A DNA stretch of 64,000 nucleotides from Streptomyces sp. NBC_00259 (GTDB taxonomy: Bacteria; Actinomycetota; Actinomycetes; Streptomycetales; Streptomycetaceae). The position numbers and the translations under genes were made by a program. Shown here piece after piece: positions 1 to 64,000 of the stretch; the first letter of the stretch is position 1, and the number at the start of each line of letters is the position of its first letter. The DNA lies in assembly GCF_036181745.1 (NCBI RefSeq), contig NZ_CP108080.1, positions 7,877,501 through 7,941,500 of the forward strand. The letters are read 5' to 3'. The notes under the pieces are model-generated. The model saw nothing but the letters and a program-made list of their open reading frames with translations, searched no databases and was not told the DNA's origin.

Positions 1-1
1 G

Positions 2-301
2 GCGAAGCCGGGCCGCAGGAAGAACCGCCGGGGGGCCGACCTCGCCGGCGCCCGACTCGGCGGCGCCGATCTGCGCGGTGCGGATCTGCGCGGCGCCTGC
101 CTCATCGCCGCGGATCTCACCCGCGCCGACCTGCGTCTGGCGGACCTCCTCGGCGCGGACCTGAGGGACGCCGACCTCGGCGGGGCCGATCTCACCGGCG
201 GCATATTCATCACACAGCCGCAGCTCCACCAGGCCAAGGGTGACGCGACGACCAGGCTGCCGCGCACGCTGGTGCGGCCGGCGCACTGGTCACGGGTATA
301 G
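2..301 (+). CDS. Pentapeptide-repeat protein, C-terminal part (gene starts upstream of the window)
   Basis: The open frame enters from the window edge and stops at TAG 299-301. It shows about ten consecutive five-residue units of the A-D/N-L-x-x type (ADLAG, ADLRG, ADLTR, ADLRD, ADLTG), the signature of the right-handed quadrilateral beta-helix of pentapeptide-repeat proteins. A non-repetitive, basic tail of about 35 residues follows. Members of this family range from gyrase-protecting proteins to proteins of unknown role, and nothing here tells which. The N-terminus is missing, so domain partners such as membrane helices cannot be judged. The stop codon lies inside a 21-bp tandem duplication. 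Family assignment is secure; function is unknown. Confidence 0.85.
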   Translation, partial: AKPGRRKNRRGADLAGARLGGADLRGADLRGACLIAADLTRADLRLADLLGADLRDADLGGADLTGGIFITQPQLHQAKGDATTRLPRTLVRPAHWSRV

Positions 302-321
302 GCGCACTGGTCACGGGCATA
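280..321. repeat. 21-bp tandem duplication at the stop of the pentapeptide-repeat gene
   Basis: Bases 280-300 and 301-321 are two adjacent copies of a 21-bp unit containing GCGCACTGGTCACGGG, differing at one position (tata versus cata). The first copy encodes the last residues and the stop codon; the second copy lies just downstream. It looks like a recent replication-slippage duplication. Confidence 0.8.
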
Positions 322-409
322 AGGGCGCGGCACCCGGGTAGCCGCACTGTCGGTGAGGCCGTGCTCCGGCAGTGGCCGGGCCGGCGCCGCGAACCCGGTG
401 AGAGGAGAG

Positions 410-979
410 ATGAGTCCTGTGAACATCGCCTTCCTCATGGCGCCCGAAGGCGTCGAACAGATCGAGCTGACCGAACCCTGGCAGGCCGTCGCCGATGCCG
501 GTGACACTCCGCGTCTGGTGTCCACGAAGCCCGGCCGGATCCAGGCGTTCGACCATCTCGACAAGGCGGACACCTTCGCCGTCGACCAGGTCGTCTCCGA
601 CGCCTCCGCCGAGATCTACGGGGGCCTGGTGCTTCCCGGAGGCGTCGCCAATCCGGACGCGCTGCGCATGGACTCCGGGGCTGTCGCCTTCGTCCGGGAG
701 TTCTTCGATGCGGGCAAGCCGGTGGCGGCCATCTGCCATGCCCCCTGGACACTCATCGAGGCCGACGTACTGCGCGGCAGGACGCTGACGTCTTGGCCCA
801 GCGTGCGCACCGACATCCGCAATGCCGGCGGCACCTGGGTCGACGAGCAGGTGATGGTGTGCCACGACGGTCCGAACACGCTGATCACCAGCCGTAAGCC
901 GGACGATCTCAAGGCATTCTGCGCGGCTTTCACGGCCGAATTCGCCAAGGCGTCGGCACGGGCGGCGGCCGGGACCTGA
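410..979 (+). CDS. DJ-1/PfpI-type glutamine amidotransferase-like protein
   Basis: The 189-residue protein has the size and fold signature of the DJ-1/PfpI superfamily, a class that includes intracellular peptidase-like, chaperone and glyoxalase III-type enzymes. The nucleophile-elbow sequence AICHAPW is visible, with the expected catalytic Cys109 followed by His110. An LVLPGG motif near residue 75 and an SWPSVRTDIRNAGG stretch are typical of the YhbO/PfpI branch. I chose ATG 410 because a strong ribosome-binding site (GAGAGGAGAG) sits directly before it; the frame is open 57 bases further upstream without a matching site. It is monocistronic and convergent with the next gene. The exact substrate cannot be told from sequence. 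Confidence 0.88.
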   Translation: MSPVNIAFLMAPEGVEQIELTEPWQAVADAGDTPRLVSTKPGRIQAFDHLDKADTFAVDQVVSDASAEIYGGLVLPGGVANPDALRMDSGAVAFVREFFDAGKPVAAICHAPWTLIEADVLRGRTLTSWPSVRTDIRNAGGTWVDEQVMVCHDGPNTLITSRKPDDLKAFCAAFTAEFAKASARAAAGT

Positions 980-1003
980 ACGCCTTCCGGGCGGGAAGCA
1001 CGC

Positions 1004-1702
1004 TCACCGTCCGGCGGCTTCGAGGAGGACCTGCGCCAGCCGGCGCGGCTGGGAGAACATCGGCCAGTGGCCGGTGTCCATCTCGACCAGCCGCCAGCGC
1101 TCGTCGCGCAGCAGCGCGACCACGTCCGGGCTCGGCTCGTCGCCGTCGAGCAGGCACTTGATGTACGTGGCCGGAAGCTCGCCGAGCGGCCGCGCCAGCA
1201 CGGCAGGTTCCGTCAGCGTGGCGCCCGGATGCGGCGTCGAGCCGCCGACGATCCGCGCGATCTGCTCGTCGGTGAGGCCCTGGCCTTCGAACTCGGCAGC
1301 CGTCAAGGGCGCCCAGAAGCCGCCGTTCTTGTCGATCGACGCCTCCACCATGGCCCGGCCGTCCGGCCAGGCGGACACGAACGACTCACCGTCGGCCGGA
1401 ACGATGGAGTCGACGAAGACCACCCGGGCCAGCCGCTCCCCGATCCGCTCCGCGGCCTGGCCGACGGGGATGCCCGCGTAACTGTGGCCCACGAGGACGA
1501 CGTCACGCAGATCGCGACGTTCGACCTCCTCGACGATGTCCTGGACGTGGGTCTGCTGCCCGGCCGGCGCACCCTGCTTCTCCGCGAGGCCGGAAAGCGT
1601 CAGGGGATGGTCGGCGTGGCCGGCCGCACGCAGCTCCGGCACCACCTCGTCCCACGCCCATGATCCGAGCCACGTGCCTGCCACCAACACGAAATTCGCC
1701 AT
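1004..1702 (-). CDS. Alpha/beta-fold hydrolase (esterase-like)
   Basis: This 232-residue protein begins MANFVLVAGTWLGSWAWDEV, the HG-type oxyanion region of small alpha/beta hydrolases. It has the nucleophile elbow GHSYAG with Ser74. A C-terminal MDTGHWPMFSQP supplies the probable catalytic histidine, and an acid is present in the FVDSIVP region. The length is normal for the salicylate esterase or hydroxynitrile-lyase-like branch, and a hydrolytic reaction on a small ester is likely. No signal peptide is seen, so it is cytoplasmic. It stands alone between a convergent PfpI gene and a CDF transporter on the same strand. The substrate is unknown. Confidence 0.87.
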   Translation of the reverse strand: MANFVLVAGTWLGSWAWDEVVPELRAAGHADHPLTLSGLAEKQGAPAGQQTHVQDIVEEVERRDLRDVVLVGHSYAGIPVGQAAERIGERLARVVFVDSIVPADGESFVSAWPDGRAMVEASIDKNGGFWAPLTAAEFEGQGLTDEQIARIVGGSTPHPGATLTEPAVLARPLGELPATYIKCLLDGDEPSPDVVALLRDERWRLVEMDTGHWPMFSQPRRLAQVLLEAAGR

Positions 1703-1777
1703 ACCCGCAACGTAGCGAACGGGTCTGACAACCGGTCCGGGATCGCCACGGCATGCGTGCTCCTGCCACGCCGAGTC

Positions 1778-2719
1778 TCAGCGCCCAGGGTGCGGCGGCG
1801 CCTCCGTGATGTCGAGGAAGACCTGGTCGGCCTCGGGCCAGCGGTCCTCGACGGCCTGCTTGATGCGCTCCGAGACCAGTTCGATCTCCTCGCTGTCCAG
1901 CCCCGGCACGAGATCGATCCTGGCCGCGACGAGGGTGGAATCCATCCCCAGACGCATCGTCAGCAGCGACGCCACATTGTCGATCTCCGCCTGGTCGTCC
2001 AGCATCGCGCGGATGGCCCCGCGCACCTCGGGATCGACGGCGACACCGATGAGCAGATCGCGCGACTCGCGCCCCAGCCGGTAGGCGACGTACACGAGCA
2101 GCAGACCGATCGCCAGTGAGGCGGCGGCCTCCCAGACCGCCTTGCCGGTGACCAGGTGGAGCGCCATGCCCGCCATCGCCAGCAGCACCCCCACCACGGC
2201 CGTGCTGTCCTCCGCGATCACCGTACGATGCGCGGGATCGTGGGCCTTGCCGCCCTGCTTGCGGAACTGGTGCAAGGCCCGGATCAGTGACGTACCCTCG
2301 GCGAGCAGGGCGACCCCCAGGACGGCGAGCCCGGCCACGTAGTGTGACGTCGAGACCGGCCGATCGCCCTGGCTCATTGCCTCGAAGGCCTGGAAGAACG
2401 AGAAACAGCCGCCCATGACGAAGATGCCGACGGCGGCCAGCAGCGACCAGAACCAGCGCTCCTTGCCGTAGCCGAAGGGATGACGGCGGTCGGCGGGCCG
2501 GCGGCTGCGGCGCAGAGCGGCGAGCAGGAAGATCTCGTTGAGGCTGTCGGCGACGGAGTGGGCCGCCTCCGAGAGCAGTGCGGGGGACGACGCCACCAGA
2601 CCGCCCACGGTCTTGGCGACGGCGATGACGAGATTCGCGCCGAGCGCGACAAGGACGGTCAGCCGCGTCCTCCGGTCGGACCGCGTCCGTTGCTTGCTGT
2701 GCTCACGGTTCACGACCAC
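1778..2719 (-). CDS. Cation diffusion facilitator (CDF) family efflux transporter
   Basis: The 313-residue protein has the CDF layout: a basic N-terminus, six hydrophobic segments in residues about 20-210, and a soluble C-terminal domain. Metal-site motifs are visible in TM2 (EAAHSVADSLNE) and in the loop after it (HPFGYGKERW). Proteins of this family exchange Zn2+, Co2+, Fe2+ or Mn2+ for protons at the cytoplasmic membrane. The TM2 H-xxx-D arrangement is that of bacterial Zn/Fe/Mn-type members, but selectivity cannot be assigned safely. The start is GTG 2719; a second GTG two codons later is possible. No metal-sensor gene is adjacent. Confidence 0.9.
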   Translation of the reverse strand: MVVNREHSKQRTRSDRRTRLTVLVALGANLVIAVAKTVGGLVASSPALLSEAAHSVADSLNEIFLLAALRRSRRPADRRHPFGYGKERWFWSLLAAVGIFVMGGCFSFFQAFEAMSQGDRPVSTSHYVAGLAVLGVALLAEGTSLIRALHQFRKQGGKAHDPAHRTVIAEDSTAVVGVLLAMAGMALHLVTGKAVWEAAASLAIGLLLVYVAYRLGRESRDLLIGVAVDPEVRGAIRAMLDDQAEIDNVASLLTMRLGMDSTLVAARIDLVPGLDSEEIELVSERIKQAVEDRWPEADQVFLDITEAPPHPGR

Positions 2720-2786
2720 TCACCGTATGCGCTGGACGACGGCCACAGGCTCAAGGTCACGCCCGCTGCGCCGAAGGCACGGACGG

Positions 2787-2930
2787 TCACCGTCGAGGGC
2801 CGGGTGAGGCGATCGCACGGTAGTCGGCGACGAGATCGGCTTTGGTGAGACCTTCGGCGGGGAAGAGGACCTTCTCCGGCCGGTGGACGTCCACGGTGCG
2901 GCGGCCGGCCCGCACGGTTGTGGTGCTCAT
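2787..2930 (-). pseudogene. Remnant of a LigD-type polymerase (primase-polymerase) gene, first about 45 codons
   Basis: The minus strand encodes 47 residues that begin MSTTTVRAGRRTVDVHRPEK and continue VLFPAEGLTKADLVADY before a stop. This matches the start of LigD-type DNA-repair polymerase domains, which typically read V-x-V-x-x-x-D-K-V-L-F/Y-P-x-x-G-x-T-K-x-D/Q-V/L-x-x-Y-Y. The homology ends abruptly after about residue 42 and the remaining 250 or so residues of the domain are absent. I therefore call it a decayed fragment. It is unlikely to be expressed as a functional enzyme. A full ATP-dependent DNA ligase lies about 8 kb away. Recognition is by eye only. Confidence 0.6.
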
Positions 2931-3058
2931 GGCTCGCGCGTACCCCTACCGGCGTCCAGTAGACGTGTCCCCTGTGGATACGGCCGCCTGCGTGGGGCGC
3001 TGCGGACGCACGCGCCGGATCCGTACGCCCAGGAGTACGTCAGGGTACGACGCGGACG

Positions 3059-4903
3059 TCACGGCACGACGGTCTGCTCCACGAGCAGTTTCACCGCCGC
3101 CGCGATCGACTCGGCGTCGATGCCGGAAGCGTGCAACTGCTCTTCCGGCGCCGCCGACGCGGGCATGTTGCGCACGGCCAGCCGGGCGAGCCTCGGTACC
3201 GGACGGCCGTCCGAGAACGCCTCCGCGACGGCGTCGCCGATCCCGCCCTCCGGATGGTGGTCCTCCACCGTGATCAGACATCCCGTCGCCCCGGCCGCCT
3301 CGTTGAGCGTGTCCACGTCCACCGGCTTGACCGAATACAGGTCCATGACCCGGACCGGGATTCCGTCCGAGGCGAGAACGTCCGCGGCGCGCAGCGCCTC
3401 ATGGACCGTCGTGCCGGCCGCGACGATCGTGGCCCGGTCGTCGTCGCTGCGGAGCAGCACCTTGCTGCCGCCGACCGGGAAGTCCTCGTCGGGACCGTAG
3501 ATGACGGGTGTTTCGGCGCGGGTCGTCCGTAGATAGCGCACGCCCTTCAGGTCCGCCATGGCCGACACCAGGCGTGCCGTCTGATTGGCGTCGCAGGGAT
3601 AGAGGACCGTCGACCCGTGGACGGCGCGGAACATGGCCAGGTCCTCCAGACCCATCTGGGACGGGCCGTCCTCGCCGATCGCCACACCCGCGTGCGATCC
3701 CACGACATTGATCCCGGCCCGGCTCACCGACGCCATCCGGACGAAGTCATGAGCCCGGGTCAGGAACGCGGCGAAACTCGACGCAAAGGGCACCCAACCG
3801 CGGGCCTGCAGACCGACCGCCGCCGCGACCAGCTGCTGCTCGGCGATGTAGCACTCGAAGAACCGGTCCGGATGCTCCTTCTTGAAGTAGGCCGCCCGCG
3901 TCGAGTCGCTGACCTCACCGTCGAGTGCGACCACGTCGCCGCGTGCCGACCCCAGCGCCGCCAGGGCGCGTCCGTACGCCGTACGCGTGGCCTCCGCGGA
4001 GCCGGGTTCGAAGCGGGGAAGCTCGGCCCGGTCCTGGTCCCGGCCCGACGGGGCGCGGGCGGGCGGCGGAGCCTGGACGTCGACCTGTATGAAGCGAGGG
4101 CCGCCGAGTTCCTGGATGGCCGCCTCTGCGTCCGGCAGGGGCTTGCCGTGCTTGCCCTCCTGGTCCTCCACGGCGGCGACGCCGCGACCTTTGCGCGTGG
4201 CCGCGATGACGGCGGTCGGCCGCCCCTCGACCTGGACGGCCTCCGTGAAGGCCTTGTCGACGGCTTCGACGTCATGGCCGTCGACCTCGACCGTGTGCCA
4301 GCCGAACGCCCGCAGCCGGCGCGCGTACGCGTCTAGGTCGTGCTGGTGGCGGGTCGGTCCCCGCTGTCCGAGCCGGTTGACGTCGACGATCAGCGTCAGA
4401 TTGCCCAACTTCTCGTACGAGGCGTGCTCGACGGCCTCCCAGACGGAGCCCTCCGCCATCTCACTGTCCCCGGACAGCACCCACACCCGGTACGGGACCT
4501 GGTCGAGGTACTTGCCGGCGAGGGCCATCCCGACGCCGACCGGCAGCCCCTGGCCCAGCGAACCGGTGGCGACGTCCACCCAGGGCAGCCGCGGTGTGGG
4601 ATGCCCCTCGAGACGGCTGCCCAGCCTGCGGAACGTCAGCAACTCCTCGTCGTCGACCGCGCCCACCGCCTTGTAGAGGGCGTACAGCAGCGGCGACGCG
4701 TGCCCCTTGGAGAAGATGAGCCGGTCGTTCGCCGGGTTGTCCGGGTCCTGGAAGTCGTAGCGCAGATGCCGGGCGAGGAGTACGGCCGCCAGGTCGGCTG
4801 CCGACATCGACGAGGTCGGATGCCCCGAGCCCGCCGCATCGGCCACGCGTACCGAGTCCACCCTCAACTGCTGGCCCAGTTCGGCCAGTTCTTCGTCGCG
4901 CAT
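3059..4903 (-). CDS. Transketolase
   Basis: This is a 614-residue single-chain thiamine-diphosphate transketolase, interconverting sugar phosphates of the pentose phosphate pathway. The N-terminal half carries the ThDP region GDSEMAEGSVWEAVE followed by LTLIVDVNR, with Ser in place of the common third-position Gly. The central pyrimidine-binding domain shows AEQQLVAAAVGLQARG and SHAGVAIGEDGPSQMGLEDL. The C-terminal domain follows from about residue 480. The length is shorter than the housekeeping tkt (about 690 residues), so it is probably a paralogue. A good ribosome-binding site (AAGGGAT) precedes ATG 4903. The gene lies 39 bases downstream of a pyridine nucleotide-disulfide oxidoreductase gene and the two are likely co-transcribed. 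Confidence 0.93.
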   Translation of the reverse strand: MRDEELAELGQQLRVDSVRVADAAGSGHPTSSMSAADLAAVLLARHLRYDFQDPDNPANDRLIFSKGHASPLLYALYKAVGAVDDEELLTFRRLGSRLEGHPTPRLPWVDVATGSLGQGLPVGVGMALAGKYLDQVPYRVWVLSGDSEMAEGSVWEAVEHASYEKLGNLTLIVDVNRLGQRGPTRHQHDLDAYARRLRAFGWHTVEVDGHDVEAVDKAFTEAVQVEGRPTAVIAATRKGRGVAAVEDQEGKHGKPLPDAEAAIQELGGPRFIQVDVQAPPPARAPSGRDQDRAELPRFEPGSAEATRTAYGRALAALGSARGDVVALDGEVSDSTRAAYFKKEHPDRFFECYIAEQQLVAAAVGLQARGWVPFASSFAAFLTRAHDFVRMASVSRAGINVVGSHAGVAIGEDGPSQMGLEDLAMFRAVHGSTVLYPCDANQTARLVSAMADLKGVRYLRTTRAETPVIYGPDEDFPVGGSKVLLRSDDDRATIVAAGTTVHEALRAADVLASDGIPVRVMDLYSVKPVDVDTLNEAAGATGCLITVEDHHPEGGIGDAVAEAFSDGRPVPRLARLAVRNMPASAAPEEQLHASGIDAESIAAAVKLLVEQTVVP

Positions 4904-4942
4904 GTCAATCCCTTCGCATGTGGCTGCGCTCGCGCTCGCCCT

Positions 4943-6367
4943 TCACCGCTCGTTCGGCGCGCCCGGGAACGTGGCGAGCTCGGGCGAGGCCGTGTCCAGC
5001 GGGACCGACCAGGAGCGGACGAGACCGAGCTGCACCGCCTGGCGCGGCAGCGCCGCGTCCAGCAGCCAGTCGGCCGCCACACGCACCCTGTTGCCCGGCA
5101 TCGCGGCGAGGTGGTATCCGCGGGTCACCGCGCCCGCGAGCGGTCCGGAGAGCGGCACGCCCAGCGGGTTCGCCGCCGCCTGCACACCGCCCAGGTCCAC
5201 GGCGAAACCCAGGTCGTGGTGCCGGTAGGGGTGAGCGGTGCCGTGCCCCAGGGACGCGGCCACGTTGCGGGCGGCGACTTCGCCCTGCCGGGTGGCGTGC
5301 TGTGCGGTCATGGGCGTCAGCTCGAAGCCGTCGCCGCCATGGCCGTCGTGGTGGCCGTCCGGGCGCGCGCCCTCGGCACTCGCGGACAGCGGCCGGGTCA
5401 GGTCGGGCACGGCGGCGGCGTCCCCGCAGGCGAACACCTCCGGGTGGCCCCGCACGTCGAGCCGTGTCGTGACACGGAGCCTGCCGTGTTCGACGGGCAG
5501 ACCGACGCCGGCGACGAGCGGATCGGGCCGTACGCCGACGCACCAGACGAGTGTCCTGGTCGGGACGAACTCACCGTTGTTCAGCCATACCCCGTCCGGA
5601 GTGGCCTCCCTGACGGACGTACCGGTGTACACCTCCACCCCTCGGCCGCGCAGCACCCGGTCGGCGGTCTCGGACAGCCGCCGGTCCAGCTCGGGCAGCA
5701 CCCTCGGCGCGATGTCGAGGAGCAGCCAGCGAGGACGCGTGTCGCGCATGCGCCAGCCGGAGCCGTTCCCCGGCCCGCTCCGGACCATCTGGGCGTGGAG
5801 CGCGTCCGTGAACAGCTTGCCCTGGGCGGCGATCTCCGTTCCCGTGTATCCCGCACCCACGACCACGAAGGTGCACCGGGCCGCGCATTCGCCGGCGTCG
5901 GCCGAGGCCGCCGCCAGCTCGGTCTGCCGGGTGAGGTGATCGCGCAGGTACAGCGCCTCGGGCAGTCCGCGGAAGCCGTGCGCGTACTCACTCACACCGG
6001 GCACGGGCAGCAGCTTGTTCACGCTGCCCACCGCGAGCACGAGGCGGTCGTACCGCAGCTCGCCGAGCCCGCCCTCCGGTCCCGTGTAGTGCACCCGGCG
6101 TTCCTCGAGATCGACCTGAGTGGCCTCACCGAGCACGAGCCGGACCCGGGGGAGCGTGTGCGCCAGTGACACGGTCACCCGGCGCGGCTCCAGGATTCCC
6201 GCAGCCACCTGGGGCAGCAGGGGCAGATACAGGAAGTAGTCCGTGGGATTGAGCAGAACGATCTCGACCCGTTCCCGCGCGAGAAGGCGGGAGAGGGTTC
6301 GGGCGGTCCGGTGGCCGGCGAATCCGGCTCCCACGATGACGATGCGGGGTATGTCCTCGGCCTGCAC
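4943..6367 (-). CDS. FAD-dependent NADH dehydrogenase (type II NDH-like)
   Basis: The 474-residue protein has two dinucleotide-binding folds: an FAD site near the N-terminus (IVIVGAGFAG, residues 9-18) and a NAD(P)H site in the middle (FVVVGAGYTGTEIA). The FAD-contacting FACGDAAAVPD motif lies near residue 330. This is the layout of non-proton-pumping NADH:quinone oxidoreductases of the electron transport chain, although related oxidoreductases share it. I place the start at GTG 6367 because GGGAGG lies nine bases upstream and the glycine-rich motif then begins at the usual distance; the frame is open to 6601. It heads a two-gene operon with transketolase. Confidence 0.85.
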   Translation of the reverse strand: MQAEDIPRIVIVGAGFAGHRTARTLSRLLARERVEIVLLNPTDYFLYLPLLPQVAAGILEPRRVTVSLAHTLPRVRLVLGEATQVDLEERRVHYTGPEGGLGELRYDRLVLAVGSVNKLLPVPGVSEYAHGFRGLPEALYLRDHLTRQTELAAASADAGECAARCTFVVVGAGYTGTEIAAQGKLFTDALHAQMVRSGPGNGSGWRMRDTRPRWLLLDIAPRVLPELDRRLSETADRVLRGRGVEVYTGTSVREATPDGVWLNNGEFVPTRTLVWCVGVRPDPLVAGVGLPVEHGRLRVTTRLDVRGHPEVFACGDAAAVPDLTRPLSASAEGARPDGHHDGHGGDGFELTPMTAQHATRQGEVAARNVAASLGHGTAHPYRHHDLGFAVDLGGVQAAANPLGVPLSGPLAGAVTRGYHLAAMPGNRVRVAADWLLDAALPRQAVQLGLVRSWSVPLDTASPELATFPGAPNER

Positions 6368-6722
6368 GACGTATCGCCTCCCATGGGACACATGCGGACG
6401 GGGGCACCTGGGGACAGGACCTCCCGGGTGCCCGGCCGACGTCGTCGTAAACGCCTCCGTGAACCCAGCGTCCCCCCGCCGAACAGTCGTGGCCACACGA
6501 AATGCGAATTCATCCGGACACCTTTTGGATCCCGAACAGTCACATCGCGCAAAAAGCGATCTCGCCCCCCGGTCCTCAGCGCCGATTGCCATACTGCTCA
6601 CGCCACGCAGAACAGATGTACTGGTGCCGGCCCCGCGCTGGGCCGGCCGTCCCCGAGGCGGCTCCGACGGCTTCGACCCGGGGTTTCACCTGTCGGCGCT
6701 CACCCAATGAGAGAAGTGATCG
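6368..6722. promoter_or_regulatory. Divergent intergenic region between the NDH-like gene and cvnD
   Basis: These 355 bases separate two divergent genes and must hold both promoters. A locally AT-richer patch at about 6495-6560 (around GAATTC and GGATCC) is the best place for the core elements. I see no convincing palindrome, riboswitch or additional open frame with a ribosome-binding site. Confidence 0.45.
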
Positions 6723-7328
6723 ATGGCCCCCGAGCTCTCTGGCGGCATCGGCGGAGACGCTGCCGCTCTCGCGCTGAAGATACTGGTGGCCGGCGGCTTC
6801 GGCGTCGGCAAGACGACCCTCGTCGGAGCGGTCAGCGAAATCCGGCCGCTGCGCACTGAGGAGCAGCTCAGCGAGGCCGGGCAGACCGTCGACGACACCG
6901 GAGGAGTCGACCAGAAGACCACCACCACCGTCGCCATGGACTTCGGCAGGATCACCATCCGCTCAGGGCTGTCCCTGTATCTCTTCGGCACGCCGGGACA
7001 GGACCGCTTCTGGTTCCTGTGGGACGAACTCTCCCAGGGAGCGCTCGGGGCGGTCGTCCTCGCGGACACCCGGCGCCTGGAGGACAGCTTCCCCGCCGTC
7101 GACTACTTCGAGCACCGCAGCATCCCCTTCGTCGTCGCCGTCAACTGCTTCCCCACCGCGCGCACGTACGGTGCGCACGAGGTCTCCCGCGCCCTGGACC
7201 TCGACCAGGGCACCCCGGTCGTACTGTGCGACGCGCGAGACCGCGACTCGGGCAAAGAGGTGCTGATCCGGCTCGTCGAGTACGCCGGGCGGATGCACAC
7301 CGCCCGGCTGCTCAACTCGGTCGGGTGA
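6723..7328 (+). CDS. Conservon-type ATP/GTP-binding protein (CvnD family)
   Basis: This 201-residue small GTPase-like protein belongs to the fourth component of Streptomyces conservons. It has a P-loop GGFGVGKTT (residues 24-32), a switch-II-like LFGTPGQDRFWFLWDEL and a base-specificity region VAVNCF where Ras-like proteins have NKxD. Conservon proteins form a membrane-linked complex with a sensor kinase (CvnA), a roadblock protein (CvnB) and a DUF742 protein (CvnC), modulating development and antibiotic production. The canonical order is A-B-C-D. Here D comes first, no A or C is present, and a CvnB-like gene follows 0.7 kb later with an oxidase gene inserted in reverse. ATG 6723 is preceded by GAGAAGTGATCG. 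Confidence 0.9.
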   Translation: MAPELSGGIGGDAAALALKILVAGGFGVGKTTLVGAVSEIRPLRTEEQLSEAGQTVDDTGGVDQKTTTTVAMDFGRITIRSGLSLYLFGTPGQDRFWFLWDELSQGALGAVVLADTRRLEDSFPAVDYFEHRSIPFVVAVNCFPTARTYGAHEVSRALDLDQGTPVVLCDARDRDSGKEVLIRLVEYAGRMHTARLLNSVG

Positions 7329-7442
7329 CGCGCCGGGTCTACAGGGGGTGCGCAGGAGGGTCGGACAACGGCTCGCGGACGGGCTCCCGTCCTGTTCCGT
7401 CACGGTCCCCTACCGCCCGCTCCTCCCGGCTCCCGGCCCCTG

Positions 7443-7880
7443 TCAGCCGGTCACGTCGGCCTCGGCCAGGACCTTGTCGATACGCACCCGCACCAGCAGC
7501 TCGCCCGGCACACCGTTGCGCTCACCGAACGCCTCCGCGCGCTCCTCACCCACGTACCGCGCGGCGATGAGGGTCGCCCAGCGGCGCAACTCCCCGGGAT
7601 CCTCGCTGAGTTCCGCGCGCCCCTGGAGCACGACGAACGAGAACGGCGGCCGGTCGTCGTCCACGCACAGGGCCACGCGCCCGTCCCGCGCGAGGTTGCG
7701 CCCCTTCACGCCCTGCTTCGCGGTGTTGAAGACGACCTCGTCCCCGTCGAGCAGGAACCAGATGGGTGTGACGTGCGGACTTCCGCCCGCCCGTACCGTC
7801 GACAGTTTCCCGGTGCGAGTCCCCTCGGAGACGAACGCCCGCCATTCATCCTGAGACATGTGCTTTGCCATGTGCGCCAT
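7443..7880 (-). CDS. Pyridoxamine 5'-phosphate oxidase-like (PPOX-class) flavin/F420-binding protein
   Basis: The 145-residue protein has the split-barrel signature of the PPOX superfamily: KLSTVRAGGSPHVTPIWFLL for the first strands, VVFNTAKQGVKGRNLARDGR for the cofactor phosphate site, and VALCVDDDRPPFSFVVLQGRAEL. In actinobacteria many such proteins are F420H2-dependent reductases, and the short length and KGRNL element favour that branch over true PdxH. ATG 7880 or the in-frame ATG 7871 could be the start; AAGG lies nine bases before the latter. It sits antisense between the two conservon-type genes. Confidence 0.85.
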   Translation of the reverse strand: MAHMAKHMSQDEWRAFVSEGTRTGKLSTVRAGGSPHVTPIWFLLDGDEVVFNTAKQGVKGRNLARDGRVALCVDDDRPPFSFVVLQGRAELSEDPGELRRWATLIAARYVGEERAEAFGERNGVPGELLVRVRIDKVLAEADVTG

Positions 7881-8021
7881 CCTTGGGTGTCACCCTGGCG
7901 CGGGGAAGTCAACTCTCCGCAGCAATGCGCCTCCAATGACTCCTTGCCCGGACGGGGACAGTGCGGAAGGCTTACCCGCAACACGGGGCAACGGGGAACA
8001 TACGAACGGGGAGGAACGGAC

Positions 8022-8435
8022 ATGGCATCGGAAAAGGGGCTCGACTGGCTCCTGGACGACCTGACCAAGCGGGTCTCGTACATACGACACGCGCTCGTGC
8101 TGTCCAACGACGGCCTGGTCACCGGGGCGAGTACAGGCCTTGTACGGGAGGACGCGGAGCATCTCGCGGCCGTCTCCTCCGGACTGCACAGCCTCGCCAG
8201 GGGCTCGGGCCGTCACTTCCAGGCCGGCAAGGCCCGGCAGACGATGGTCGAATTCGACGACGCGATGCTCTTCGTGACCGCCGCCGGCGAAGGCAGCTGT
8301 CTGTGCGTACTCAGCGCGGCGGAAGCCGATGTCGGCCAGGTCGCCTACGAGATGACGCTGATGGTGAACCGTGTGGGCGAGCATCTCGCCGTTGCCGCGC
8401 GACAGCCGGGGCGCGTCACGGTCTCCGACTTCTGA
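8022..8435 (+). CDS. Roadblock/LC7-domain protein (CvnB family)
   Basis: This 137-residue protein begins with GLDWLLDDLTKRVSYIRHALVLSNDGLV, the standard opening of the CvnB roadblock/LC7 proteins of Streptomyces conservons. It continues with the alternating strand/helix pattern to EMTLMVNRVGEHL. Roadblock proteins act as scaffolds or GTPase regulators, and the natural partner would be the CvnD-like GTPase encoded 0.7 kb upstream. ATG 8022 has the site GGGGAGG nine bases before it; the frame is open upstream to 7773 without a better site. The next gene begins 95 bases later on the same strand. No CvnA kinase or CvnC gene is found nearby, so this is a partial conservon. Confidence 0.9.
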   Translation: MASEKGLDWLLDDLTKRVSYIRHALVLSNDGLVTGASTGLVREDAEHLAAVSSGLHSLARGSGRHFQAGKARQTMVEFDDAMLFVTAAGEGSCLCVLSAAEADVGQVAYEMTLMVNRVGEHLAVAARQPGRVTVSDF

Positions 8436-8530
8436 GGGCCCGCTCCGAGTTATCCACAGGCCGGGCGGGATTCCTTCCGGAGGTCTACGGTCGTCACAGA
8501 GAGTGTTCGCCACATACGGGGGAGACCGAC

Positions 8531-9676
8531 ATGACGGACGATATGACCACCGGCGTGCCCGAAACCGGGAACGTGATCGAGGAGGCCACCGACACCGGGA
8601 CGGCCTCGGGGGACGTGCCCGGGGCCGGCACGTGGGCTGGGATCGTGCCCGTGCCCGGGCTCGTGACCGGGCCCGGAGTCGGGGCTGGAGCCGGGGCCAC
8701 TCTGCCCTTCGGGCGGGCAGCGGTGGCCCTGGAGCTCAAGCGGGGCGAGTTCGACCTCGCGGTGCAGCTCGGCCACATCCGGACGACGCAAGGGAAGAGC
8801 CCGGGGCGGCCCTGGGTGTCACAGCAGGAGATCGAGCGGCTGCGCGGAGCCGACGGGTTCCCGGACGCGCTTCGTGAGCGTGTCCGCACCGTAGGCACGG
8901 CCGAGGCCGCCCTGCTCATCGCCTCCACACCCGCCCGCTTCACGAGGCTGGCCCGTACGGGCCACCTCACACCCATCAGGTTCTATCTGAACCGCTACCG
9001 CGCTGTCGTGTGGCTCTATCTGGCCTCCGAGATCCAGGACTTCGCCACCAGGAACCCGGATCTGCTCGACGGGAGGCTTCCCGCAGGGCTGCGCGCCAGA
9101 CTCGACGACGGCGAGGACTGGCGTGCGCGCAACTGGCGTGGCCGGCGCCTCGGCATCCTGCTCCGCCAGGCCGAGGGCCCCTGGGGGAGAACGGCGGCGA
9201 TCGCGTCGCTCCTCGACCCGGTCCAGTTGGCGGAGGTCGTGGACGACCCGTACGAGCGGGCGCATCTGGAGCGGCTGCGTCCCGAACCGCCCCATGGGCG
9301 CACGGAGTCCCTGGCGGTCCGCGAGATCACGGACCGGCTCCTGCTGGCGGACGACCCGGACGAGATCCTGTGGCACCGGATGAGCCTTGCCCTCTCCCTG
9401 GACGAGGCCCGCGCTTCGGGCCAGGCTCCTCGCCCGGACGGCGACCGGGTACGGCTGCCGCGTCCTGGCTCACCGGGCGACGCACCAGCCGCCGGCGCCG
9501 GAGCCCGACCCGCCGGGTGGACCGAACCTCGGTCCCGCCCCAGCGGCGAGTGGAGTCTTCCCGCGCCACCTCGCAGGGACGGCGCGGCCCGGCACCGGGC
9601 ACCGTCCGGGCAGGTGACGAGAGGACTGCTGGCGCGGTGGCGACTGCGCAGGGCCTCGCCGTCGCGCACCGGCTGA
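8531..9676 (+). CDS. DUF6397 family protein
   Basis: The 381-residue protein matches the streptomycete DUF6397 family as I remember it. Visible hallmarks are VALELKRGEFDLAVQLGHIRT near residue 70, a helix-turn-helix-like segment VSQQEIERLR..GFPDALRERV, and then ARFTRLARTGHLTPIRFYLNRYRAVVWLYLA and NWRGRRLGILLRQA. The N-terminal half resembles excisionase-like winged helices, so DNA binding is plausible. The C-terminal 90 residues are low-complexity and basic, as is the Gly/Pro-rich stretch at about residues 30-60. ATG 8531 follows GGGGGAGACCGAC. It may be co-transcribed with the CvnB gene. Function unknown. Confidence 0.8.
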   Translation: MTDDMTTGVPETGNVIEEATDTGTASGDVPGAGTWAGIVPVPGLVTGPGVGAGAGATLPFGRAAVALELKRGEFDLAVQLGHIRTTQGKSPGRPWVSQQEIERLRGADGFPDALRERVRTVGTAEAALLIASTPARFTRLARTGHLTPIRFYLNRYRAVVWLYLASEIQDFATRNPDLLDGRLPAGLRARLDDGEDWRARNWRGRRLGILLRQAEGPWGRTAAIASLLDPVQLAEVVDDPYERAHLERLRPEPPHGRTESLAVREITDRLLLADDPDEILWHRMSLALSLDEARASGQAPRPDGDRVRLPRPGSPGDAPAAGAGARPAGWTEPRSRPSGEWSLPAPPRRDGAARHRAPSGQVTRGLLARWRLRRASPSRTG

Positions 9677-9683
9677 CGCACCC

Positions 9684-10013
9684 TCACAGCTGCCACCCGC
9701 CCTGCCCTGAGCGAAGCGGAGAGGTTCCGTTCCGGGAAGTGCGGCTAACGGCCCGGCGCGTCAGCTGCGCCGGTGCCGGACGCCGAGGCCGCCGCAACGG
9801 GCCCAACCAGGGCAGTGCTCCGGCGAAGAAGAGGGCGGAGAGTGCCGCCAGCGTGATCGCGACGAGCAGCATGGGCCCGCTGACCGAGAGCAGTGCCTGC
9901 ATGGTCCACCAGCGCCGGGCGCGCGGATCGACGCCGAAGCGGGGTGGTCGCAGAGACAGGGCAGTGGGCGCGGGTGTGGGCATGGGAGTCGGCGCGTGCA
10001 TAGGCGTGGGCAT
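9684..10013 (-). CDS. Small membrane protein, possible truncated PH-domain (YdbS/YdbT-like) protein
   Basis: From ATG 10013 the frame gives 109 residues: a Pro/Thr-rich start, LRPPRFGVDPRARRWWTMQ, then one hydrophobic segment of about 25 residues (LLVAITLAALSALFFAGALP), then a basic, low-complexity tail. The LRPPR..RARRWW-hydrophobic pattern resembles the N-terminus of actinobacterial bPH2-domain membrane proteins, whose soluble domain is missing here. GGGGA lies five bases before the start. It could be a gene eroded at its 3' end or a genuine small membrane protein. It is divergent from the TetR gene and probably shares its operator region. Confidence 0.45.
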   Translation of the reverse strand: MPTPMHAPTPMPTPAPTALSLRPPRFGVDPRARRWWTMQALLSVSGPMLLVAITLAALSALFFAGALPWLGPLRRPRRPAPAQLTRRAVSRTSRNGTSPLRSGQGGWQL

Positions 10014-10024
10014 AGGGGTCCCCG

Positions 10025-10084
10025 TATTCCAAGTCAACTGTATTGGATGGCGATGCGTTGCAACGGTACGAGTGACTTGCAATA
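10025..10084. promoter_or_regulatory. Candidate TetR operator region: interrupted 12-bp inverted repeat plus a 10-bp palindrome
   Basis: TATTCCAAGTCA at 10025-10036 is matched on the opposite strand by TGACTTGCAATA at 10073-10084 (11 of 12 positions). Between them lies a perfect palindrome CGTTGCAACG at 10056-10065. The region directly precedes the TetR gene starting at 10100 and the divergent small membrane protein, and is noticeably AT-richer than its surroundings. Autoregulation by the neighbouring TetR protein is the simplest reading. Confidence 0.5.
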
Positions 10085-10099
10085 GGGAGTGAGGGTGCC

Positions 10100-10723
10100 G
10101 TGCCCAAGAAGGTCGACCATGACGAGAGACGGCGTGAGATCTCCGAGGCGCTCTGGCGCATCGCGAGCACGCGTGGGCTCGACGGAGTCAGCCTGCGCGA
10201 CGTGGCCGCCGAGGCCGACATCTCCCTCGGCCGGCTGCAGCACTACTTCCGCTCCAAGGACGAGATGCTCGTGTTCGCCCTCAGGCAGATCAACCAGCTC
10301 GCCGAGCGGCGCATCCGGGAGGGCGTCGAGAAGGCCGCGGCCGGTCTCGGCCAGGAGCCCCCGCCCCGCTTCGTGCTGCGTGCCTGCGTCGCCGGGATGC
10401 TGCCGCTGGACGAACACAGCCGCATCGGCCAGCTCGTCGCCGCCGCCTACTTCGCACGGGCCGTCCACGACGAACGGCTCCGGGCCGAGGCCCAGGAAGG
10501 CATCCCGGCGCTTCGTGTGTTCTTCGCCGGACTGCTGCGCAGGGCCGCCGAGCGCGGCGAGCTGCCCGCGGACCGGGACCCGGACGACGAGGCGATGATC
10601 CTCATCAGCCTCGTCGACGGACTGACGGCGTACACGCTGCTCCACGTCCACACTCCCGAGGAGGCCCTGCGCCTGCTCGACCGCCACCTGGACCGGCTGT
10701 TCGGCGCACCCGTCGGCCGATGA
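10100..10723 (+). CDS. TetR/AcrR family transcriptional regulator
   Basis: The 207-residue protein has a classic TetR N-terminal DNA-binding domain. RRREISEALWRIASTRGLDGVSLRDVAAEA leads into ISLGRLQHYFRSKDEML, the recognition helix and the conserved YxxFxSKxE turn. An all-helical ligand domain follows to residue about 200 with the C-terminal TetR pattern EALRLLDRHLDRLFG. GTG 10100 is used, with GGAG and GAGGG elements upstream. Its opening MPKKVDHDERRR is common among streptomycete BetI/PaaR2-like regulators, but the inducer is not deducible. The probable operator lies at 10025-10084. Confidence 0.93.
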   Translation: MPKKVDHDERRREISEALWRIASTRGLDGVSLRDVAAEADISLGRLQHYFRSKDEMLVFALRQINQLAERRIREGVEKAAAGLGQEPPPRFVLRACVAGMLPLDEHSRIGQLVAAAYFARAVHDERLRAEAQEGIPALRVFFAGLLRRAAERGELPADRDPDDEAMILISLVDGLTAYTLLHVHTPEEALRLLDRHLDRLFGAPVGR

Positions 10724-10821
10724 ACCGCGCACTGCGGGCGGTCCCTGCGAAGACGGGAGAGGTCGTGCGCGAAGGCAGGACAAGACGTGCGCACGGGGAC
10801 GGCGGCGGGCACCATGGCGGC

Positions 10822-12378
10822 ATGCTGCTGGCCCGCCTGGCGGACGTGTCACGGCAGATCGCCGCCGAGCCGTCCCGTACCCGCAAGATCGCGGCCCTCG
10901 CGTCCCTCTTCGGGGACGCCCGGCCGCAGGAGGTCGCGCGCGTCATCTCCTATCTCGCCGGACGGCTGCCACAGGGACGCCTCGGCGTCGGCTGGAGCGT
11001 CCTCAAGGACCCGCCCCCGCCGGCCGGAGGGCCCGCCCTGACCGTGGACGATGCCGACGCGGCGTTCACGGCGCTCGCCCGGGTCGCCGGAGCGGGCGCC
11101 CAGGCCGAGCGCAGGCGCCTGGTCGTCGAGCTGATGGGCGCGGCGACCGCCTCCGAGCAGGAGTTCCTGTTCCGGCTGCTGACGGGTGAGGTCCGTCAGG
11201 GCGCCCTCGACGCCATCGCGCTGGAAGGCGTCGCCAAAGCGGCGGGCGCACCGGCAGGCGAGGTCAGACGGGCGGTGATGCTGGACGGTTCGCTGCCCAG
11301 GGTGGCCAAGGCGCTGCTCGCCGAGGGCCCGGCGGCGCTCGCCGCCTTCAGGCTGCGCGTGGGACGCCCGGTGCAGCCCATGCTGGCCCACACCGCGACA
11401 TCGGTGGCGGACGCGGTCCAGGCGCTCGGCGCCTGCTGCGTGGAGGAGAAACTCGACGGCATCCGCATTCAGGTCCACCGCTCCGGCGACGACATCCGGA
11501 TCCACACGCGCTCCCTCGACGACATCACGGGACGCCTGCCCGATGTCGTCGAATCCGTACGGGAGCTGCCGGGCGACGGATTCATCCTCGACGGTGAGGT
11601 GATCGCCCTCGACCCGGCGGGCAGACCGCTGCCCTTCCAGGACATCGCCTCCCGCGTCGGCTCCCGGACGGACGTGGCCGCGGCGACCGCCGCGGTGCCG
11701 CTCTCACCGGTCTTCTTCGACATCCTCGCCGCCGACGGCGGTGACGTCCTCGATCTGCCGGGCCGGGAGCGGCACGCGGCATTGGCCGCGCTGGTCCCCG
11801 AACCGATGCGGGTACGGGGGGTCGTCGTCGAGGACCCCGCATCCGCGCCGCAGCTCGCCGACGCCGAGGACTTCCTCGCCGCGACCCTGCACCGCGGACA
11901 CGAAGGAGTCATGGTCAAGGCCCTGGACGCGCCCTACGTCGCGGGCCGTCGCGGCCGGTCCTGGCTCAAGGTCAAGCCCGTCCACACCCTCGACCTCGTC
12001 GTCCTGGCCGCCGAATGGGGGCACGGACGCCGCACCGGGCTGCTCTCCAACCTCCATCTGGGAGCACGCGCGGCGGACGGCACCTTCGTCATGCTCGGCA
12101 AGACGTTCAAGGGGCTCACGGACGTGATGCTGCGCTGGCAGACCGGCCGTCTGACGGAACTCGCGGTCGAGGACGACGGCTTCGTCGTACGGGTACGCCC
12201 GGAACTCGTCGTCGAGATCGCTTACGACGGACTCCAGCGCTCCACGCGCTACCCGGCGGGCGTCGCCCTGCGCTTCGCACGTGTCGTTCGTCACCGCTCC
12301 GACAAGAGCGCCTCGGAGGCGGACACGATCGAACATGTCCTGGCCTCATCGCGGGCCGCCGCGCCCCAGGAGGAGTGA
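10822..12378 (+). CDS. ligB: ATP-dependent DNA ligase (LigB type)
   Basis: This 518-residue protein contains an N-terminal DNA-binding domain (MLLARLADVSRQIAAEPSRT onward), an adenylation domain with motif I EEKLDGIR (nucleophile Lys210), motif IV-like GFILDGEVIA, and the OB-fold region with LKVKPVHTLDLVVLAAEWG. This is the domain order and length of actinobacterial LigB, a non-essential nick-sealing ligase probably used in repair. I chose ATG 10822 because family members begin MLLARLADVS; the frame extends upstream to 10720, overlapping the TetR stop. A strong hairpin follows the gene. The LigD-like scrap at 2787-2930 is the only other trace of end-joining genes seen here. Confidence 0.93.
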   Translation: MLLARLADVSRQIAAEPSRTRKIAALASLFGDARPQEVARVISYLAGRLPQGRLGVGWSVLKDPPPPAGGPALTVDDADAAFTALARVAGAGAQAERRRLVVELMGAATASEQEFLFRLLTGEVRQGALDAIALEGVAKAAGAPAGEVRRAVMLDGSLPRVAKALLAEGPAALAAFRLRVGRPVQPMLAHTATSVADAVQALGACCVEEKLDGIRIQVHRSGDDIRIHTRSLDDITGRLPDVVESVRELPGDGFILDGEVIALDPAGRPLPFQDIASRVGSRTDVAAATAAVPLSPVFFDILAADGGDVLDLPGRERHAALAALVPEPMRVRGVVVEDPASAPQLADAEDFLAATLHRGHEGVMVKALDAPYVAGRRGRSWLKVKPVHTLDLVVLAAEWGHGRRTGLLSNLHLGARAADGTFVMLGKTFKGLTDVMLRWQTGRLTELAVEDDGFVVRVRPELVVEIAYDGLQRSTRYPAGVALRFARVVRHRSDKSASEADTIEHVLASSRAAAPQEE

Positions 12379-12395
12379 GAAGGGGGCGAGGAGAA

Positions 12396-12429
12396 GGCCC
12401 CGGCCGGTCGGGGGAGGCCGGCCGGGGCC
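12396..12429 (+). terminator. Terminator hairpin after the DNA ligase gene
   Basis: GGCCCCGGCCGG (12396-12407) and CCGGCCGGGGCC (12418-12429) form a perfect 12-bp stem around a 10-base loop, 17 bases after the ligase stop. There is no T-run, as is usual for Streptomyces terminators. Confidence 0.75.
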
Positions 12430-12578
12430 GCTCGGGGTGGGCGCACCGTCACGAACGGGTGAGGTGTCCGGCCCACGTCTAGATGAACGATAAACCATCT
12501 GGAACTGTTCCCCGAACGCGCCCCCTCGACCGGAGGGCTCCTGCCGTACGCGTGCCGCCAGGCACCCATACGGGCCGA

Positions 12579-13064
12579 TCAGAAGTCCGCGCGCACCGTC
12601 TCGTCGATCCTGGCGACCGACTCCTGGCCGTACAGTCGGCGGTACGTGGCACGGATCTCCTCGACGCTCCGGTCGCGGCTGCCGCCCTGGGCGGCCGGGT
12701 ACAGCAGGATCAGCTCGTACGACCGCTCGCGCTCGATCGTCCCCGTGCTGTCGCGCCACTGGCCCTGTCCGTCCTGGACGGTCAGTCCGTCGGGGAACGC
12801 GGGCGTCACGTACCGGTCGATGAACGCGGTGAACTGCCGCTCGGTGACCGCGGGGCCGCCGTCGGGCCGCGCGGTCCCGAAGAGCAGGCGTGTCTCCACG
12901 TACGCCCGTCCCGTCGCCCCCGTCGCCCCCGTCGCCCCCGTCGCTGTCGTCGCCGCGGGCGGCTGCCCGGCCAGCGCGGCGTATGCGACAGGCGCTCCGC
13001 CGGCGAGCACGGCGACGGTGGTGGCCGCGACGGCGAGACGGGTGCGCGAGAGCGTGATCGGCAC
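12579..13064 (-). CDS. Secreted DUF3574-like protein with a short collagen-like repeat
   Basis: The 161-residue product starts with a basic residue and a hydrophobic signal segment (residues 8-30, [20 protein letters not shown]). Four ATG tripeptide repeats encoded by a 9-bp tandem repeat follow, then a compact domain of about 100 residues beginning [15 protein letters not shown] and including [20 protein letters not shown]. The domain matches DUF3574, exported proteins of unknown role. GAAGGAG lies upstream of ATG 13064. The gene is convergent with the ligase. The repeat makes a length-variable linker between signal and domain. Confidence 0.75.
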
Positions 13065-13191
13065 GGAACGCTCCTTCTGGAGAGGGGACTTGTGTGATCA
13101 CTCTGGCAAGGCGGGCCGCGGCCGGGTCCGTGCGCGGCCGGTCGGAGCGCCGAGTCCGTCGAACGGGTGGCGGGGCGTCGGACGCGCTCCG

Positions 13192-13758
13192 TCAGGCGCC
13201 CACGTCCGCCGACTCCAGGAGCAGCCGCGCCGCGTCACGGGCGTCGCTCGCGGGCTGCGACGAGCCGGTGACGGCGGCCGTCGTCACGGCGCCCTCGGCG
13301 AGCAGTGTCAGAGCCGCGGCGACCCGTCCCGGCGCTCCCGCATCGCTCACGAGCCCTGCGATGTACTGCTGGAACGCCTCCTTGTGGCGCCGCGCGGCCT
13401 CGGCCACCTCGGGAGCCGTCGCCCCCAGCTCCCCGAAGGAATTGATGAAGGCGCAGCCGCGGAAGTCCGGCGCCTCGAACCAGCGCCGCAGCCAGTCGAA
13501 CACCATGAGGAGCCGTTCCCCCGGCGGTACGTCCGCGCCGTCGACGTACGAGGCGAGGCTGTGTCGCCACTGCTCGTCGCGCCGCACCAGATACGCCTCG
13601 ACCAGCGCGCCCTTCGAAGGAAAGACCTGATACAGACGCCGCAGCGTGACCCCGGACGCGGAGCGCACGGCGTCCATGCCCACTGCCTGGATGCCCTGGC
13701 CGTAGAACAGCTCCTCGGCCGCGTCGAGGATCTGTGTCCGGGTCGCCTCGCTGTCCAT
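13192..13758 (-). CDS. TetR/AcrR family transcriptional regulator
   Basis: This 188-residue regulator begins [20 protein letters not shown]. It has the TetR helix-turn-helix [31 protein letters not shown], where the YxVFPSKxAL turn is diagnostic. The ligand domain carries the [15 protein letters not shown] signature of the subgroup that often controls oxidoreductases or NTF2-like proteins. I trimmed the start to ATG 13758; the frame is open far upstream but only here does the TetR domain begin at the usual distance. It is divergent from a DUF1348 gene, and two near-identical palindromes in the 102-base gap are the obvious binding sites. Confidence 0.92.
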
Positions 13759-13779
13759 GCTGTGATCACTCCGTTGTGT

Positions 13780-13795
13780 GAGAACCATCGTTCTC
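13780..13795. promoter_or_regulatory. TetR operator, copy 1
   Basis: GAGAACCATCGTTCTC is a 16-bp inverted repeat (arms GAGAACC and CGTTCTC, one mismatch). It lies 22 bases upstream of the TetR start and is nearly identical to the second copy 35 bp away. The pair gives the likely autoregulatory and target-gene operators. Confidence 0.75.
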
Positions 13796-13814
13796 GTAGA
13801 GTACGCGACAGGGT

Positions 13815-13830
13815 GAGAACGAGCGTTCTC
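13815..13830. promoter_or_regulatory. TetR operator, copy 2
   Basis: GAGAACGAGCGTTCTC has perfect 7-bp arms (GAGAACG/CGTTCTC) around AG, 30 bases before the DUF1348 start. Together with copy 1 it straddles the likely core promoter sequence (TAGAGT at 13796-13801). Confidence 0.78.
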
Positions 13831-13860
13831 GCCGTGTCGAGGCAAGGAGACCGCACCGCC

Positions 13861-14286
13861 ATGACCACTCCGCAGCGCCCGCCCCTGCCCCCGTTCACCG
13901 AGGAGTCCGCCCGGCAGAAGGTCCAGCTCGCCGAGGACGCCTGGAACACGCGCGATCCCGAGAAGGTCGCCCTCGGCTACACGGAGGACTCCGAGTGGCG
14001 CAACCGTGATGTGTTTCTCACCGGTCGGAAGGAGATCGTGGGCTTCCTCGCCGACAAGTGGCGCAAGGAACTCGGCTACCGCCTGCGAAAGGAGCTGTGG
14101 GCCTACCACGGCAACCGCATCGCGGTCCGCTTCGAGTACGAGTACCACGACGCCGGCGGTCAGTGGTTTCGCGCCTACGGCAACGAGAACTGGGAGTTCG
14201 ACGAGAACGGCCTGATGCGCAAGCGCTACGCGAGCATCAACGACCTTGCCATCAGCGCCGGTGACCGCCGGATCGCCCGGGACTGA
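13861..14286 (+). CDS. DUF1348 / NTF2-like protein
   Basis: The 141-residue cytoplasmic protein matches the DUF1348 branch of the NTF2 (SnoaL-like) fold. It starts [20 protein letters not shown], then [29 protein letters not shown], and ends with [24 protein letters not shown]2-like folds form a cone-shaped pocket used by isomerases, dehydratases and binding proteins; the reaction here is unknown. ATG 13861 has AAGGAGA upstream. It is divergent from, and most likely controlled by, the adjacent TetR regulator, so it may handle the small molecule the regulator senses. Confidence 0.88.
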
Positions 14287-14358
14287 CCGAGCCGGAGTGG
14301 CGGGCTCCACAGGGGCCGGACTTGCGTTCGAGGGTGGTGATCGTGATGGGATGAGGCG

Positions 14359-15648
14359 ATGCGACCCCCCACACGCATCACCGCGCATCCCGGCAATCCG
14401 TACGAAGAACTCGCTCAACTGGCAGACCCTGAACCAGATTTCGGTGAACCGGAACTCGGCGACCCCGACTTCCGTGAACCCGGCTTCGGTGGCTCCTGCA
14501 CCGGTGAACGTGGCGGACCTCCGGGCCTCGCTCTTCCCTCGGACGACGATCCGGAGGACTGGGCACCGCCCAATCACCGTGGCAGGAGCCGGTTCGCGGC
14601 CGTTCCCGTCGCGCTGAAACTGACCGTCGGCGCCATGGTGTGCGCCACACTCCTCACCGTCTGCGACCGCCTCGCCGTCAACTACGCGGAGGAGAAGGCC
14701 GAGGAGAAGATCCAGGACTCACTCGGCCTCGCCGCGCGTCCTGACGTCGACATCGCCGGCTTTCCCTTCCTCACCCAGGTACTCGACCACAGGATCGACC
14801 GGGCGGACATCACCCTCCCGGACGTGGCCGCCGACAAGGTGTCCCTGGCCGAAGTGCACGCCACCGCCGAGGACATCCGTATCGTCGGGGACCTGCCGAC
14901 CGCGCTCCAGGGCGCCGTCGTCGACCGGATGGACGGCGACGTCCTGCTTTCGTTCGACGACCTCAACCGCGAACTGGGCGCCTCGCACGTCAAGTTCAGC
15001 AACGCGGGTCCCCGCGGCGTCCACATCGCCGGTTCGCTGCCGGTAGCCGGCAGAGGCATCGCCGTACGGGCGGAGGCGCGCATCGAACAGGACGGGCAGC
15101 GAGCCGTGTCGACCACGGTCGAGAACATGCGCCTCGACGTCCCCGGCCTGTTCACCTACCGGCCCGGCAAGGACCCCGCGCACTCGGGCCTGCGCCTGCA
15201 CCGTGAAGCCGCCACCCGGATCAGCCGCGAGGCGGCCCGGGCCAAGGCGCTCCTCGACCTGCCGGCCGTGGTGAAGCGCCTCGGCATACCCCTGTCCCAG
15301 ATCGACCGCGCGCTGCGCAGCGAGAAGGAACTCAACCGGCTCACCGGCACGCCGCGCTTCCTCCAGCAGCTGATGAAGGTCAATCTGCTGGACGTCGTCG
15401 TCGATCACCCCTGGCTGCTGGAGAAGGCGGGCATCGACCCGCGCCTGATCGGCGGCCTGCTCAAGCTTCGGCCTCCGCAGCTGTCCGACCGGCTGTCCCT
15501 CTCGTTCGAACTGCCGAAGACGCCGGCCGGGGACATACGCCTCAAGGGCATCGTCGTCGAACGCGAGGGCATCCGTGCCGATCTGACGGGGACGGGGCTG
15601 GCCTTCGGGAACGGCCACGGCGCCGACGGCCGGCGCGACGGCGGCTGA
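14359..15648 (+). CDS. DUF2993 (LmeA-like) membrane-anchored phospholipid-binding protein
   Basis: The 429-residue protein starts with an acidic, Pro-rich cytoplasmic segment of about 90 residues. A single membrane helix follows near residues 90-115 (VALKLTVGAMVCATLLTVCD). The extracytoplasmic DUF2993 domain then begins DRLAVNYAEEKAEEKIQDSL with GFPFLTQVLDHRIDRADITL. In mycobacteria LmeA of this family is needed for lipomannan elongation and binds phospholipids; that role is not shown in Streptomyces. The Pro/Glu-rich N-terminal extension is unusual in length. An alternative start further downstream is possible, since ATG 14359 has only a weak ribosome-binding site. Confidence 0.82.
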   Translation: MRPPTRITAHPGNPYEELAQLADPEPDFGEPELGDPDFREPGFGGSCTGERGGPPGLALPSDDDPEDWAPPNHRGRSRFAAVPVALKLTVGAMVCATLLTVCDRLAVNYAEEKAEEKIQDSLGLAARPDVDIAGFPFLTQVLDHRIDRADITLPDVAADKVSLAEVHATAEDIRIVGDLPTALQGAVVDRMDGDVLLSFDDLNRELGASHVKFSNAGPRGVHIAGSLPVAGRGIAVRAEARIEQDGQRAVSTTVENMRLDVPGLFTYRPGKDPAHSGLRLHREAATRISREAARAKALLDLPAVVKRLGIPLSQIDRALRSEKELNRLTGTPRFLQQLMKVNLLDVVVDHPWLLEKAGIDPRLIGGLLKLRPPQLSDRLSLSFELPKTPAGDIRLKGIVVEREGIRADLTGTGLAFGNGHGADGRRDGG

Positions 15649-15830
15649 CGGGAGCCGGGAGGTCGCCCGGGCCCCTTCGGCGGGCGGTGCGCCGGTGCGG
15701 CGGTGCGGCGGTGCGGCGTGGGCGGTCGGGGGAGCAACCCCGCACGCCGCACCGGGAGCCTCCTCTGACGTGTGTTCCGTGTGTGATCCAACGTGCGATG
15801 TGAGTACTGTGTGCGGCGGAGGTGTTCCCC

Positions 15831-17951
15831 GTGCCCAACGAGCAGGACAGGCTCTTCGCCGCGGTCGACGCGCTGTTGGAGGAGGCGGCGCAGGACGCGT
15901 TGCCCGACCCCTCGGAGCGTAAGAGACTGCGGGAAGCCGCGGGCCTGAGCCAGGACCAGGTCGCCCGGGCACTGTCGGTGCGCCGTGAGACCGTGACGGG
16001 CTGGGAGTCGGGACGGACCGAGCCGCGCGCGCCCAAGCGGGGCGCGTACAGCCGGCTCCTCGACGGGCTCGCCGCCCGTCATCCCGCACCCGACCCGGCA
16101 CCGGAGCCCCCCGCGCACACCCCCACCCTCGCGCACTCGCCCGAGTTGGCCCCGGCCCGGACACCTGTGCCCGCCCCTGCCCCTGCCCCTGCCTCCGCGC
16201 CTGCTGCCTCGCCCTCTCCCGCTCCCGTCACAGCCCCCGCGCCGCGCCGCGCCCCCGCCCCCGCACCGGCTTCGCCCGCCATCGACCCGCGGTTCGCGAA
16301 CGGCCCGCTCGCCGTCCTGGACGGCGATGGATCCGCGTACTGCGTGGGCGGTCTTGTGCTCGAATGCCCGGCCTCCGACATTCCCTCGCTGGTCGACTGG
16401 GCGCTGTCCGAGGCACAGCTCGGCGCCCCCCGGCTGCACCGCAACGGAAAGGACGCCGACCCGCTCGTCGTCCTCACCGCTTCCGCCGCGGAACGACTGG
16501 GCCTGCCCGCCGTACTGGAGGACCGGCGCGCTCTGCGACTGCCCGAGAACCACAAGGTCGTCAAGCACCTCGCCCGGACCCGGTGGCAGCTCACCAAGCG
16601 GGGGTTCGGCCCATGGGCGAGGATCTACCGCCCCGCACAGGCCGGACGACGCCAGTGCGTCCAACTGGCCGTCCTGCCCTGGGGCGCCCTCGACAGCCGG
16701 GCATGGGGCAGCGCCGATCGGTTCCCGCCCGCCGAGCTCGCCCGGGTCCTCACCGACTACGCGAACCGGGTCCTCACCCCGCGCGGCTCCACCGCCGTTT
16801 CGGGCCTGGAACTGATGACCGCCCTCAGGCCGCCGACCCGCGCCGTGAAGGACCACGCCACCGGAGCCTGGGTGTCCGGCCCGAACCCCGGATCGCTCAC
16901 GGAAGCCGTCGACCCGGCCCCGCCGGAGGCGCCCGACGAACACCCCGTCGTCGCCGCGCTCCACCCGCGAGGCCACCACCGGGCACCCGACGAGGTCCTC
17001 GACGAGGAGGCCTACGACTGGATCCGCGACCCGGAACTGCTGACGGACGAGGAGTGCGCCAGGTCGTACGCCGTCGGCGTCGACGTCAACATGGCGTTCG
17101 CCGCCGCAGCGAACCGGCTGACCGTCGGCCTCGGGGCACCCGCCCACGTACGCAACCCGGCGTTCGACAAGGGGCTCCCCGGCTCCTGGCTGGTCGACCT
17201 GTCGCACATCCGCCACGACCCCCGGCTGCCCAGCCCGTTCACCCCGCACGGCGCCGCCCCCGAGGGCCCCGCGTGGTACGCGACCCCGACCGTCGCCTAC
17301 GCCGTCGAACTCGGTTACGACGTGACCCCGGTCGAGGCGTACGTCCGTACCGACACCGGGCCCTATCTGGACGCCTGGTACACCCGTCTCCGCGACGCCT
17401 ATGTGGCGACGATGGAGCGGCTCGGCGTCGTGCCCGGGATGCCGGAGCCGGAGTTCCTCGCCGCGATGGAGGCCCACAAGGAGACGGATCCCGCACAGGC
17501 CGCGGTTCTTTCGGCCGTGAAGGCCACCGTGAAGGGCGGCATCGGCAAGCTCCGTGAGCGCCCGCAGGGCGCCGGATACCGGCCGGGGGAGCGGTGGGCC
17601 GCCCTCGAACGGCCCACCTGGCGCCCCGACATCCGGGCCGCCGTCATCTCCGCAGCCCGCGTCAACATGCACCGCAAGATGCTCAAGCTCGCGGGCACGG
17701 GGCTGTTCCCCGTGGCGGTCCTGTCCGACTGCGCCGTGTACCTGTCCGACGGACCGAGCCCGCTCGACATCCTCCCGCGCACGCCCGAGGGCAAGCCCCT
17801 GCCCGGCGGCTTCCGCCTCGGCGTGTCACCGGGCATGGTCAAGCACGAAGGCACCCAGTCGCTGATGTGGGCGGTCCAGTTGCTCGACGCCGGACACAAC
17901 CCCGCCCGGCACATCAAGGGCACCGACGCGTCCCACGACGGCGGAGAGTAG
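15831..17951 (+). CDS. tap: Telomere-associated protein Tap
   Basis: This 706-residue protein is encoded directly upstream of tpg and matches Tap, which in Streptomyces binds the folded 3' overhang of the linear chromosome end and recruits the terminal protein for end patching. An XRE-type helix-turn-helix spans residues about 33-64 (LREAAGLSQDQVARALSV then RRETVTGWESG). A long Ala/Pro linker (about 85-145) follows, then the conserved body starting FANGPLAVLDGDGSAYCVGG. GTG 15831 has GGAGG eight bases before it, preferred over GTG 15822. Tap and Tpg are known to be needed for keeping the chromosome linear. Confidence 0.92.
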   Translation: MPNEQDRLFAAVDALLEEAAQDALPDPSERKRLREAAGLSQDQVARALSVRRETVTGWESGRTEPRAPKRGAYSRLLDGLAARHPAPDPAPEPPAHTPTLAHSPELAPARTPVPAPAPAPASAPAASPSPAPVTAPAPRRAPAPAPASPAIDPRFANGPLAVLDGDGSAYCVGGLVLECPASDIPSLVDWALSEAQLGAPRLHRNGKDADPLVVLTASAAERLGLPAVLEDRRALRLPENHKVVKHLARTRWQLTKRGFGPWARIYRPAQAGRRQCVQLAVLPWGALDSRAWGSADRFPPAELARVLTDYANRVLTPRGSTAVSGLELMTALRPPTRAVKDHATGAWVSGPNPGSLTEAVDPAPPEAPDEHPVVAALHPRGHHRAPDEVLDEEAYDWIRDPELLTDEECARSYAVGVDVNMAFAAAANRLTVGLGAPAHVRNPAFDKGLPGSWLVDLSHIRHDPRLPSPFTPHGAAPEGPAWYATPTVAYAVELGYDVTPVEAYVRTDTGPYLDAWYTRLRDAYVATMERLGVVPGMPEPEFLAAMEAHKETDPAQAAVLSAVKATVKGGIGKLRERPQGAGYRPGERWAALERPTWRPDIRAAVISAARVNMHRKMLKLAGTGLFPVAVLSDCAVYLSDGPSPLDILPRTPEGKPLPGGFRLGVSPGMVKHEGTQSLMWAVQLLDAGHNPARHIKGTDASHDGGE

Positions 17952-17960
17952 GAAAGCGCG

Positions 17961-18518
17961 ATGGGCATCATCGGGGACAGCCTCGACAAGGCCGCGGCGA
18001 ACACCCTCACCCGCCCGCTGCCGAAGTCCGCACAGGCGCAGATGCGCTTCCTGGTCAAGCAGGAGAAGGGCTCGACCAGGGCCGTGGCCGAGCGACTGGG
18101 CACCACCCAACGCACGGTGGAGCGCTATCTCAAGGGCCAGTTCAAACGCCCCCGGAAGGATCTCGCCGACCGTCTCGTCGCCGAAGTCCGCAAGGACTGG
18201 CAGCCCCGCGTGCGCGACCGCGCCAGGAAACAGGCCGCCACCGCGACCGGCATCGTCATCGAGACCCGGGCCAGGTTCGGCTTCACCGCCGCGCCAGGCA
18301 CCACCGACGACGCCCGGATCAGGCTCGTCACCCAGCATCTCCCGCCGGACTACGCGGCCCGGCTGTTCGACGCCCAGGCCGCCGGCGCGACCGAACAGCA
18401 GCTGCGGGACATCGCCGCCGAGGGTCTCCAGGAGCAGTACTTCAAGGACCGAGGCCGACGCGCCCCGGGCCTCCAGGTCGAGTTCACGGACATCGACTAC
18501 GTCGAGCTCGACTACTGA
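17961..18518 (+). CDS. tpg: Telomere terminal protein Tpg
   Basis: The 185-residue protein has the length and sequence of Streptomyces terminal proteins, which are covalently attached to the 5' ends of linear replicons and prime end patching. It opens with TRPLPKSAQAQMRFLVKQ and has a helix-turn-helix at residues about 38-60 (STRAVAERLGTTQRTVERYL). A threonine occupies position 114 (APGT, residues 111-114); from memory Thr114 is the residue deoxynucleotidylated in the studied homologue. It ends with acidic DIDYVELDY. The start lies nine bases after the tap stop, so the two form an operon. No nonsense codon or frameshift is seen. Confidence 0.93.
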   Translation: MGIIGDSLDKAAANTLTRPLPKSAQAQMRFLVKQEKGSTRAVAERLGTTQRTVERYLKGQFKRPRKDLADRLVAEVRKDWQPRVRDRARKQAATATGIVIETRARFGFTAAPGTTDDARIRLVTQHLPPDYAARLFDAQAAGATEQQLRDIAAEGLQEQYFKDRGRRAPGLQVEFTDIDYVELDY

Positions 18519-18945
18519 GGACGCCCTCCGGCCCGCGGCCTCCGTCGTCCTGTGTGAGCCGAGGCGCGATAGCTGACACAAAGGCACGCTTGTTGTCACC
18601 GAGACGGCTGCTTCGAGCGAGGCTTCGGCCGCCCCGCTCCGCATCGTCGGCGTGCGCTGCGGCGAGGCCCGGACCTGCGTAGCCAGTGACGTCGGATGAA
18701 GCGCGTGACGGTATGGCGCTGGGCGGGGTGGTGCGCATTGCCCAGCGGGTGCGAGGCCGACCGCGGAAGGGGTCGCCGGCCGAGCGGAACGCGAGCCGTA
18801 CAGAGGAGCAGAGGACACCGACGAGTCTGTGGGCCCATGAGATCATCGTGTCCGCAGCCCTGGCGCTGTCGTCCTGCCGGCCAAGGGCTGAGCGGCTCGA
18901 CCGGAGCACTGGCGACACCGAACTGCGGCACCTGGGGGAATGGGC
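18519..18945. other. Gene-free stretch after tpg
   Basis: These 427 bases hold several overlapping open frames on both strands, but none has a ribosome-binding site and a recognisable product. A run of short inverted GC-rich words around 18600-18680 could fold. I see no telomere-like palindrome array here, so the chromosome end itself is not in this stretch. Confidence 0.4.
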
Positions 18946-19317
18946 ATGGGGTACAGCGGGACAACGGAAGTGCGCCGGGAGCGTACGCGTGCCGAGCGGC
19001 TGACCGAAGGGCTGACCGTCGCCCTGGCATCGGTCCTCTCGTTCGGCCTGATGGCCGGCCCGGCAGTGGTCTGGGGCACGACCTCCTGGCACCTGGTCAC
19101 CGACACCGGCAGCAGTGCGTTCAGCCGGCTCTCGGCGCCGGTGATCTTCCTCGCCCTCGTGGCGCTGCCGCTCGTCCTCGCCCGCGTGGTATTCCGCTTG
19201 GGCCGGCGCAAGGGCAGGGAGCGACTGACGGCGGCGGTCCCGGCGGTGCTGACGCTGCTCGGCGCGTCCGCCGTAACGTTCGCGGCTCTGTGCCTGATCT
19301 TCGTGTATGCGGACTGA
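18946..19317 (+). CDS. Small membrane protein of unknown function
   Basis: The 123-residue protein has three hydrophobic segments, at residues about 18-42, 57-76 and 92-118 (the last ends CLIFVYAD). Short basic loops such as RVVFRLGRRKGRERL separate them. I do not recognise a family. ATG 18946 is favoured since GGGGGA lies six bases upstream; the ATG two codons earlier overlaps that site. It lies alone between the tap-tpg operon and a lipoprotein gene on the same strand. Confidence 0.6.
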   Translation: MGYSGTTEVRRERTRAERLTEGLTVALASVLSFGLMAGPAVVWGTTSWHLVTDTGSSAFSRLSAPVIFLALVALPLVLARVVFRLGRRKGRERLTAAVPAVLTLLGASAVTFAALCLIFVYAD

Positions 19318-19386
19318 CCTCCGGGCCGACGGCTGTAATCCTCTGTACGCGCCTTGGTCTCAGGGGCGCTCGGAGGGGGAGCACTC

Positions 19387-20040
19387 ATGCGATACAGACG
19401 TCGTAGTGCCTTTGCGGCGGCGGTACTACTGGTCACGGCCTTGACGGGCTGCTCGGGAAGCAGGAGCGCTGCGGCGCCGACCTCCTCGGACGTCGCCGCC
19501 TCCACGGCGTCGCCGTCTGCCTCGCCTCCGGACCTGACCGAAGTCGACAATCGGACCCGCGCCGCCCTCATGGAGTCGGTGGCCATGGAGGACGACGCCC
19601 CGGGCGCCCAGGGCCTGATGCTGGCCGAGGTCTGGCCGACCGGCGCGGCCTACGCCTGGGAGACCGACGACCGGCGCCTGTGCTGGGCCTCGCTCGCCGA
19701 ATCGGGATCCTCCACGCGGGCCTGTGCTTCCGAGCCATTGACCCCTCCCGTCAAGAGCCCGAAAGGGGTAGTCCCCCTCGCAACCCTCTTCACCGACGGG
19801 TGGGTACGTCTCTTCGCTGCCGATCACCAAGAGGTGACCTCTGCGACCTGCGACGGCACGCCCCTGAAAGTCCGCCGGGTCGGCACCGTCGCGGGCGGGG
19901 CCCGGACGCTTTACGCCGTGAGGTTCACCGACTACACGACGGGCAACATCACGCTGCGGCTGAACTACAAGGGCACGACGTCCGAGGCCCCCTTCTCGCT
20001 CGGCGACATCGGCGACCGCACCTGCGCCGAGACCCTGTAG
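19387..20040 (+). CDS. Lipoprotein of unknown function
   Basis: The 217-residue product starts MRYRRRSAFAAAVLLVTALT with a lipobox LTGC (predicted acylated Cys at about residue 22). An Ala/Ser/Pro linker follows, then a compact extracellular domain of about 160 residues containing four to five cysteines. I do not recognise the domain. ATG 19387 is preceded by GGAGGGGGAGC. The frame is open upstream to 19354, but only ATG 19387 gives a proper signal peptide. The protein is expected on the outer face of the membrane. Confidence 0.75.
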   Translation: MRYRRRSAFAAAVLLVTALTGCSGSRSAAAPTSSDVAASTASPSASPPDLTEVDNRTRAALMESVAMEDDAPGAQGLMLAEVWPTGAAYAWETDDRRLCWASLAESGSSTRACASEPLTPPVKSPKGVVPLATLFTDGWVRLFAADHQEVTSATCDGTPLKVRRVGTVAGGARTLYAVRFTDYTTGNITLRLNYKGTTSEAPFSLGDIGDRTCAETL

Positions 20041-20125
20041 TGGCGCCTTAGTGTTGGTGGAGGGCTGGTTCGGCCGTGGGTGAACCTGGCTTCTGCCGCG
20101 GGAGGGTCGCCGGTACCGTCCCGGC

Positions 20126-20839
20126 ATGGCTGATCACCGCTTGATCGACGTTGGAGGCGTCCGGCTGGCCTATGAGGTCTCGGGGCCGCCGGACGCCCCG
20201 CCGCTCGTCATGTTGCACGCGCTGGGCGAGGATGCCACGGACTGGGACACCGTGGCCCCTTCCTTCGCGCGCAGCCGGCGCGTCTATGCCCTCGATCTTC
20301 GCGGTCACGGCCGGAGCGATTGGCCAGGTGAGTACTCGCTGCAGCACATGCGCGACGACGTGCTCGGCTTTCTGGACGCACTGGCACTCGACCGCGTGGA
20401 TCTGGTCGGGCACTCGATGGGAGGGATCGTTGCCTATCTGCTCGCCGAGGACCACCCGCAGCGTGTGGCCCGGCTCGTCCTGGAGGATGTCCCCGTCCCA
20501 CGCCCTCGGGAACAGACCACTCCGACCAGGCCGGAAGGGAAGCTGACGTTCGACTGGGACATGGTGCCGGCCATCAGGCGGCAGATCGACACCCCGGATG
20601 CGGGATGGCTGGAGCGCCTCAGCAGGATCACCGCCAAGACCCTTGTCGTGGCCGGCGGGCCACGCAGCCACGTGTCCCAGGAGGGCATCGTCGAGTTGGC
20701 CCGTCGTGTTCCTCACGGGCGAGTCGTCACCATTCCGGCCGGGCACTTGATCCACAACGCTGAACCGACGCAGTTCACGAAGGCCGTTCAGACGTTCCTG
20801 AAGTCGGATGAACAGCCCTGCCCTGCATCGGAAGCATGA
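20126..20839 (+). CDS. Alpha/beta-fold hydrolase
   Basis: The 237-residue protein has a standard alpha/beta-hydrolase pattern. LVMLHALGEDATDWD gives the oxyanion loop and YALDLRGHGRSDWPG follows strand 4. VDLVGHSMGGIVAYLLA is the nucleophile elbow (catalytic Ser), and IPAGHLIHNAEP near the C-terminus holds the catalytic His. It is cytoplasmic and shorter than typical epoxide hydrolases because the cap domain is reduced between residues about 130 and 160. The substrate is unknown. It is followed by a VOC gene on the same strand with a 139-base gap. Confidence 0.9.
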   Translation: MADHRLIDVGGVRLAYEVSGPPDAPPLVMLHALGEDATDWDTVAPSFARSRRVYALDLRGHGRSDWPGEYSLQHMRDDVLGFLDALALDRVDLVGHSMGGIVAYLLAEDHPQRVARLVLEDVPVPRPREQTTPTRPEGKLTFDWDMVPAIRRQIDTPDAGWLERLSRITAKTLVVAGGPRSHVSQEGIVELARRVPHGRVVTIPAGHLIHNAEPTQFTKAVQTFLKSDEQPCPASEA

Positions 20840-20978
20840 GAGCTCGGCAACTGCCGGCTCCGGACGGCGCGGAACTCACGACCGTTTCCCATGTGCGGTG
20901 GGCGGGGCGAGAACTCGAACTCGGCTTGATGGGCGTCCTGCTCGCGGGCGGTTTGCGGCGGCGCATAGGATCGTCGGC

Positions 20979-21725
20979 ATGGCACTGCGACCTGCTCAGG
21001 TGAACATCAAGGCTCTTGATCACTCGGCGGTCGGCCGGTTCTGGGCGGAGGCGCTCGGCTGGAGTGTGTTCAGCGGGGCGTCCGGGGTGACCACCTACGT
21101 CGGACCCGCCGGCGACTTCGTCTGGCCGGACCCGGTCGCCGTCGGCATCGACGTCGTTGCCGTCCCGGAACCCAAGACAACGACGAAGAACCGGGTGCAC
21201 CTCGATCTCGCCACCACGTCCGCGGCCCATCAGACGGAGTTGGTCGCGCGCCTCCAGGCTCTCGGCGCGACGCCCGCCGACGTGGGCCAGCGCGACGTCC
21301 CGTGGACGGTACTCACCGACCCGGAGGGCAATGAGTTCTGCGTGCTGGAGCCCCGGGAGGTCTACCGGGACACCGGGCCGATCGCCGCGGTGGTGGTCGA
21401 CTGTGCGGATCCGCGGGCCATGGCCGGGTTCTGGGGTGAGGCGACGGATTGGACCCTGCATGAGGAGACCGACGATCATGCGACGCTGCGCTCCGCCAAG
21501 GGTGTCGGCCCGTATCTCGAGTTCCTCCGTGCACCCGGCGTGAAGACCGTGCCGGACCGCGTCCATCTTGACCTGCTGCCGTACCCCGATGACGACAAGG
21601 CAGCGGAGGTGGCCCGGCTGCGAACCCTCGGCGCCACCGACCTCGACATCGGCCAGGGCGACGTCCCGTGGACGTGCCTGGCCGACCCGGACGGCCACGA
21701 GTTCTGCGTCCTCGCCCCGTCCTGA
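20979..21725 (+). CDS. Tandem VOC (glyoxalase/dioxygenase-fold) protein
   Basis: The 248-residue protein consists of two VOC modules, residues about 5-128 and 130-248. Each ends in the same motif (GQRDVPWTVLTDPEGNEFCV and GQGDVPWTCLADPDGHEFCV). Each contains an H-L-D-L metal-ligand-like strand (RVHLDLATT, RVHLDLLPY). This pattern is common among glyoxalase-like or DUF6069-free VOC proteins that bind metals or sequester antibiotics; no substrate can be named. I trimmed the start to ATG 20979 (MALRPAQVNIKAL), the first residue aligned with the fold; the frame is open to 20808. Confidence 0.85.
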   Translation: MALRPAQVNIKALDHSAVGRFWAEALGWSVFSGASGVTTYVGPAGDFVWPDPVAVGIDVVAVPEPKTTTKNRVHLDLATTSAAHQTELVARLQALGATPADVGQRDVPWTVLTDPEGNEFCVLEPREVYRDTGPIAAVVVDCADPRAMAGFWGEATDWTLHEETDDHATLRSAKGVGPYLEFLRAPGVKTVPDRVHLDLLPYPDDDKAAEVARLRTLGATDLDIGQGDVPWTCLADPDGHEFCVLAPS

Positions 21726-21803
21726 CGCGGAGCCTTGACGACACCCCGACACCCCGACACGTGAGCCGTGCGGTCCTCATGCGCATGAACTCGGGTGTGC
21801 TCC

Positions 21804-22904
21804 TCAGCTTTCGGCGCAGGCGTCGAGCCGGGTGTGTTCGATGCCTTCGTCCAGGAAGACGGTCAGGCGTTGGGCTTCGGCGTGGATCGATTCCTGCTCG
21901 GAGGTGGTGAGAGGGCGCAACGGGGAGATGTGGAGCCGCTGGTCGCGCACGCTCCAGGTGGCGGTGACACGTCCGTCGACGAGGACGGCGCGGTGGCCCG
22001 CGACGGAGAGGCCGAGGTGGGCGTCATCGACGATGCGGCTGCGGTCGTGGTAGCCGAGGAGCGCGTTGTCGAAGGCCGGCAGGAACCGGACGGGCGCGGG
22101 GGTATCGGGGTGCGGGCGCGGGGCGTCGGGCAGGTCGAGGAGTTCGCGGCCGCGTTCGTCGCGGAAGGTGACGAGCTCCTGGCGGACGGCCTTGATGGCG
22201 GCGGGAAGGCCGGCGAGACCGCACCAGGCGCGTAGGTCCGTGCTGGACGCGGGTCCATAAGCGGCGAGGTAGCGCCGGACCAGCTGCTGCCCGACCGGAT
22301 CGCCGTCGTCGTCGGGCAGCGGATCGATGTCCCGCCCCAACCAGGTGGCCAGGGGCAGATTCTGCACGCCTGCCCGGGTGTGCCACAGGCCGCGGGGCGG
22401 GAGCTGAGCCATGGGGACAAGGGCCGCGACGAGAAGTTCGCCGAGCACGCGGCGCGGTGGGCCGGGCCAGCGGACTTCGAGCGACTGGACGAGCTCGGCC
22501 ATGGTGCGGGGCTGGTGGTCGGCCATGACCGCTCGTCCCGCCTCGGCCACCTCGTCCAGGTCGATGCCGGCGAGTTCACGCCGATAGGTGCCCAGCACTC
22601 GCTGACGCAGCATGGCGTCGTGGCGGGCGCGCCAGGCCAACGCGTCGTCGGCGGTGACGAGGTGGACGGTGCGGCGCATCAGGTGCGTGCGCACCACCGT
22701 CCGGCCGGTCAGCGCGTCATCCAGTTCACCGGGCTTGAAATCGGCCAGCCGGGACCACAGGCCGATGAAAGGCTCCTGTGGTTCCTGTGCCTGCAGGCCG
22801 CACAGGTGCGCCACGGCGTCTCGCACCGGTGCGTCCGTGCGGTCCAGCAGGTGCTGGCGGGCGAGGGTCGCGCGGTTGAGAGCGCGTGTGTCAAGGACAG
22901 TCAT
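21804..22904 (-). CDS. AlkZ-like winged-helix DNA glycosylase candidate (HTH_42 family)
   Basis: The 366-residue protein belongs to the HTH_42 winged-helix superfamily, which includes DNA glycosylases YcaQ and AlkZ. The segment AHLCGLQAQEPQEPF contains the Q-x-Q motif (Gln38, Gln40). In AlkZ the equivalent glutamines are catalytic and unhook crosslinks, whereas YcaQ-type members have Q-x-D. Other family marks are LMRRTVHLVTADDALAWRAR and the C-terminal GYHDRSRIV..VDGRVTATW. I start it at ATG 22904 (MTVLDTRALNRATLARQHLL), the usual N-terminus. No biosynthetic cluster for a DNA alkylator is adjacent. Activity is an inference from motif and length. Confidence 0.8.
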   Translation of the reverse strand: MTVLDTRALNRATLARQHLLDRTDAPVRDAVAHLCGLQAQEPQEPFIGLWSRLADFKPGELDDALTGRTVVRTHLMRRTVHLVTADDALAWRARHDAMLRQRVLGTYRRELAGIDLDEVAEAGRAVMADHQPRTMAELVQSLEVRWPGPPRRVLGELLVAALVPMAQLPPRGLWHTRAGVQNLPLATWLGRDIDPLPDDDGDPVGQQLVRRYLAAYGPASSTDLRAWCGLAGLPAAIKAVRQELVTFRDERGRELLDLPDAPRPHPDTPAPVRFLPAFDNALLGYHDRSRIVDDAHLGLSVAGHRAVLVDGRVTATWSVRDQRLHISPLRPLTTSEQESIHAEAQRLTVFLDEGIEHTRLDACAES

Positions 22905-23123
22905 GGGACTCTCGGAGTGTGGCCTGCTGCTGGGCGGGCGCCGGTGCAGGTCAGGGTGGGTGAGTGGAGGGTGTGCAGGAGACGCCGGCGTTCGGTGCAT
23001 GCGCGCCGGACCGCCGCGTGACTCCCGAAGAGCCACCGTCCCAGGAGTAGAGGACAGGCTGTGTCCTCATGCGTCCGCGTGGCGCAGGGATTCGCAACCG
23101 CCGGTCATGGCAGCGTGAAGCAC

Positions 23124-23918
23124 GTGCACATCGATCTGAGCGGCCGGACCGCGATCATCACAGGCTCCTCCCAGGGCATCGGACTCGCCATCGCCGTCGG
23201 ACTCGCACAGGCCGGCGCCAGAACGGTCCTCACCGGCCGCGACGAGGAACGACTGGCGCAGGCACGGCAGCGGCTCGTGGACGAGGCGCCCGCGGCGGAA
23301 GCGATCGCCGTCCGCTGCGACCTCGGCACCGAGGAGGGTGCCGGAGAGCTGCGGACGGAGGTTCCCGAGGCGGACATCCTCGTCAACAACCTCGGCATCT
23401 TCGCCCCGGCGGACCCGCTGGAGATCACCGACGAGCAGTGGCGCGCGTACTTCGACACCAATGTGCTGACCGCCGTACGCCTCATCCGCGCCTATCTGCC
23501 CGGCATGCGGCAGCGTGGCTGGGGGCGCATCCAGAACATCGCCAGCGACTCGGCGCTCGTGATCCCCGCCGAGATGATCCACTACGGAATGTCGAAGACG
23601 GCCCTGCTGGCCGTCTCCCGCGGCTACGCCAAGGCAGCCGCGGGCACCGGCGTGACGGTGAACTCGGTGATCGCCGGCCCCACCCACACCCCGGGCGTCG
23701 AGGACTTCGTGTACGACCTCGTCGGGCGCGATCGCTCCTGGGACGAGGCCCAGCGCGAGTTCATGCGCCTGCACCGCCCCCAGTCCCTGCTGGGCCGGCT
23801 GATCGAACCGGCGGAGATCGCCCATCTGGTCGTCTACCTCAGCTCGGAGCAGGCGTCCGCCACGACCGGGGGAGCGGTCCGGGTCGACGGGGGATACGTC
23901 GACTCGATCGTTCCCTGA
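23124..23918 (+). CDS. Short-chain dehydrogenase/reductase (SDR)
   Basis: This classical SDR of about 264 residues has the NAD(P) motif TGSSQGIGLA near the N-terminus, NNLGIFAP as the NNAG-like strand, and the active-site set Asn-Ser-Tyr-Lys. The last two lie in YGMSKTA. It oxidises or reduces an unknown alcohol or ketone in the cytoplasm. GTG 23124 gives the usual N-terminus MHIDLSGRTAIITG. GTG 23061, which has a better ribosome-binding site (GAGGA, seven bases away), would add 21 residues and cannot be excluded. It is divergent from the AlkZ-like gene and convergent with the XRE-cupin regulator. Confidence 0.9.
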   Translation: MHIDLSGRTAIITGSSQGIGLAIAVGLAQAGARTVLTGRDEERLAQARQRLVDEAPAAEAIAVRCDLGTEEGAGELRTEVPEADILVNNLGIFAPADPLEITDEQWRAYFDTNVLTAVRLIRAYLPGMRQRGWGRIQNIASDSALVIPAEMIHYGMSKTALLAVSRGYAKAAAGTGVTVNSVIAGPTHTPGVEDFVYDLVGRDRSWDEAQREFMRLHRPQSLLGRLIEPAEIAHLVVYLSSEQASATTGGAVRVDGGYVDSIVP

Positions 23919-23970
23919 CCTCCGCGCGACGCGTTCCGCCCGACGGCGGAGCGCCGGTGTCGCGCCGTGG

Positions 23971-24564
23971 TCACTTCGGCGCCGGGCGCGCCCGTACGTG
24001 CATCCGCTCGCCCTGCGCCCCGAACAGGGACAGGAACTCGACGGGGACTTTCCCCGCGTTGGCGAAGCCGTGCGGTGTGCGGGTGTCGAACTCCGCGGCC
24101 TCGCCCGCGCCGAGGACGAGGTCGTGTTCGCCGAGCGCCAGCCGCAGCCGGCCGGACAGGACGTACAGCCACTCGTAGCCCTCGTGCACCTTCTGCTCGG
24201 GCCGCCCGTCATCGCCGGCCTTCCGGGCGGGCATGATCAGCTTGTACGCGTGCAGGCCCCCGAGGTAGCGGGTCAACGGCACGAACGTCTGACCGTGCCG
24301 GGTGAAGGGGCGCGGGTTGATGCGCGCGTCGTCGCTGGTGGGCGCGCCGACCAGCTCGTCGAGCGGGACACCGTACGCCTTGGACAGCGGCAGCAGCAGT
24401 TCCAGGGTCGGCTTGCGCTGCCCGGACTCCAGACGCGACAGGGTGCTCAGCGAGATCCCGGTCGTCTCGCCGATCTGGGCCAGGGTGCTGCCGCGTGACT
24501 GCCGCAGGGCACGCAACCGCGGTCCCACAGCGGTCAGTACATCCGAGAGTTCGTCGTCAGGCAT
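23971..24564 (-). CDS. XRE-cupin transcriptional regulator
   Basis: The 197-residue protein joins an N-terminal XRE helix-turn-helix (residues about 12-66: LRALRQSRGSTLAQIGETTG then ISLSTLSRLESGQRKPTLE) to a C-terminal cupin barrel (KVHEGYEWLYVLSGRLRLAL then LVLGAGEAAEFDTRTPHGF). This fusion is typical of small-molecule-sensing repressors of the SutR/PuuR type. ATG 24564 is used because the helix-turn-helix starts at the normal distance. The divergent methyltransferase gene lies 96 bases away with a palindrome between the two. Confidence 0.92.
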   Translation of the reverse strand: MPDDELSDVLTAVGPRLRALRQSRGSTLAQIGETTGISLSTLSRLESGQRKPTLELLLPLSKAYGVPLDELVGAPTSDDARINPRPFTRHGQTFVPLTRYLGGLHAYKLIMPARKAGDDGRPEQKVHEGYEWLYVLSGRLRLALGEHDLVLGAGEAAEFDTRTPHGFANAGKVPVEFLSLFGAQGERMHVRARPAPK

Positions 24565-24583
24565 GCACCCATTGCCACTCCGG

Positions 24584-24595
24584 CAAACCCGTTTG
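24584..24595. promoter_or_regulatory. Candidate operator of the XRE-cupin regulator
   Basis: CAAACCCGTTTG is a palindrome with 5-bp arms around CC, 20 bases upstream of the regulator start and inside the divergent promoter region shared with the methyltransferase gene. Short palindromes of this size suit XRE-cupin dimers. The assignment is positional only. Confidence 0.4.
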
Positions 24596-24660
24596 TCAAG
24601 CCGGGCCCGACTCCGCCGGGCGCGGCCCCCGGTGGTGCTCCAGGCGCTTGGATGGTCTCC

Positions 24661-25533
24661 ATGACCGATGCAGCCGAGCAGTTCGACCCCCGCGATCCCT
24701 CCGTACGGCAGATGATGCGGACCAACGAGGCCAACTGGGACGCACGGACACCCGTGCACCTCGCCAGCAGGTTCTACGGCGTGGACGGCGCGCGCGGGGA
24801 CACCGACCCGGACCGCTGGTTCGCCGCCTTCGAATGGGACGACCTCGGTGATCTGACGCAGCGTGACGTGCTGCATCTGCAGTGCCATCTGGGCACGGAG
24901 ACGCTCGCGTTCGCGCGTCGCGGAGCGCGCACCACCGGCCTCGACATCTCCGGAGCGTCCGTCACCGCGGCCCGGAACCTCGCGGCGGAGGCCGGCCTCG
25001 ACGTCGACTACGTCCGGGCCAACGTCTACGACGCGGCGGAGGCGCTCGGCGAGGAACGGCGGTTCGACCTCATCTACACCGGCAAGGGCGCCCTGTGTTA
25101 CCTGCCGGACCTGGACCGCTGGGCGGCCACCGTCGCCGGGCTGCTGCGGCCCGGCGGCCGGCTGTACCTCGTCGAGTTCCACCCGCTCCTCAACTCCCTC
25201 GGCCCCAAACCCGCTCCGGGCGAGGGCCCGGAACTCCTGCTGCGGCACGACTACCTCGGCGGCCGCGGCGCGGTCCGGCGCGACTCCACGTACACGTACA
25301 CCGACGGCCCCGCCGTGCGGGGCGCGACCGAGAGCTTCGAATGGATGCACGGGCTCGACGAGGTGATCAACGCCCTGACCGGGGCCGGACTCGGCATCAC
25401 CAGGCTGCGTGAGAGCGACGAACTGCCCTGGCCGCGCTGGCCGCACATGGTGCGCACCCCCGGTGGCTGGTGGCGGCTGCCCGACGGCGCTCCCCGGATC
25501 CCGCTGCTGTACGCGCTGCTCGCGCGGCTGTGA
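24661..25533 (+). CDS. Class I SAM-dependent methyltransferase
   Basis: The 290-residue enzyme has a Rossmann-type SAM site: DVLHLQCHLGTETLAFARRG is motif I, with TTGLDISGASVTAARNLA as the acidic-loop motif II. YVRANVYDAAEAL follows, and later FDLIYTGKGALCYLPDLDRW. The C-terminal part (WPRWPHMVRTPGGWWRLPDG) is typical of a streptomycete subgroup annotated only as methyltransferases. The acceptor is unknown. ATG 24661 is chosen; GTG 24652 in the same frame is possible. It is divergent from the XRE-cupin regulator, which probably controls it, and convergent with coxG. Confidence 0.88.
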   Translation: MTDAAEQFDPRDPSVRQMMRTNEANWDARTPVHLASRFYGVDGARGDTDPDRWFAAFEWDDLGDLTQRDVLHLQCHLGTETLAFARRGARTTGLDISGASVTAARNLAAEAGLDVDYVRANVYDAAEALGEERRFDLIYTGKGALCYLPDLDRWAATVAGLLRPGGRLYLVEFHPLLNSLGPKPAPGEGPELLLRHDYLGGRGAVRRDSTYTYTDGPAVRGATESFEWMHGLDEVINALTGAGLGITRLRESDELPWPRWPHMVRTPGGWWRLPDGAPRIPLLYALLARL

Positions 25534-25548
25534 GCGCAGGCGAAGGGG

Positions 25549-26235
25549 TCAGTGCCGCCGCCGCAGGATCACCGCGACGAGAGCGGCCACGATCCCCGCC
25601 ACCAGCGTGGCCGCCGCCAGGCGCTTGGCGACCGGAAGACCCGCGGTTCGTACGAGGTCGATCGGCTCGGCGGTCCCGGTGGCCCCGGCCGTTGCCTTCG
25701 CCGTCCCTCCGGCCGCCGCAGCGGCCGCGGGCTCTCCCGTGGCCGCCGGCTCTCCGGTGGCCGCCTCGTTCCCGGTGGTCTTCGCCACGGACGTCCCCGC
25801 GAGCTTGTCGGAGAGGCAGTCGGCGAAACGGCCGATGAGTTTGTCGCCCACCTCGGCCATCACCCCGCGGCCGAACTGGGCCGGCCGTCCCGTCACGGTC
25901 AGGTCGGTGAGCACCGACACGGCGGTGCCCTCCCCGGCGCCGGTGAGCGTGGCCGTGACGGTGGCGCGTGCCGTGCCCTGGCCGCGCACCTCCTTGCCGC
26001 CCGCGGTCAGCACCATCCGGCGCGCCGTCTCGTCCTTCTCGTCGAAGACCGCGGTGCCCCGGTACGTCAGCGTGATCGGGCCCACCTTGACCTTCACGGT
26101 GCCGATGATCGTCTCGCCGTCGTACTCCTCGACGGTCGCGCCGGGCATACAGGGCGCGACCCGTTCGATGTCGAGGAGTGCCCGCCAGGCCTCCTCGACC
26201 GGGACGGGGACGGTGAACTCGTGCCGCAGTTCCAT
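25549..26235 (-). CDS. coxG: CoxG-like SRPBCC protein with C-terminal membrane anchor
   Basis: Residues 1-150 form the SRPBCC (START-like) domain of the carbon-monoxide-dehydrogenase subunit G family: MELRHEFTVPVPVEEAWRAL, APCMPGATVEEYDGETIIG, and GQGTARATVTATLTG. A Gly/Ala/Pro-rich linker and one membrane helix near residues 200-225 (ATLVAGIVAALVAVILRRRH) follow. CoxG in characterised systems binds the enzyme to the membrane and delivers electrons to quinone. It is the last gene of the cox operon, with GAAGGAG six bases before ATG 26235. It is convergent with the methyltransferase gene. Confidence 0.9.
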   Translation of the reverse strand: MELRHEFTVPVPVEEAWRALLDIERVAPCMPGATVEEYDGETIIGTVKVKVGPITLTYRGTAVFDEKDETARRMVLTAGGKEVRGQGTARATVTATLTGAGEGTAVSVLTDLTVTGRPAQFGRGVMAEVGDKLIGRFADCLSDKLAGTSVAKTTGNEAATGEPAATGEPAAAAAAGGTAKATAGATGTAEPIDLVRTAGLPVAKRLAAATLVAGIVAALVAVILRRRH

Positions 26236-26248
26236 GCTCCGCTCCTTC

Positions 26249-26362
26249 TCACGAGCCGAGGACCGGGCCGAAGACCGGACCGAAGTCCGAGGCGAGGTCC
26301 GAGCCGAAGTCCTGGCTGAACTCCGGACCGAAGTCCGGGCCCACGACGGTGCCCTGCCTCAT
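26249..26362 (-). CDS. 37-residue small ORF translationally coupled to xdhC
   Basis: ATG 26360-26362 overlaps the xdhC stop codon as ATGA, and the frame runs 37 codons to TGA, 13 bases before the coxG start. The product starts MRQGTVVGPDFG and is built of degenerate repeats of DFG(P/S) spaced five to eight residues apart (DFGPEF, DFGSDL, DFGPVF), rich in Asp, Phe and Gly. The DNA shows matching approximate repeats of CCGAAGTCCG. Coupling and lack of gaps suggest it is translated, but a repeat-born spurious frame remains possible. I do not recognise it in any family. Confidence 0.4.
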   Translation of the reverse strand: MRQGTVVGPDFGPEFSQDFGSDLASDFGPVFGPVLGS

Positions 26363-27471
26363 ATCGTCGCCGCCCCGGCGGGATGGATCGCCCCGGCCGT
26401 CGCCGTCAGCGGAGCGCCGCTCCCGCCCCAGCGCAGCGCGACGATCTCCGCCGCCACCGACACGGCGACCTCCTCCGGGGTACGGGCGCCGAGGTCCAGC
26501 CCGACGGGCGAGCGCAGCCGGGCCAGCCGCTGCTCGTCGAGCCCGGCCTCCCGCAGCCGCTTCACCCGGTCGTCGTGCGTGCGACGGCTGCCCATGGCGC
26601 CGATGTAGGCGGCCGGGCGGCGAAGCGCCAGTTCCAGCAGCGGCACATCGAACTTCGGATCGTGCGTCAGCACGCAGATCACCGTGCGCGCATCCGTCTC
26701 GGTCCGGTCCAGATACCGGTGCGGCCAGTCGACCACGACCTCCACGCCCCCCGGGAACCGCTTGGGCGTGGCGAAGACCGGACGGGCGTCGCACACCGTC
26801 ACCCGGTAGCCGAGGAAGTCACCGATCCGGGCGACGGCGGCCGCGTAGTCGATGGCCCCGAAGACCAGCATCCTCGGCGGCGGGGCGAACGAGTGCAGGA
26901 AGACGGAGACCTCGTCCTCGCGGCGCTGCCCCTGCGGCCCGTAGTGCCGAAGCCCGGTCGCACCCTGCGCGAGGCCGCCGCGTGCGTCGGCGGTGACCGC
27001 CGCGTCCAGGCCCGGCGAGCCCAGCGAACCGGACACCCTGTCCGTCCATACGGCCAGCGCGGCACCGCGCGGCGCCGGGCCGTCGACCACGGTCGCCGCC
27101 GTCACCGGACGGTGCCCGGCCACCGAGTCGGCCACCGCGCCGAACACGGTGTCGGCGCTGGGCGACACCGGCCGCACCAGCAGGGTGATCTCCCCGCCGC
27201 AGGTCAGCCCGACGGCGAAGGCGTCCTCGTCGCTGTAGCCGAAGGTCTGCAACCGTGCCTCGCCGTCGGCGAGGACCTCTTTGGCCAGCTCGAAGACCGC
27301 GCCCTCCACACAGCCCCCGGAGACACTTCCCACGACCTCGTCGTCCGGGCCGACAGCCATCGCCGCGCCGGGGCCGCGCGGCGCGCTGCGGCTCACCGAG
27401 ACGACCGTGGCCAGCCCGAACGGCTCCCCCTCCGCGTACCACCGGCCCAGCGCCGGCAGAATCTCACGCAT
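26359..27471 (-). CDS. XdhC/CoxI-family maturation factor
   Basis: The 370-residue protein has the two-domain XdhC layout. The N-terminal XdhC_CoxI domain shows GEPFGLATVVSVSRSAPRGPG, SVSGGCVEGAVFEL and ATVVDGPAPRGA. The C-terminal Rossmann domain contains RMLVFGAIDYAAAVARIGDF and AYIGAMGSRRTHDDRVKRL. These proteins bind molybdenum cofactor and insert the sulfido-ligated form into xanthine-oxidase-family enzymes, here the CoxL product. The start overlaps the coxE 3' end by 8 bases and the stop overlaps the small ORF start. CoxF or CoxI would be the name used in some operons. Confidence 0.92.
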   Translation of the reverse strand: MREILPALGRWYAEGEPFGLATVVSVSRSAPRGPGAAMAVGPDDEVVGSVSGGCVEGAVFELAKEVLADGEARLQTFGYSDEDAFAVGLTCGGEITLLVRPVSPSADTVFGAVADSVAGHRPVTAATVVDGPAPRGAALAVWTDRVSGSLGSPGLDAAVTADARGGLAQGATGLRHYGPQGQRREDEVSVFLHSFAPPPRMLVFGAIDYAAAVARIGDFLGYRVTVCDARPVFATPKRFPGGVEVVVDWPHRYLDRTETDARTVICVLTHDPKFDVPLLELALRRPAAYIGAMGSRRTHDDRVKRLREAGLDEQRLARLRSPVGLDLGARTPEEVAVSVAAEIVALRWGGSGAPLTATAGAIHPAGAATI

Positions 27472-28621
27472 CCTCCGCTCCTCTCACCACCGCGGCGAGG
27501 CGCTCCAGCGCCGCCAGACTGTGCCCCTCGACGAACGCGTCGACGCTCGGCAGGGCCGCCGCCATCCCGGCCGCGAGCGGCGCGTAACCCGGGCGCGCCT
27601 TGCGCGGGTTGGCCCACACCACCCGGTGCGCGAGCCGGTGCAGCCGGCGCATCTGGGCCGCCAGCAGCGCCGGATCGCCGCGTTCCCAGCCGTCGGACAG
27701 CACCACGACGACGGCGCCGCGGGCCATGCCCCGCTGTCCCCACCGGTCGAGGAAGGCGCGCAGCATCTCGCCGAGCCGTGTGCCGCCCCGCCAGTCCGGG
27801 ACGGCGGCCGCGACGGCCGCCAGCGCAGCATCCGGATCCCGCCGGCCCAGCGCACCGGTCACCCGGGTCAGCCGGGTCCCGACCGTGAACACCTCCGTCG
27901 AGGCACGGGCACCCGGGGGACCCCGGTGTGCCGCGGCATGGGCGAAACGCAGCAGCGCGTCCGCGTACGGGGCCATCGAACCGCTCACATCCACCAGCAG
28001 CACCACCCGCCGGGGTTGTTCGGTGCGCGCCCGGCGCCGCAGCCTGGCCGGTTCGCCTCCCCGGCGCAGCCACTCCCGTACCGTCCGCCGGGGATCCACA
28101 GCGCCGCGCCGGGCAGGCCGAAGCCGGGCGGAACGCCGCGGCTCGCCGCGCAGCGCGAACGCGGCCAGCAGCCGTCGTACCTGTTCGCGTTCGGCGCCGG
28201 TCAGCTCGGCGACATCACGGTGGCGCAGCACCTCGGTGGAGCTGGCGAGCGCGGCCGCGGTTCCCTTGGGCCCCTCGTCCCGGCCGGGTCCGGCCCGAGC
28301 GCGGTCCGACTCCCGTACGACGAGCCGCGGCGCCGGGGGAGCGGGCACCGGACGCAGGCGCTGCCCGGGGCGCGCCGGGAGCCGCCGGTCGAAGTAGGCG
28401 GCGAACACCCGGTCGTAGACGTCGAGATCCTCCTGGCCGGCACACAGCGTGAGCCGCCCCGCCCAGTACACGTCCGCGCGCAGTCCCGGCCCGAGGACGT
28501 CGAGCGCCCGCAGGAACGTCTGCACCCGGTCGGGACCCGCGTCGAGCCCGGCCGCCCGCAGCGCACGCCCGAACCCCACCAGCACCGCGGGCCCGCCGGC
28601 GATCGTCGCCATCGCCCTCAC
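27464..28621 (-). CDS. coxE: VWA-domain protein CoxE
   Basis: The 385-residue protein is the CoxE partner of the AAA ATPase CoxD. An N-terminal helical region is followed by a von Willebrand A domain with a complete metal-ion-dependent adhesion site: DVSGSMAPY for DxSxS, later GTRLGEML and VVVLSDGWERGD. Together with CoxD it performs ATP-driven maturation of the Mo/Cu or Mo active site. GTG 28621 overlaps the coxD stop by four bases (GTGA); ATG 28612 is an alternative. Arg-rich loops near residues 100-200 are common in this family. Confidence 0.92.
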   Translation of the reverse strand: MRAMATIAGGPAVLVGFGRALRAAGLDAGPDRVQTFLRALDVLGPGLRADVYWAGRLTLCAGQEDLDVYDRVFAAYFDRRLPARPGQRLRPVPAPPAPRLVVRESDRARAGPGRDEGPKGTAAALASSTEVLRHRDVAELTGAEREQVRRLLAAFALRGEPRRSARLRPARRGAVDPRRTVREWLRRGGEPARLRRRARTEQPRRVVLLVDVSGSMAPYADALLRFAHAAAHRGPPGARASTEVFTVGTRLTRVTGALGRRDPDAALAAVAAAVPDWRGGTRLGEMLRAFLDRWGQRGMARGAVVVVLSDGWERGDPALLAAQMRRLHRLAHRVVWANPRKARPGYAPLAAGMAAALPSVDAFVEGHSLAALERLAAVVRGAEDA

Positions 28622-29640
28622 ACCCCCGTTCCCGCCGCACGTGTCGCGAGGACCGAGGACAGATCCAGTGCACGGGCCCGTTCCGCGTCCTCCCGGTACT
28701 TCAGCACCGACCCCAGCGTCGCCACGGCCAGCTCGGCGTCCACCTCCGTGGCCCCGAGCGCGTCGAGCGCCTCCGCCCAGTCGATCGTCTCCGCCACCCC
28801 GGGCGGCTTCATCAACTCCTCCGCCCGCAGGGCCTGTACGAGCGCGGTGACCTGCTCGGCGAGTCGCGCGGACACCCCCGGCAGCCGGCTGCGGACGATC
28901 GCCAGTTCCCGGGCGAACGACGGATGGTCGAACCAGTGGTAGAGACAGCGCCGTTTCAGCGCGTCGTGCACCTCACGGGTCCGGTTCGACGTCAGCACCA
29001 CCACCGGCGGCGACTCGGCCCGCAGCGTGCCCAGCTCGGGCACGGTGACCGAGTAGTCCGACAACAGCTCCAGCAGAAACGCCTCGAACTCGTCGTCGGC
29101 GCGGTCCACCTCGTCGACCAGGAGCACCGACGGCCCTGGCCGCAGGGCCTGCAGCAGCGGCCGCTCGATCAGGAACCGCCGGTCGTACAACTCGGCCTCC
29201 AGCCGCTCCGCATCGGTGACCCCGGCGGCCTCCGCGGCCCGCAGATGCAGCAACTGGCGCGGAAAGTCCCAGTCGTACAGCGCCTGCGAGGCATCGATCC
29301 CCTCGTAGCACTGCAACCGGATCAGCGGCGCGCCCAGCAGCTGCGCCAGCGCCCCCGCGAGCGAGGTCTTCCCGACCCCCGCGTCCCCCTCGCAGAACAC
29401 CGGCCGGTGCAGCGTCAACGCCAGGAAGCAGGCGATGGCCAGCCCTTCGTCGACGAGGTAGCCGACACCCTCCAACCCTCGCCGGACCTCCTCCGGGCTG
29501 CCCGGCGCACCACCGGCGGCTCCGTCCCACCGCGGCACGCCGCCCGAGGGCCGGCCAAGGGCTCGGCCCGGCCGCGCCCCGTCGTCGCCCGCTTCCCTCG
29601 CCGGCCCGGTGGTTCCGCTCATCGGCGCGGCACCCGTCAC
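28618..29640 (-). CDS. coxD: MoxR-type AAA+ ATPase CoxD
   Basis: This 340-residue AAA+ protein has Walker A GDAGVGKTSLAG, Walker B VLLVDEVDRADDEFEAFLLE, sensor region VVVLTSNRTREVHDALKRRCLYHW, and the MoxR-type hallmark YEGIDASQALYDWDF. In cox operons CoxD remodels the apo-enzyme to complete its metal cluster. The first 60 residues are low-complexity and poorly conserved. GTG 29640 starts four bases after the coxM stop; ATG 29622 is an alternative. It works with CoxE, encoded next. Confidence 0.92.
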   Translation of the reverse strand: MTGAAPMSGTTGPAREAGDDGARPGRALGRPSGGVPRWDGAAGGAPGSPEEVRRGLEGVGYLVDEGLAIACFLALTLHRPVFCEGDAGVGKTSLAGALAQLLGAPLIRLQCYEGIDASQALYDWDFPRQLLHLRAAEAAGVTDAERLEAELYDRRFLIERPLLQALRPGPSVLLVDEVDRADDEFEAFLLELLSDYSVTVPELGTLRAESPPVVVLTSNRTREVHDALKRRCLYHWFDHPSFARELAIVRSRLPGVSARLAEQVTALVQALRAEELMKPPGVAETIDWAEALDALGATEVDAELAVATLGSVLKYREDAERARALDLSSVLATRAAGTGV

Positions 29641-29644
29641 GTCG

Positions 29645-30499
29645 TCACGCCGATCCGGCGGCGGCCAGGACCGCTCGCCGGGTGAGCACCCGGGCGAGGT
29701 GCTCGCGGTACTCGGCCGAGGCCGACAGGTCCGACGTCGGACGGGTGCCCTCGGCCGCCGCCACCGCGGCCCGTGCCACCTCCTCGGGACCCTCGGCGCC
29801 CGCGAGGGCCGCCTCCGCCGCAGTGGCCCGCAGCGGCGTCGAGCCCATGTTCGTCAGGCCGATGCGTGCCTCGGAGATGCGGCTGCCGTCCGCACGGACG
29901 AGGACCGCGACACCCACCGCCGCCCAGCCCTGGGCGACCCGCTGGAACTTCTCGTAGTGGAAGCCCCAGTCGCCGGACTTCGGGATCCGCACCTCCACCA
30001 CCAGTTCGTCCGGGCTCAGCGCGGTCTGCAGATAGTCGGTGAAGAACTCCCGCGCCGGGATCGTCCGCCGCCCTCTCGGGCCCGCGGCGACCAGTTCGCC
30101 GTCGAGCGCGAGGACGACCGCCGGCAGATCGGCGGCCGGGTCGGCGTGGGCGAGCGAGCCGCCCAGCGTTCCCCGGTGCCGCACGGCGGGATCGCCGACC
30201 GTCTCCGTCGCCCGCACGAGCAGCCCGGCGTGCCGGCGCACCAGCGGGTCGGCGATCACGTCGTGATGCGTGGTCATGGCGCCGATGACGAGGGTGTCCC
30301 CGTCCTCCCGGACGCCCCGCAGCTCCGCGATCCGCCCCAGGTCCACCAGCAGTTCGGGGAAGGCCAGCCGCAGCCGCAGCATCGTCAGCAGACTCTGGCC
30401 GCCGGCCAGCACCTTGGCGTCCTCGCCGGCTTCCGCCAGTGCTCGTACTGCCTCGTCGACCGACTCGGGCCGTGTGTAGTCGAAGGCCGCGGGGATCAT
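29645..30499 (-). CDS. coxM: CO dehydrogenase-type FAD-binding medium subunit CoxM
   Basis: The 284-residue subunit has the FAD signature AKVLAGGQSLLTMLRLRLAFPE near residue 35 and the second flavin loop VGDPAVRHRGTLGGSLAHADP near residue 100, both diagnostic of the medium subunit of molybdenum hydroxylases. The C-terminal CO_deh_flav_C domain starts after residue about 180. It passes electrons from the Fe-S subunit to the acceptor. ATG 30499 overlaps the coxL stop by four bases (ATGA), so translation is coupled. Confidence 0.95.
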   Translation of the reverse strand: MIPAAFDYTRPESVDEAVRALAEAGEDAKVLAGGQSLLTMLRLRLAFPELLVDLGRIAELRGVREDGDTLVIGAMTTHHDVIADPLVRRHAGLLVRATETVGDPAVRHRGTLGGSLAHADPAADLPAVVLALDGELVAAGPRGRRTIPAREFFTDYLQTALSPDELVVEVRIPKSGDWGFHYEKFQRVAQGWAAVGVAVLVRADGSRISEARIGLTNMGSTPLRATAAEAALAGAEGPEEVARAAVAAAEGTRPTSDLSASAEYREHLARVLTRRAVLAAAGSA

Positions 30500-32964
30500 G
30501 CCATCCCCTCCTCGCTCGGGGCGGGTGCCTGCCCGGTCGTGGGTACGTCGCCCTCCGGCCGCGCAAGGCCCGGGGCGGACCTTCCACCCGCCGCACGCGC
30601 CTGCCGGACGGCCCGCCAGACCCGCTCCGGAGTGCACGGCATGGGCACGTCGGTGACGCCCAGCGGCCGCAGGGCGTCGACGATCGCGTTCACCACGGCC
30701 GGCGTCGAGGCGATCGTCCCGGCCTCACCGACGCCTTTGACGCCGAGCGGATTGGTCGTGGCGGGCGTCTCGGTGCGCTCCGTGGTGAACTCGGGCAGGT
30801 CCATCGCCGACGGCACGAGGTAGTCCGCCATCGTCCCGGACACCAGATTGCCGTCGGCGTCGTACACGGCCTCCTCGTACAGTGCCTGCGCGATGCCCTG
30901 GGCCAGACCGCCGTGGACCTGTCCCTCGACGATCGTCGGGTTGATCACCCGCCCCACGTCGTCGACGCAGACGTAGGAGCGGATGCGTGTCTCCCCGGTC
31001 TCCGTGTCGATCTCGACGGCGCACAGATGGGTTCCGTGCGGGTACGAGAAGTTGTCCGGGTCGACGACGTGTTCGGCGTTGATCGTGGGCTCCATGCCGT
31101 CGGGCAGGTCGTGCGAGGAGAACGTCTCGAAGGCGATCTCCTGGATCGTGCGCCGCGCGTCCGGCGAGCCCTTCACGGAGAACACGCCGTCCGTGAACTC
31201 CAGATCGCTCTCGCTCGCCTCCAGCAGATGCGCGGCGACCCTTCTGGCCTTCTCGACCACCTTCTGGGCCGCCGTGTGCACCGCCACACCGCCGACGACC
31301 AGGGAACGCGACCCGTAGGTGTCCATCCCCTGCGGCGCCGTGCGCGTGTCGCCGTGCACCACCTCGACGTCCTCGAACGGCACACCGAGGACGTCCGCCG
31401 CGATCTGGCTCCAGCACGTCACATGGCCCTGCCCGTGCGGGCTGGTTCCGGTGACGACCTCGACCTTGCCGGTCGGCAGCATGCGGATGCTCGCGGTCTC
31501 CCAGCCGCCGGCCGCGTACCGCAGGTCCCTCAGCACCCGGCTCGGCGCGATGCCGCACATCTCCGTGTACGTCGACACGCCGATGCCGAGCCGTACCGGG
31601 TCGTCGCGGCGCAGTCGCTCCTGCTGCTCGGCCCGCATACCGTCGTAGCCGAAGAGCGAGAGCGCCTTGTCGGTCGCCGCCTCGTAGTTGCCGCTGTCGT
31701 AGGTGAGTCCGGCGATCGACGTGTACGGGAACTCGTCGTGGCCGATCCAGTTGCGGCGGCGCAGTTCCAGCGGGTCCATGCCCAGCTCCGCCGCGAGCTC
31801 GTCCATGATCCGCTCGATCGCGAACGTCGCCTCGGGCCGGCCGGCGCCGCGATAGGCGTCGGTGGGGGTGCGGGTGGTGAAGACGCCGGTGCAGGTGAAC
31901 GCGTAGGCGTCCATCTTGTAGATCGCCGGGTACATGAACGCGCCGAGCAGCGGAGTCCCCGGCGTGATCAGCATCAGGTACGCGCCCATGTCCGCGAGGA
32001 GGTCGACCTTCAGGCCGAGGAGCTTGCCGTCCCGGGTCGCGGCGATCTCGACGTCCTGGATCTGGCCGCGGCCGTGATGGGTGGCCAGATAGCCCTCGGA
32101 GCGGGACTCGGTCCACTTCACCGGTCGTCCCAGCTTGCGGGCGACGGCCAGTGCCACGGCCTCCTCCGGGTACACCTGCAGCTTGGAGCCGAAGCCTCCG
32201 CCGACGTCCGGAGCGATCACCCGCAGCTTCTGCTCGGGGATGCCGGTGACCATCGACATGAGGATGCGGACGATGTGGGGGATCTGCGTCGCGGAATAGA
32301 GGGTGTACTCACCGGATGCGGCGATCGGCGTCACGACCACGGCGCGCGGCTCCATCGCGTTGGGGATCAGCCGCTGCTGGAGGAAGCGCCGGCGCACCAC
32401 CACGTCGGCCCGCTCGCGCACGGAGTCGTAGTCCTCGCCGGTGCTCAGCGGCCAGACGTAGCACTTGTTGGTGCCCTTGTCCGCGTGGACCAGCGGGGCC
32501 CCTTCGGCAAGAGCGTCCTCCAGATCGAGGACCGGGTCCAGCGGGGTGTAGTCGACCTCCACCGCCTCCAGCGCGTCGGCCGCCGCGTACCGGTCGCGGG
32601 CGACCACCACGGCCACCGCGTCCCCGGCGTAGCGGACCTCGTCGACGGCGACCGGCGGATGATCCGGCATCACGATGTCCTCGGTCACCGGCCACACGCA
32701 CGGCATGGACGCCAGGCCGTCCGCGAGGTCACGACCGCTGTAGGCGGCGACCACCCCGGGCCGCTGCCGTGCCGGTTCCACGTCCACCCGGTCGATGCGC
32801 GCGTGTGCCATGGGGCTGCGCAGCACGGCCATGTGCAGCATCCCGGGCACGCTGATGTTGTCGGTCCAGGTCGTCTGCCCGGTGACGAGGTGGGCGTCCT
32901 CCTTGCGCGCCCGGGCCCGGCCCACCTCCCGCTCGCGTGTACCGTCCGTCGGCTGCGCGGTCAT
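30496..32964 (-). CDS. coxL: Form II CO dehydrogenase-type molybdenum hydroxylase large subunit CoxL
   Basis: The 822-residue catalytic subunit carries the molybdopterin-cytosine-dinucleotide domains of the xanthine oxidase family: KVLRVIAPDVGGGFGSKLQVY-like region (QKLRVIAPDVGGGFGSK), DVEIAATRDGKLLGLKVD and GVKGVGEAGTIASTPAVVNA. The active-site loop reads AYRGAGR. That is the form II signature; true aerobic CO oxidisers of form I have AYxCSFR. So oxidation of CO is doubtful and an aldehyde, heterocycle or other substrate is as likely. The S-L-M order of genes is also that of form II. ATG 32964 overlaps the coxS stop (ATGA). Confidence 0.95.
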   Translation of the reverse strand: MTAQPTDGTREREVGRARARKEDAHLVTGQTTWTDNISVPGMLHMAVLRSPMAHARIDRVDVEPARQRPGVVAAYSGRDLADGLASMPCVWPVTEDIVMPDHPPVAVDEVRYAGDAVAVVVARDRYAAADALEAVEVDYTPLDPVLDLEDALAEGAPLVHADKGTNKCYVWPLSTGEDYDSVRERADVVVRRRFLQQRLIPNAMEPRAVVVTPIAASGEYTLYSATQIPHIVRILMSMVTGIPEQKLRVIAPDVGGGFGSKLQVYPEEAVALAVARKLGRPVKWTESRSEGYLATHHGRGQIQDVEIAATRDGKLLGLKVDLLADMGAYLMLITPGTPLLGAFMYPAIYKMDAYAFTCTGVFTTRTPTDAYRGAGRPEATFAIERIMDELAAELGMDPLELRRRNWIGHDEFPYTSIAGLTYDSGNYEAATDKALSLFGYDGMRAEQQERLRRDDPVRLGIGVSTYTEMCGIAPSRVLRDLRYAAGGWETASIRMLPTGKVEVVTGTSPHGQGHVTCWSQIAADVLGVPFEDVEVVHGDTRTAPQGMDTYGSRSLVVGGVAVHTAAQKVVEKARRVAAHLLEASESDLEFTDGVFSVKGSPDARRTIQEIAFETFSSHDLPDGMEPTINAEHVVDPDNFSYPHGTHLCAVEIDTETGETRIRSYVCVDDVGRVINPTIVEGQVHGGLAQGIAQALYEEAVYDADGNLVSGTMADYLVPSAMDLPEFTTERTETPATTNPLGVKGVGEAGTIASTPAVVNAIVDALRPLGVTDVPMPCTPERVWRAVRQARAAGGRSAPGLARPEGDVPTTGQAPAPSEEGMA

Positions 32965-33449
32965 GCCGTGGCCTCCTGTTGCGGCTGTTCCGCGCGGGCG
33001 GCTGCGAGCACGGCCTCGACGATGTTCTGGTAGCCCGTGCACCGGCAGAGATTGCCCTCCAGCGCGTGGCGCACCTCGTGGGGAGTGGGGTGCGGGTTCT
33101 CCTTGAGCAGATCCCTCGCGGCCATGATCATCCCCGGGGTGCAGTAGCCGCACTGGAGCGCGTGCTTCTCGTGGAAGGCCTTCTGGAGCGGATCGAGTTC
33201 CCCGTTGCCCGGGCCGAGCCCCTGGACGGTGGTCACCTCGCAGCCGTCGGCCTGGACGGCGAGCACCGAGCAGCTCTTCACGCTCTGCCCGTCGAGCTCG
33301 ACGGTGCAGGCCCCGCAGTTGCTGGTGTCGCAGCCGATGGGGGTTCCGGTCAGGCCCAGGCGGTCCCGCAGGTAGTGGACCAGCAGCAGCCGCGGCTCCA
33401 CGTCGTCTTCGTAGGCGACGCCGTCCACGGTCACCGAGATGCGGTTCAT
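32961..33449 (-). CDS. coxS: CO dehydrogenase-type 2Fe-2S small subunit CoxS
   Basis: The 162-residue ferredoxin-like subunit holds two [2Fe-2S] sites. The N-terminal plant-type cluster is in GCDTSNCGACTVELDG plus Cys in the KSCSVLAVQ strand. The C-terminal cluster has QCGYCTPGMIM and GNLCRCTGYQNI. It links CoxL to the flavin subunit. It is the first gene of the operon, with a strong ribosome-binding site GGGAGGG four bases before ATG 33449. The operon promoter must lie in 33450-33560, where the sequence is locally AT-rich (around TTGGACATATCAGACAAAA on the minus strand). Confidence 0.95.
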   Translation of the reverse strand: MNRISVTVDGVAYEDDVEPRLLLVHYLRDRLGLTGTPIGCDTSNCGACTVELDGQSVKSCSVLAVQADGCEVTTVQGLGPGNGELDPLQKAFHEKHALQCGYCTPGMIMAARDLLKENPHPTPHEVRHALEGNLCRCTGYQNIVEAVLAAARAEQPQQEATA

Positions 33450-33655
33450 GAGCCCTCCCAGGTGCCCGTGCAGCGCCCGGGCAGGGGATACCGACCAGTT
33501 TTGTCTGATATGTCCAACTCTAGGTCTGGGCAACATGCCCCGCGACCCCGTCGCTTGCGGTCCCCGCCGCGTCCCGGCCCGGTTCGCGGCCTGAGCGCTC
33601 GGCCTCGGCGCTCGTCCTCAGCGCTCTTCCTCGGCCTCCGTCGTCGGCCAGGGCC

Positions 33656-34423
33656 TCAGCCCGCGGCCGCACGCACCCCCGTGAGCACGCCGACCCGGTC
33701 GATACGGTGCTCGGGATTGCTCCGGTCGTCGCGCCAGAAGTTGCCGGCCGCGTTGTCCTCCGGCGTGGCGCAGGTGGAGATCGTGATCATCGCCTGTGTC
33801 GGACGCTTCCCCGGGGAGCCGGGCACCGCCGCCCGCTGCTCGGTGAGGGACCGGGCGGAGCGGAAGGACGTCTTCCTGCTCTCGGTGATCCGGTACTCGT
33901 AGACCTTGCCGCCGTACGTCACCAGGACCGCATCGCCGACCCGGACGGACGGCAGCTCGCGCAGCGGTCCGCCGGCGGACAGGCGATGGCCGGTCACGAG
34001 GTAGTTCCCGATCTCCCCGGGGCCGACACCGCCCTGCTCGCCGTAGGGGCTGGCGGCCACGCCGCGGTTCTGGATCCGGGTACCGGGCCAGTCGTCGGTG
34101 GTTCCCTCGTACGGGACGACACGCAGGTCATCGACGCCGATCGACGGGATGTCGACGGAGGCGGGTCCCGTACGGCCGGCGGTCTCGCGGGGCGCCGGGC
34201 TCGGGGTGGTCTCGGTGAGCGCCGCGCCCGGGGTGGTCGCCACGGGTGCGGGCGCCGGCTCGACGGCCGCCGTCACCGCCGGTGCGGCGGCGGCCGGCGC
34301 CGCGGGCTTGTCGGAGGAGCCGGGCGCGGGGGAGCAGCCGGCCAGCAGGACGGCCAGGGCGACGGCCGGTGCTCCGGTGAGGACGGCGGGGAATGCGGGG
34401 AAGGCGGCGCGGGAACGGTGCAT
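33656..34423 (-). CDS. Class F-like sortase, lipoprotein-anchored
   Basis: The 255-residue protein begins with a signal segment ending in a lipobox LLAGC near residue 26. An Ala/Pro linker of about 60 residues follows, then a sortase domain starting VDIPSIGVDDLRVVP. The catalytic set is visible: His in NYLVTGHRLSAGG, Cys in MITISTCATPED and Arg in EHRIDRVGVLTG. Such sortases are common in actinobacteria; their substrates are mostly unknown. The lipid anchor replaces the usual membrane helix. No LPXTG-type substrate gene lies next to it. I trimmed the start to ATG 34423 since only this gives a proper signal peptide. Confidence 0.88.
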   Translation of the reverse strand: MHRSRAAFPAFPAVLTGAPAVALAVLLAGCSPAPGSSDKPAAPAAAAPAVTAAVEPAPAPVATTPGAALTETTPSPAPRETAGRTGPASVDIPSIGVDDLRVVPYEGTTDDWPGTRIQNRGVAASPYGEQGGVGPGEIGNYLVTGHRLSAGGPLRELPSVRVGDAVLVTYGGKVYEYRITESRKTSFRSARSLTEQRAAVPGSPGKRPTQAMITISTCATPEDNAAGNFWRDDRSNPEHRIDRVGVLTGVRAAAG

Positions 34424-34532
34424 GGGCGCTCGGATCCGTAGCGGGGACGCATCGAGCCACGGCCCGCCGGGCCATGGCCATCTCCACGAAGGTAACCGAT
34501 CGCGTGTTCCCATGCCGTCCGCCCGCAGCGGG

Positions 34533-36011
34533 TCATTCGACGGGCCAGGTGTGGGCGGGTGCGTTGAGGTGCATGAAGGCGATGTACTGCTGTGTCATCC
34601 GCCGCAGCGCCTCATGGTGCGTGACATGCGCGGTGCCGTCGATGTGATGGAACATCTCCGCCTGCCACACGGCGCCGTTACGGCCCGTGACACACCGCTG
34701 CTCGATGATCCCCAGCAGTGGCTCCCGCCACGCCGCGTCCATGCCGGACTGCTCCAGCCCTCGGTGGGCCAGCGGGAGCAGGCGGCGCAGTACGAGCTCG
34801 GCGACCGGCACCTCGCCCATGCCGGGCCAGTACAGCCGCGCGTCGATCCCGTGCCGCGCCGCGGTGTGCAGATTCTCCTCCGCGGCCGAGAACGACATCC
34901 GCGACCAGACCGGGCGCTCCTCCTCGACCAGGGCGCGGGTCAGCCCGTAGTAGAAGGCACCGTTCGCCAGGACGTCGGCGACCGTGGGGCCGGCGGGCAG
35001 TACCCGGTTCTCGACCCGCAGGTGCGGCTTGTCGTGGGCGACGGCGTACACGGGCCGGTTCCAGCGGTAGATCGTGCCGTTGTGCAGCGTGAGTTCGCCC
35101 AGCTGCGGTATGTCGCCGCCCTCCAGGGTCTCCATCGGGTCCTCCTCCTCGCACAGCGGCAGCAGCGCGGGGAAGTACCGCACGTTCTCCTCGAAGAGGT
35201 CGAAGACGCTGTTGATCCAGCGCTCGCCGAACCACACCCGCGGCCGCACCCCCTGCACCTTGATCTCCTGGGGGCGGGTGTCGGTGGCCTGCTCGAAGAG
35301 CGGGATGCGGGTCTCGCGCCACAGTTCCTTGCCGAACAGGAAGGGCGAGTTCGCGGCGAGGGCGACCTGTACGCCGGCGATGGCCTGTGCCGCGTTCCAG
35401 TAGCCCGCGAACTCCTCCGGCGAGACCTGCAGATGGAACTGGGTGCTGGTGCAGGCCGCCTCGGGGGTGATGGTGTCCGCGTAGGTCCGCAGCCGGTCCA
35501 CACCGTCCACCGAGATCCGCAGATCCTCGCCCCGGGCGGCGAACACCTGCTCGTTCAGCAGCCGGTAGCGCGGATTCTCCGACAGCGCACTCTCGCCCAC
35601 GTCCTTCTGCCGCAGCGTCGGCAGTATCCCGATCATCGCCAGATGCGCCCCCACCTCCGCGGCCCGGTCCTCGGCGTGGTTGAGCGCGTCCCGTATCTCC
35701 TGCTCCCAGTCGTCGGGCCCTCCGGCCGTCAGCCTCCGCGGCGGGATGTTGATCTCCAGATTGAACCGGCCCAGCTCGCTCGACCAGGCCGGATCCGCGA
35801 TCGCCTCGAGCACGTCGCTGCTGCGCATCGCCGGCTCCCCCGTGCTGTCCACGAGGTTCAGCTCGATCTCCAGGCCGACTTGGGGCCGTTCCGACTCGAA
35901 GCGTGCCTCGCGCAGCATCAGCGCGAAGGTGTCGAGGCACTGCTGCATCTTGTTCCGGTACCGACGGCGGTCGTCACGGGTGAACACGAGCGCCGGGACG
36001 TCTCGTCCCAT
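34533..36011 (-). CDS. GCS2-family glutamate-cysteine ligase-like enzyme
   Basis: The 492-residue protein matches the GCS2 family of ATP-dependent carboxylate-amine ligases. QVGLEIELNLVD holds the metal-binding Glu residues, RFNLEINIPPRRL follows, and CTSTQFHLQVSPEEFAGYWN and RVENRVLPAGPTVADVLANG come later. Relatives include plant-type gamma-glutamylcysteine synthetase and EgtA of ergothioneine synthesis, but this branch of about 490 residues is usually left without a confirmed substrate. ATG 36011 has AGGAGG five bases before it. It stands alone; no egtBCD genes are adjacent. Confidence 0.85.
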   Translation of the reverse strand: MGRDVPALVFTRDDRRRYRNKMQQCLDTFALMLREARFESERPQVGLEIELNLVDSTGEPAMRSSDVLEAIADPAWSSELGRFNLEINIPPRRLTAGGPDDWEQEIRDALNHAEDRAAEVGAHLAMIGILPTLRQKDVGESALSENPRYRLLNEQVFAARGEDLRISVDGVDRLRTYADTITPEAACTSTQFHLQVSPEEFAGYWNAAQAIAGVQVALAANSPFLFGKELWRETRIPLFEQATDTRPQEIKVQGVRPRVWFGERWINSVFDLFEENVRYFPALLPLCEEEDPMETLEGGDIPQLGELTLHNGTIYRWNRPVYAVAHDKPHLRVENRVLPAGPTVADVLANGAFYYGLTRALVEEERPVWSRMSFSAAEENLHTAARHGIDARLYWPGMGEVPVAELVLRRLLPLAHRGLEQSGMDAAWREPLLGIIEQRCVTGRNGAVWQAEMFHHIDGTAHVTHHEALRRMTQQYIAFMHLNAPAHTWPVE

Positions 36012-36443
36012 CGGCCCTCCTGGGGTTTCTCGGGCCCGCACCTCTACACAGGGTCCCACTCCGTGGCGTGACCGACCAGCGAGGTGCCGACGAGGGTGCC
36101 GCGCGGGCAGGTGTCGGCGTTGCTGTTACACGGCGTCGCAGCCGTTCGTGGTCTGCGGGTGGGGTGGCGTGGGGGGTGGCGTGGACGGCGGGCAACCGCT
36201 TGTTGTTGATGCTTGTACGGGTCGCTGTAGCGCGCAGGTGATTCGTCCCGGGGGTGCTCGCGCGGTCCGTGGTCCATGCAGCGGAGAGTTACGGAAATAT
36301 CCGCATTTCGTAACACGGGGTGGTGTGTGCGCTTATGGGCGGATTCGCCAGGTCAAGGTGTGTGCCTCGGCACCGGCCGAGAGCATGTTCCGCTCGGCGG
36401 CCCGACGGAGGGCCGCCGAGCACCGAAGTGAGAGGGCATCTTC
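36012..36443. promoter_or_regulatory. Long regulatory region upstream of the lamin-tail protein
   Basis: These 432 bases carry no supported gene. A G/T-rich low-complexity patch lies near 36150-36190. An imperfect palindrome TTACGGAAAT-ATCCGC-ATTTCGTAA spans 36289-36313 in an AT-rich island, a plausible operator or promoter site. A long transcribed leader of roughly 100-130 bases with a strong hairpin (listed separately) follows. Confidence 0.5.
36393..36420 (+). promoter_or_regulatory. Perfect hairpin in the 5' leader of the lamin-tail gene
   Basis: CTCGGCGGCCC (36393-36403) and GGGCCGCCGAG (36410-36420) form an 11-bp perfect stem with a six-base loop. It ends 23 bases before ATG 36444 and about 10 bases before the ribosome-binding site (GTGAGAGGG). 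It could attenuate transcription, stabilise the messenger or control ribosome access. Confidence 0.6.
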
Positions 36444-37067
36444 ATGTCTGCTTCTCGTAACGCCCGTCGTCTCGTTGCGGCGATCCTGGCGTCCGGCGCG
36501 ATGGTCGGCGCGATGGCTCTGCCTGCCTCCGCGGACAACGGGCACGACCGCCACGGCCGTGATGACCGCAACAGCCGTCAGCACGACGACCGCGACCGCC
36601 GCGACGGGCGCGGTGACCGCGACGGCCGTGGTGACCGCGACGGGCGCGGCGACCGTGGTGACCGCGACCGCCGGGACGGCCGCGACGGCCGCGACGGCCG
36701 TCACCACGACGACCTGCGTTCGTCCGTCGGCATCAGCCAGGTCCAGCACAACAGCCCCGGCCGGGACTTCCGCTCGAACCGCAGCCTGAACGCGGAGTGG
36801 GTCGAGGTGACGAACAACGGCCGCCGGGCGGTCAACCTGGACGGCTGGACCCTGACCGACCGCGACGGCAACCGGTACCGCTTCGACGATGTGCGGCTCG
36901 CCGGCCGCTCCAGCGTCCGGGTCCACACCGGCCAGGGCCGCGACACCCGCCGTGACGTCTACCAGGACCGCCGCCGCCAGATCTGGGACAGCCGCGACAC
37001 GGCCACCCTGCGCGACGCCCGGGGCCGCGTCGTCGACACGGAGTCCTGGGGCCGCGGACGCCGCTAG
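36444..37067 (+). CDS. Secreted lamin-tail-domain protein with Arg/Asp/Gly/His-rich spacer
   Basis: The 207-residue protein has a signal peptide (residues 1-30, cleavage after LPASA). A highly charged low-complexity spacer of about 60 residues follows, made of repeats such as DGRGDR encoded by about 18-bp DNA repeats. Then comes a lamin-tail (LTD) domain: SVGISQVQHNSPG, LNAEWVEVTNNGRRAVNLDGWTL-like region and HTGQGRDTRRDVYQ. Secreted LTD proteins of actinobacteria may bind cell wall, DNA or act with nucleases; no role is known here. ATG 36444 follows GAGAGGG. A terminator hairpin follows. Confidence 0.88.
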   Translation: MSASRNARRLVAAILASGAMVGAMALPASADNGHDRHGRDDRNSRQHDDRDRRDGRGDRDGRGDRDGRGDRGDRDRRDGRDGRDGRHHDDLRSSVGISQVQHNSPGRDFRSNRSLNAEWVEVTNNGRRAVNLDGWTLTDRDGNRYRFDDVRLAGRSSVRVHTGQGRDTRRDVYQDRRRQIWDSRDTATLRDARGRVVDTESWGRGRR

Positions 37068-37090
37068 TCCATGTCCGACAAAGGGACCCA

Positions 37091-37126
37091 GCGGTGACCG
37101 CGCCGGCGTGAGGGCGTGGTCACCGC
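37091..37126 (+). terminator. Terminator hairpin after the lamin-tail gene
   Basis: GCGGTGACC (37091-37099) and GGTCACCGC (37118-37126) are perfect 9-bp arms around an 18-base loop with further internal pairing (CGCC/GGGCG). It begins 23 bases after the stop codon. Confidence 0.7.
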
Positions 37127-37259
37127 CCTATTCCCTCCCGTACCCCGCTCGGTCCTTCCACCCGTCCGGTTCCCGACAGGTGGACGGACCGAGCGGCTTC
37201 TGCGTTCGTGGGCGCCAGGGCGCGGTACGGCTCGAAAGCGCCCTCTCCCGCCCCCTCGG

Positions 37260-38159
37260 TCAAGAGCTCCGGCCGAGGTCGGCGACGACCTCCCGGACGA
37301 CGTACCGGGCGATGTCCGCCATCACCGGGTTCGATTCCCGGTAGTACCGGAGTTCCATCAGCGCGATCGACAGCGCCCAGCCGCGACCTCTCACCCAGGT
37401 CGCGTCATCGACGTCCAGGGCGGCGCGGAAGACGTCGCGCGCGCCTGCGGGCAGCACGTACCACGCCACGATCAGGTCGACGGCGGGCTCTCCCAGGCCC
37501 AGGCAGCCGAAGTCGATGACGGCGCCGAGCCGTCCGTGGACCAGCAGGAGATTCCCCGGCTGGAGGTCCGCGTGGACCCACACGCCAGGGCCTTCCCACG
37601 CGGGGGCCCGCAGTGCCGCCTCCCATGCGGCGCTCGCCGCGCCGGTGTCGACGATCCCGTCCAGATCCCCGATCGCGCGGCGGGTCGCGGCGTCGCGCTC
37701 GGCCAGGGGTTCACCGCGGTACGAGGCAGGCGCGTCCACGGGATCGATACGGTGCAGCGCGGCGACGAACTCCGCCAGATCACCGGCGAGCGCCCCGGGT
37801 TCGGCGAGCCGGCCGACCACCGGGTTGTCACCCTCCAGCCAGCGGTACACGGACCAGGGCCAGGGGTATCCCTCGGCGGGCACGCCCTTGCCCAGCGGTA
37901 CGGGGACGGCCACCGGGAGCGGCGGGGCGAGCCGCGGCAGCCACCGGTGCTCCTTCTCCACGTCGCCGGCGGCTCCTTCGATGCGGGGGAGCCGTACGAC
38001 CATGTCCTCGCCGAGCCGGAACATGGCGTTGGACGTGCCGGCGGAGTCGATCGCGGTGACGGGAAGATCCGCCCAGCGCGGAAACTGTGCGCCGAGGAGC
38101 CGTCGTACGAGGGACACCTCGATCCGTGCTTCGTCGGCGTGCATCGTCCGAGCGCCCAT
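37260..38159 (-). CDS. Aminoglycoside phosphotransferase (APH)-family kinase
   Basis: The 299-residue protein has a reduced protein-kinase fold. FRLGEDMVVRLPRI holds the ATP-contacting lysine position as Arg, which is unusual. VWVHADLQPGNLLL is the catalytic Brenner loop with Asp, and VIDFGCLGLGEPAVDLIVAW the metal-binding Asp loop. Relatives include macrolide 2'-phosphotransferases and many kinases of unknown substrate; resistance cannot be claimed. ATG 38159 or the in-frame ATG 38144 may start it. It lies downstream of a secreted peptidase gene on the same strand with a 63-base gap. Confidence 0.85.
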   Translation of the reverse strand: MGARTMHADEARIEVSLVRRLLGAQFPRWADLPVTAIDSAGTSNAMFRLGEDMVVRLPRIEGAAGDVEKEHRWLPRLAPPLPVAVPVPLGKGVPAEGYPWPWSVYRWLEGDNPVVGRLAEPGALAGDLAEFVAALHRIDPVDAPASYRGEPLAERDAATRRAIGDLDGIVDTGAASAAWEAALRAPAWEGPGVWVHADLQPGNLLLVHGRLGAVIDFGCLGLGEPAVDLIVAWYVLPAGARDVFRAALDVDDATWVRGRGWALSIALMELRYYRESNPVMADIARYVVREVVADLGRSS

Positions 38160-38222
38160 GGGGTCCTTCCGAACTGGGGTACGAGCCCTCGATGCAAGCC
38201 GCCACGGGCGCGGGCCGTCAAC

Positions 38223-39869
38223 TCATTTCCCGCCGCGTGAGCCGGCGGCGCGTGCCTGCCCGGCCGTCCCGCCGCCGCCGCTGTCGATGCCGCCGTTCGG
38301 CCGGGGCTTGGCGAACGGCACCACGTCCTGTCGGCAGGTGGCGCCCACCGGAGGAAGGACGCCGTCGACGAAGTACCGGCTCTCGTACGCGTCGACGCAG
38401 AGGCTCGGGTTGACGAGCGACGAGTGTCCGTAGCCGTCGACCGTCAGCAGGCGGGCGTCGGAGAGGCGGCGGGTCATCGCGAGGGCCCCTCGGTAGGGCG
38501 TCGCCGGGTCGTACCGGGTGTTGACCACGAGAACAGGGTGGGCCGTCGGGCGGTTCCACGGTCCGGTGTAGGAGTCGGCGGCGGTCACCGGCCAGGTGGC
38601 GCACGGCTCACTCGCCCAGGCCACGGCACGTCCGAGGTCACCCGCCCGGGCACGGCTGAACTCCTCCAGGGCGGGGTAGCGCAGCGGGTCGCGCGGGTTG
38701 GGGCTCTCGGCGCATCGCACCGCCTCGATCTGTTCGTACCCGGGGTACGTCAGGGGGCCGTCAGGAGACGGCGATTCCTCCGGGGCCCGCCACTGCCACA
38801 GGTCCTGCAGCGTGGCGGCCATGGCGGACCACTGCGGATCGACGGCGTAGAGGTTGCTGAGCAGCGTGGTGATGGTCCTGGCGTACGTCCAGGTGCCCTG
38901 TGCACGCTGCTCGAGGCGCCGCATGAGCTGCTCGAACTTGGTGCGCGTCGCCTCCGGGCCGCCGGCGGAGAAGTCACAGCGGTCGGCCGTGGCGCGACCG
39001 CACAAGGTGAGGAACTGCTTCAGGGTCGCGGCCGAGCCCAGGTCGACCTCGTCGCGCAGGAACGTGGACAGGCGCGGCTCGCTCTTCGCGCCGGAGTTCA
39101 CCCAGCCGACGGGGTCGATGTTGCCGTCCAGGACCATCGCGCGGACCTTGGCGGGAAAGAGGTTGGCGTACACGGCGCCCAGGAACGACCCGTAGGACAC
39201 CCCGAGGTAGTTGAGCTGCGGGTCGCCCACCGCCTGGCGGAGCCGGTCCAGATCACGGGCCGTGTCGGTGGTCGAGACGTGCCGCAGCAGCTGCGGATCA
39301 CGCTGTTCGCAGCGCCGGCCCAGGTCGGCGTACGCCGCGATCCAGGTCCGTTGTTCCTGCTCGCCCACGGGGAAACCGGAGGGTATGCGCTGCTGCCAGT
39401 CGACGGCATCCTCCGGAGTGCCGAAACAGCGGACGGCCGTGCTCGCGCCCACGCCGCGAGGGTCCCAGCTGACGACGTCGAAGCGCTGCCGAACCTGCTC
39501 GGGGAACAGGTCGTACCACACGGGCAGTGCCTCGGTGCCCGCTCCGCCGGGGCCGCCGGGGTTGAAGAAGACGGTGCCGATGCGCGTTCCGGGGCCGGTC
39601 GCCTTGCGCTTGACGACCGCCAGCTCGATCGTGCGCCCGGCGGGCTCGCGGTGGTCCAGCGGCACCTTCGCGGTCGCGCATTCGAAGCCGGCCGACTCCG
39701 GGCAAGGGCTCCACTCCAGCGGGGCGACGGGACCCGACGGGGCTGTCCCGTCCGCCGGTCCGGGGCGTGGAGCGGGCCCCGGACCGGTGAACACGGTCGT
39801 GAGGATCACGGCTGCCGCGGTGGCCGCGGCGTAGCGCCCGCGACCCGGTGTGGAACCAGGTATGTGCAT
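38223..39869 (-). CDS. Secreted TAP-like alpha/beta-hydrolase (tripeptidyl aminopeptidase family)
   Basis: The 548-residue enzyme has a signal segment (residues about 10-35). It then shows the S33-family tripeptidyl-aminopeptidase layout: TVFFNPGGPGGAGTEALP (oxyanion loop), FDVVSWDPRGVGAST, and NYLGVSYGSFLGAVYANLF with the nucleophile Ser in GVSYG. The TAP-like C-terminal domain follows (NTRYDPATPYRGALAM with the Asp and VDGYGHSSLV with the His). Eight or so cysteines suggest disulfides outside the cell. Such enzymes trim peptides from secreted proteins in Streptomyces. ATG 39869 has GGACGAGC just upstream. Confidence 0.92.
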   Translation of the reverse strand: MHIPGSTPGRGRYAAATAAAVILTTVFTGPGPAPRPGPADGTAPSGPVAPLEWSPCPESAGFECATAKVPLDHREPAGRTIELAVVKRKATGPGTRIGTVFFNPGGPGGAGTEALPVWYDLFPEQVRQRFDVVSWDPRGVGASTAVRCFGTPEDAVDWQQRIPSGFPVGEQEQRTWIAAYADLGRRCEQRDPQLLRHVSTTDTARDLDRLRQAVGDPQLNYLGVSYGSFLGAVYANLFPAKVRAMVLDGNIDPVGWVNSGAKSEPRLSTFLRDEVDLGSAATLKQFLTLCGRATADRCDFSAGGPEATRTKFEQLMRRLEQRAQGTWTYARTITTLLSNLYAVDPQWSAMAATLQDLWQWRAPEESPSPDGPLTYPGYEQIEAVRCAESPNPRDPLRYPALEEFSRARAGDLGRAVAWASEPCATWPVTAADSYTGPWNRPTAHPVLVVNTRYDPATPYRGALAMTRRLSDARLLTVDGYGHSSLVNPSLCVDAYESRYFVDGVLPPVGATCRQDVVPFAKPRPNGGIDSGGGGTAGQARAAGSRGGK

Positions 39870-40087
39870 GCTCGTCCTTTGCCGCCGCGACACCGGGCGT
39901 CGTCTGCCGTCAAGGGCGTCCGTCCCGATATCACTTCGGCTCGCACGGGCATGCAACCGGCCTGCCGCCGAATGGCCGTCACCCGTCAGGCACAGTGCGG
40001 CACCTGAGGCTCCGCCACGACGGCGCGGCTTCGGAGGGCGGGCTCCCCGTCAGCACCCCGCACGCCACACCCGTTCAGCCGCCGCGC

Positions 40088-40449
40088 TTACGGTTCCAGC
40101 CACCACGGGCTCGTGCAGGCCACGCCGAGGTCGTTGCAGGGGTGGCCCTCCGGTCCCGGCTGGCCGTTCGGCTGTGAGGGGTCGGAGACACGCAGCACGA
40201 CCCACGCACCGTCCTCGACGTCGAGCGGGACGGTGAACGTGGCCGTCGCGCCGGACGTGGTCCCGATGACGTCGACCACTTCCGGCGCGTCGGTGCCGGG
40301 GTGCAGCACCTGGATGTCGAGCGGCTTGCCGGCCCAGTCGGCACCGCGGTCGAGGTCCACGGCGAAGCTCACGTCGCCGGAGGCCAGCGGCAGGACTCCG
40401 CCCATCTGCACCCCGTTCGCGGTGGCGTGGCGTCGAGACGCAGGCCCGA
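40088..40449 (-). pseudogene. 3' fragment of a PHP-domain metallohydrolase gene (CehA/McbA-like), cut by an IS200/IS605 element
   Basis: On the minus strand this fragment ends with ATANGVQMGGVLPLASGDVS and PEGHPCNDLGVACTSPWWLEP. That is the C-terminal domain of streptomycete CehA/McbA-like PHP phosphoesterases as I know them. Its 5' neighbour is mobile DNA; the matching N-terminal part lies at 43832-44452. Joining the two at 40449/43832 gives ACC CGC TAC then TCG GGC CTG CGT CTC GAC, i.e. the family sequence ATR-Y-SGLRLD. A 5-bp duplication (ACGCC twice) just after it shifts the frame, so the gene was also damaged independently. Confidence 0.75.
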
Positions 40450-40459
40450 TTGACATCCT

Positions 40460-40478
40460 CTCCCTCCTGAAGGGGGAG
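40460..40478. repeat. Subterminal hairpin at the tnpB-side end of the IS200/IS605 element
   Basis: CTCCCTC and GGGGGAG-type arms pair across a CTGAA loop, next to the TTGACATCCTC end. In related elements this region both serves as the transposase recognition hairpin and forms the 3' part of the TnpB omega RNA scaffold. Confidence 0.65.
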
Positions 40479-40486
40479 ATTCCCGC

Positions 40487-40679
40487 CTACCGCGCCGCTG
40501 AAGGCTGCGGTGTCGAGTGGGTTCCTGCTTCGCCGCGCGGTGCCGGGACGAGTCCCGGTCTTATCAGCGCTCCACAGGCTGACACGGCCAGTCCGGCCGC
40601 CTTGGCTACGTTGACCGCCGCGTTGATGTCCCGGTCCAGAACCGCCCCGCATGCACCGCATGTCCAGACACGAACGTTA
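40487..40679 (-). pseudogene. tnpB: tnpB 3' fragment (zinc-finger and last RuvC part)
   Basis: Read on the minus strand, this piece encodes NVRVWTCGACGAVLDRDIN and AAVNVAKAAGLAVSACGA to the stop at 40487. It supplies the second CxxC pair of the zinc ribbon and the final RuvC Asp (in LDRDIN). Joined across the nested IS to the fragment ending CSQCGVKDGPKPL, with one copy of the TA removed, the frame is exact: KPL-NVRVWTC. The apparent 93-codon open frame reaching to 40768 starts in the nested IS and is not a gene. Confidence 0.85.
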
Positions 40680-40697
40680 GGGCCTGTCCGGCGGATC
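40680..40697. repeat. Left terminal inverted repeat of the IS5-family element
   Basis: GGGCCTGTCCGGCGGATC, an exact inverted match of 42247-42264. It is preceded by the TA target duplication. Confidence 0.9.
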
Positions 40698-40797
40698 TTG
40701 CCAGGCTCTCCCCGAGCAGAGCCGGTGCTGTGGAACTTGACGGTGCTTCCGATCAATTGGGTCGACACCCGTTCCGAGCTGCGGGAAACTCCTCGCG

Positions 40798-41313
40798 ATG
40801 ACTCAACGAACCGACACCCCTCCTACGTGGGACGAGCGTACGCAGCTGGTCACCTTCCTGGACTACGCCCGTGACACCGCGCGAGCCAAGTGTGCGGGCG
40901 TGTCCGCCGAAGACGCCCGCAAGGCCCCGCTCCCGAGTTCACCGCTGATGACGTTGTGCGGGCTGATCGGGCATCTGCGGTGGGTCGAGTACTACTGGTT
41001 CCAAGTGATGTTTCTGGGCGAGGAGCTCGCGGGGCCGCTCACCGAGGCGACCGAGGATGATCCCGACCCTGAGATGCGGACAGCAGTCGACATCCCGTTG
41101 CCCCAGCTTCTTGCCGAGTACGAGGAGCAGAGCGCCCGCTACCGTCGCCTGGTGTCCGACCACGACCTGAATTCAACGGCCAAGCGTCCCACCAGCGACG
41201 GCCGCCACGTCGACCTCCGGTGGGTGATCCTCCACCTCATTGAGGAGACGGCCCGCCACAACGGCCACCTCGATGTCGTGCGTGAGCTCGTCGACGGGCG
41301 GACCGGCGCCTAA
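40798..41313 (+). CDS. DinB-family protein (DUF664 type) carried inside the IS
   Basis: The 171-residue protein has the DinB/mycothiol-S-transferase four-helix signature. WDERTQLVTFLDYARDTARA opens it; LCGLIGHLRWVEYYWFQVMF holds the first metal-ligand His (GHLRWVE), and LHLIEETARHNGHLDVVREL carries the HxxxH-like second site. In actinobacteria such DUF664 proteins are often mycothiol-dependent detoxifying enzymes. The frame is intact. It starts at ATG 40798 with a weak upstream site, and its stop is about 18 bases from the probable natural end of the opposing transposase. Its location between the perfect IS ends makes it a passenger gene. Confidence 0.88.
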   Translation: MTQRTDTPPTWDERTQLVTFLDYARDTARAKCAGVSAEDARKAPLPSSPLMTLCGLIGHLRWVEYYWFQVMFLGEELAGPLTEATEDDPDPEMRTAVDIPLPQLLAEYEEQSARYRRLVSDHDLNSTAKRPTSDGRHVDLRWVILHLIEETARHNGHLDVVRELVDGRTGA

Positions 41314-42216
41314 GACCTGTCGTGCGGGTTGCGAGCGGAGCCACAGCCGGATCGCTGCCACGGTGACTGTGCCGTGGAAGACGTAGGCCCGCTTGTCGAA
41401 CCGCGTGGCCACGGCACGGAAGTTCTTCAGCGCATTGATCGTCCGCTCGGCTTCGTTCCTCCGCTTGTAGATGGTCTTGTCGAAAACGGCAGGCCGTCCG
41501 CCCTCGCTGCCACGACGTTTCCGGTTGGCTCGCTGGTTCTTCGGCTCGGGGATGGTGTGCTTGATCTGGCGCCTGCGCAGGTAACGGCGGTTTCGCCGGG
41601 AGGAGTACGCCTTGTCACCGCCGAGATGCGCCGGCCGGGTGCGAGGGCGGCCTCCGCCAAGCCGGCCGACGCGGACGCGTTCCATAACGGGGATGAGCTG
41701 CGGGGCGTCGCCCCACTGGCCCGGAGTGATCAACAGGGACAGCGGGCGACGGCCGCCTTCACCAGCGAGATGGATCTTGCAGGTCAGTCCGCCCCGGGAG
41801 CGTCCGAGTCCCTCGTCGGGGCGGTGCTGCCGGGGCGTGCGTCCTTTCCCCGGCACCCGCGGGGGTCTTCTTCGCGCTCCGGCAGCGTGCTGGTGGGCCC
41901 GGCAAGTAGTGGAGTCCACGCTCACCATGGACCAGTCGATGCGGCCTTCCGCGTCGGCGTCGGCCAGGACGGACGCGAAGAGCTTGTCCCATGTGCCGTC
42001 CGCCGACCAGCGTCTGTGCCGCTCGTACACGGTCTTCCACTTCCCGAAGCGCACAGGCAGATCCCGCCACGGCACCCCGGTGCGATTCCGGTACAAGATC
42101 CCGTTGATGACCATACGGTGGCCAGCCCAACGGCCGCCGCGCTGCTCGGACTTCGGCAAATGCGGCTTCAGCCGGGCCCACTCCTCGTTCGTGAGATCTC
42201 CCCGCTGCATGAACAC
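41173..42216 (-). CDS. IS5-family DDE transposase
   Basis: The 347-codon frame begins MFMQRGDLTNEEWARLKPHL. It has an N-terminal DUF4096-type domain (GVPWRDLPVRFGKWKTVYER) and a DDE catalytic core: SMVSVDSTTCRAHQ (first Asp), LGGDKAYSSRRNRR (second Asp) and YKRRNEAERTINALKNFR (Glu). The family normally ends near VTVAAIRLWLRS, about base 41335. The remaining 50 or so codons run antisense through the DinB gene and are not transposase sequence, so a normal stop has been lost at the passenger junction. The enzyme may still be active. Confidence 0.88.
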   Translation of the reverse strand: MFMQRGDLTNEEWARLKPHLPKSEQRGGRWAGHRMVINGILYRNRTGVPWRDLPVRFGKWKTVYERHRRWSADGTWDKLFASVLADADAEGRIDWSMVSVDSTTCRAHQHAAGARRRPPRVPGKGRTPRQHRPDEGLGRSRGGLTCKIHLAGEGGRRPLSLLITPGQWGDAPQLIPVMERVRVGRLGGGRPRTRPAHLGGDKAYSSRRNRRYLRRRQIKHTIPEPKNQRANRKRRGSEGGRPAVFDKTIYKRRNEAERTINALKNFRAVATRFDKRAYVFHGTVTVAAIRLWLRSQPARQVLGAGPPVDELTHDIEVAVVAGRLLNEVEDHPPEVDVAAVAGGTLGR

Positions 42217-42246
42217 GCCAACGAACGGATCTCCCGGAAGTCACAT

Positions 42247-42264
42247 GATCCGCCGGACAGGCCC
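42247..42264. repeat. Right terminal inverted repeat of the IS5-family element
   Basis: GATCCGCCGGACAGGCCC, exact complement of 40680-40697, followed by the second copy of the TA target duplication at 42265-42266. Confidence 0.9.
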
Positions 42265-42266
42265 TA

Positions 42267-43290
42267 AGGGGCTTGGGGCCATCCTTGACGCCGCACTGCG
42301 AGCACACCTGAGACGTGGGCTCGAAGCGGCCGATCCGTACGAAGATGCGCCCGTACCGAGCAGCCTTGTACTCCAGCATGTGCACGAACGCGGACCATCC
42401 GGCGTCGTGGACCGACTTGGCCAGGCGCGTGCGGGCGAGTCCCTTCACCGCCAGGTCCTCCACGGCGACCGCTTGGTTCTCGCGGATCAGCTGGGTGGAG
42501 AGCTGGTGGTGGAACTCGCGGCGCGCGTCGGCCACCCGCGCATGCGCGCGGGCGACCTTCAGCCGGGCCTTGTCCCGGTTGCGGGAGCCCTTCACCTTGT
42601 GGGAGAGGGCGCGCTGCGCCTTTTCCAGACGCTTCTCGGCCCGGCGCAGGAAGCGCGGGCTGTCGACCTTCGTGCCGTCGGAGTGGACCGCGAAGTGGCC
42701 GAGGCCCAGGTCGATGCCCAGCTCGGGCGTCGTCTCCGGCATCACCTCGGACGGGCCGGTCTCGACGACGAAGGAGGCGAAGTACCGGCCCGCGCTGTCC
42801 TTGACGACCGTCACCGTGGACGGCGTCGAGGGCAGCGTGCGGGACCACTTCACCTTGAGGTCGCCGATCTTCGGCAGGCGCAGCTTCTGCCCCAAAGTGA
42901 TGGACCAGTGGGCGTTCGCGGTGAACCGGACGGCCTGCCGAGTGTCCTTGCGGGACTTGTACCGGGGTGCCCCCATCCTCGGGCGCTTGCCCTTAAGCCC
43001 GTCGAAGAAGTTCTTGTACGCCGTGTCCAGGTCGCGGAGGGACTGCTGGAGGACGACGGCCGACACCTCGCCGAGCCATGCTCGCTCGGGTGTCTGCTTG
43101 GCCTCGGTGATCAACGTCTTCGACAGGTGTCCGGTCTTCGGGAACGGCATGCTTCACTGCGGGCGGTCTCCCGAGCGCGAAGCGCGTCGTTGTAGACCAC
43201 TCGCGCACACCCGAACGCCCTCGCCAGCGCTGACCGCTGACCGGCACTCGGGTACAGGCGGAAGCTGTACCGAAGCTGCACGCCGATCAT
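42267..43290 (-). pseudogene. tnpB: tnpB 5' fragment (RNA-guided nuclease of the IS200/IS605 element), frameshifted
   Basis: From about 43281-43290 the minus strand encodes the TnpB start (VQLRYSFRLYPSAGQRSALA then FGCARVVYNDALRARETARS). At about 43148 the frame shifts by one base and continues MPFPKTGHLSKTLITEAK. Then follow the RuvC first Asp (ELGIDLGLGHFAV), the Glu (VAVEDLAVKGLARTRLAKS) and the first zinc-ribbon pair CSQCG, where the IS5 element interrupts. So the protein has lost function twice: by frameshift and by insertion. TnpB proteins are guide-RNA-directed nucleases that preserve their transposon. Confidence 0.85.
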
Positions 43291-43355
43291 GATACGCAGT
43301 TGGTCTATGGGTATCGATGAGAACGTTTGCACCGGGTCTTCGCTGTACCTTCCGC

Positions 43356-43723
43356 ATGCACGTCCACTTGGTTTTCGTGACGAAGTACCGGCACTCCGTC
43401 TTCTCCGGACAGCACGTGACGCGGTGCGAGGAGATCATGCGGGCCGTGTGCGAGGACTTCGAGGCCGAGCTGGTGGAGTTCAACGGCGAGGCCAACCACG
43501 TCCACCTGCTCGTGAACTTCCCGCCGAAGGTCGCCGTGTCCAGGCTGGTCAACTCCCTCAAGGGCGTGCCTCGCGCAGACTCCGCCAGGAGTTCCCCGAC
43601 CTCGTCCGCCACTACTGGCGGGCATAGCGCTTGTGGTCCGGCTCATACTTCGCCGGGTCCGTCGGCGGCGCGCCGCTAAGCATCGTGAAGGAGTACATCG
43701 AGCAGCAGAACCAGCCGCTCTGA
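43356..43723 (+). pseudogene. tnpA: tnpA of the IS200/IS605 element (Y1 HUH transposase), broken
   Basis: ATG 43356 opens MHVHLVFVTKYRHSVFSG, the standard start of IS200-type TnpA. The HUH motif NHVHLLVNFPPK is intact. After LVNSLKGV the frame shifts near 43565 and the true sequence continues RRLRQEFPDLVRHYWRA. An in-frame TAG (43625-43627) then replaces the codon expected between YWRA and RLWSGSYFAG. The end, including the catalytic-Tyr helix EYIEQQNQPL, reaches a TGA near 43723. One frameshift and one nonsense codon make it a pseudogene. Confidence 0.82.
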
Positions 43724-43794
43724 CCGGGGCTCAGGGCAACAGCGCGGATCCGTACAGGCAGCTGAGGTCAGAGCGGGCCAAAGATTCGCTTCAC

Positions 43795-43814
43795 CACCGG
43801 GCTGAAGCCCGGTG
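43795..43814. repeat. Subterminal hairpin at the tnpA-side end of the IS200/IS605 element
   Basis: CACCGGGC-TGAA-GCCCGGTG is a perfect 8-bp stem with a TGAA loop, 17 bases inside the deduced element end at 43831. It mirrors the hairpin at the opposite end. Confidence 0.7.
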
Positions 43815-43831
43815 CACCGCGAACAGACCCA

Positions 43832-44452
43832 GTAGCGGGTCGCGAAGAAGCGGCGGGGCCGCAGGGCTTCGAGGACACCGGCCCGGGTGTTCTCGGTGAC
43901 CCACAGCCCGGCCCGGTCCACCCCTTCCGGGTGGCCCCACTCCGTGCCGTGGTGGTCGCTCACACCGGTGATGCCGGTCCGCCGGCCGGCGTTGAGGCAG
44001 GCGTTGAGGGGGGACGACCGCCGGTCCGCCCAGCCGTCGAACAGATAGTCGTCACCGCGGTTGAACATCTCGACGCTGACCATCTTCTCGCGTGCCGCGA
44101 GGACGTGCGCGAAGTTGTCGAAGCGCCCCGCCTCGCGGCACGGGTGGTTGAAGCCGGCGACGCCGTTGCGGCTGCCGAGTCACGAGTACAGCGAGCCCAA
44201 TCGATCCGGGTGGGACCGCTCGACCGCGTATCGCGGTGTACGCGCCGGGGTCGTCCGCCGCGTCCGCGAGCTGGCGGGTGCGGTCCCATTCGCTCTGGGT
44301 CAGCCCGTTGATCGCGAAGAGGGTGGTGTGGTCGGTGAGCGCCGCCACGTCGAGTCCGGCTTCGCGCATGGAGGCGAACGCCAGCGCGGGATCGCCGTCG
44401 CAGTCCGGCATCAGCGTGTGGTTGTGCAGATCGGCATGGACCAGTTGGGTAC
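43832..44452 (-). pseudogene. 5' fragment of the PHP-domain metallohydrolase gene (CehA/McbA-like)
   Basis: On the minus strand LVHADLHNHTLMPDCDGDPA is the first PHP metal motif (HADLHNHT). MREAGLDVAALTDHTTLF (second motif) and MVSVEMFNRGDDYLFDGWAD, TGVSDHHGTEWGHP and VLEALRPRRFFATRY follow, up to the IS insertion. Damage is heavy. A 2-base loss near 44225 shifts the frame after YTAIRG. A TGA stands where the family has Trp (SLYS-stop), and roughly 20 residues appear deleted. The start of the gene, upstream of LVHADLHNHT, is replaced by unrelated DNA at about 44453. Confidence 0.75.
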
Positions 44453-44455
44453 CCG

Positions 44456-44590
44456 GGCTCCTCCGGTCTCGTCCTGCTCCCGTATCTGGAGGGCGAGCGC
44501 ACCCCGCAGCTGCCGCACACCGCCGGCACCCTGACCGGGCTGCGGCGCGAGTCGATGAAGCCGAGCATGTGGAGCGGGCGGCGACGGCCG
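44456..44590 (+). pseudogene. Fragment of a xylulokinase-type FGGY kinase gene
   Basis: The plus strand encodes GSSGLVLLPYLEGERTPQLP and then HTAGTLTGLRRESMKP, followed after a one-base frameshift at about 44562 by EHVERAAT. This is a well-known stretch of the C-terminal FGGY domain of xylulokinases (LLPYLEGERTP..GTLHGL..E-H-x-x-RA). Nothing before or after it fits the gene, so only about 45 codons survive. It directly abuts the PHP gene remnant at about 44453, marking an old rearrangement joint. Confidence 0.65.
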
Positions 44591-44692
44591 CCGACGTGCC
44601 CTCGCCCGAGGCCCCGGTCGTCCGGGCGGGGTCGCCGCGGGCGGGCGCCGGCCGGGCCCCGCGGGCTCCGGCCGGCGCGCACCTGGAGGTGC

Positions 44693-44911
44693 TCAGTCGT
44701 CGTCCGCCGTCGCCGACTCGGCTTCGGCGGCGGCCGATTCCGCGGCGTCCACGAGCTTCTGCATCTCGCCGATCTCCGACGGGCCGGTGGTCACCGGCGC
44801 CTCGGCCGCGCCGCCGTCCGTTCCGTCGCCGCCCGGACCGCAGCCCGTCAGGCCCGCGAAGCAGACGGCGGCAACGGCGATGCCGACGGCGGTGCGGCGG
44901 GCGGCCGTCAC
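44693..44911 (-). CDS. Small lipoprotein
   Basis: The 72-residue product starts with Val/Met-TAARRTAVGIAVAAVCFAG and the lipobox LTGC (predicted acylated Cys near residue 24). An acidic, Ala/Glu-rich helix of about 25 residues (GEMQKLVDAAESAAAEAESA) follows. GTG 44911 overlaps the preceding gene's TGA as GTGA, so it is translationally coupled to the secreted helical protein. Both lie downstream of a two-component system on the same strand and may be its output or sensing partners. Function unknown. Confidence 0.72.
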   Translation of the reverse strand: MTAARRTAVGIAVAAVCFAGLTGCGPGGDGTDGGAAEAPVTTGPSEIGEMQKLVDAAESAAAEAESATADDD

Positions 44912-45306
44912 TTCCCGGCCCCGTCCTTGTTCGCCTTGCACCAGGCCTTCACCGGGGCCAGGTCCTTCTGGCGCTTCTCCAGCGTCGGAACGAGCGAACG
45001 CCGGAAGGTGAGCTTGTCGTTGAGGTAGGTCTCTATCTCGCTGTGACCGGCCTTCCGGGCGTTCTGGACGCGCTTCTCCAGCCGGCTGATGGAGCCGCGC
45101 TGCGCCGCGTCGCCCTGGAGGCGGTCCAGGGCACGCTCCAGCCGCTTCTCGATCTTCGGCACCCGCTTGCACAGGGCCTTCGCGCCGTCACCCGTCGGCG
45201 TGCTGCCCGGCGACGGTGTCCCGCTGTCGGCCGAGGCCGCTCCCACCGTGGCGAGCAGCGTCGCGACAGTGGTGAGAGCCAGGGCAGTGGTCGTGGCGGT
45301 CCTCAT
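44908..45306 (-). CDS. Secreted helical protein of unknown function
   Basis: The 132-residue protein has a signal peptide (residues 1-26, ending AASA). Its body is predicted to be almost wholly helical and highly charged, with heptad-like patterns (KIEKRLERALDRLQGDA, ISRLEKRVQNARKAGHSEIE). Two cysteines (LCKRV and AWCKAN) could form one disulfide joining the ends of a helical hairpin. It lies 57 bases from the histidine kinase gene and overlaps the next lipoprotein start. Streptomycete homologues next to OmpR-type two-component systems are familiar to me, but their role is unknown. Confidence 0.78.
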   Translation of the reverse strand: MRTATTTALALTTVATLLATVGAASADSGTPSPGSTPTGDGAKALCKRVPKIEKRLERALDRLQGDAAQRGSISRLEKRVQNARKAGHSEIETYLNDKLTFRRSLVPTLEKRQKDLAPVKAWCKANKDGAGK

Positions 45307-45363
45307 GTCGGTGTACCTCCTGGAGCACCGCGCGGGGCCGTGCGCCCGCGCCTGGCCCGGACG

Positions 45364-46851
45364 TTAGGCACCGTCCTTGTGGAAACCTTGTGGGCGCCGG
45401 GCCGTTCCGATCAGCCAGTCACGCTGGGCCGGGAGCGCGGGCACGGTCTCCCCCCGCACCGGGAGGCGGACCTCGAGCCGGGTGCCGCCGCCCGACGGCC
45501 CGTCCTGGACCCGCACCCGCCCCCGGTGCAGGGCCGCCTGCTGTGCGACGAGGGTCAGGCCGAGCCCCGAGCCGGGGCTGTCCGGTCCGCGCCGGAAGCG
45601 ATCGAACACCGCCTCGCGCCGCGACGGCGGCACGCCGGGCCCCTGGTCGTCCACCGTCAGCACCGCGACCGGCTCCGCGCCGGTGCCGCCCGTGCGCAGA
45701 CCCACCTCGATACGGGCCACGCCGTCACCGCTGCGCCCGTGGACCAGGGCGTTGGCGAGGAGGTTGTCGACGATCGTGCGCAGCCCGGGCTCCCATCCGT
45801 ACACGCCGGTGCGCGGCAGCACCGGTACACGGATCTCCGCCGAGGGGTGCCTGCGCCGGGCATCGGCGACCGAGGCGTCGATCACGTCCGCGAGGTCCAC
45901 GGGGCCGAAGGCGTCGGCCTCCACCAGGTCGCCGCGGCCGAGTTCCCGCAGCATCACCAGCAGCCCCAGCATCCGTGAGTGCTCGGTGTGCAGATCGCCG
46001 AGCACCTCCGTCCGCTCGGCCGGGCCGAGCCCCGGATGCTCGGTGAGGACGTCCAGGTTCGTCTGCATGCTCATCAGCGGCGTGCGCAGTTCATGGGCGG
46101 CGGCGGCCGCGAAGGACCGCGCGGTGTCCAGAGCTCCGGCGGTCCTGGCGGCCTGTTCGTCGTAGCGCGCGAGCACGGTGTGCAGGGTCCGGGCGAGGTC
46201 GTCGACCTCGGTGACGCCGGTCGGGGTGTGCTCCAGCCGGGCCGCGTCGGCCCTCGGGTCCAGCCCGCTGGTGCGCCGCTGCAGGCGCCGCAGCGGGCGC
46301 GCGGCCCGGGAGGCGACCGCCAGGCCCAGCAGACCTGCCACCGGAGCGGCCAGGAGGGCCACGGTCACCACACGTCTGCGGACGAGCACCAGTTGGCCCC
46401 GGCTCGCCGTGTCGGGCGAGAAGAGCCACAGCGTGCCGTCGACACCGGCTCGCGCACCCCGTACGCGTACCGACAGCACGCGCCAGCTGTCGCCCCCGCC
46501 CTCGACGGTCACCGGCCGTGGCGCGCTGCGGGGGAGCGCGACGGCCGCGCCTGGCTGAGGACCGCCCGAGACGGTTCCCCCGGGTCCGGCCAGCCGGATG
46601 CCGACATCCAGCGCCGAGGCGTACAACTGCCGCTCACGCGCCTGCTCCACGGCGGCCGGCCGGTCGGCCGCCGTGACCCGCAGCAGCCGGCGGGCATCTC
46701 CCGTGACCTGTGCCGCCCGCTCCCGCAGATGGGCGTCCTGTTGCGCGTGCAGATCACGCGCGACCAGGTGGAGCAGCAGCCAGCCGGCCGCCAGGACCAG
46801 CACCGGCACCGTGATGCCGACGGCGAGTGCGATACGGGTGGAGAGTTTCAT
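45364..46851 (-). CDS. Membrane sensor histidine kinase
   Basis: The 495-residue kinase has two membrane helices (residues about 8-27 and about 165-185) around an extracytoplasmic sensor domain. A HAMP domain (SRAARPLRRLQRRTSGLDP), a HisKA dimerisation helix with the phosphoacceptor His (AAAAHELRTPLMSMQTNLD), and an HATPase_c domain follow. The last shows N-box TIVDNLLANALVHG, G1 VDDQGPGVP and G2 GSGLGLTLV. ATG 46851 overlaps the response regulator stop by four bases, so the pair is co-translated. The signal is unknown; the secreted helical protein and lipoprotein downstream are candidate accessory factors. Confidence 0.95.
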   Translation of the reverse strand: MKLSTRIALAVGITVPVLVLAAGWLLLHLVARDLHAQQDAHLRERAAQVTGDARRLLRVTAADRPAAVEQARERQLYASALDVGIRLAGPGGTVSGGPQPGAAVALPRSAPRPVTVEGGGDSWRVLSVRVRGARAGVDGTLWLFSPDTASRGQLVLVRRRVVTVALLAAPVAGLLGLAVASRAARPLRRLQRRTSGLDPRADAARLEHTPTGVTEVDDLARTLHTVLARYDEQAARTAGALDTARSFAAAAAHELRTPLMSMQTNLDVLTEHPGLGPAERTEVLGDLHTEHSRMLGLLVMLRELGRGDLVEADAFGPVDLADVIDASVADARRRHPSAEIRVPVLPRTGVYGWEPGLRTIVDNLLANALVHGRSGDGVARIEVGLRTGGTGAEPVAVLTVDDQGPGVPPSRREAVFDRFRRGPDSPGSGLGLTLVAQQAALHRGRVRVQDGPSGGGTRLEVRLPVRGETVPALPAQRDWLIGTARRPQGFHKDGA

Positions 46852-47558
46852 CCGCTCTGCCCCCAGTCTTCCCAGCGCAGGACGAAGCCGACTCCCCGCA
46901 CCGTGTGGACGCACCGGGCGCGGCCGCCGTTCTCCAGCTTGCGCCGCAGATAGCTGACGAAGGTGTCGACGGCGTCCGTGCGCACCTCGAAGTCGTACCC
47001 CCAGACCCGGTCGAGCAGTTGGTCCCTCGTGAGCACGATCCCCGTGTTGCGGGCGAGGACCTCCAGGAGCTCGAACTCCCGCCGGGTCAGCGACAGCGGC
47101 TCGCCTGAGATCCGCGCCTCGCGGGCCGCCGGATCCAGCACCAGCGGGCCGGTACGCACGACGTCCGTCTCCCTGGGCGGTCGCCTGCGCAGCAGCGCGT
47201 CCAGGCGCAGCACCAGCTCCTGCAAGGCGAACGGCTTGACCAGGTAGTCGTCCCCGCCCGCCTGCAGGCCGGCTATCCGGTCGGCCGTCTCGTCGAGCGC
47301 GGAGAGCATCAGTACGGGCACGTCGTCGCCGTCCTCGCGCAGGGTCCGGCACACCTCGATGCCGTCGATGTCCGGCATCGAGATGTCCAGCACGACGACA
47401 TCGGCAGGCTGCTCCCGTACCCGGTCCAGGGCGGGCCGCCCTCCGTCGGCCAGGGACACGGAGAAGCCCGCCAGCCGCAGCCCCCGTTCCAGCGCCCGCC
47501 GGATCGCCGGATCGTCGTCCACGACCAGCACCCTGCCCTTGCCGGCTCCCGCGTCCAT
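46848..47558 (-). CDS. OmpR-family response regulator
   Basis: The 236-residue regulator has a receiver domain (VLVVDDDPAIRRALERGL, phosphoacceptor Asp in VVVLDISMPDIDG, Lys in DDYLVKPFAL). A winged-helix OmpR output domain follows, with LTRREFELLEVLARNTGIV, GYDFEVRTDAVDTFVSYLRR and VRGVGFVLRW. It is partnered with the kinase encoded immediately downstream. ATG 47558 begins with MDAGAGKGRVLVVDDD. The 188-base upstream gap is shared with the divergent PL8 lyase gene and contains a palindrome. Confidence 0.95.
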   Translation of the reverse strand: MDAGAGKGRVLVVDDDPAIRRALERGLRLAGFSVSLADGGRPALDRVREQPADVVVLDISMPDIDGIEVCRTLREDGDDVPVLMLSALDETADRIAGLQAGGDDYLVKPFALQELVLRLDALLRRRPPRETDVVRTGPLVLDPAAREARISGEPLSLTRREFELLEVLARNTGIVLTRDQLLDRVWGYDFEVRTDAVDTFVSYLRRKLENGGRARCVHTVRGVGFVLRWEDWGQSG

Positions 47559-47631
47559 CCGCCCGCTCCCGTCCTCGGTTCCAGCCGCCCGAGTGTAGGC
47601 AGGCCGTGGAAGAGCGCCGCCCCAGCCTGGA

Positions 47632-47645
47632 TGATCGAACGATCA
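47632..47645. promoter_or_regulatory. Candidate operator between the response regulator and lyase genes
   Basis: TGATCGAACGATCA has perfect 6-bp arms around AA, within an unusually AT-rich patch (about 47630-47690) in the divergent intergenic region. A further TTGAGCGATTGAGTGATT follows about 25 bases later and may hold repeated half-sites. DeoR- or LacI-type sugar regulators use sites of this kind, but the binding protein is not identified. Confidence 0.5.
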
Positions 47646-47746
47646 GTTTGGTTTTCTTTCTTGAGCGATTGAGTGATTGCGTGCTAGAAACCGCTTGCTC
47701 CTTCTGGTGACCCGCTGTCCTCCGCCTCCTCCTCCCCGGAGCTCCC

Positions 47747-50218
47747 ATGACGTCTGTCTGGTCCCGTCGCGGTTTCCTCGCCACCACCGGCGGTTCAGCC
47801 CTCACGCTCGGCCTGGCCGGCCCGGCGGCAGCAGAGCACGGGGCCGAGCCCTCGCTCCCTCACAGCGCACCGGAGGCGGCCGCGGCCGCGGACGACGCCT
47901 TCGCGGCGCTGCGCACCAAGTGGCGCGCACTGATACTCGGGGAGAGCTTCAGCCCCACCGCCGAGCCGTTCAGAACCAAACTCGCCACCCTCGGCACACA
48001 GGCCGCCTCCTTCCGGAGCGCCATGGCACCGGCGAGCGGGTCGCTCTGGCCCGACCTCGACTACCGCGACCCGGCCCCGGACACCGACCAGGAGTCGTAC
48101 GGCTATTCGCAGCGGATGAACGACAGCTTCAACCGGCTGAGCACCATGGCGCAGGCCTACTGCCAGCCGGGCACGGGACTGACCGGGGACGCCGCCCTCA
48201 AGGACGCCGTCATCGCCGGACTGGACCACCTCTGTACCGACGTCTACAGCGCCTCCAAGCCGCGCTTCGGCAACTGGTGGAACTTCCAGATCGGCTCACC
48301 GCAGACGCTGATGGACATCGCCGTACTGCTCCATGAGCACCTGTCACCGCAGCAGATCGCCACCTACTGCGCCGCCGTGGACGCGTACGTGCCCGACTCG
48401 GCCGTGTCGAATTACACCGGCACCAGCACCGGCGCCAACCGGGTCGACCTGTGCCGGGTGCTCGTCCTGCGCGGCGTCGTCGGCGACAGCGCCGCGAAGA
48501 TCGTCGTCGGCCGGGACGCGCTGTCACCCGTCTTCCCGTACGTCACCACAGGGGACGGCTTCTACGCCGACGGCTCGTTCATCCAGCACACGAACATCCC
48601 GTACATCGGGGGCTACGGCGCCGTCCTCAACGACGGTCTGGGCCGGCTGCTCGCGCTACTGCGCGGCTCCGCATGGCAGGTCGACGACCCGGCGAGCCGG
48701 CTCTTCCTCGACACCATCGAGAAGGCGATCGCCCCGTTCATCTACAACGGGCTGATGATGGACAACGTCTCCAGCCGCGGCATCAGCCGCGGTCTGACGG
48801 TGTCCGACACCTTCCAGCTCGCCCAGGACGACCACACCCGCGCCCATGGCGTGATGGCCTCCATCGTCCTCCTCGGCCAGGGCGCCGGCCCGGCGGAGGA
48901 AGCCCGCTGGAGGGCCATGGTCAAGGGCTGGCTCCAGCGCGACCACTACGGCCCCGCCCTGAAGAACCCCAAACTCAGCCTCGTCAACACCGCCCGGCTG
49001 CAGGCCCTGTTCGACGACGACACCGTCAAGGCGTCTCCCGAGCCGAGCGTGCACCGGGTCTTCCACAACATGGACCGCGCCACCCACCGCAGACGCGACT
49101 GGGCCGCGTCGCTCAGCATGGCCTCCCGGCGCATCGCCCACTACGAGTTCGGCAACGGCGAGCACGCCCGCGGCTACCACACAGGGTCCGGCTGGCTCTC
49201 CTGGTGGGGCGACGACCACGGACTCGAGCAGTACTCGGACGCCTACTGGCCGACCGTCGACCCGTACCGGCTGCCCGGCATCACCGTCTCCAGGAAGCCG
49301 CTGCCCGACGGCGTCGGCGGCAACTGGGGCAACCCGAAGCCCGCCACCGGCTGGGTGGGCGGAACCACCGACGGCGAGTACGGGACCGCGGGCCAGCATC
49401 TGCAGGGCGTCACCAGCACCATGGAGGCCAAGAAGTCGTGGTTCTTCCTCGACGACTGCGTGGTCTGCCTGGGCGCCGGGATCACCTCGGCCGACGGCGC
49501 AGGCGTCGAGACGACCGTGGACAACCGCAATCTGGGTGCCGCCGGGACCGCGGCCCTGAGCATCAACGGCATCCGTCAGCCCGCCACCCAGGGCTGGACG
49601 GCCACCCGCAAGCACACGTCCTGGGCGCACATCGACGGCCACGCCGGCTATGTCTTCCCCGGCGGCACCGCACTCACCGCCCTGCGCGAGGAGCGCACCG
49701 GCGCCTGGAAGGACATCAACACCGGAAGCTCTCCCCAGCCCTTCACTCGCCGCTATCTGACGCTCTGGCAGGACCACGGCACCGACCCCCAGGACGCCTC
49801 GTACGCGTACATCCTGATGCCCGGTGCCGGCCAGTTGCGCACCGCGGCACGGGCCCTGGACCACGACTGGCTGCAGATCCTCGCCAACGACGCCGGCCAC
49901 CAAGGCGTCCGGGTCCCCTCGCGCGGCTTCACGGGCATCAACTTCTGGAGTCCCGGCACGGTCGGCACCGTCACGGTGAGCGCACCCGTGAGCGTCCAGA
50001 TCCGCGAACGCCGCGACGGCACGGCGACCATCGCGGTCGCCGACCCCTCCCGCACCGTCCAGAGCCTCACCCTCACCTGGAAGCGCAGGGTCGCATCCGT
50101 GCTCTCCACCGCGCCCTCGGTCACCGCGACCGGGACGGGCTCCGCGCTCACCCTGACCTTCGGCGACCTCAGCGGCAGTTACGGCGCCACCCAGAAGGTC
50201 ACCGTCAAGCTCGGCTGA
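47747..50218 (+). CDS. Polysaccharide lyase family 8 (hyaluronate/chondroitin/xanthan lyase type), Tat-exported
   Basis: The 823-residue enzyme has a twin-arginine signal (SRRGFLATTGG). An alpha/alpha-toroid catalytic domain and beta-sandwich domains follow. The PL8 catalytic triad is visible as Asn231 (GANRVDLC), His281 and Tyr290 (HTNIPYIGGYG). The 50- and 9-residue spacings equal those I recall for pneumococcal hyaluronate lyase. The aromatic patch GNWWNFQIG is at 175-183. It cleaves uronic-acid-containing polysaccharides by beta-elimination outside the cell. ATG 47747 follows CCGGAGCTCCC. The start of the next gene lies 17 bases after its stop. Confidence 0.92.
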   Translation: MTSVWSRRGFLATTGGSALTLGLAGPAAAEHGAEPSLPHSAPEAAAAADDAFAALRTKWRALILGESFSPTAEPFRTKLATLGTQAASFRSAMAPASGSLWPDLDYRDPAPDTDQESYGYSQRMNDSFNRLSTMAQAYCQPGTGLTGDAALKDAVIAGLDHLCTDVYSASKPRFGNWWNFQIGSPQTLMDIAVLLHEHLSPQQIATYCAAVDAYVPDSAVSNYTGTSTGANRVDLCRVLVLRGVVGDSAAKIVVGRDALSPVFPYVTTGDGFYADGSFIQHTNIPYIGGYGAVLNDGLGRLLALLRGSAWQVDDPASRLFLDTIEKAIAPFIYNGLMMDNVSSRGISRGLTVSDTFQLAQDDHTRAHGVMASIVLLGQGAGPAEEARWRAMVKGWLQRDHYGPALKNPKLSLVNTARLQALFDDDTVKASPEPSVHRVFHNMDRATHRRRDWAASLSMASRRIAHYEFGNGEHARGYHTGSGWLSWWGDDHGLEQYSDAYWPTVDPYRLPGITVSRKPLPDGVGGNWGNPKPATGWVGGTTDGEYGTAGQHLQGVTSTMEAKKSWFFLDDCVVCLGAGITSADGAGVETTVDNRNLGAAGTAALSINGIRQPATQGWTATRKHTSWAHIDGHAGYVFPGGTALTALREERTGAWKDINTGSSPQPFTRRYLTLWQDHGTDPQDASYAYILMPGAGQLRTAARALDHDWLQILANDAGHQGVRVPSRGFTGINFWSPGTVGTVTVSAPVSVQIRERRDGTATIAVADPSRTVQSLTLTWKRRVASVLSTAPSVTATGTGSALTLTFGDLSGSYGATQKVTVKLG

Positions 50219-50235
50219 CCGGAAGGGACGATCGC

Positions 50236-51066
50236 ATGACCCGCATCACCCGTATGACCCGTACGACTCGCACGGCGCACACGCCACACGCAGATGAACG
50301 CAGGCGTCCGGGTACGAACCGGCGCACCGGCCTGCGGCGGCGCCTCGGCGCCGGCGCAGGTGTGTTCGCCGGAGCACTCGCCTGCCTCCTCTACTCGACG
50401 GGACCCGCGGCCGCGGCCGTCACCCCAGGAGGTATGGTCTCCAACTCGTACTCCATCACCGGCGCGCCCGCCGAGGGCCTGGAGAAGCTCGCCTTCCCGC
50501 TCAAGGTCATCAGCCAGCCCGACGCGTCCGGCTACTACTGGGCGCAGCAGTACTACTTCAAGTCCGGCCAGGTCGGCTACGTCGGCCTCCAGCCGCGCCC
50601 GGGCAACAGCGGTCTGGCCGTCTTCAGCGTCTTCGGCTCCGGCACCTCCACCAGCCACCCCAACTGCCGCACGGGCGCCGACGGCGGCTCCGGCACCAGC
50701 TGCAGCGTCACCTACCCGTACGTCGAGGGCCGCTGGTACCAGCTGGAGATCATCAGGACCGGCACCAACAACTGGACCGGTTACGTCGTCGACACCGCCA
50801 CCGGCGTGTGGACCACGATCGGCAGCTGGAACGTGGCCGCCTCGGCCGGCTATCTCAAGCCCACCGGCGTCGGCTTCGTCGAGTACTACAAGTCCCTGGC
50901 CGACTGCGCGTCCATCCCCTACGCCCAGGCGGTCTGGGGCAAGCCCTTCGTCGATCCGGAGCCCGGTACGGGCACCAACACCAGCGCGTACACCTACGGC
51001 CCGTGCAAGGCGAACGCGAGCTACACGATCTCCGGTGGGCAGGTGACGATGACGACGGGCGGCTGA
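50236..51066 (+). CDS. Secreted protein encoded with the PL8 lyase (DUF3472-like)
   Basis: The 276-residue product starts with a basic, repetitive N-terminus (TRITRMTRTTRTA), an unusual extension of about 40 residues. A signal segment ending GPAAAA follows, then a beta-rich domain: YYWAQQYYFKSGQVGYVGLQ, GLAVFSVFGSGTS, YPYVEGRWYQLEIIR and YVVDTATGVWTTIGSW. The pattern resembles DUF3472, a secreted domain often found with carbohydrate-active enzymes. Five cysteines suggest disulfides. GGAAGGGA lies upstream of ATG 50236, and the 17-base gap indicates an operon with the lyase. A role in binding or cleaving the same polysaccharide is an inference. Confidence 0.75.
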   Translation: MTRITRMTRTTRTAHTPHADERRRPGTNRRTGLRRRLGAGAGVFAGALACLLYSTGPAAAAVTPGGMVSNSYSITGAPAEGLEKLAFPLKVISQPDASGYYWAQQYYFKSGQVGYVGLQPRPGNSGLAVFSVFGSGTSTSHPNCRTGADGGSGTSCSVTYPYVEGRWYQLEIIRTGTNNWTGYVVDTATGVWTTIGSWNVAASAGYLKPTGVGFVEYYKSLADCASIPYAQAVWGKPFVDPEPGTGTNTSAYTYGPCKANASYTISGGQVTMTTGG

Positions 51067-51089
51067 CATCCGCGGCGGTGGACGACGGG

Positions 51090-51129
51090 ACGCCGGCACC
51101 CGGCCCGGGCTATCGGGCCGTGCCGGCGT
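51090..51129. terminator. Bidirectional terminator containing the stop codon of the lectin gene
   Basis: ACGCCGGCAC (51090-51099) pairs perfectly with GTGCCGGCGT (51120-51129), and an inner CGGCCCG/CGGGCCG stem extends it. The small loop holds the TAG stop (51110-51112) of the minus-strand gene. It lies between convergent genes and can serve both. Confidence 0.75.
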
Positions 51130-52933
51130 TCCACCGCTGGTCGGAGTCGCCGTCGGCCGGGTCGAAACCGAGGGAGCTCCCCTGCGAACTCCCCAGCGGC
51201 TCCAGGGCGAAGTCAGGGGCGATCCGTGGACGGACGGCTCCCGAAGCGTCGACGGTGAAGAGCAGGTTGAGGCCGTTCTTGCCGTCCACGGAGGCGCACG
51301 ACCAGATCCCCGCGCCACGGTCGGTGTCGCCGCGCGAGTCGAGGCAGTAGTCGGGATCCGCGCCGCTGCGCAGGAGGCCGCCGGGCTCCAGGCTCCACTG
51401 CTGGGTGCGGGCGCCGTTGCAGCGTGTGGTGATGACGTCGGTCCGATTGGCCATGATGCCGTCCTCGATGTCGAGGCACAGTCCCGTGTCGGCGTTGACG
51501 ACGGGGTGGTGGCCGGCGCCGGGGACGATCGGCACGGGACGCGGCGGGACGCTCTTCGACGGCGTGGGCGCCGGACGTTCGGGCGACGGGGCCGACGTGG
51601 TCGGACCCGGGGAGCGGGTGGGCCGCTGCGACGGCTGCCGGGTGGGGGCGGCCGACGGGGCCGCGGACGGGGATGCGATGGGCGGGACCACGGCGGCCGT
51701 GGGCAGCGCCACCGCGGCACCGGACGGTTCGGCGTCGCCCGAGGCGGCCACGAGCACCGTGCCGGTGACGACGGTGACCGCCGCCGCCACGGCGGCGACG
51801 AGGACGGCGGACCGGGACGGGCGGCGCGCGCCGCCCGCCGTCGTCGCGTCGCCCTGCCACGTCCCGGACCCGCCGAGGAACCCGGCCACGCCCGCTCCGA
51901 GCCGGTTCCTCGGCCCTGGCCCGGTCCCGGAGGTCGTGGCGGGGCCGGGGATCCCGGCCCCTGCCGTCCCGACCGGGCCGGGCACGGGAAGCCGCGTGGT
52001 GTACTCCGCCCCGCCCCACCCGACCAGATGCTCGGCGAAGACCGGCCGGGGGTCGTCCACCATCCTGGTCAGCTCGGCGACCAGCCGGGTGCAGCGGGGG
52101 CACTCCGCGAGATGCAGCGTCAGGTCCCCGCTGTGCCTGCGGTCGCCCGGGCGTGCCGCCGCCTCGATGATGCGGCGGTAGCCGAGGCACCTTCGGTCCC
52201 CGCGCTCCAGGTACGCCTGGAGAAAGGCCCGCCGCAGCGACTCCGGCGCCTTCGCGCGCAGATCGGCCACGAGATCCGGCCGGACGCCGACACAGGTGGC
52301 CACCGTGGCGTCCGGCTCCTGGTCCACCACCGCGTACCAGACGACGCCTCGGGTCAGCGCCGGCAACCGGTAGAAACCGGCGAGCATGGCGGACGACGTG
52401 TCGGACGACGCCTCGGACGGACGGCGGCGGGGCGCGGCCGACCCGGGACCCGGCTCCCCGGCCGTGGCCGTGGCCGTCCCGGTCGCGGCGCCGGTCGCCG
52501 TGGTGGTGCTCTGTGCCGTAGTGGTGGTCTGTGCGGTAGCGGTGGACTGTGCGGTCTCGTCGATCCACGAGGCGAAGTCGGATGCGAGCCGGTCCCGACG
52601 GCTGCTCACGGCCCAGGCGGCACCCACGCGCTGAACGAGCATCAGCAGATGGTGCCGCCACTGCCCACGGGGTTCGATGCCCCGGCAGGCTTCCTCGGAG
52701 GCGAGGCGGAGGGCCTGGAGAGCCAGCTGGGTCCCGGCGGTCTGGTTGCGGCCGCACAGCCGTGCGTAGGCCAGAACCGCGGGCAGATGGCGGCGTTTGA
52801 GCTCCTGCACGGCCGGATGGGCCTGCGGGGCACCGGAACGGATGCGTTCGGTGAGCTCGGCGTCGGACAGACCGCTGTAGTCCGGCTGCCCGTCCGCATG
52901 CGCCGGACCGGCCCGGTGGTGGAGCTCTGGCAC
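51110..52933 (-). CDS. Chimeric membrane protein: sigma-like domain, zinc-finger-like motif, membrane helix, ricin-type lectin
   Basis: The 607-residue protein starts with a sigma-factor-like helical domain (SDAELTERIRSGAPQAHPAV, LKRRHLPAVLAYARLC), familiar from streptomycete ECF-like proteins. A Thr/Ala-rich repeat spacer (about 150-185) and further helices with region-4-like character (TRGVVWYAVVDQEPDATVAT) follow. Next comes an anti-sigma-type HLAECPRC motif near residue 285, then one membrane helix near residue 390 and a Pro/Ser-rich stalk. A ricin B-type beta-trefoil fills residues about 480-607 (NADTGLCLDIEDG, QQWSLEPGGLL, DYCLDSRG). The lectin should lie outside the cell, the sigma-like part inside. 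GTG 52933 has GAGGAG eight bases upstream. Confidence 0.82.
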   Translation of the reverse strand: MPELHHRAGPAHADGQPDYSGLSDAELTERIRSGAPQAHPAVQELKRRHLPAVLAYARLCGRNQTAGTQLALQALRLASEEACRGIEPRGQWRHHLLMLVQRVGAAWAVSSRRDRLASDFASWIDETAQSTATAQTTTTAQSTTTATGAATGTATATAGEPGPGSAAPRRRPSEASSDTSSAMLAGFYRLPALTRGVVWYAVVDQEPDATVATCVGVRPDLVADLRAKAPESLRRAFLQAYLERGDRRCLGYRRIIEAAARPGDRRHSGDLTLHLAECPRCTRLVAELTRMVDDPRPVFAEHLVGWGGAEYTTRLPVPGPVGTAGAGIPGPATTSGTGPGPRNRLGAGVAGFLGGSGTWQGDATTAGGARRPSRSAVLVAAVAAAVTVVTGTVLVAASGDAEPSGAAVALPTAAVVPPIASPSAAPSAAPTRQPSQRPTRSPGPTTSAPSPERPAPTPSKSVPPRPVPIVPGAGHHPVVNADTGLCLDIEDGIMANRTDVITTRCNGARTQQWSLEPGGLLRSGADPDYCLDSRGDTDRGAGIWSCASVDGKNGLNLLFTVDASGAVRPRIAPDFALEPLGSSQGSSLGFDPADGDSDQRWNAGTAR

Positions 52934-53107
52934 CCTTGCGTCTCCTCGTCCACTACGGTACGACCGGCCCGCCCGCCCCCGGGCGCGCCGCGCTCCGCGG
53001 GGTTACCTGCCGGAAACAAGAGCCCATGGTGGAGCAGCCGGCCGCGCGGGGAAAGGTGTTTCCGCGGGTAAGTCGTCATGAGAAGTCGCGTGACGACCGT
53101 GCCCGGC

Positions 53108-55171
53108 TCACGCGACCCGGCGGATCCGTGCCAGGACGAGCACCGTGTCGTCGTCCGGAGGGTCGGGCAGCAGACGGGCGAGGATGCGGTCCGCCTCCTC
53201 CTCCAGCGGGCCCGACGCACGGCTCAGTTCGGCGCGGAGCCGGTCGGCCCCCTCGTCGATGTCCCGGCCGCGGGCCTCGATGAGGCCGTCGGTGTACAGG
53301 GCGAGGGTGGCGCCTTCGGGGAGTTCGATCTCGGTCGTACCGAAGGGATGACCGCCGACCCCCAGCGGTACGCCGAGGCACCCGCCGATCGTCTCGACCG
53401 TTCCGTCGGAGTGGAGCACGAACGGCGGGGGATGGCCGGCGTTGGCGATACGGGCGCGCCCGGTCCTCGCGTCGTAGACGATGTAGACGCAGGTCGCCAG
53501 CTCGATGCCCGCCTCCTGCGCGCACACGTCGAGTTCGGTGAGCAGGGCGTCCGGCTCCTCGTTGTGCCTGGCGAGTGTCTCGGTGGTGATACGCAGCCGG
53601 CCCATGTCCGCGGCGGCCCGAACACCGTGTCCCATGACGTCGCCGACGATGAGCGCGACGCGGTCGTCGGACAGGTCGATCACGTCGTACCAGTCGCCGC
53701 CCACCTCGGTGACACGGCTGCCGGGCACATAGCGGTGGGCGACCTGTACGTACGGAGAGGCGTCCAGGGACGTGGGAAGCAGCGCACGCTGGAGCGTGAG
53801 CGCGATGTCCTGGACCCGGCTGTACAGGCGTGCGTTGTCGAGGCAGAGGGCCGCACGGGAGGACAGTTCACCGGCCAGGCTCAGATCCTGCTCGGTGAAC
53901 GCCGGGCGGGCCGCGGAACGCCCGAACATGGTGAGCCCCTGGACCGTGCCCCGGGCGATGAGCGGGGCGATGAGGATGCAGGTCAGGCCGCTGTCGAGAA
54001 GGAGCCGTGCGCGGGCCTGGTGCAGGGCCGTCGACGTCGCGAAGTCCTCGTTGACGGGGAAGGAGATCGGGCGGCCCGTCTCCACCACGCGGTGGATCCT
54101 GGACCCGGGTGGATAGGTCACGGTCTCCAGACCGCTCACCAGCTCGGGGGCGGGAGGAGGCAGCTCGGTGCCGGAGGCGATCCGGTGCGTGATCAGCGGC
54201 AGTTGCGGATCGTACGGCAGTGATTCGTCCATCCAGTCGACGAGTTCCACGACGGAGGCGTCGCAGAAATCCGGAACTACCGCCTCCACCAGCTCCTGCG
54301 CGGTGACGTTCACATCCAGGGACGTGCCGATCCGGGCCGTGGCCCGGTCGAGCAGATCCAGTCGCTGACGGGCGGCCGTCGCCTCCAGAATGGCCTGCTC
54401 CCGCTCGGTCACGTCGACCATGAGCCCGCCCAGTCCGGGCCGGCTGCCGACCGCCTGGCTCAGTGGGAACATGCTCACCGACCGCACCTGGTCACGGTCG
54501 GGGCGCCCCGGTGTGCGCAGGCCCACGAGGGTGCCGATGACGGGCCCGCCCTCCCCGGCCACCGAGCGCATCAGGCGCAGGAACTCCCCGCCGTCGGACG
54601 TCACCATGACCTCTTCCACGGAGCGCCCGAGGTGGTCCTCGACGGGCAGACCGTCCATCTCGGCGAGCGCCTGATTGAGGTGGACGTACCGAAGGTTCTC
54701 GTCGAGCATCACCAGGCCGATGGGGCATGTCTCGAAGAGCGCGTCGAGGAAGGCCAGATTGGTCTTCACCCGGTCGAGCTCGTCGCTCCGGCTCGCCAGC
54801 CCCATCACGAACGAGCGTCCCATGGAGCCGGTCATGGGGAAGACGCGGAACCCGCACCTGAAGACCGTGCCGTCACGTTGCACCGCCGGGAACCGGCCGC
54901 GCCAGTACCCGAGGGTCCGGGCACGCTCGGCGAGCAGCACGGACGGCCGAGGGCCGTCCTGGGGCGTGTCCGGGAAGAGGACCGAGGCGGGTCCGGCCAG
55001 GACGGCCGCCGAGTCGTGTCCGAAGAGGTCCTGTGCGCCGGGTCCCCAGTAACAGATCCGGTCGTCCTCGTCGATGCCGAAGACCGCCACGGAGACATGT
55101 TCCAGCAGGGATCCGGGCTCCGACCGGAGCACGCCGGGGCCCGTCGCGTCCCCCGGCCGGTCATCTGGCAC
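53108..55171 (-). CDS. PAS/GAF-containing SpoIIE-type PP2C phosphatase
   Basis: The 687-residue protein has two PAS domains (about residues 20-135, VAVFGIDEDDRICYWGPGAQ; about 155-265, PIGLVMLDENLRYVHLNQAL). A GAF domain (about 290-440) and a C-terminal PP2C/SpoIIE phosphatase domain follow (GSRVTEVGGDWYDVIDLSDD, ALIVGDVMGHGVRAAADMGR, LALYTDGLIEARG with metal-ligand Asp residues). Such proteins dephosphorylate anti-sigma-factor antagonists in response to redox, light or ligand signals. GTG 55171 has AAGGA seven bases upstream, fixing the start inside a longer open frame. No kinase domain is fused. No anti-sigma gene is adjacent. Confidence 0.93.
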   Translation of the reverse strand: MPDDRPGDATGPGVLRSEPGSLLEHVSVAVFGIDEDDRICYWGPGAQDLFGHDSAAVLAGPASVLFPDTPQDGPRPSVLLAERARTLGYWRGRFPAVQRDGTVFRCGFRVFPMTGSMGRSFVMGLASRSDELDRVKTNLAFLDALFETCPIGLVMLDENLRYVHLNQALAEMDGLPVEDHLGRSVEEVMVTSDGGEFLRLMRSVAGEGGPVIGTLVGLRTPGRPDRDQVRSVSMFPLSQAVGSRPGLGGLMVDVTEREQAILEATAARQRLDLLDRATARIGTSLDVNVTAQELVEAVVPDFCDASVVELVDWMDESLPYDPQLPLITHRIASGTELPPPAPELVSGLETVTYPPGSRIHRVVETGRPISFPVNEDFATSTALHQARARLLLDSGLTCILIAPLIARGTVQGLTMFGRSAARPAFTEQDLSLAGELSSRAALCLDNARLYSRVQDIALTLQRALLPTSLDASPYVQVAHRYVPGSRVTEVGGDWYDVIDLSDDRVALIVGDVMGHGVRAAADMGRLRITTETLARHNEEPDALLTELDVCAQEAGIELATCVYIVYDARTGRARIANAGHPPPFVLHSDGTVETIGGCLGVPLGVGGHPFGTTEIELPEGATLALYTDGLIEARGRDIDEGADRLRAELSRASGPLEEEADRILARLLPDPPDDDTVLVLARIRRVA

Positions 55172-55404
55172 CGGACGATCCTTTCCACCGGAGGCACACC
55201 AGAGGCGCGCCTTCTGGCGTGCCTGAGGCACGCCGGCGGCTCGGCCGCGGTGACCCGTGAGGCGATGGGCAAGGCCAAGCCTTCTCGCCACCCATTGTGC
55301 GGATGTAGCGCCGCGACTGCCCACGTCAGGCGTTCCCGGGACGCCGGCGTGGCCACCGCGCCCCGGCGACGGGCGTCCGCCGGCTCCTCGGCGTCATGAT
55401 CCCT

Positions 55405-56217
55405 TCACCCGGAGTGACCGTCCGGGTGCAGTTCCGCGAGTTCGGCGGCACGGCGCAGCACGTCGACGAGCATGGCGGAGGTGAGCCGCCCGGTGTACGT
55501 GTTGTGCCGGCTCGGGTGGTAGCTGCCGAGGAGATGCAGCGGGTGCGGATGCCTGCCCTCGGCCGGCAGGACGACGTGCGCGCCGTGTCCGAAGGCGGGC
55601 CGCGGCCGTGGCGTCCGCCTCCCCGTGTCGCGCAGTGCCGGCAGCAGGGCCTGCCAGCCGAAGCCGCCGAGCGCGACGACGGCGCGCAGCCGGGGGCCGA
55701 GAAGGTCCAGCTCGGCAGACAGCCAGGGCCGGCAGCGGTCCCTCTCCCCGGGAGTGGGCCTGTTGTCCGGCGGGGCACAGTGCACGGGTGCGGTGAGCCG
55801 TACGCCGTGCAGGACGAGTCCGTCCCCGGCGTGCCGGGACGTCGGCTGCGAGGCGAGGCCGACCTCGTGCAGTGCGGCGAAGAGGAAGTCACCGGTCGCG
55901 TCCCCCGTGAACATCCGCCCCGTCCTGTTGGCCCCGTGCGCGGCCGGTGCGAGCCCGACCACGGCGAGGGCCGCGTCCGCGGGCCCGAATCCGGCGACCG
56001 GTCGTCCCCAGTACTTCCAGTCCTGGTAGGCGGCGCGTTTGACCCGGGCGACCTCCTCGCGCCACGCCACCAGCCGGGGGCAGGCGCGGCACCGCGTCAC
56101 GAGCCCGTCCAGCTCGTCCAGCGTGGTGCAGCCGGGTGCGTGCCGGGCCGCGAACGTCGCCTCGTCGGCGGTCGGGGCAGCGTCGCCCTGCTCTCCCGCT
56201 CGCTCCATGCCTTTCAC
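55405..56217 (-). CDS. Family 5 uracil-DNA glycosylase (UdgB type)
   Basis: The 270-residue enzyme has the family 5 motif GLAPAAHGANRTGRMFTGD, with Ala in place of the catalytic Asp of other families. C-terminal motif 2 is LLGSYHPSRHNTYTGRLT. Cysteines for an iron-sulfur cluster are present (TRCRACPRLVAW, and others near residue 150). Family 5 enzymes remove uracil, hypoxanthine and other damaged bases from DNA, useful in GC-rich genomes prone to cytosine deamination. ATG 56208 (MERAGEQ) is an alternative to the start at 56217. The gene is divergent from the leader-peptide and EF-G unit. Confidence 0.92.
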   Translation of the reverse strand: MKGMERAGEQGDAAPTADEATFAARHAPGCTTLDELDGLVTRCRACPRLVAWREEVARVKRAAYQDWKYWGRPVAGFGPADAALAVVGLAPAAHGANRTGRMFTGDATGDFLFAALHEVGLASQPTSRHAGDGLVLHGVRLTAPVHCAPPDNRPTPGERDRCRPWLSAELDLLGPRLRAVVALGGFGWQALLPALRDTGRRTPRPRPAFGHGAHVVLPAEGRHPHPLHLLGSYHPSRHNTYTGRLTSAMLVDVLRRAAELAELHPDGHSG

Positions 56218-56282
56218 GCTACCCAGGGGCCCGTACGAGGCCCCGCACGGTGCCGTCCACCCGGCGGACGAGGCTCCCCGGC

Positions 56283-56321
56283 GGCCCCCGTACCAGGCCC
56301 CCGTACCAGGCCTGCGTACCC
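56283..56321. repeat. Three tandem 13-bp repeats upstream of the leader peptide
   Basis: GGCCCCCGTACCA occurs at 56283-56295 and 56296-56308 and, with three changes, at 56309-56321. It lies between the divergent uracil-DNA glycosylase and leader-peptide genes. Confidence 0.7.
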
Positions 56322-56452
56322 GGCCCCCGGCGACGGGAAAATGCCGTGCCCCGGCCGAGCCCGGCTCTCTACACTCGGCTCACGCGCAGCCAGGACATCC
56401 CGGCGCGCGCTTTCGACACGTTCGACCGACGAACGATGAGGGGAGCCCGACC

Positions 56453-56527
56453 ATGCGTCACCGCACCGCTGCCGTCGCTCCCCGGTCACGGTACGACGTG
56501 ATCCTGGTGTCCTCGTCCGTCCAGTGA
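56453..56527 (+). CDS. 24-residue leader peptide upstream of the EF-G paralogue
   Basis: ATG 56453 follows a strong ribosome-binding site (GAGGGGAG, seven bases away) and opens 24 codons: [20 protein letters not shown] plus SSVQ, then TGA. The RYDVILVSS core resembles the actinobacterial putative leader peptides that carry a R-H-V-D-L-x-R-V-S-S ending and usually precede sulfur-metabolism genes. Its last codons and stop form the left arm of a stable hairpin. The EF-G-like gene starts 226 bases downstream on the same strand, so the peptide may control it by attenuation. Confidence 0.6.
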
Positions 56528-56548
56528 CGGCTGCGCGGCCGCCACTGG
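56521..56548 (+). promoter_or_regulatory. Hairpin overlapping the leader peptide stop codon
   Basis: CCAGTG-a-CGGCT-GCGC-GGCCG-c-CACTGG folds into an 11-bp stem with one mismatch and a GCGC loop. The TGA stop of the leader peptide is within the left arm, so a ribosome finishing or stalling on the peptide would open it. Confidence 0.6.
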
Positions 56549-56579
56549 GATCCGTGACGAACACCTGACCCCCTCTCCG

Positions 56580-56601
56580 CCCGGTGAGCCGTCTCGCCGG
56601 G
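56580..56601 (+). promoter_or_regulatory. Second leader hairpin
   Basis: CCCGGTGAG and CTCGCCGGG pair (one G-T) across a CCGT loop, 9 bp. It is a candidate antiterminator or spacer stem in the leader of the EF-G paralogue. Confidence 0.5.
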
Positions 56602-56672
56602 ACCCCGCCGGGACCATCCCGTCGCGTTCACGCCGTATCCCGGCGATGACGACGGATCAGGGGGACCCCTCC

Positions 56673-56688
56673 GGCCTGAACCCAGGCC
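56673..56688 (+). terminator. Third leader hairpin, possible conditional terminator
   Basis: GGCCTG-AACC-CAGGCC is a perfect 6-bp stem. About 22 bases later comes CCCTTTTCTC, one of the few T-runs in the region. Its place 66 bases before the EF-G start suits an attenuator. Confidence 0.4.
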
Positions 56689-56753
56689 GCTTCGTCCGGG
56701 AATCGCGCTGCCCTTTTCTCGATCACCGCCGATCACCCGAAAGGCAACGGGCC

Positions 56754-58847
56754 GTGCGCACCAACCTGCAACGCCATGCCACCAGTCCACTGACCGACGT
56801 CCGGAACCTGGGCATCCTCGCCCACGTCGACGCCGGCAAGACCACGGTCACCGAACGGATCCTGTATCTCACCGGTGCCACCCACAAGCGGGGCGAGGTC
56901 CATGAGGGGACGACCGTCACCGACTTCGACCCGCAGGAGCGCGATCGTGGGATCACCATCTTCGCCGCCGCGGTGAGCTGCGACTGGGACGGGCACCGGA
57001 TCAACCTCATCGACACGCCGGGACACGTCGACTTCGCCGACGAGGTGGAGCGCTCCCTGCGCGTGCTCGACGGCGCCGTCGCCGTGTTCGACGCCGTCGC
57101 GGGAGTCGAACCGCAGAGCGAGTCGGTGTGGCGGCAGGCCGACCGGCACGGCGTCCCGCGGATCGCCTTCGTCAACAAGATGGACCGCGCGGGCGCCGAC
57201 CTCGACACGGCCGTCGCGTCGATCCGGGATCGGCTGGGCACGGTGCCGCTGGTCGTCCAGCTGCCGATCGGACGCGAGGACGGATTCACCGGCGTCGTGG
57301 ATCTGCTCCGGATGCGCTCCCTGGTCTGGAGCCCCGGCCGTGACACGTTCGAGGAAGGCCCGGTGCCCGACGCCCTTCAGGAGGAGGCACACCGGCGCCG
57401 CCGGCTGCTCGAGGAGGCGGTGGCGGAACTGCACCCGGTCGCGCTGGAGGAGTTCTGCGCCCGCTCCGCGGTCTCCACCCCCACGCTGGCCGCCGCGCTG
57501 CGCGAGGTCACCAACAGCGGTGAGGGCGTGGTGGTGTTGTGCGGGTCGGCCTACCGCAACCGCGGCATCGAACCGCTGCTGCAGGCCGTCGTGGCCTACC
57601 TTCCCTCGCCGCTGGACGTACCGCCGGTACGAGGCAGTCTGGACGGCGTGGAGCAGGAGCGTGCCGCCGACCCGGCGGCGCCGCTCGCGGCCCTGGTCTT
57701 CAAGGTGAACGCGACGGCCACGGGACGGATGACCTACCTGCGTGTGTACGCAGGAACGATACGGAAGGGGGACACCGTGCTGGACGTGGGCGCCCGTCGC
57801 ACCGAGCGGATCGGGCGGATCGTGAGGGTCCAGGCCGACCGGCACGCGGAGGTGGGGCGGGCGGTCGCCGGGGACATCGTCGCGGTGATCGGTCCGAAGG
57901 GTGCCCGTGCCGGGGCCACCCTGTGCGCGCCCACGGCGCCGCTGGTCCTGGAACCGCCCACCGTGGCCGACCCGGTGGTCTCCGTGGCGGTCGAGGCCCG
58001 CACGGGCCTCGACGCCGACCGGCTGGCGCCGGCGCTGGCACGGCTGGCCGAGGAGGATCCCTCGCTGGTGGTCAGGACCGATCCCGAGACCGGCCAGACG
58101 GTCCTGTCGGGCATGGGTGAGCTGCATCTGGAGGTCGCGGTGGAGAAGATCCGGCGCGCCCACGGGATGGACGTCGGCGTCGGCCCGCCGCGGGTGACCT
58201 ATCGCGAGACGGTCGTCCGCGGCGTGTCCGGGCTGCTGTACCGGCACGTCAAACAGGACGGAGGCGCCGGCCAGTTCGCCCACGTCGTCCTGGACGTCGA
58301 GCCGCTGGAAACGACCGCCGACGGCGGCGGCGCGTCCGGCTTCGCGTTCCGGTCGGCCGTCGTCGGGGGACGAGTGCCGCAGGAGTACGTCCGCGCGGTG
58401 GAGGCCGGATGCCGGGACGCCCTGAGCGAGGGTCCCCTCGGCGGCCATCCGGTGACCGGGCTGCGGGTCACGCTCGCCGACGGAGCCACCCATCCCAAGG
58501 ACTCCTCGGAGATGGCGTTCCGTACGGCGGGCAGGTTCGCCCTGCGGGAGGCGCTGCGCGCCGCCGTGATGGCGCTCCTCGAACCGGTGGTCGAGGTCAC
58601 GGTCACCGTGCCCGACGACGCGGTGGGCGGGGTGCTCGGCGACCTCGCGGCGCGGCGCGGCAGGATCTCCGGCTCGACCGCGCGGGCCGGCACCGCGGTG
58701 ATCACCGCGACCGTGCCGCTGGCCGAGCTGTTCGGGTACGCGTCCCGGCTGCGCAGCCGTACCCAGGGCCGGGGAACCTTCACCACCCGCGCCACGGGCT
58801 ACGCCGCCGTTCCGGCGTCGGTGTCCGAGCAGATCCTGGCGCGGTAG
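56754..58847 (+). CDS. Elongation factor G paralogue (EF-G2-like)
   Basis: The 697-residue translational GTPase has G1 AHVDAGKTT (residues 23-31), the switch region RGITI, G3 DTPGHVDF and G4 NKMDR. EF-G domains II-V follow ([46 protein letters not shown]). It is clearly EF-G rather than TypA or LepA, but diverged from the main fusA, which lies in the str operon and not here. Paralogues act as backup or stress factors, and related ribosome-protection proteins give antibiotic tolerance. GTG 56754 has AAAGG nine bases upstream; the frame extends to 56646 without a site. A terminator follows. Confidence 0.92.
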
Positions 58848-58867
58848 TCCCCGGCGCCGCTCCCGGC

Positions 58868-58893
58868 GGCCCCGTCCGTACGCGGGCGGGGCC
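58868..58893 (+). terminator. Terminator hairpin after the EF-G paralogue
   Basis: GGCCCCG-t-CCG and CGG-g-CGGGGCC pair across a TACG loop, a 10-bp stem with one mismatch, 21 bases after the stop codon. Confidence 0.72.
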
Positions 58894-59020
58894 GTCCCGG
58901 GAAGGCCCCCGATCGGCCGAGTGGTCGCCGCTCGCGCTGCGACCACGCACGCTCCACCGCAACCTGGAGCAAGGACGACGAGCCAGGACGACCAGAGCCG
59001 CTGAGCTTCAGGGAGCACGC

Positions 59021-59884
59021 ATGGGGAACGGTGCCGTGAATCCGGACGGGCCGGTGCTGGCCGGTGTCGACAAAGGCGACGGCCAGGAGTACGTGGTGCG
59101 CTGCGCGGCCGGGCAGGCCGCCCTGCACGGCCTGCCCCTGCACCTGCTGTACGTCTCCGAGCACCCGGACCGGGACGCGCCGGGCACGGACGTGGTGGAG
59201 CCCCTGGAGAGGCTGGTCCGGACCGAGTTCCCCGGGGTCACGGTGACGGCGGAAGCGGTCGCCGGCCGGCCCGCGGCCGTGCTCGTGGAGCGGTCCGCGC
59301 AGGCCTTCTGGACGGTCGTCGGCCACCGTGGCAGCGGCGGATTCCCGCGCCTGCCGCTCGGCTCGGTCAGCTGGCAGGTGGCCACACATGCCGCCTGCCC
59401 CGTCATCGTCGTACGACCCGGTGACGCTCCCGCGGCCCCGGAGAAACGCGTCGTGGCAGGAGTGGACGTCACCGACGCCTCCGGTGTCTCGGCGCGCGCC
59501 CTGGACGTCGCCTTCGCCGAGGCCCAGCTGCGCGGCGCGCGCCTCGAACTCGTCCACGGAAGCTTCCACCTGGGCGAGACGCCCACCGGCCCCGGCATGG
59601 CCGCGCCCGACTTCGAGATCCTCGACGACGCGGTCCACGCCGCGCTGAAGGAGGAGGCGGACAAACGCCGCGACCGCTTCCCGGACGTGACGGTCGAACT
59701 CCACGCCGAACGGCTGCGGGCGGCGACCCTCCTGGCGGAGTCGTCGAAGGGCGCGGTCCTCCTGGTCGTCGGTTCCCACGGCCGCTCCGGTCTGCGCAGA
59801 CTGCTCCTCGGGTCCGTGAGTTCGGAGCTGCTCCACACCGCCGCCTGCCCCGTCGCGATCGTCCACGCCCCGCACCCGGACTGA
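59021..59884 (+). CDS. Tandem universal stress protein
   Basis: The 287-residue protein contains two Usp domains, residues about 10-135 and 142-285. Each has an ATP-binding-type ending: VGHRGSGGFPRLPLGSVS with CPVIVVRP in the first and VGSHGRSGLRRLLLGSVSSE with CPVAIVHAP in the second. The second copy keeps the full G-x2-G-x9-G(S/T) nucleotide motif. Such proteins accumulate under starvation or hypoxia and may bind ATP. ATG 59021 follows AGGGAGCACGC. It stands 173 bases after the EF-G paralogue, beyond a terminator. Confidence 0.93.
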   Translation: MGNGAVNPDGPVLAGVDKGDGQEYVVRCAAGQAALHGLPLHLLYVSEHPDRDAPGTDVVEPLERLVRTEFPGVTVTAEAVAGRPAAVLVERSAQAFWTVVGHRGSGGFPRLPLGSVSWQVATHAACPVIVVRPGDAPAAPEKRVVAGVDVTDASGVSARALDVAFAEAQLRGARLELVHGSFHLGETPTGPGMAAPDFEILDDAVHAALKEEADKRRDRFPDVTVELHAERLRAATLLAESSKGAVLLVVGSHGRSGLRRLLLGSVSSELLHTAACPVAIVHAPHPD

Positions 59885-59887
59885 GCG

Positions 59888-59903
59888 CCGGGGAGAGCCC
59901 CGG
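59888..59903. terminator. Terminator between convergent genes
   Basis: CCGGGG-AGAG-CCCCGG is a perfect 6-bp hairpin in the 24-base gap between the stress protein and the oxidoreductase genes, usable in both directions. Confidence 0.6.
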
Positions 59904-59908
59904 GTTCG

Positions 59909-60934
59909 TCAGGCGAGAAGGTCGACTCCCGCCCGGAACACGCGCGGCAGCCGGGACGCGAGCGGAACGATGCGCGCGGCGAGGTAGGGATTCTCCCGGG
60001 CCCGCAGCAGCGAACCCGTGAGCAGCCGGTAGCTGCGGGAGAGCCGCCGCCACGCATGCTCGTACGCCTCGGGCCGGCCCGCGCGTACGCAGCGGACCAG
60101 CTCGCCGGCGGCGGTCAGGGCGAGCGTGAGGCCCTCGCCGGTCAGCGCGTCGACGTAACCCGCCGCGTCACCGACGAGGAGCACCCGGCCGGCGACGCGT
60201 GAGCGTACGCCCTGACGCAGCGGTCCGGCACCGCGCACCGCACTCGCGGCCCCGGCCGTCAGCCGTGCCCTCAGGGCCGGGAAACAGTCCAGCTGGGCGT
60301 CGAACGGAGCCCGCTGCGCGGTCAGTACGGCGACTCCGACGAGCCCGGGTGCGAGAGGGGTGACGTACGCCTCGGAGCGCGCCGACCAGTGCACCTCGAC
60401 CAGATCGCTCCACGGGGCGACGGCGTAGTGACGGCGCAGACCGTAGCGTGCCGCCCGGCGCGGACCCGGCGGCGCGCACAGCCCGAGCGCGCGCCGGATG
60501 GGGGAGTGCAGTCCGTCGGCGGCCACCAGGTAGCGCGCCGTCAGACCGCCGGCCGTCACCTGCCGCTCGTCCTGAAGCACCCGGTCGAGGCGCTGAGGAA
60601 CGATCCGCACGCCCAGCTCCGCCGCGCGCGCGGCCAGCGCCGGCTGCAGCACCGTGCGGCGTACGCCGATGCCGTGCCCTGAGCGGAAGCGCGCCTCGGC
60701 GGTGTCCCCCGTGACCCCGTCCACGTAGCGGATGCCGTGGAACGGTCCGCCGGTGACCCGGACGCCGAGGGTCCCGAGCGCCCGTACGGCCCCCGGCATC
60801 AGACCTTCACCGCAGGCCTTGTCGATCGGTGTCGGGCGCGGCTCGGCCACGACGACGTCCAGTCCGGCCAGCGCGCCGTGGATGGCCGTGGCCAGACCGG
60901 CCGGGCCGCCGCCGGCGACCAGCAGATCGATCAT
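59909..60934 (-). CDS. FAD-dependent oxidoreductase (SrsC-like, geranylgeranyl-reductase fold)
   Basis: The 341-residue flavoprotein has the FAD site MIDLLVAGGGPAGLATAIHG, a conserved CGEGLMPGAV motif, DG motif YLVAADGLHSPIRRALG, and the GD motif RVLLVGDAAGYVDALTGEGL. It resembles geranylgeranyl reductases and the flavin hydroxylases that act on phenolic lipids. It is the last gene of a three-gene operon with a type III polyketide synthase and a methyltransferase. That order matches srsABC of Streptomyces griseus, where the third enzyme hydroxylates alkylresorcinols. ATG 60934 overlaps the methyltransferase stop by four bases. Confidence 0.88.
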   Translation of the reverse strand: MIDLLVAGGGPAGLATAIHGALAGLDVVVAEPRPTPIDKACGEGLMPGAVRALGTLGVRVTGGPFHGIRYVDGVTGDTAEARFRSGHGIGVRRTVLQPALAARAAELGVRIVPQRLDRVLQDERQVTAGGLTARYLVAADGLHSPIRRALGLCAPPGPRRAARYGLRRHYAVAPWSDLVEVHWSARSEAYVTPLAPGLVGVAVLTAQRAPFDAQLDCFPALRARLTAGAASAVRGAGPLRQGVRSRVAGRVLLVGDAAGYVDALTGEGLTLALTAAGELVRCVRAGRPEAYEHAWRRLSRSYRLLTGSLLRARENPYLAARIVPLASRLPRVFRAGVDLLA

Positions 60935-61503
60935 CGGACGGCGTCCGCCGGCTGTGCGGCGTGCCGTGTCACATCGGCCAGGGCCGCCTCCTCGCAGCGG
61001 ATGCGTACGGTCAGCAACGCCAGGTTCAGCGCGGTGAACCCGAGCGCGGTGACCCACGCCGTGTGCACCAGGGGCAGCGCGAACCCCTCCAGCACGACCG
61101 CCAGATAGTTGGGGTGCCGGAGCCACCGGTAGGGGCCGGACGTGACCAGCGAGAGCTCCGGGACCACCACGACCCGGGTGTTCCAGCGCGGGCCCAGGGT
61201 GCCGATGCACCACCAGCGCAGCGCCTGCGCGAGGACGGTCACGGCGAGCATGGTCCAGCCGAGCACGGGAACGAAGGGGCGGCCCGCGGCCCAGGGCTCG
61301 ACGACGCAGCCGGCCAGGAGGGCGGTGTGCAGCGCCACCATGGCCGGATAGTGGCCGCGTCCGTACTCCGTGCCGCCGCGCGCCCTGCTCCATGCGGTGT
61401 TGCGGGCGGCGACGAGGAGTTCGGCGAGCCGTTCCAGGACGACCAGGAGCACGAGCAGCAGGAACGCGGTGCAGACGTGTGTGTTCATCATCAGCGGGCT
61501 CAC
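60931..61503 (-). CDS. ICMT-type membrane methyltransferase (SrsB-like)
   Basis: The 190-residue integral membrane protein has about five hydrophobic segments and the isoprenylcysteine-carboxyl-methyltransferase signature: RWWCIGTLGPRWNTRVVVVP, then SGPYRWLRHPNYLAVVLEG and a C-terminal RIRCEEAAL. In srs-type clusters this enzyme methylates the hydroxyl of the alkylresorcinol made by the type III synthase. ATG 61503 overlaps the synthase stop (ATGA); ATG 61488 (MNTHV) is possible. The gene also overlaps the following oxidoreductase start. Confidence 0.9.
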   Translation of the reverse strand: MSPLMMNTHVCTAFLLLVLLVVLERLAELLVAARNTAWSRARGGTEYGRGHYPAMVALHTALLAGCVVEPWAAGRPFVPVLGWTMLAVTVLAQALRWWCIGTLGPRWNTRVVVVPELSLVTSGPYRWLRHPNYLAVVLEGFALPLVHTAWVTALGFTALNLALLTVRIRCEEAALADVTRHAAQPADAVR

Positions 61504-62573
61504 CAGCGCAGTAGGACGAGTTCGGAGGAGAATCCGGGGCCGAAGGCGAGCATCAGCCCCGGGGAGCCGGGCTCCGGCGGCCCGGCGTCGAGGGTGTCCC
61601 GCAGTACGTGCAGCACGGACGCCGACGACAGGTTCCCCACGCGGGCCAGCGAACGCCGGCTCAGCGCGAAGGCGTCGTCGGGCAGTTCGAGGACGTCACC
61701 GAGGACGTCGAGGACCTTGGGTCCGCCCGGATGGCAGACCCAGGCCGCCACGTCGGGTGGCTTGAGGTCGTGCGCGGCGAGGAACGAGGCGATCTCCTCA
61801 CCAACATGGAGTCTGATCACGTCGGGCAGGTCACTGCCGAGCACCAGGCGGAAGCCCCACTCGCCGATGTCCCATCCCAGCAGGCGCTCCGTGCCCGGAT
61901 ACAGACGGCTGCGGCCTGCGACGACGATGGGGCCGGAACCCGCACGCCGGTCCTCACGATGAAGCGGGTGTTCGCGGCCTGCCGCCAGCAGCGCTCCGGC
62001 GCCGTCGCCGAAGAGCGCCCCGGCGACGAGGTTCGCCATCGACGTGTCCGAAGGCTGCAGCGTGAGCGAGCACAGCTCGGTGGACAGCAGCAGCGCCACG
62101 TCCCGCGGCCGGCCGACGAGATAGTCGTGGACGCGGGCCACGCCCGCGGCGCCCCCGGCGCAGCCGAGACCGAAGAGCGGCAGGCGCTTGACGTCGGGGC
62201 GCAGACCGACCGCGGCGGCCACTCGGGCGTCCAGCGACGGCGTGGCCAGACCCGTCACGGACGTCGAGAGCACCAGATCGACCTCTTCGGGTGGCAGCCC
62301 GGCCTCGGCCAGGGCGAGTTCGACGGCGCGCACTCCGAGCTCGGACGCCACCTCCAGATAGGCGTCGTTGGCCCGTCCGAAGCCGCCCAGCCGGCCGTAG
62401 TGGTCCAGCGGCAGCGCGAGATGCCGTGCGTCGACCTTGGCGGAGGAGTGGACGCGCCGCAGCAGACCCGGATCGGTCCCAGGAGGCAGCCAACGAGCCA
62501 GCTCGTCCGTGATCTCGGCCTGTGAATAGCGATGAGGCGGAAGCACGGTACTCACGGCCAGAACACGAGTCAT
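61500..62573 (-). CDS. Type III polyketide synthase (SrsA-like)
   Basis: The 357-residue synthase has the chalcone-synthase-type triad: Cys138 (PLFGLGCAGG), His in AWVCHPGGPKVL and Asn in RVGNLSSASVL. It condenses a fatty or other acyl starter with malonyl units; with the downstream methyltransferase and flavoprotein it fits phenolic-lipid (alkylresorcinol/alkylquinone) synthesis. The GFGPG-type C-terminal loop reads LMLAFGPGFSSELVLLRW. ATG 62573 (MTRVLAVSTV) is the family start, 76 bases from the divergent UbiA gene. Those 76 bases must hold both promoters. Confidence 0.93.
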   Translation of the reverse strand: MTRVLAVSTVLPPHRYSQAEITDELARWLPPGTDPGLLRRVHSSAKVDARHLALPLDHYGRLGGFGRANDAYLEVASELGVRAVELALAEAGLPPEEVDLVLSTSVTGLATPSLDARVAAAVGLRPDVKRLPLFGLGCAGGAAGVARVHDYLVGRPRDVALLLSTELCSLTLQPSDTSMANLVAGALFGDGAGALLAAGREHPLHREDRRAGSGPIVVAGRSRLYPGTERLLGWDIGEWGFRLVLGSDLPDVIRLHVGEEIASFLAAHDLKPPDVAAWVCHPGGPKVLDVLGDVLELPDDAFALSRRSLARVGNLSSASVLHVLRDTLDAGPPEPGSPGLMLAFGPGFSSELVLLRW

Positions 62574-62649
62574 TGCCTCAAAATAGAAGCAATCTGACAC
62601 AACGTATCGAAACGACTCCATCGGGCGCGTCGTGACCTAGCGTGGTGAC

Positions 62650-63543
62650 GTGAAGCTCCCCACCACCACCATCGGCGACGACGCCGCCCCGCTCCTGCCG
62701 CCGGTCTCCTCGTACGCGACGGTCACCGGCCTGCTGAAAGCGTGTCATCCGCTGCCCGCCGCGGCCGTCAGCGTCCTCATGGCCGCAATGGTCACGGCCG
62801 TCGGCGGACGCGGTCTCATGGCCGGTGCCGCGGTGGTGGGCGCGGTCGCCACCGGACAGCTGTCGGTCGGCTGGTGCAACGACAGGGCCGACATGCGACG
62901 GGACAGCGCGGCCGGCCGCAGGGACAAACCCCTGGTGACCGGGGAGACGGGGCCCACCGCGGTCTCCGTCGCCGCGATCGTGGCCCTGGTCCTCTGCGTC
63001 ACGCTGTCGATGGCCTGCGGCCTGCTCGCCGGCAGCGTCCATCTCGCGGGCGTGGCGGCGGCCTGGTGGTACAACCTCCGCCTCAAGCGCACGGTCGTCT
63101 CCTGGCTGCCGTACGCACTGGCCTTCGGTCTGCTCCCCGCGTTCGTCACCCTCGCCCTGCCCGGCCGTCCCTGGCCGCCGCTCTGGCTGATGGCCGCCGC
63201 CGCCCTGCTCGGCACCGGCGCGCATTTCGTCAACGTACTGCCGGACATCGACCAGGATCTCGCGGCGGGGGTGAACGGCCTGCCCCAGCGGCTCGGCCGG
63301 CGGCGATCGGTGTGCGTCGCGGCCGTCCTCGTTCTGGCCTCGTCCCTGGTCCTGCTCGTCGCGCCCGACGGACCGGTGACCCGGCCCGGCTGGGCCGTGC
63401 TGTCCATGACCGTGCTGCTCTGCGTCCTGGCTCTCGCGCGCCCCGTCCGCGACGCCGACGCGCGGCTGCCGTTCCTGGCCGTCATCGGCATCGCCGCTGC
63501 CGATGTCGTCCATCTGCTGATGCTCAGTACCACCATCGCCTGA
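62650..63543 (+). CDS. UbiA-family prenyltransferase
   Basis: The 297-residue membrane enzyme has eight or nine hydrophobic segments. Both Asp-rich motifs of UbiA proteins are present: NDRADMRRDSAAGRRDKPL after TM2 and NVLPDIDQDLAAGVNGLPQR after TM6, binding Mg-prenyl diphosphate. It transfers a prenyl chain to an aromatic or other acceptor. Its position divergent to the type III synthase operon suggests it modifies the phenolic product or works in the same pathway. The start is GTG 62650. Eight residues resemble SCO-type homologues near arms of other Streptomyces chromosomes only by memory. Confidence 0.9.
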   Translation: MKLPTTTIGDDAAPLLPPVSSYATVTGLLKACHPLPAAAVSVLMAAMVTAVGGRGLMAGAAVVGAVATGQLSVGWCNDRADMRRDSAAGRRDKPLVTGETGPTAVSVAAIVALVLCVTLSMACGLLAGSVHLAGVAAAWWYNLRLKRTVVSWLPYALAFGLLPAFVTLALPGRPWPPLWLMAAAALLGTGAHFVNVLPDIDQDLAAGVNGLPQRLGRRRSVCVAAVLVLASSLVLLVAPDGPVTRPGWAVLSMTVLLCVLALARPVRDADARLPFLAVIGIAAADVVHLLMLSTTIA

Positions 63544-64000
63544 CGGCCCGGCCTGTGAGGGGCGATGGAAACCGGACACCGGTGGGGCTCGGGCGAACAG
63601 GAGTGATTGACGCATAAGGGGGTGGCTCGAGGGGCGTTCGGGTGCGCGCGGCAGGTCCGTTCCACCGGACCGTCACCGTCTACTTCGCGCCATGATCGAC
63701 ACTGCGCGGGTGACGGGCCGGCCGGGCCGGGGCCGTCCAGATTGCGGAAGCCACTGCAACCGGTCGGGTCCCGAGGGGCGATGGGGGAGGATCGCAAGGT
63801 TTCAGCCGTGTTGCGCAGGCATCGGTGCACGGGCGGCCGGTTGAACCCTGAACTGCCTCAACGGCAAGCGCTCTCCCTCCTATTCCCGCGCATCGCTTCC
63901 CCGTGGAGGCGCCACGGCCCGGCACCGAGGGCCGCCCGATTCCCGGATAGCAAATGAATCGTTGATTCCGCTCGTCGGCGGGTGACGTGACGGAACCGGC
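63544..64000. other. Gene-free right end of the window
   Basis: These 457 bases contain short open frames on both strands, none with a convincing ribosome-binding site or recognisable product. The last 60 bases are somewhat AT-richer (around GATAGCAAATGAATCG) and may be a promoter for a gene beyond the window. No tRNA or repeat array is seen. Confidence 0.45.

Follow-up and report, generated by a model that had tools for sequence, protein, structure and literature searches.

A probable cargo-carrying IS5-family element with a DinB-superfamily gene in Streptomyces sp. NBC_00259, and relatives that bear other small genes between similar ends

The window, that is, the whole 64-kb stretch of DNA that was analysed, was taken from Streptomyces sp. 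NBC_00259 (contig NZ_CP108080.1, positions 7,877,501 to 7,941,500). An element of 1585 bp (40680-42264) was located in it, consisting of an IS5-family transposase gene and a DinB gene between perfect 18-bp inverted ends. As a whole, the element was present once in the 8.16-Mb contig of its own genome. The features of the locus, in window coordinates, were as follows.

40487..40679, minus strand: C-terminal part of the target, a tnpB-type gene; frame continuous across the joined flanks
40678..40679: left TA target duplication, placed by the one-TA joining that restores the tnpB frame
40680..40697, plus strand: left terminal inverted repeat, the outer and probably recruited end; matches the right end exactly and is also found on DinB elements elsewhere
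40698..40797, plus strand: left subterminal region including the DinB upstream region; its gene-proximal part also precedes DinB copies without element ends
40798..41313, plus strand: cargo gene, DinB superfamily, MST type, 171 aa (PF04978, 3.6e-42; dN/dS)
41311..41330, plus strand: degenerate inner end, TA plus 12/18 matching bases; overlaps the DinB stop codon and corresponds to the left-end site of compact relatives
41314..42216, minus strand: gene for an IS5-family DDE transposase, 301 aa when read up to the inner end
42247..42264, minus strand: right terminal inverted repeat; matches the left end exactly
42265..42266: right TA target duplication, placed by the tnpB frame restoration
42267..43150, minus strand: upstream part of the tnpB-type gene, interrupted by the element

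A repeat search of the 64 kb confirmed the perfect 18-bp inverted repeats and the TA duplication (40678-40679 and 42265-42266) that had been claimed in an earlier note on this DNA. The two terminal repeats were the only exact matches of the 18-bp sequence in the 64 kb, with a third site showing three mismatches, and none of 100 shuffled controls reached three matches at up to three mismatches. Together with the flanking TA on each side, the repeats formed a 24-bp inverted repeat (96%). The transposase matched the NCBIfam model transpos_IS5_3 with 275.7 bits against a cut-off of 110, and PF13340 and PF01609 were likewise above cut-off; the ORF as listed extends to 41173, antisense into the DinB gene. 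A transposase above the curated cut-off, short terminal repeats and a duplicated TA place the element in the IS5 family. The TA target is usual in this IS5 subgroup, which in ISfinder terms may be the IS427 type. The same note had described a weaker inner repeat; its 12 of 18 matching bases stood, but its position at 41314 did not, the best placement being 41313-41330 with the TA at 41311-41312. This TA is overlapped by the DinB stop codon, TAA, at 41311-41313.

When the flanks were joined with one TA, a single open frame of 359 aa with the motif CxxC...CxxC...DRDINAA spanned the junction, in agreement with the earlier claim that removal of 1585 bp plus one TA restores the tnpB frame exactly. 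When both TAs were kept, the frame stopped 23 codons past the junction. Based on the motif, we take the target gene to be a tnpB type of the IS200/IS605 kind. The N-terminal part of this target gene lies seemingly in another frame at 43111-43679 of the window and is adjoined by a short tnpA-like ORF, which suggests that the target element was probably defective already before the insertion.

The DinB protein matched the Pfam family MST (PF04978) with an E-value of 3.6e-42 and 144.8 bits against a gathering cut-off of 27. Five histidines (H59, H137, H146, H154 and H157), some of which may bind metal, were invariant among the 10 DinB sequences aligned. An AlphaFold model built from the 10-row alignment had a mean pLDDT of 43.8 and was too poor for use, and phmmer found no match of the protein among PDB sequences at 0.01. 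In the part of the account consulted here, Newton et al. identified mycobacterial members of the DinB superfamily as mycothiol-S-transferases, and a related corynebacterial protein of the superfamily is given maleylpyruvate isomerase activity (PMC6815410). On the basis of these findings and the Pfam MST call, the product is likely to transfer a thiol to an electrophile; the passenger probably conjugates mycothiol to it and is probably a detoxifying enzyme. All 18 of the named element-linked DinB copies (15 distinct) were open frames, and the dN/dS median was 0.17 over 105 pairs of element-linked copies, which indicates purifying selection. One counter-example, L177, had a broken, truncated DinB gene and stood outside the dN/dS set. 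As the DinB frames are open and constrained although many transposases beside them are broken, the cargo seems to be kept for its own sake.

The left half of the element was searched against 392 genomes of the genus and 249 genomes of the family. Among the matches listed, those starting no later than base 7 of the left end were found in 9 of the 392 genus genomes, the own genome included. Among the 249 genomes of the family, two from another genus, G461 and G440, matched from base 1 at 94% and 93%, with decayed transposases, and G401 of a third genus matched over bases 1-372 at 82%. Within loci L001-L033, L005 covered positions 1-1585 at 95.7%, its two ends being perfect and each flanked by TA, while L017 covered 1-1580 at 83%. 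A scan of the genome contigs with the left-end sequence yielded 96 stretches (L034-L129), nine of which had the DinB gene behind the left end. Four of these were complete, with the right end at 1581-1587 bp:

L005/L056: 1585 bp, Streptomyces ureilyticus, one site
L091: 1587 bp, Streptomyces sp. NRRL S-646
L111/L017: 1581 bp, S. pseudovenezuelae, one site
L115: 1583 bp, Streptomyces sp. NRRL S-646

The paired names denote the same site, as shown by identical 500-bp flanks, and strain NRRL S-646 thus has two distinct DinB elements, L091 and L115. Including the window, there were five distinct complete elements with transposase and DinB gene at five sites, all flanked by TA, and the 500-bp flanks had no mutual similarity (blastn, 1e-3). 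Further copies at different TA targets, which the earlier note had named as evidence of a mobile cargo unit, could thus be found at four more complete sites with unrelated flanks. The comparison also supports its claim that the transposase and the DinB gene moved together, since complete units recur at unrelated TA sites. The idea that the left repeat belongs to an independent IS remnant fails for the present moving unit, as this end recurs before DinB elsewhere. In several DinB copies, the transposase or the ends were broken or absent. DinB genes are found apart from such elements too, because copies without element ends exist, some of which may be decayed elements; their alignment to the element starts at about position 57-84. 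On PLSDB plasmids, no complete DinB element was found (304 records matched, in none of which a single place spanned 80% of the query). As a separate observation, a cargo-free IS relative lay behind DinB at L020 in opposite orientation, with a TA at the gene end and a far-side left end with three mismatches. At L121, a decayed DinB-type element appeared to be interrupted at the stop codon of its DinB gene by a nested MITE of a different type.

To survey the relatives, the transposase half was searched against the 392 genomes, and 80 further transposase matches were fetched with their flanks. Loci L130-L257 with a transposase match, three plasmid loci included, gave 120 locus/strand entries for classification. 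Under lenient rules, with compact meaning that the end coincides with the transposase 3' end or lies very close to it, 53 entries were cargo-bearing (window locus included), 26 compact and 41 unclassified. The view that this might be a singular case of a cargo IS is too modest: 53 of the 79 classified relatives bear cargo, in a sample that favours close relatives because two candidates were scored per genome. TA was present on both sides of 40 of the 53 lenient cargo elements and absent from one or both sides of 13. Six of the lenient calls (L233, L181, L205, L221, L222 and L223), all flagged with an inner end, are possibly wrong and lie inside the 53 and outside the strict set; the transposase of L233 shared 98.2% identity with its counterpart in L242, a locus placed among the compact ones. 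Strict rules (left end with at most two mismatches, TA on both sides, no inner end) left 30 elements. For a control, 70 loci whose right end was good and flanked by TA were examined for a second end with at most two mismatches and TA, 250-2200 bp beyond the transposase. A second inverted end was present in 30/70, one in direct orientation in 1/70, and one located outward, past the right end, in 0/63. These 30 and the strict 30 came from separate filters, with 27 strict elements lying within the 70. A transposase tree of 83 rows, built by a quick method with midpoint rooting and with unclassified loci left out, placed the window transposase within a 29-row group (SH-aLRT 99) that held 13 cargo labels and no compact row. 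Larger cargo was found in four unclassified loci and in the second copy of the own genome.

Movement of whole units was indicated by several cases. Cargo-bearing elements identical over 1350 bp occurred at two sites in one genome (L149/L237, G090), and the same was observed over 1709 bp for L186/L187 (G317). An element of 1677-1678 bp recurred with 99.9% identity at four TA sites whose flanks were unrelated (27-42%), on two plasmids of NBC_01369 and two plasmids of NBC_00826. One of the NBC_01369 plasmid sites was common with NBC_00825, where the element was 100% identical. The plasmid records annotate only an 'IS5 family transposase' and an adjoining 'hypothetical protein'. Within each cargo cluster, no flank match longer than 60 bp in 500 bp was found between any two members. 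The passenger gene is unrelated to transposition and lies within the same pair of ends as the element's own transposase, and the unit, judged by comparison, moves as a whole; both features agree with a transporter IS. The window copy, of which there is one in its genome, may itself be active at present.

The cargo was diverse. Comparison by tblastx sorted the 53 cargo elements into 30 clusters, 12 of them recurring; the number is approximate, as the cluster of L220, L225, L227 and L228 merges two different genes and L233 is doubtful in the P-loop cluster. From the clusters, 33 cargo ORFs were chosen by codon-position GC and by eye. A Pfam match was obtained for 14 of the 33, and none for 19. 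The matches comprised MST, DUF6624, AAA_33, TipAS-MerR, DUF6506, Imm7, Ribonuc_L-PSP (RidA), TetR, an ArsR-type HTH, GNAT, alpha/beta hydrolase, SnoaL_2 and methyltransferase, together with DinB_2 below the cut-off. For 10 cargo proteins, all without a Pfam match, NCBIfam gave no match, and PADLOC on 10 cargo proteins gave two weak matches, both to the P-loop protein of L160. L205 and L223 have a putative cargo beside a related transposase, with TipAS and MerR domains in L223 (Pfam) and a homologous gene in L205; in both, the left end is without TA and less secure. L211 and L250 have, as putative cargo, an immunity protein of the Imm7 family, assigned by Pfam for L211, and no toxin gene was noticed beside it. 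L259, from another family of the class, has similar ends and an ORF that appears to resemble the P-loop cargo of L201. A weaker case from another family, L282, is a distant IS5 relative with different ends and a glyoxalase-like ORF (named by eye) between the transposase and a possible second end.

Cargo and transposase did not always share one history. Among 46 same-cluster pairs, the DNA identity of the cargo was within 3 points of that of the transposase in 24, higher in 12 and lower in 10. Third codon positions were compared in 16 pairs, of which seven were tested (Fisher). The cargo was more alike in L149-L151 (108/116 vs 224/301 for the transposase, p=9.9e-6) and in L152-L176 (143/170 vs 210/301, p=5.7e-4); L150-L176 agreed with the latter and is not independent of it. 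The result was weak for L190-L195 (p=0.018) and not significant for L161-L194 and L147-L164. Elements L220 and L228 had the first 46 bp (91%) and the region from the cargo 3' end through the right end (92%) in common, with unrelated centres. An exchange of cargo between lineages of the transposase thus seems to have taken place, with good support in at least one instance. A further type was represented by L292-L295 from four genomes and by L296 from the own genome, with left ends 1722-1777 bp from the transposase and cargo genes that we take, from their sequence, to be TetR-like and SDR-like. Their cargo was 93-97% identical, while the left flanks were 44-51% identical, which is the level of unrelated DNA. 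L296 (contig 1, about 6,967,106-6,969,620) is a second, decayed element of the window group whose transposase has a central deletion. A match to the DinB C-terminus lay beside the transposase in three of L292-L295 and in L296, and this adjoining remnant suggests that an older cargo was replaced in the TetR-SDR type.

Such a remnant would also be expected if the entire sub-lineage had started out with DinB as its cargo and other genes had later replaced it, and DinB relatives do recur as cargo (the window type, the L156 type, and L249 with DinB_2 below the cut-off). In the pair of the window locus (L147) and L156, however, third positions agreed in 59.5% of the cargo and 70.8% of the transposase (p=0.014). 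A cargo that differs more than its transposase suggests separate acquisitions of DinB, and a single ancestral DinB cargo seems unlikely.

The structure of the compact relatives bears on how the element arose. Short copies without the gene, the comparison proposed in the earlier note, do exist, and in most of them an intact end occupies precisely the site of the window inner repeat, with an identical four-base spacing to the transposase. In the corresponding slot of the 53 cargo rows, the inner bases were above background and the outer bases near background, as expected if a far end took over and the inner end lost its tip. The window inner repeat is atypical of the cargo rows in that 7/9 of its outer and 5/9 of its inner bases match. 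Units resembling MITEs with the same 18-bp ends (58-288 bp) were found at 23 of the 96 loci, 11 of them with TA on both sides, and a 33-bp palindrome made of two ends at 22. As these units and palindromes are common (in Streptomyces, Actinacidiphila and Kitasatospora, among others), potential second ends are abundant, and the left end of the window element may first have come from a MITE-like unit, since the same end also bounds such units. The suggestion that a short IS recruited a second end beyond a neighbouring gene fits the inner-end remnants and the end position of the compact relatives, the route itself being inferred.

According to the proposed route, a compact IS would have adjoined the 3' end of a gene, and a like-sequence end beyond that gene (MITE, solo end or IS remnant) would have taken over as the outer end while the inner end lost its function. 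The DDE transposase would then use two 18-bp ends, one near its own start and one past the passenger gene, so that transposase and gene could move jointly into TA sites. The outcome would be a sub-lineage in which every classified member has cargo, usually one small gene and of many kinds, retained for its own function and sometimes exchanged. Another source of the outer end may be considered, namely two inverted IS copies that flanked the gene, one of which decayed to its end. The left starts of L166, L215 and L246 do resemble the IS right end (ATGTGA after the repeat). The window left end, however, continues with TTGCC, unlike its own right end (5/26 bases), and tblastn of the transposase against the window locus gave a single match. 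Such a composite origin is improbable for the element; it may have supplied some ends, and would not describe the present working of the unit. A composite transposon proper was rejected, as two flanking IS copies are absent and the left end is unlike the right beyond 18 bp. That a compact IS5 element came by chance to lie beside an unrelated MITE or solo end, with DinB between them and never co-mobile, could draw on the frequent MITE-like units (23/96 loci, 11 of them with TA on both sides) and is very improbable, given that whole DinB units recur at unrelated flanks, that relatives with other cargo recur identically, that the direct-orientation control gave 1/70, and that removing the entire 1585 bp plus one TA restores the tnpB frame. 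The element is thus very probably a cargo-carrying IS5-family element, or transporter IS, with its own transposase and, probably, the recruited-end history proposed above.

With many close relatives that hold other small genes between similar ends, the group looks like a family of single-gene shuttles. In the sample, the slot held one small gene or a regulator-enzyme pair of about thirty kinds, including a thiol transferase, RidA, an acetyltransferase, a methyltransferase, regulators, an immunity protein and many uncharacterized proteins. We regard it as an even chance that this IS5-type sub-lineage is a modular gene shuttle of the Streptomycetaceae, with shared ends and an exchangeable slot, in which cargo would be swapped by recombination, reach both chromosomes and plasmids, and persist once the transposase has decayed. 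If so, its role would resemble the one that integron cassettes have elsewhere among bacteria. What seemed a single odd element belongs to a family by which individual genes are moved in antibiotic producers, a possible route of spread for small, functionally uncharacterized Streptomyces genes. The ends are short enough to escape annotation, as the plasmid records show. How a simple IS becomes a gene carrier is now a testable question, because compact, cargo-bearing, swapped and decayed states coexist in one genus.

Siguier, Gagnevin and Chandler reportedly dealt with transporter IS of the IS1595 family in 2009, judging by the title of their work. In a transporter IS (tIS), passenger genes with no relation to transposition form part of the IS copy, and the part of the source used here treats it as an accepted kind, in line with the earlier remark that cargo IS are known in a few families (PMC3129680). 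The window element resembles tIS in having such a passenger gene inside an IS copy; it differs from the IS1595-family elements, as far as those are described there, in its IS5-family transposase, its TA targets and the many different genes found in one slot. Modular IS231-MIC231 elements of the IS4 family in the Bacillus cereus group, some with extra DNA, are alike in having putative passenger genes in this extra DNA (PMC2266710). In the excerpt consulted, their genes lie between the left end and the transposase gene, whereas here the cargo lies beyond the transposase 3' end and replaces the outer part of the former inner end; transposase family and hosts also differ. Mobile insertion cassettes (MIC) and MITEs are described, in the portion of the source seen, as having the same kind of ends without coding for mobility (PMC3129680). 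Their ends are alike and are a possible source of second ends; the window element has its own transposase, which they lack, and it is therefore not a mobile insertion cassette. A compact IS annotated IS1648 on the Streptomyces coelicolor plasmid SCP2 has a homologous transposase, similar ends and TA flanks, but no cargo, its left end lying directly behind the transposase. In integron cassettes, many small, mostly single and often uncharacterized genes are served by one mobility system, there by an integrase and attC sites in an array, and here by a DDE transposase and inverted ends with one slot. Among the titles listed in searches of the open literature, none dealt with passengers borne by Streptomyces elements of the IS5 type. 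The kind of element is thus already known from tIS and modular IS231, and its IS5-type version in Streptomyces appears, judging from the titles listed, to be a new variation of it.
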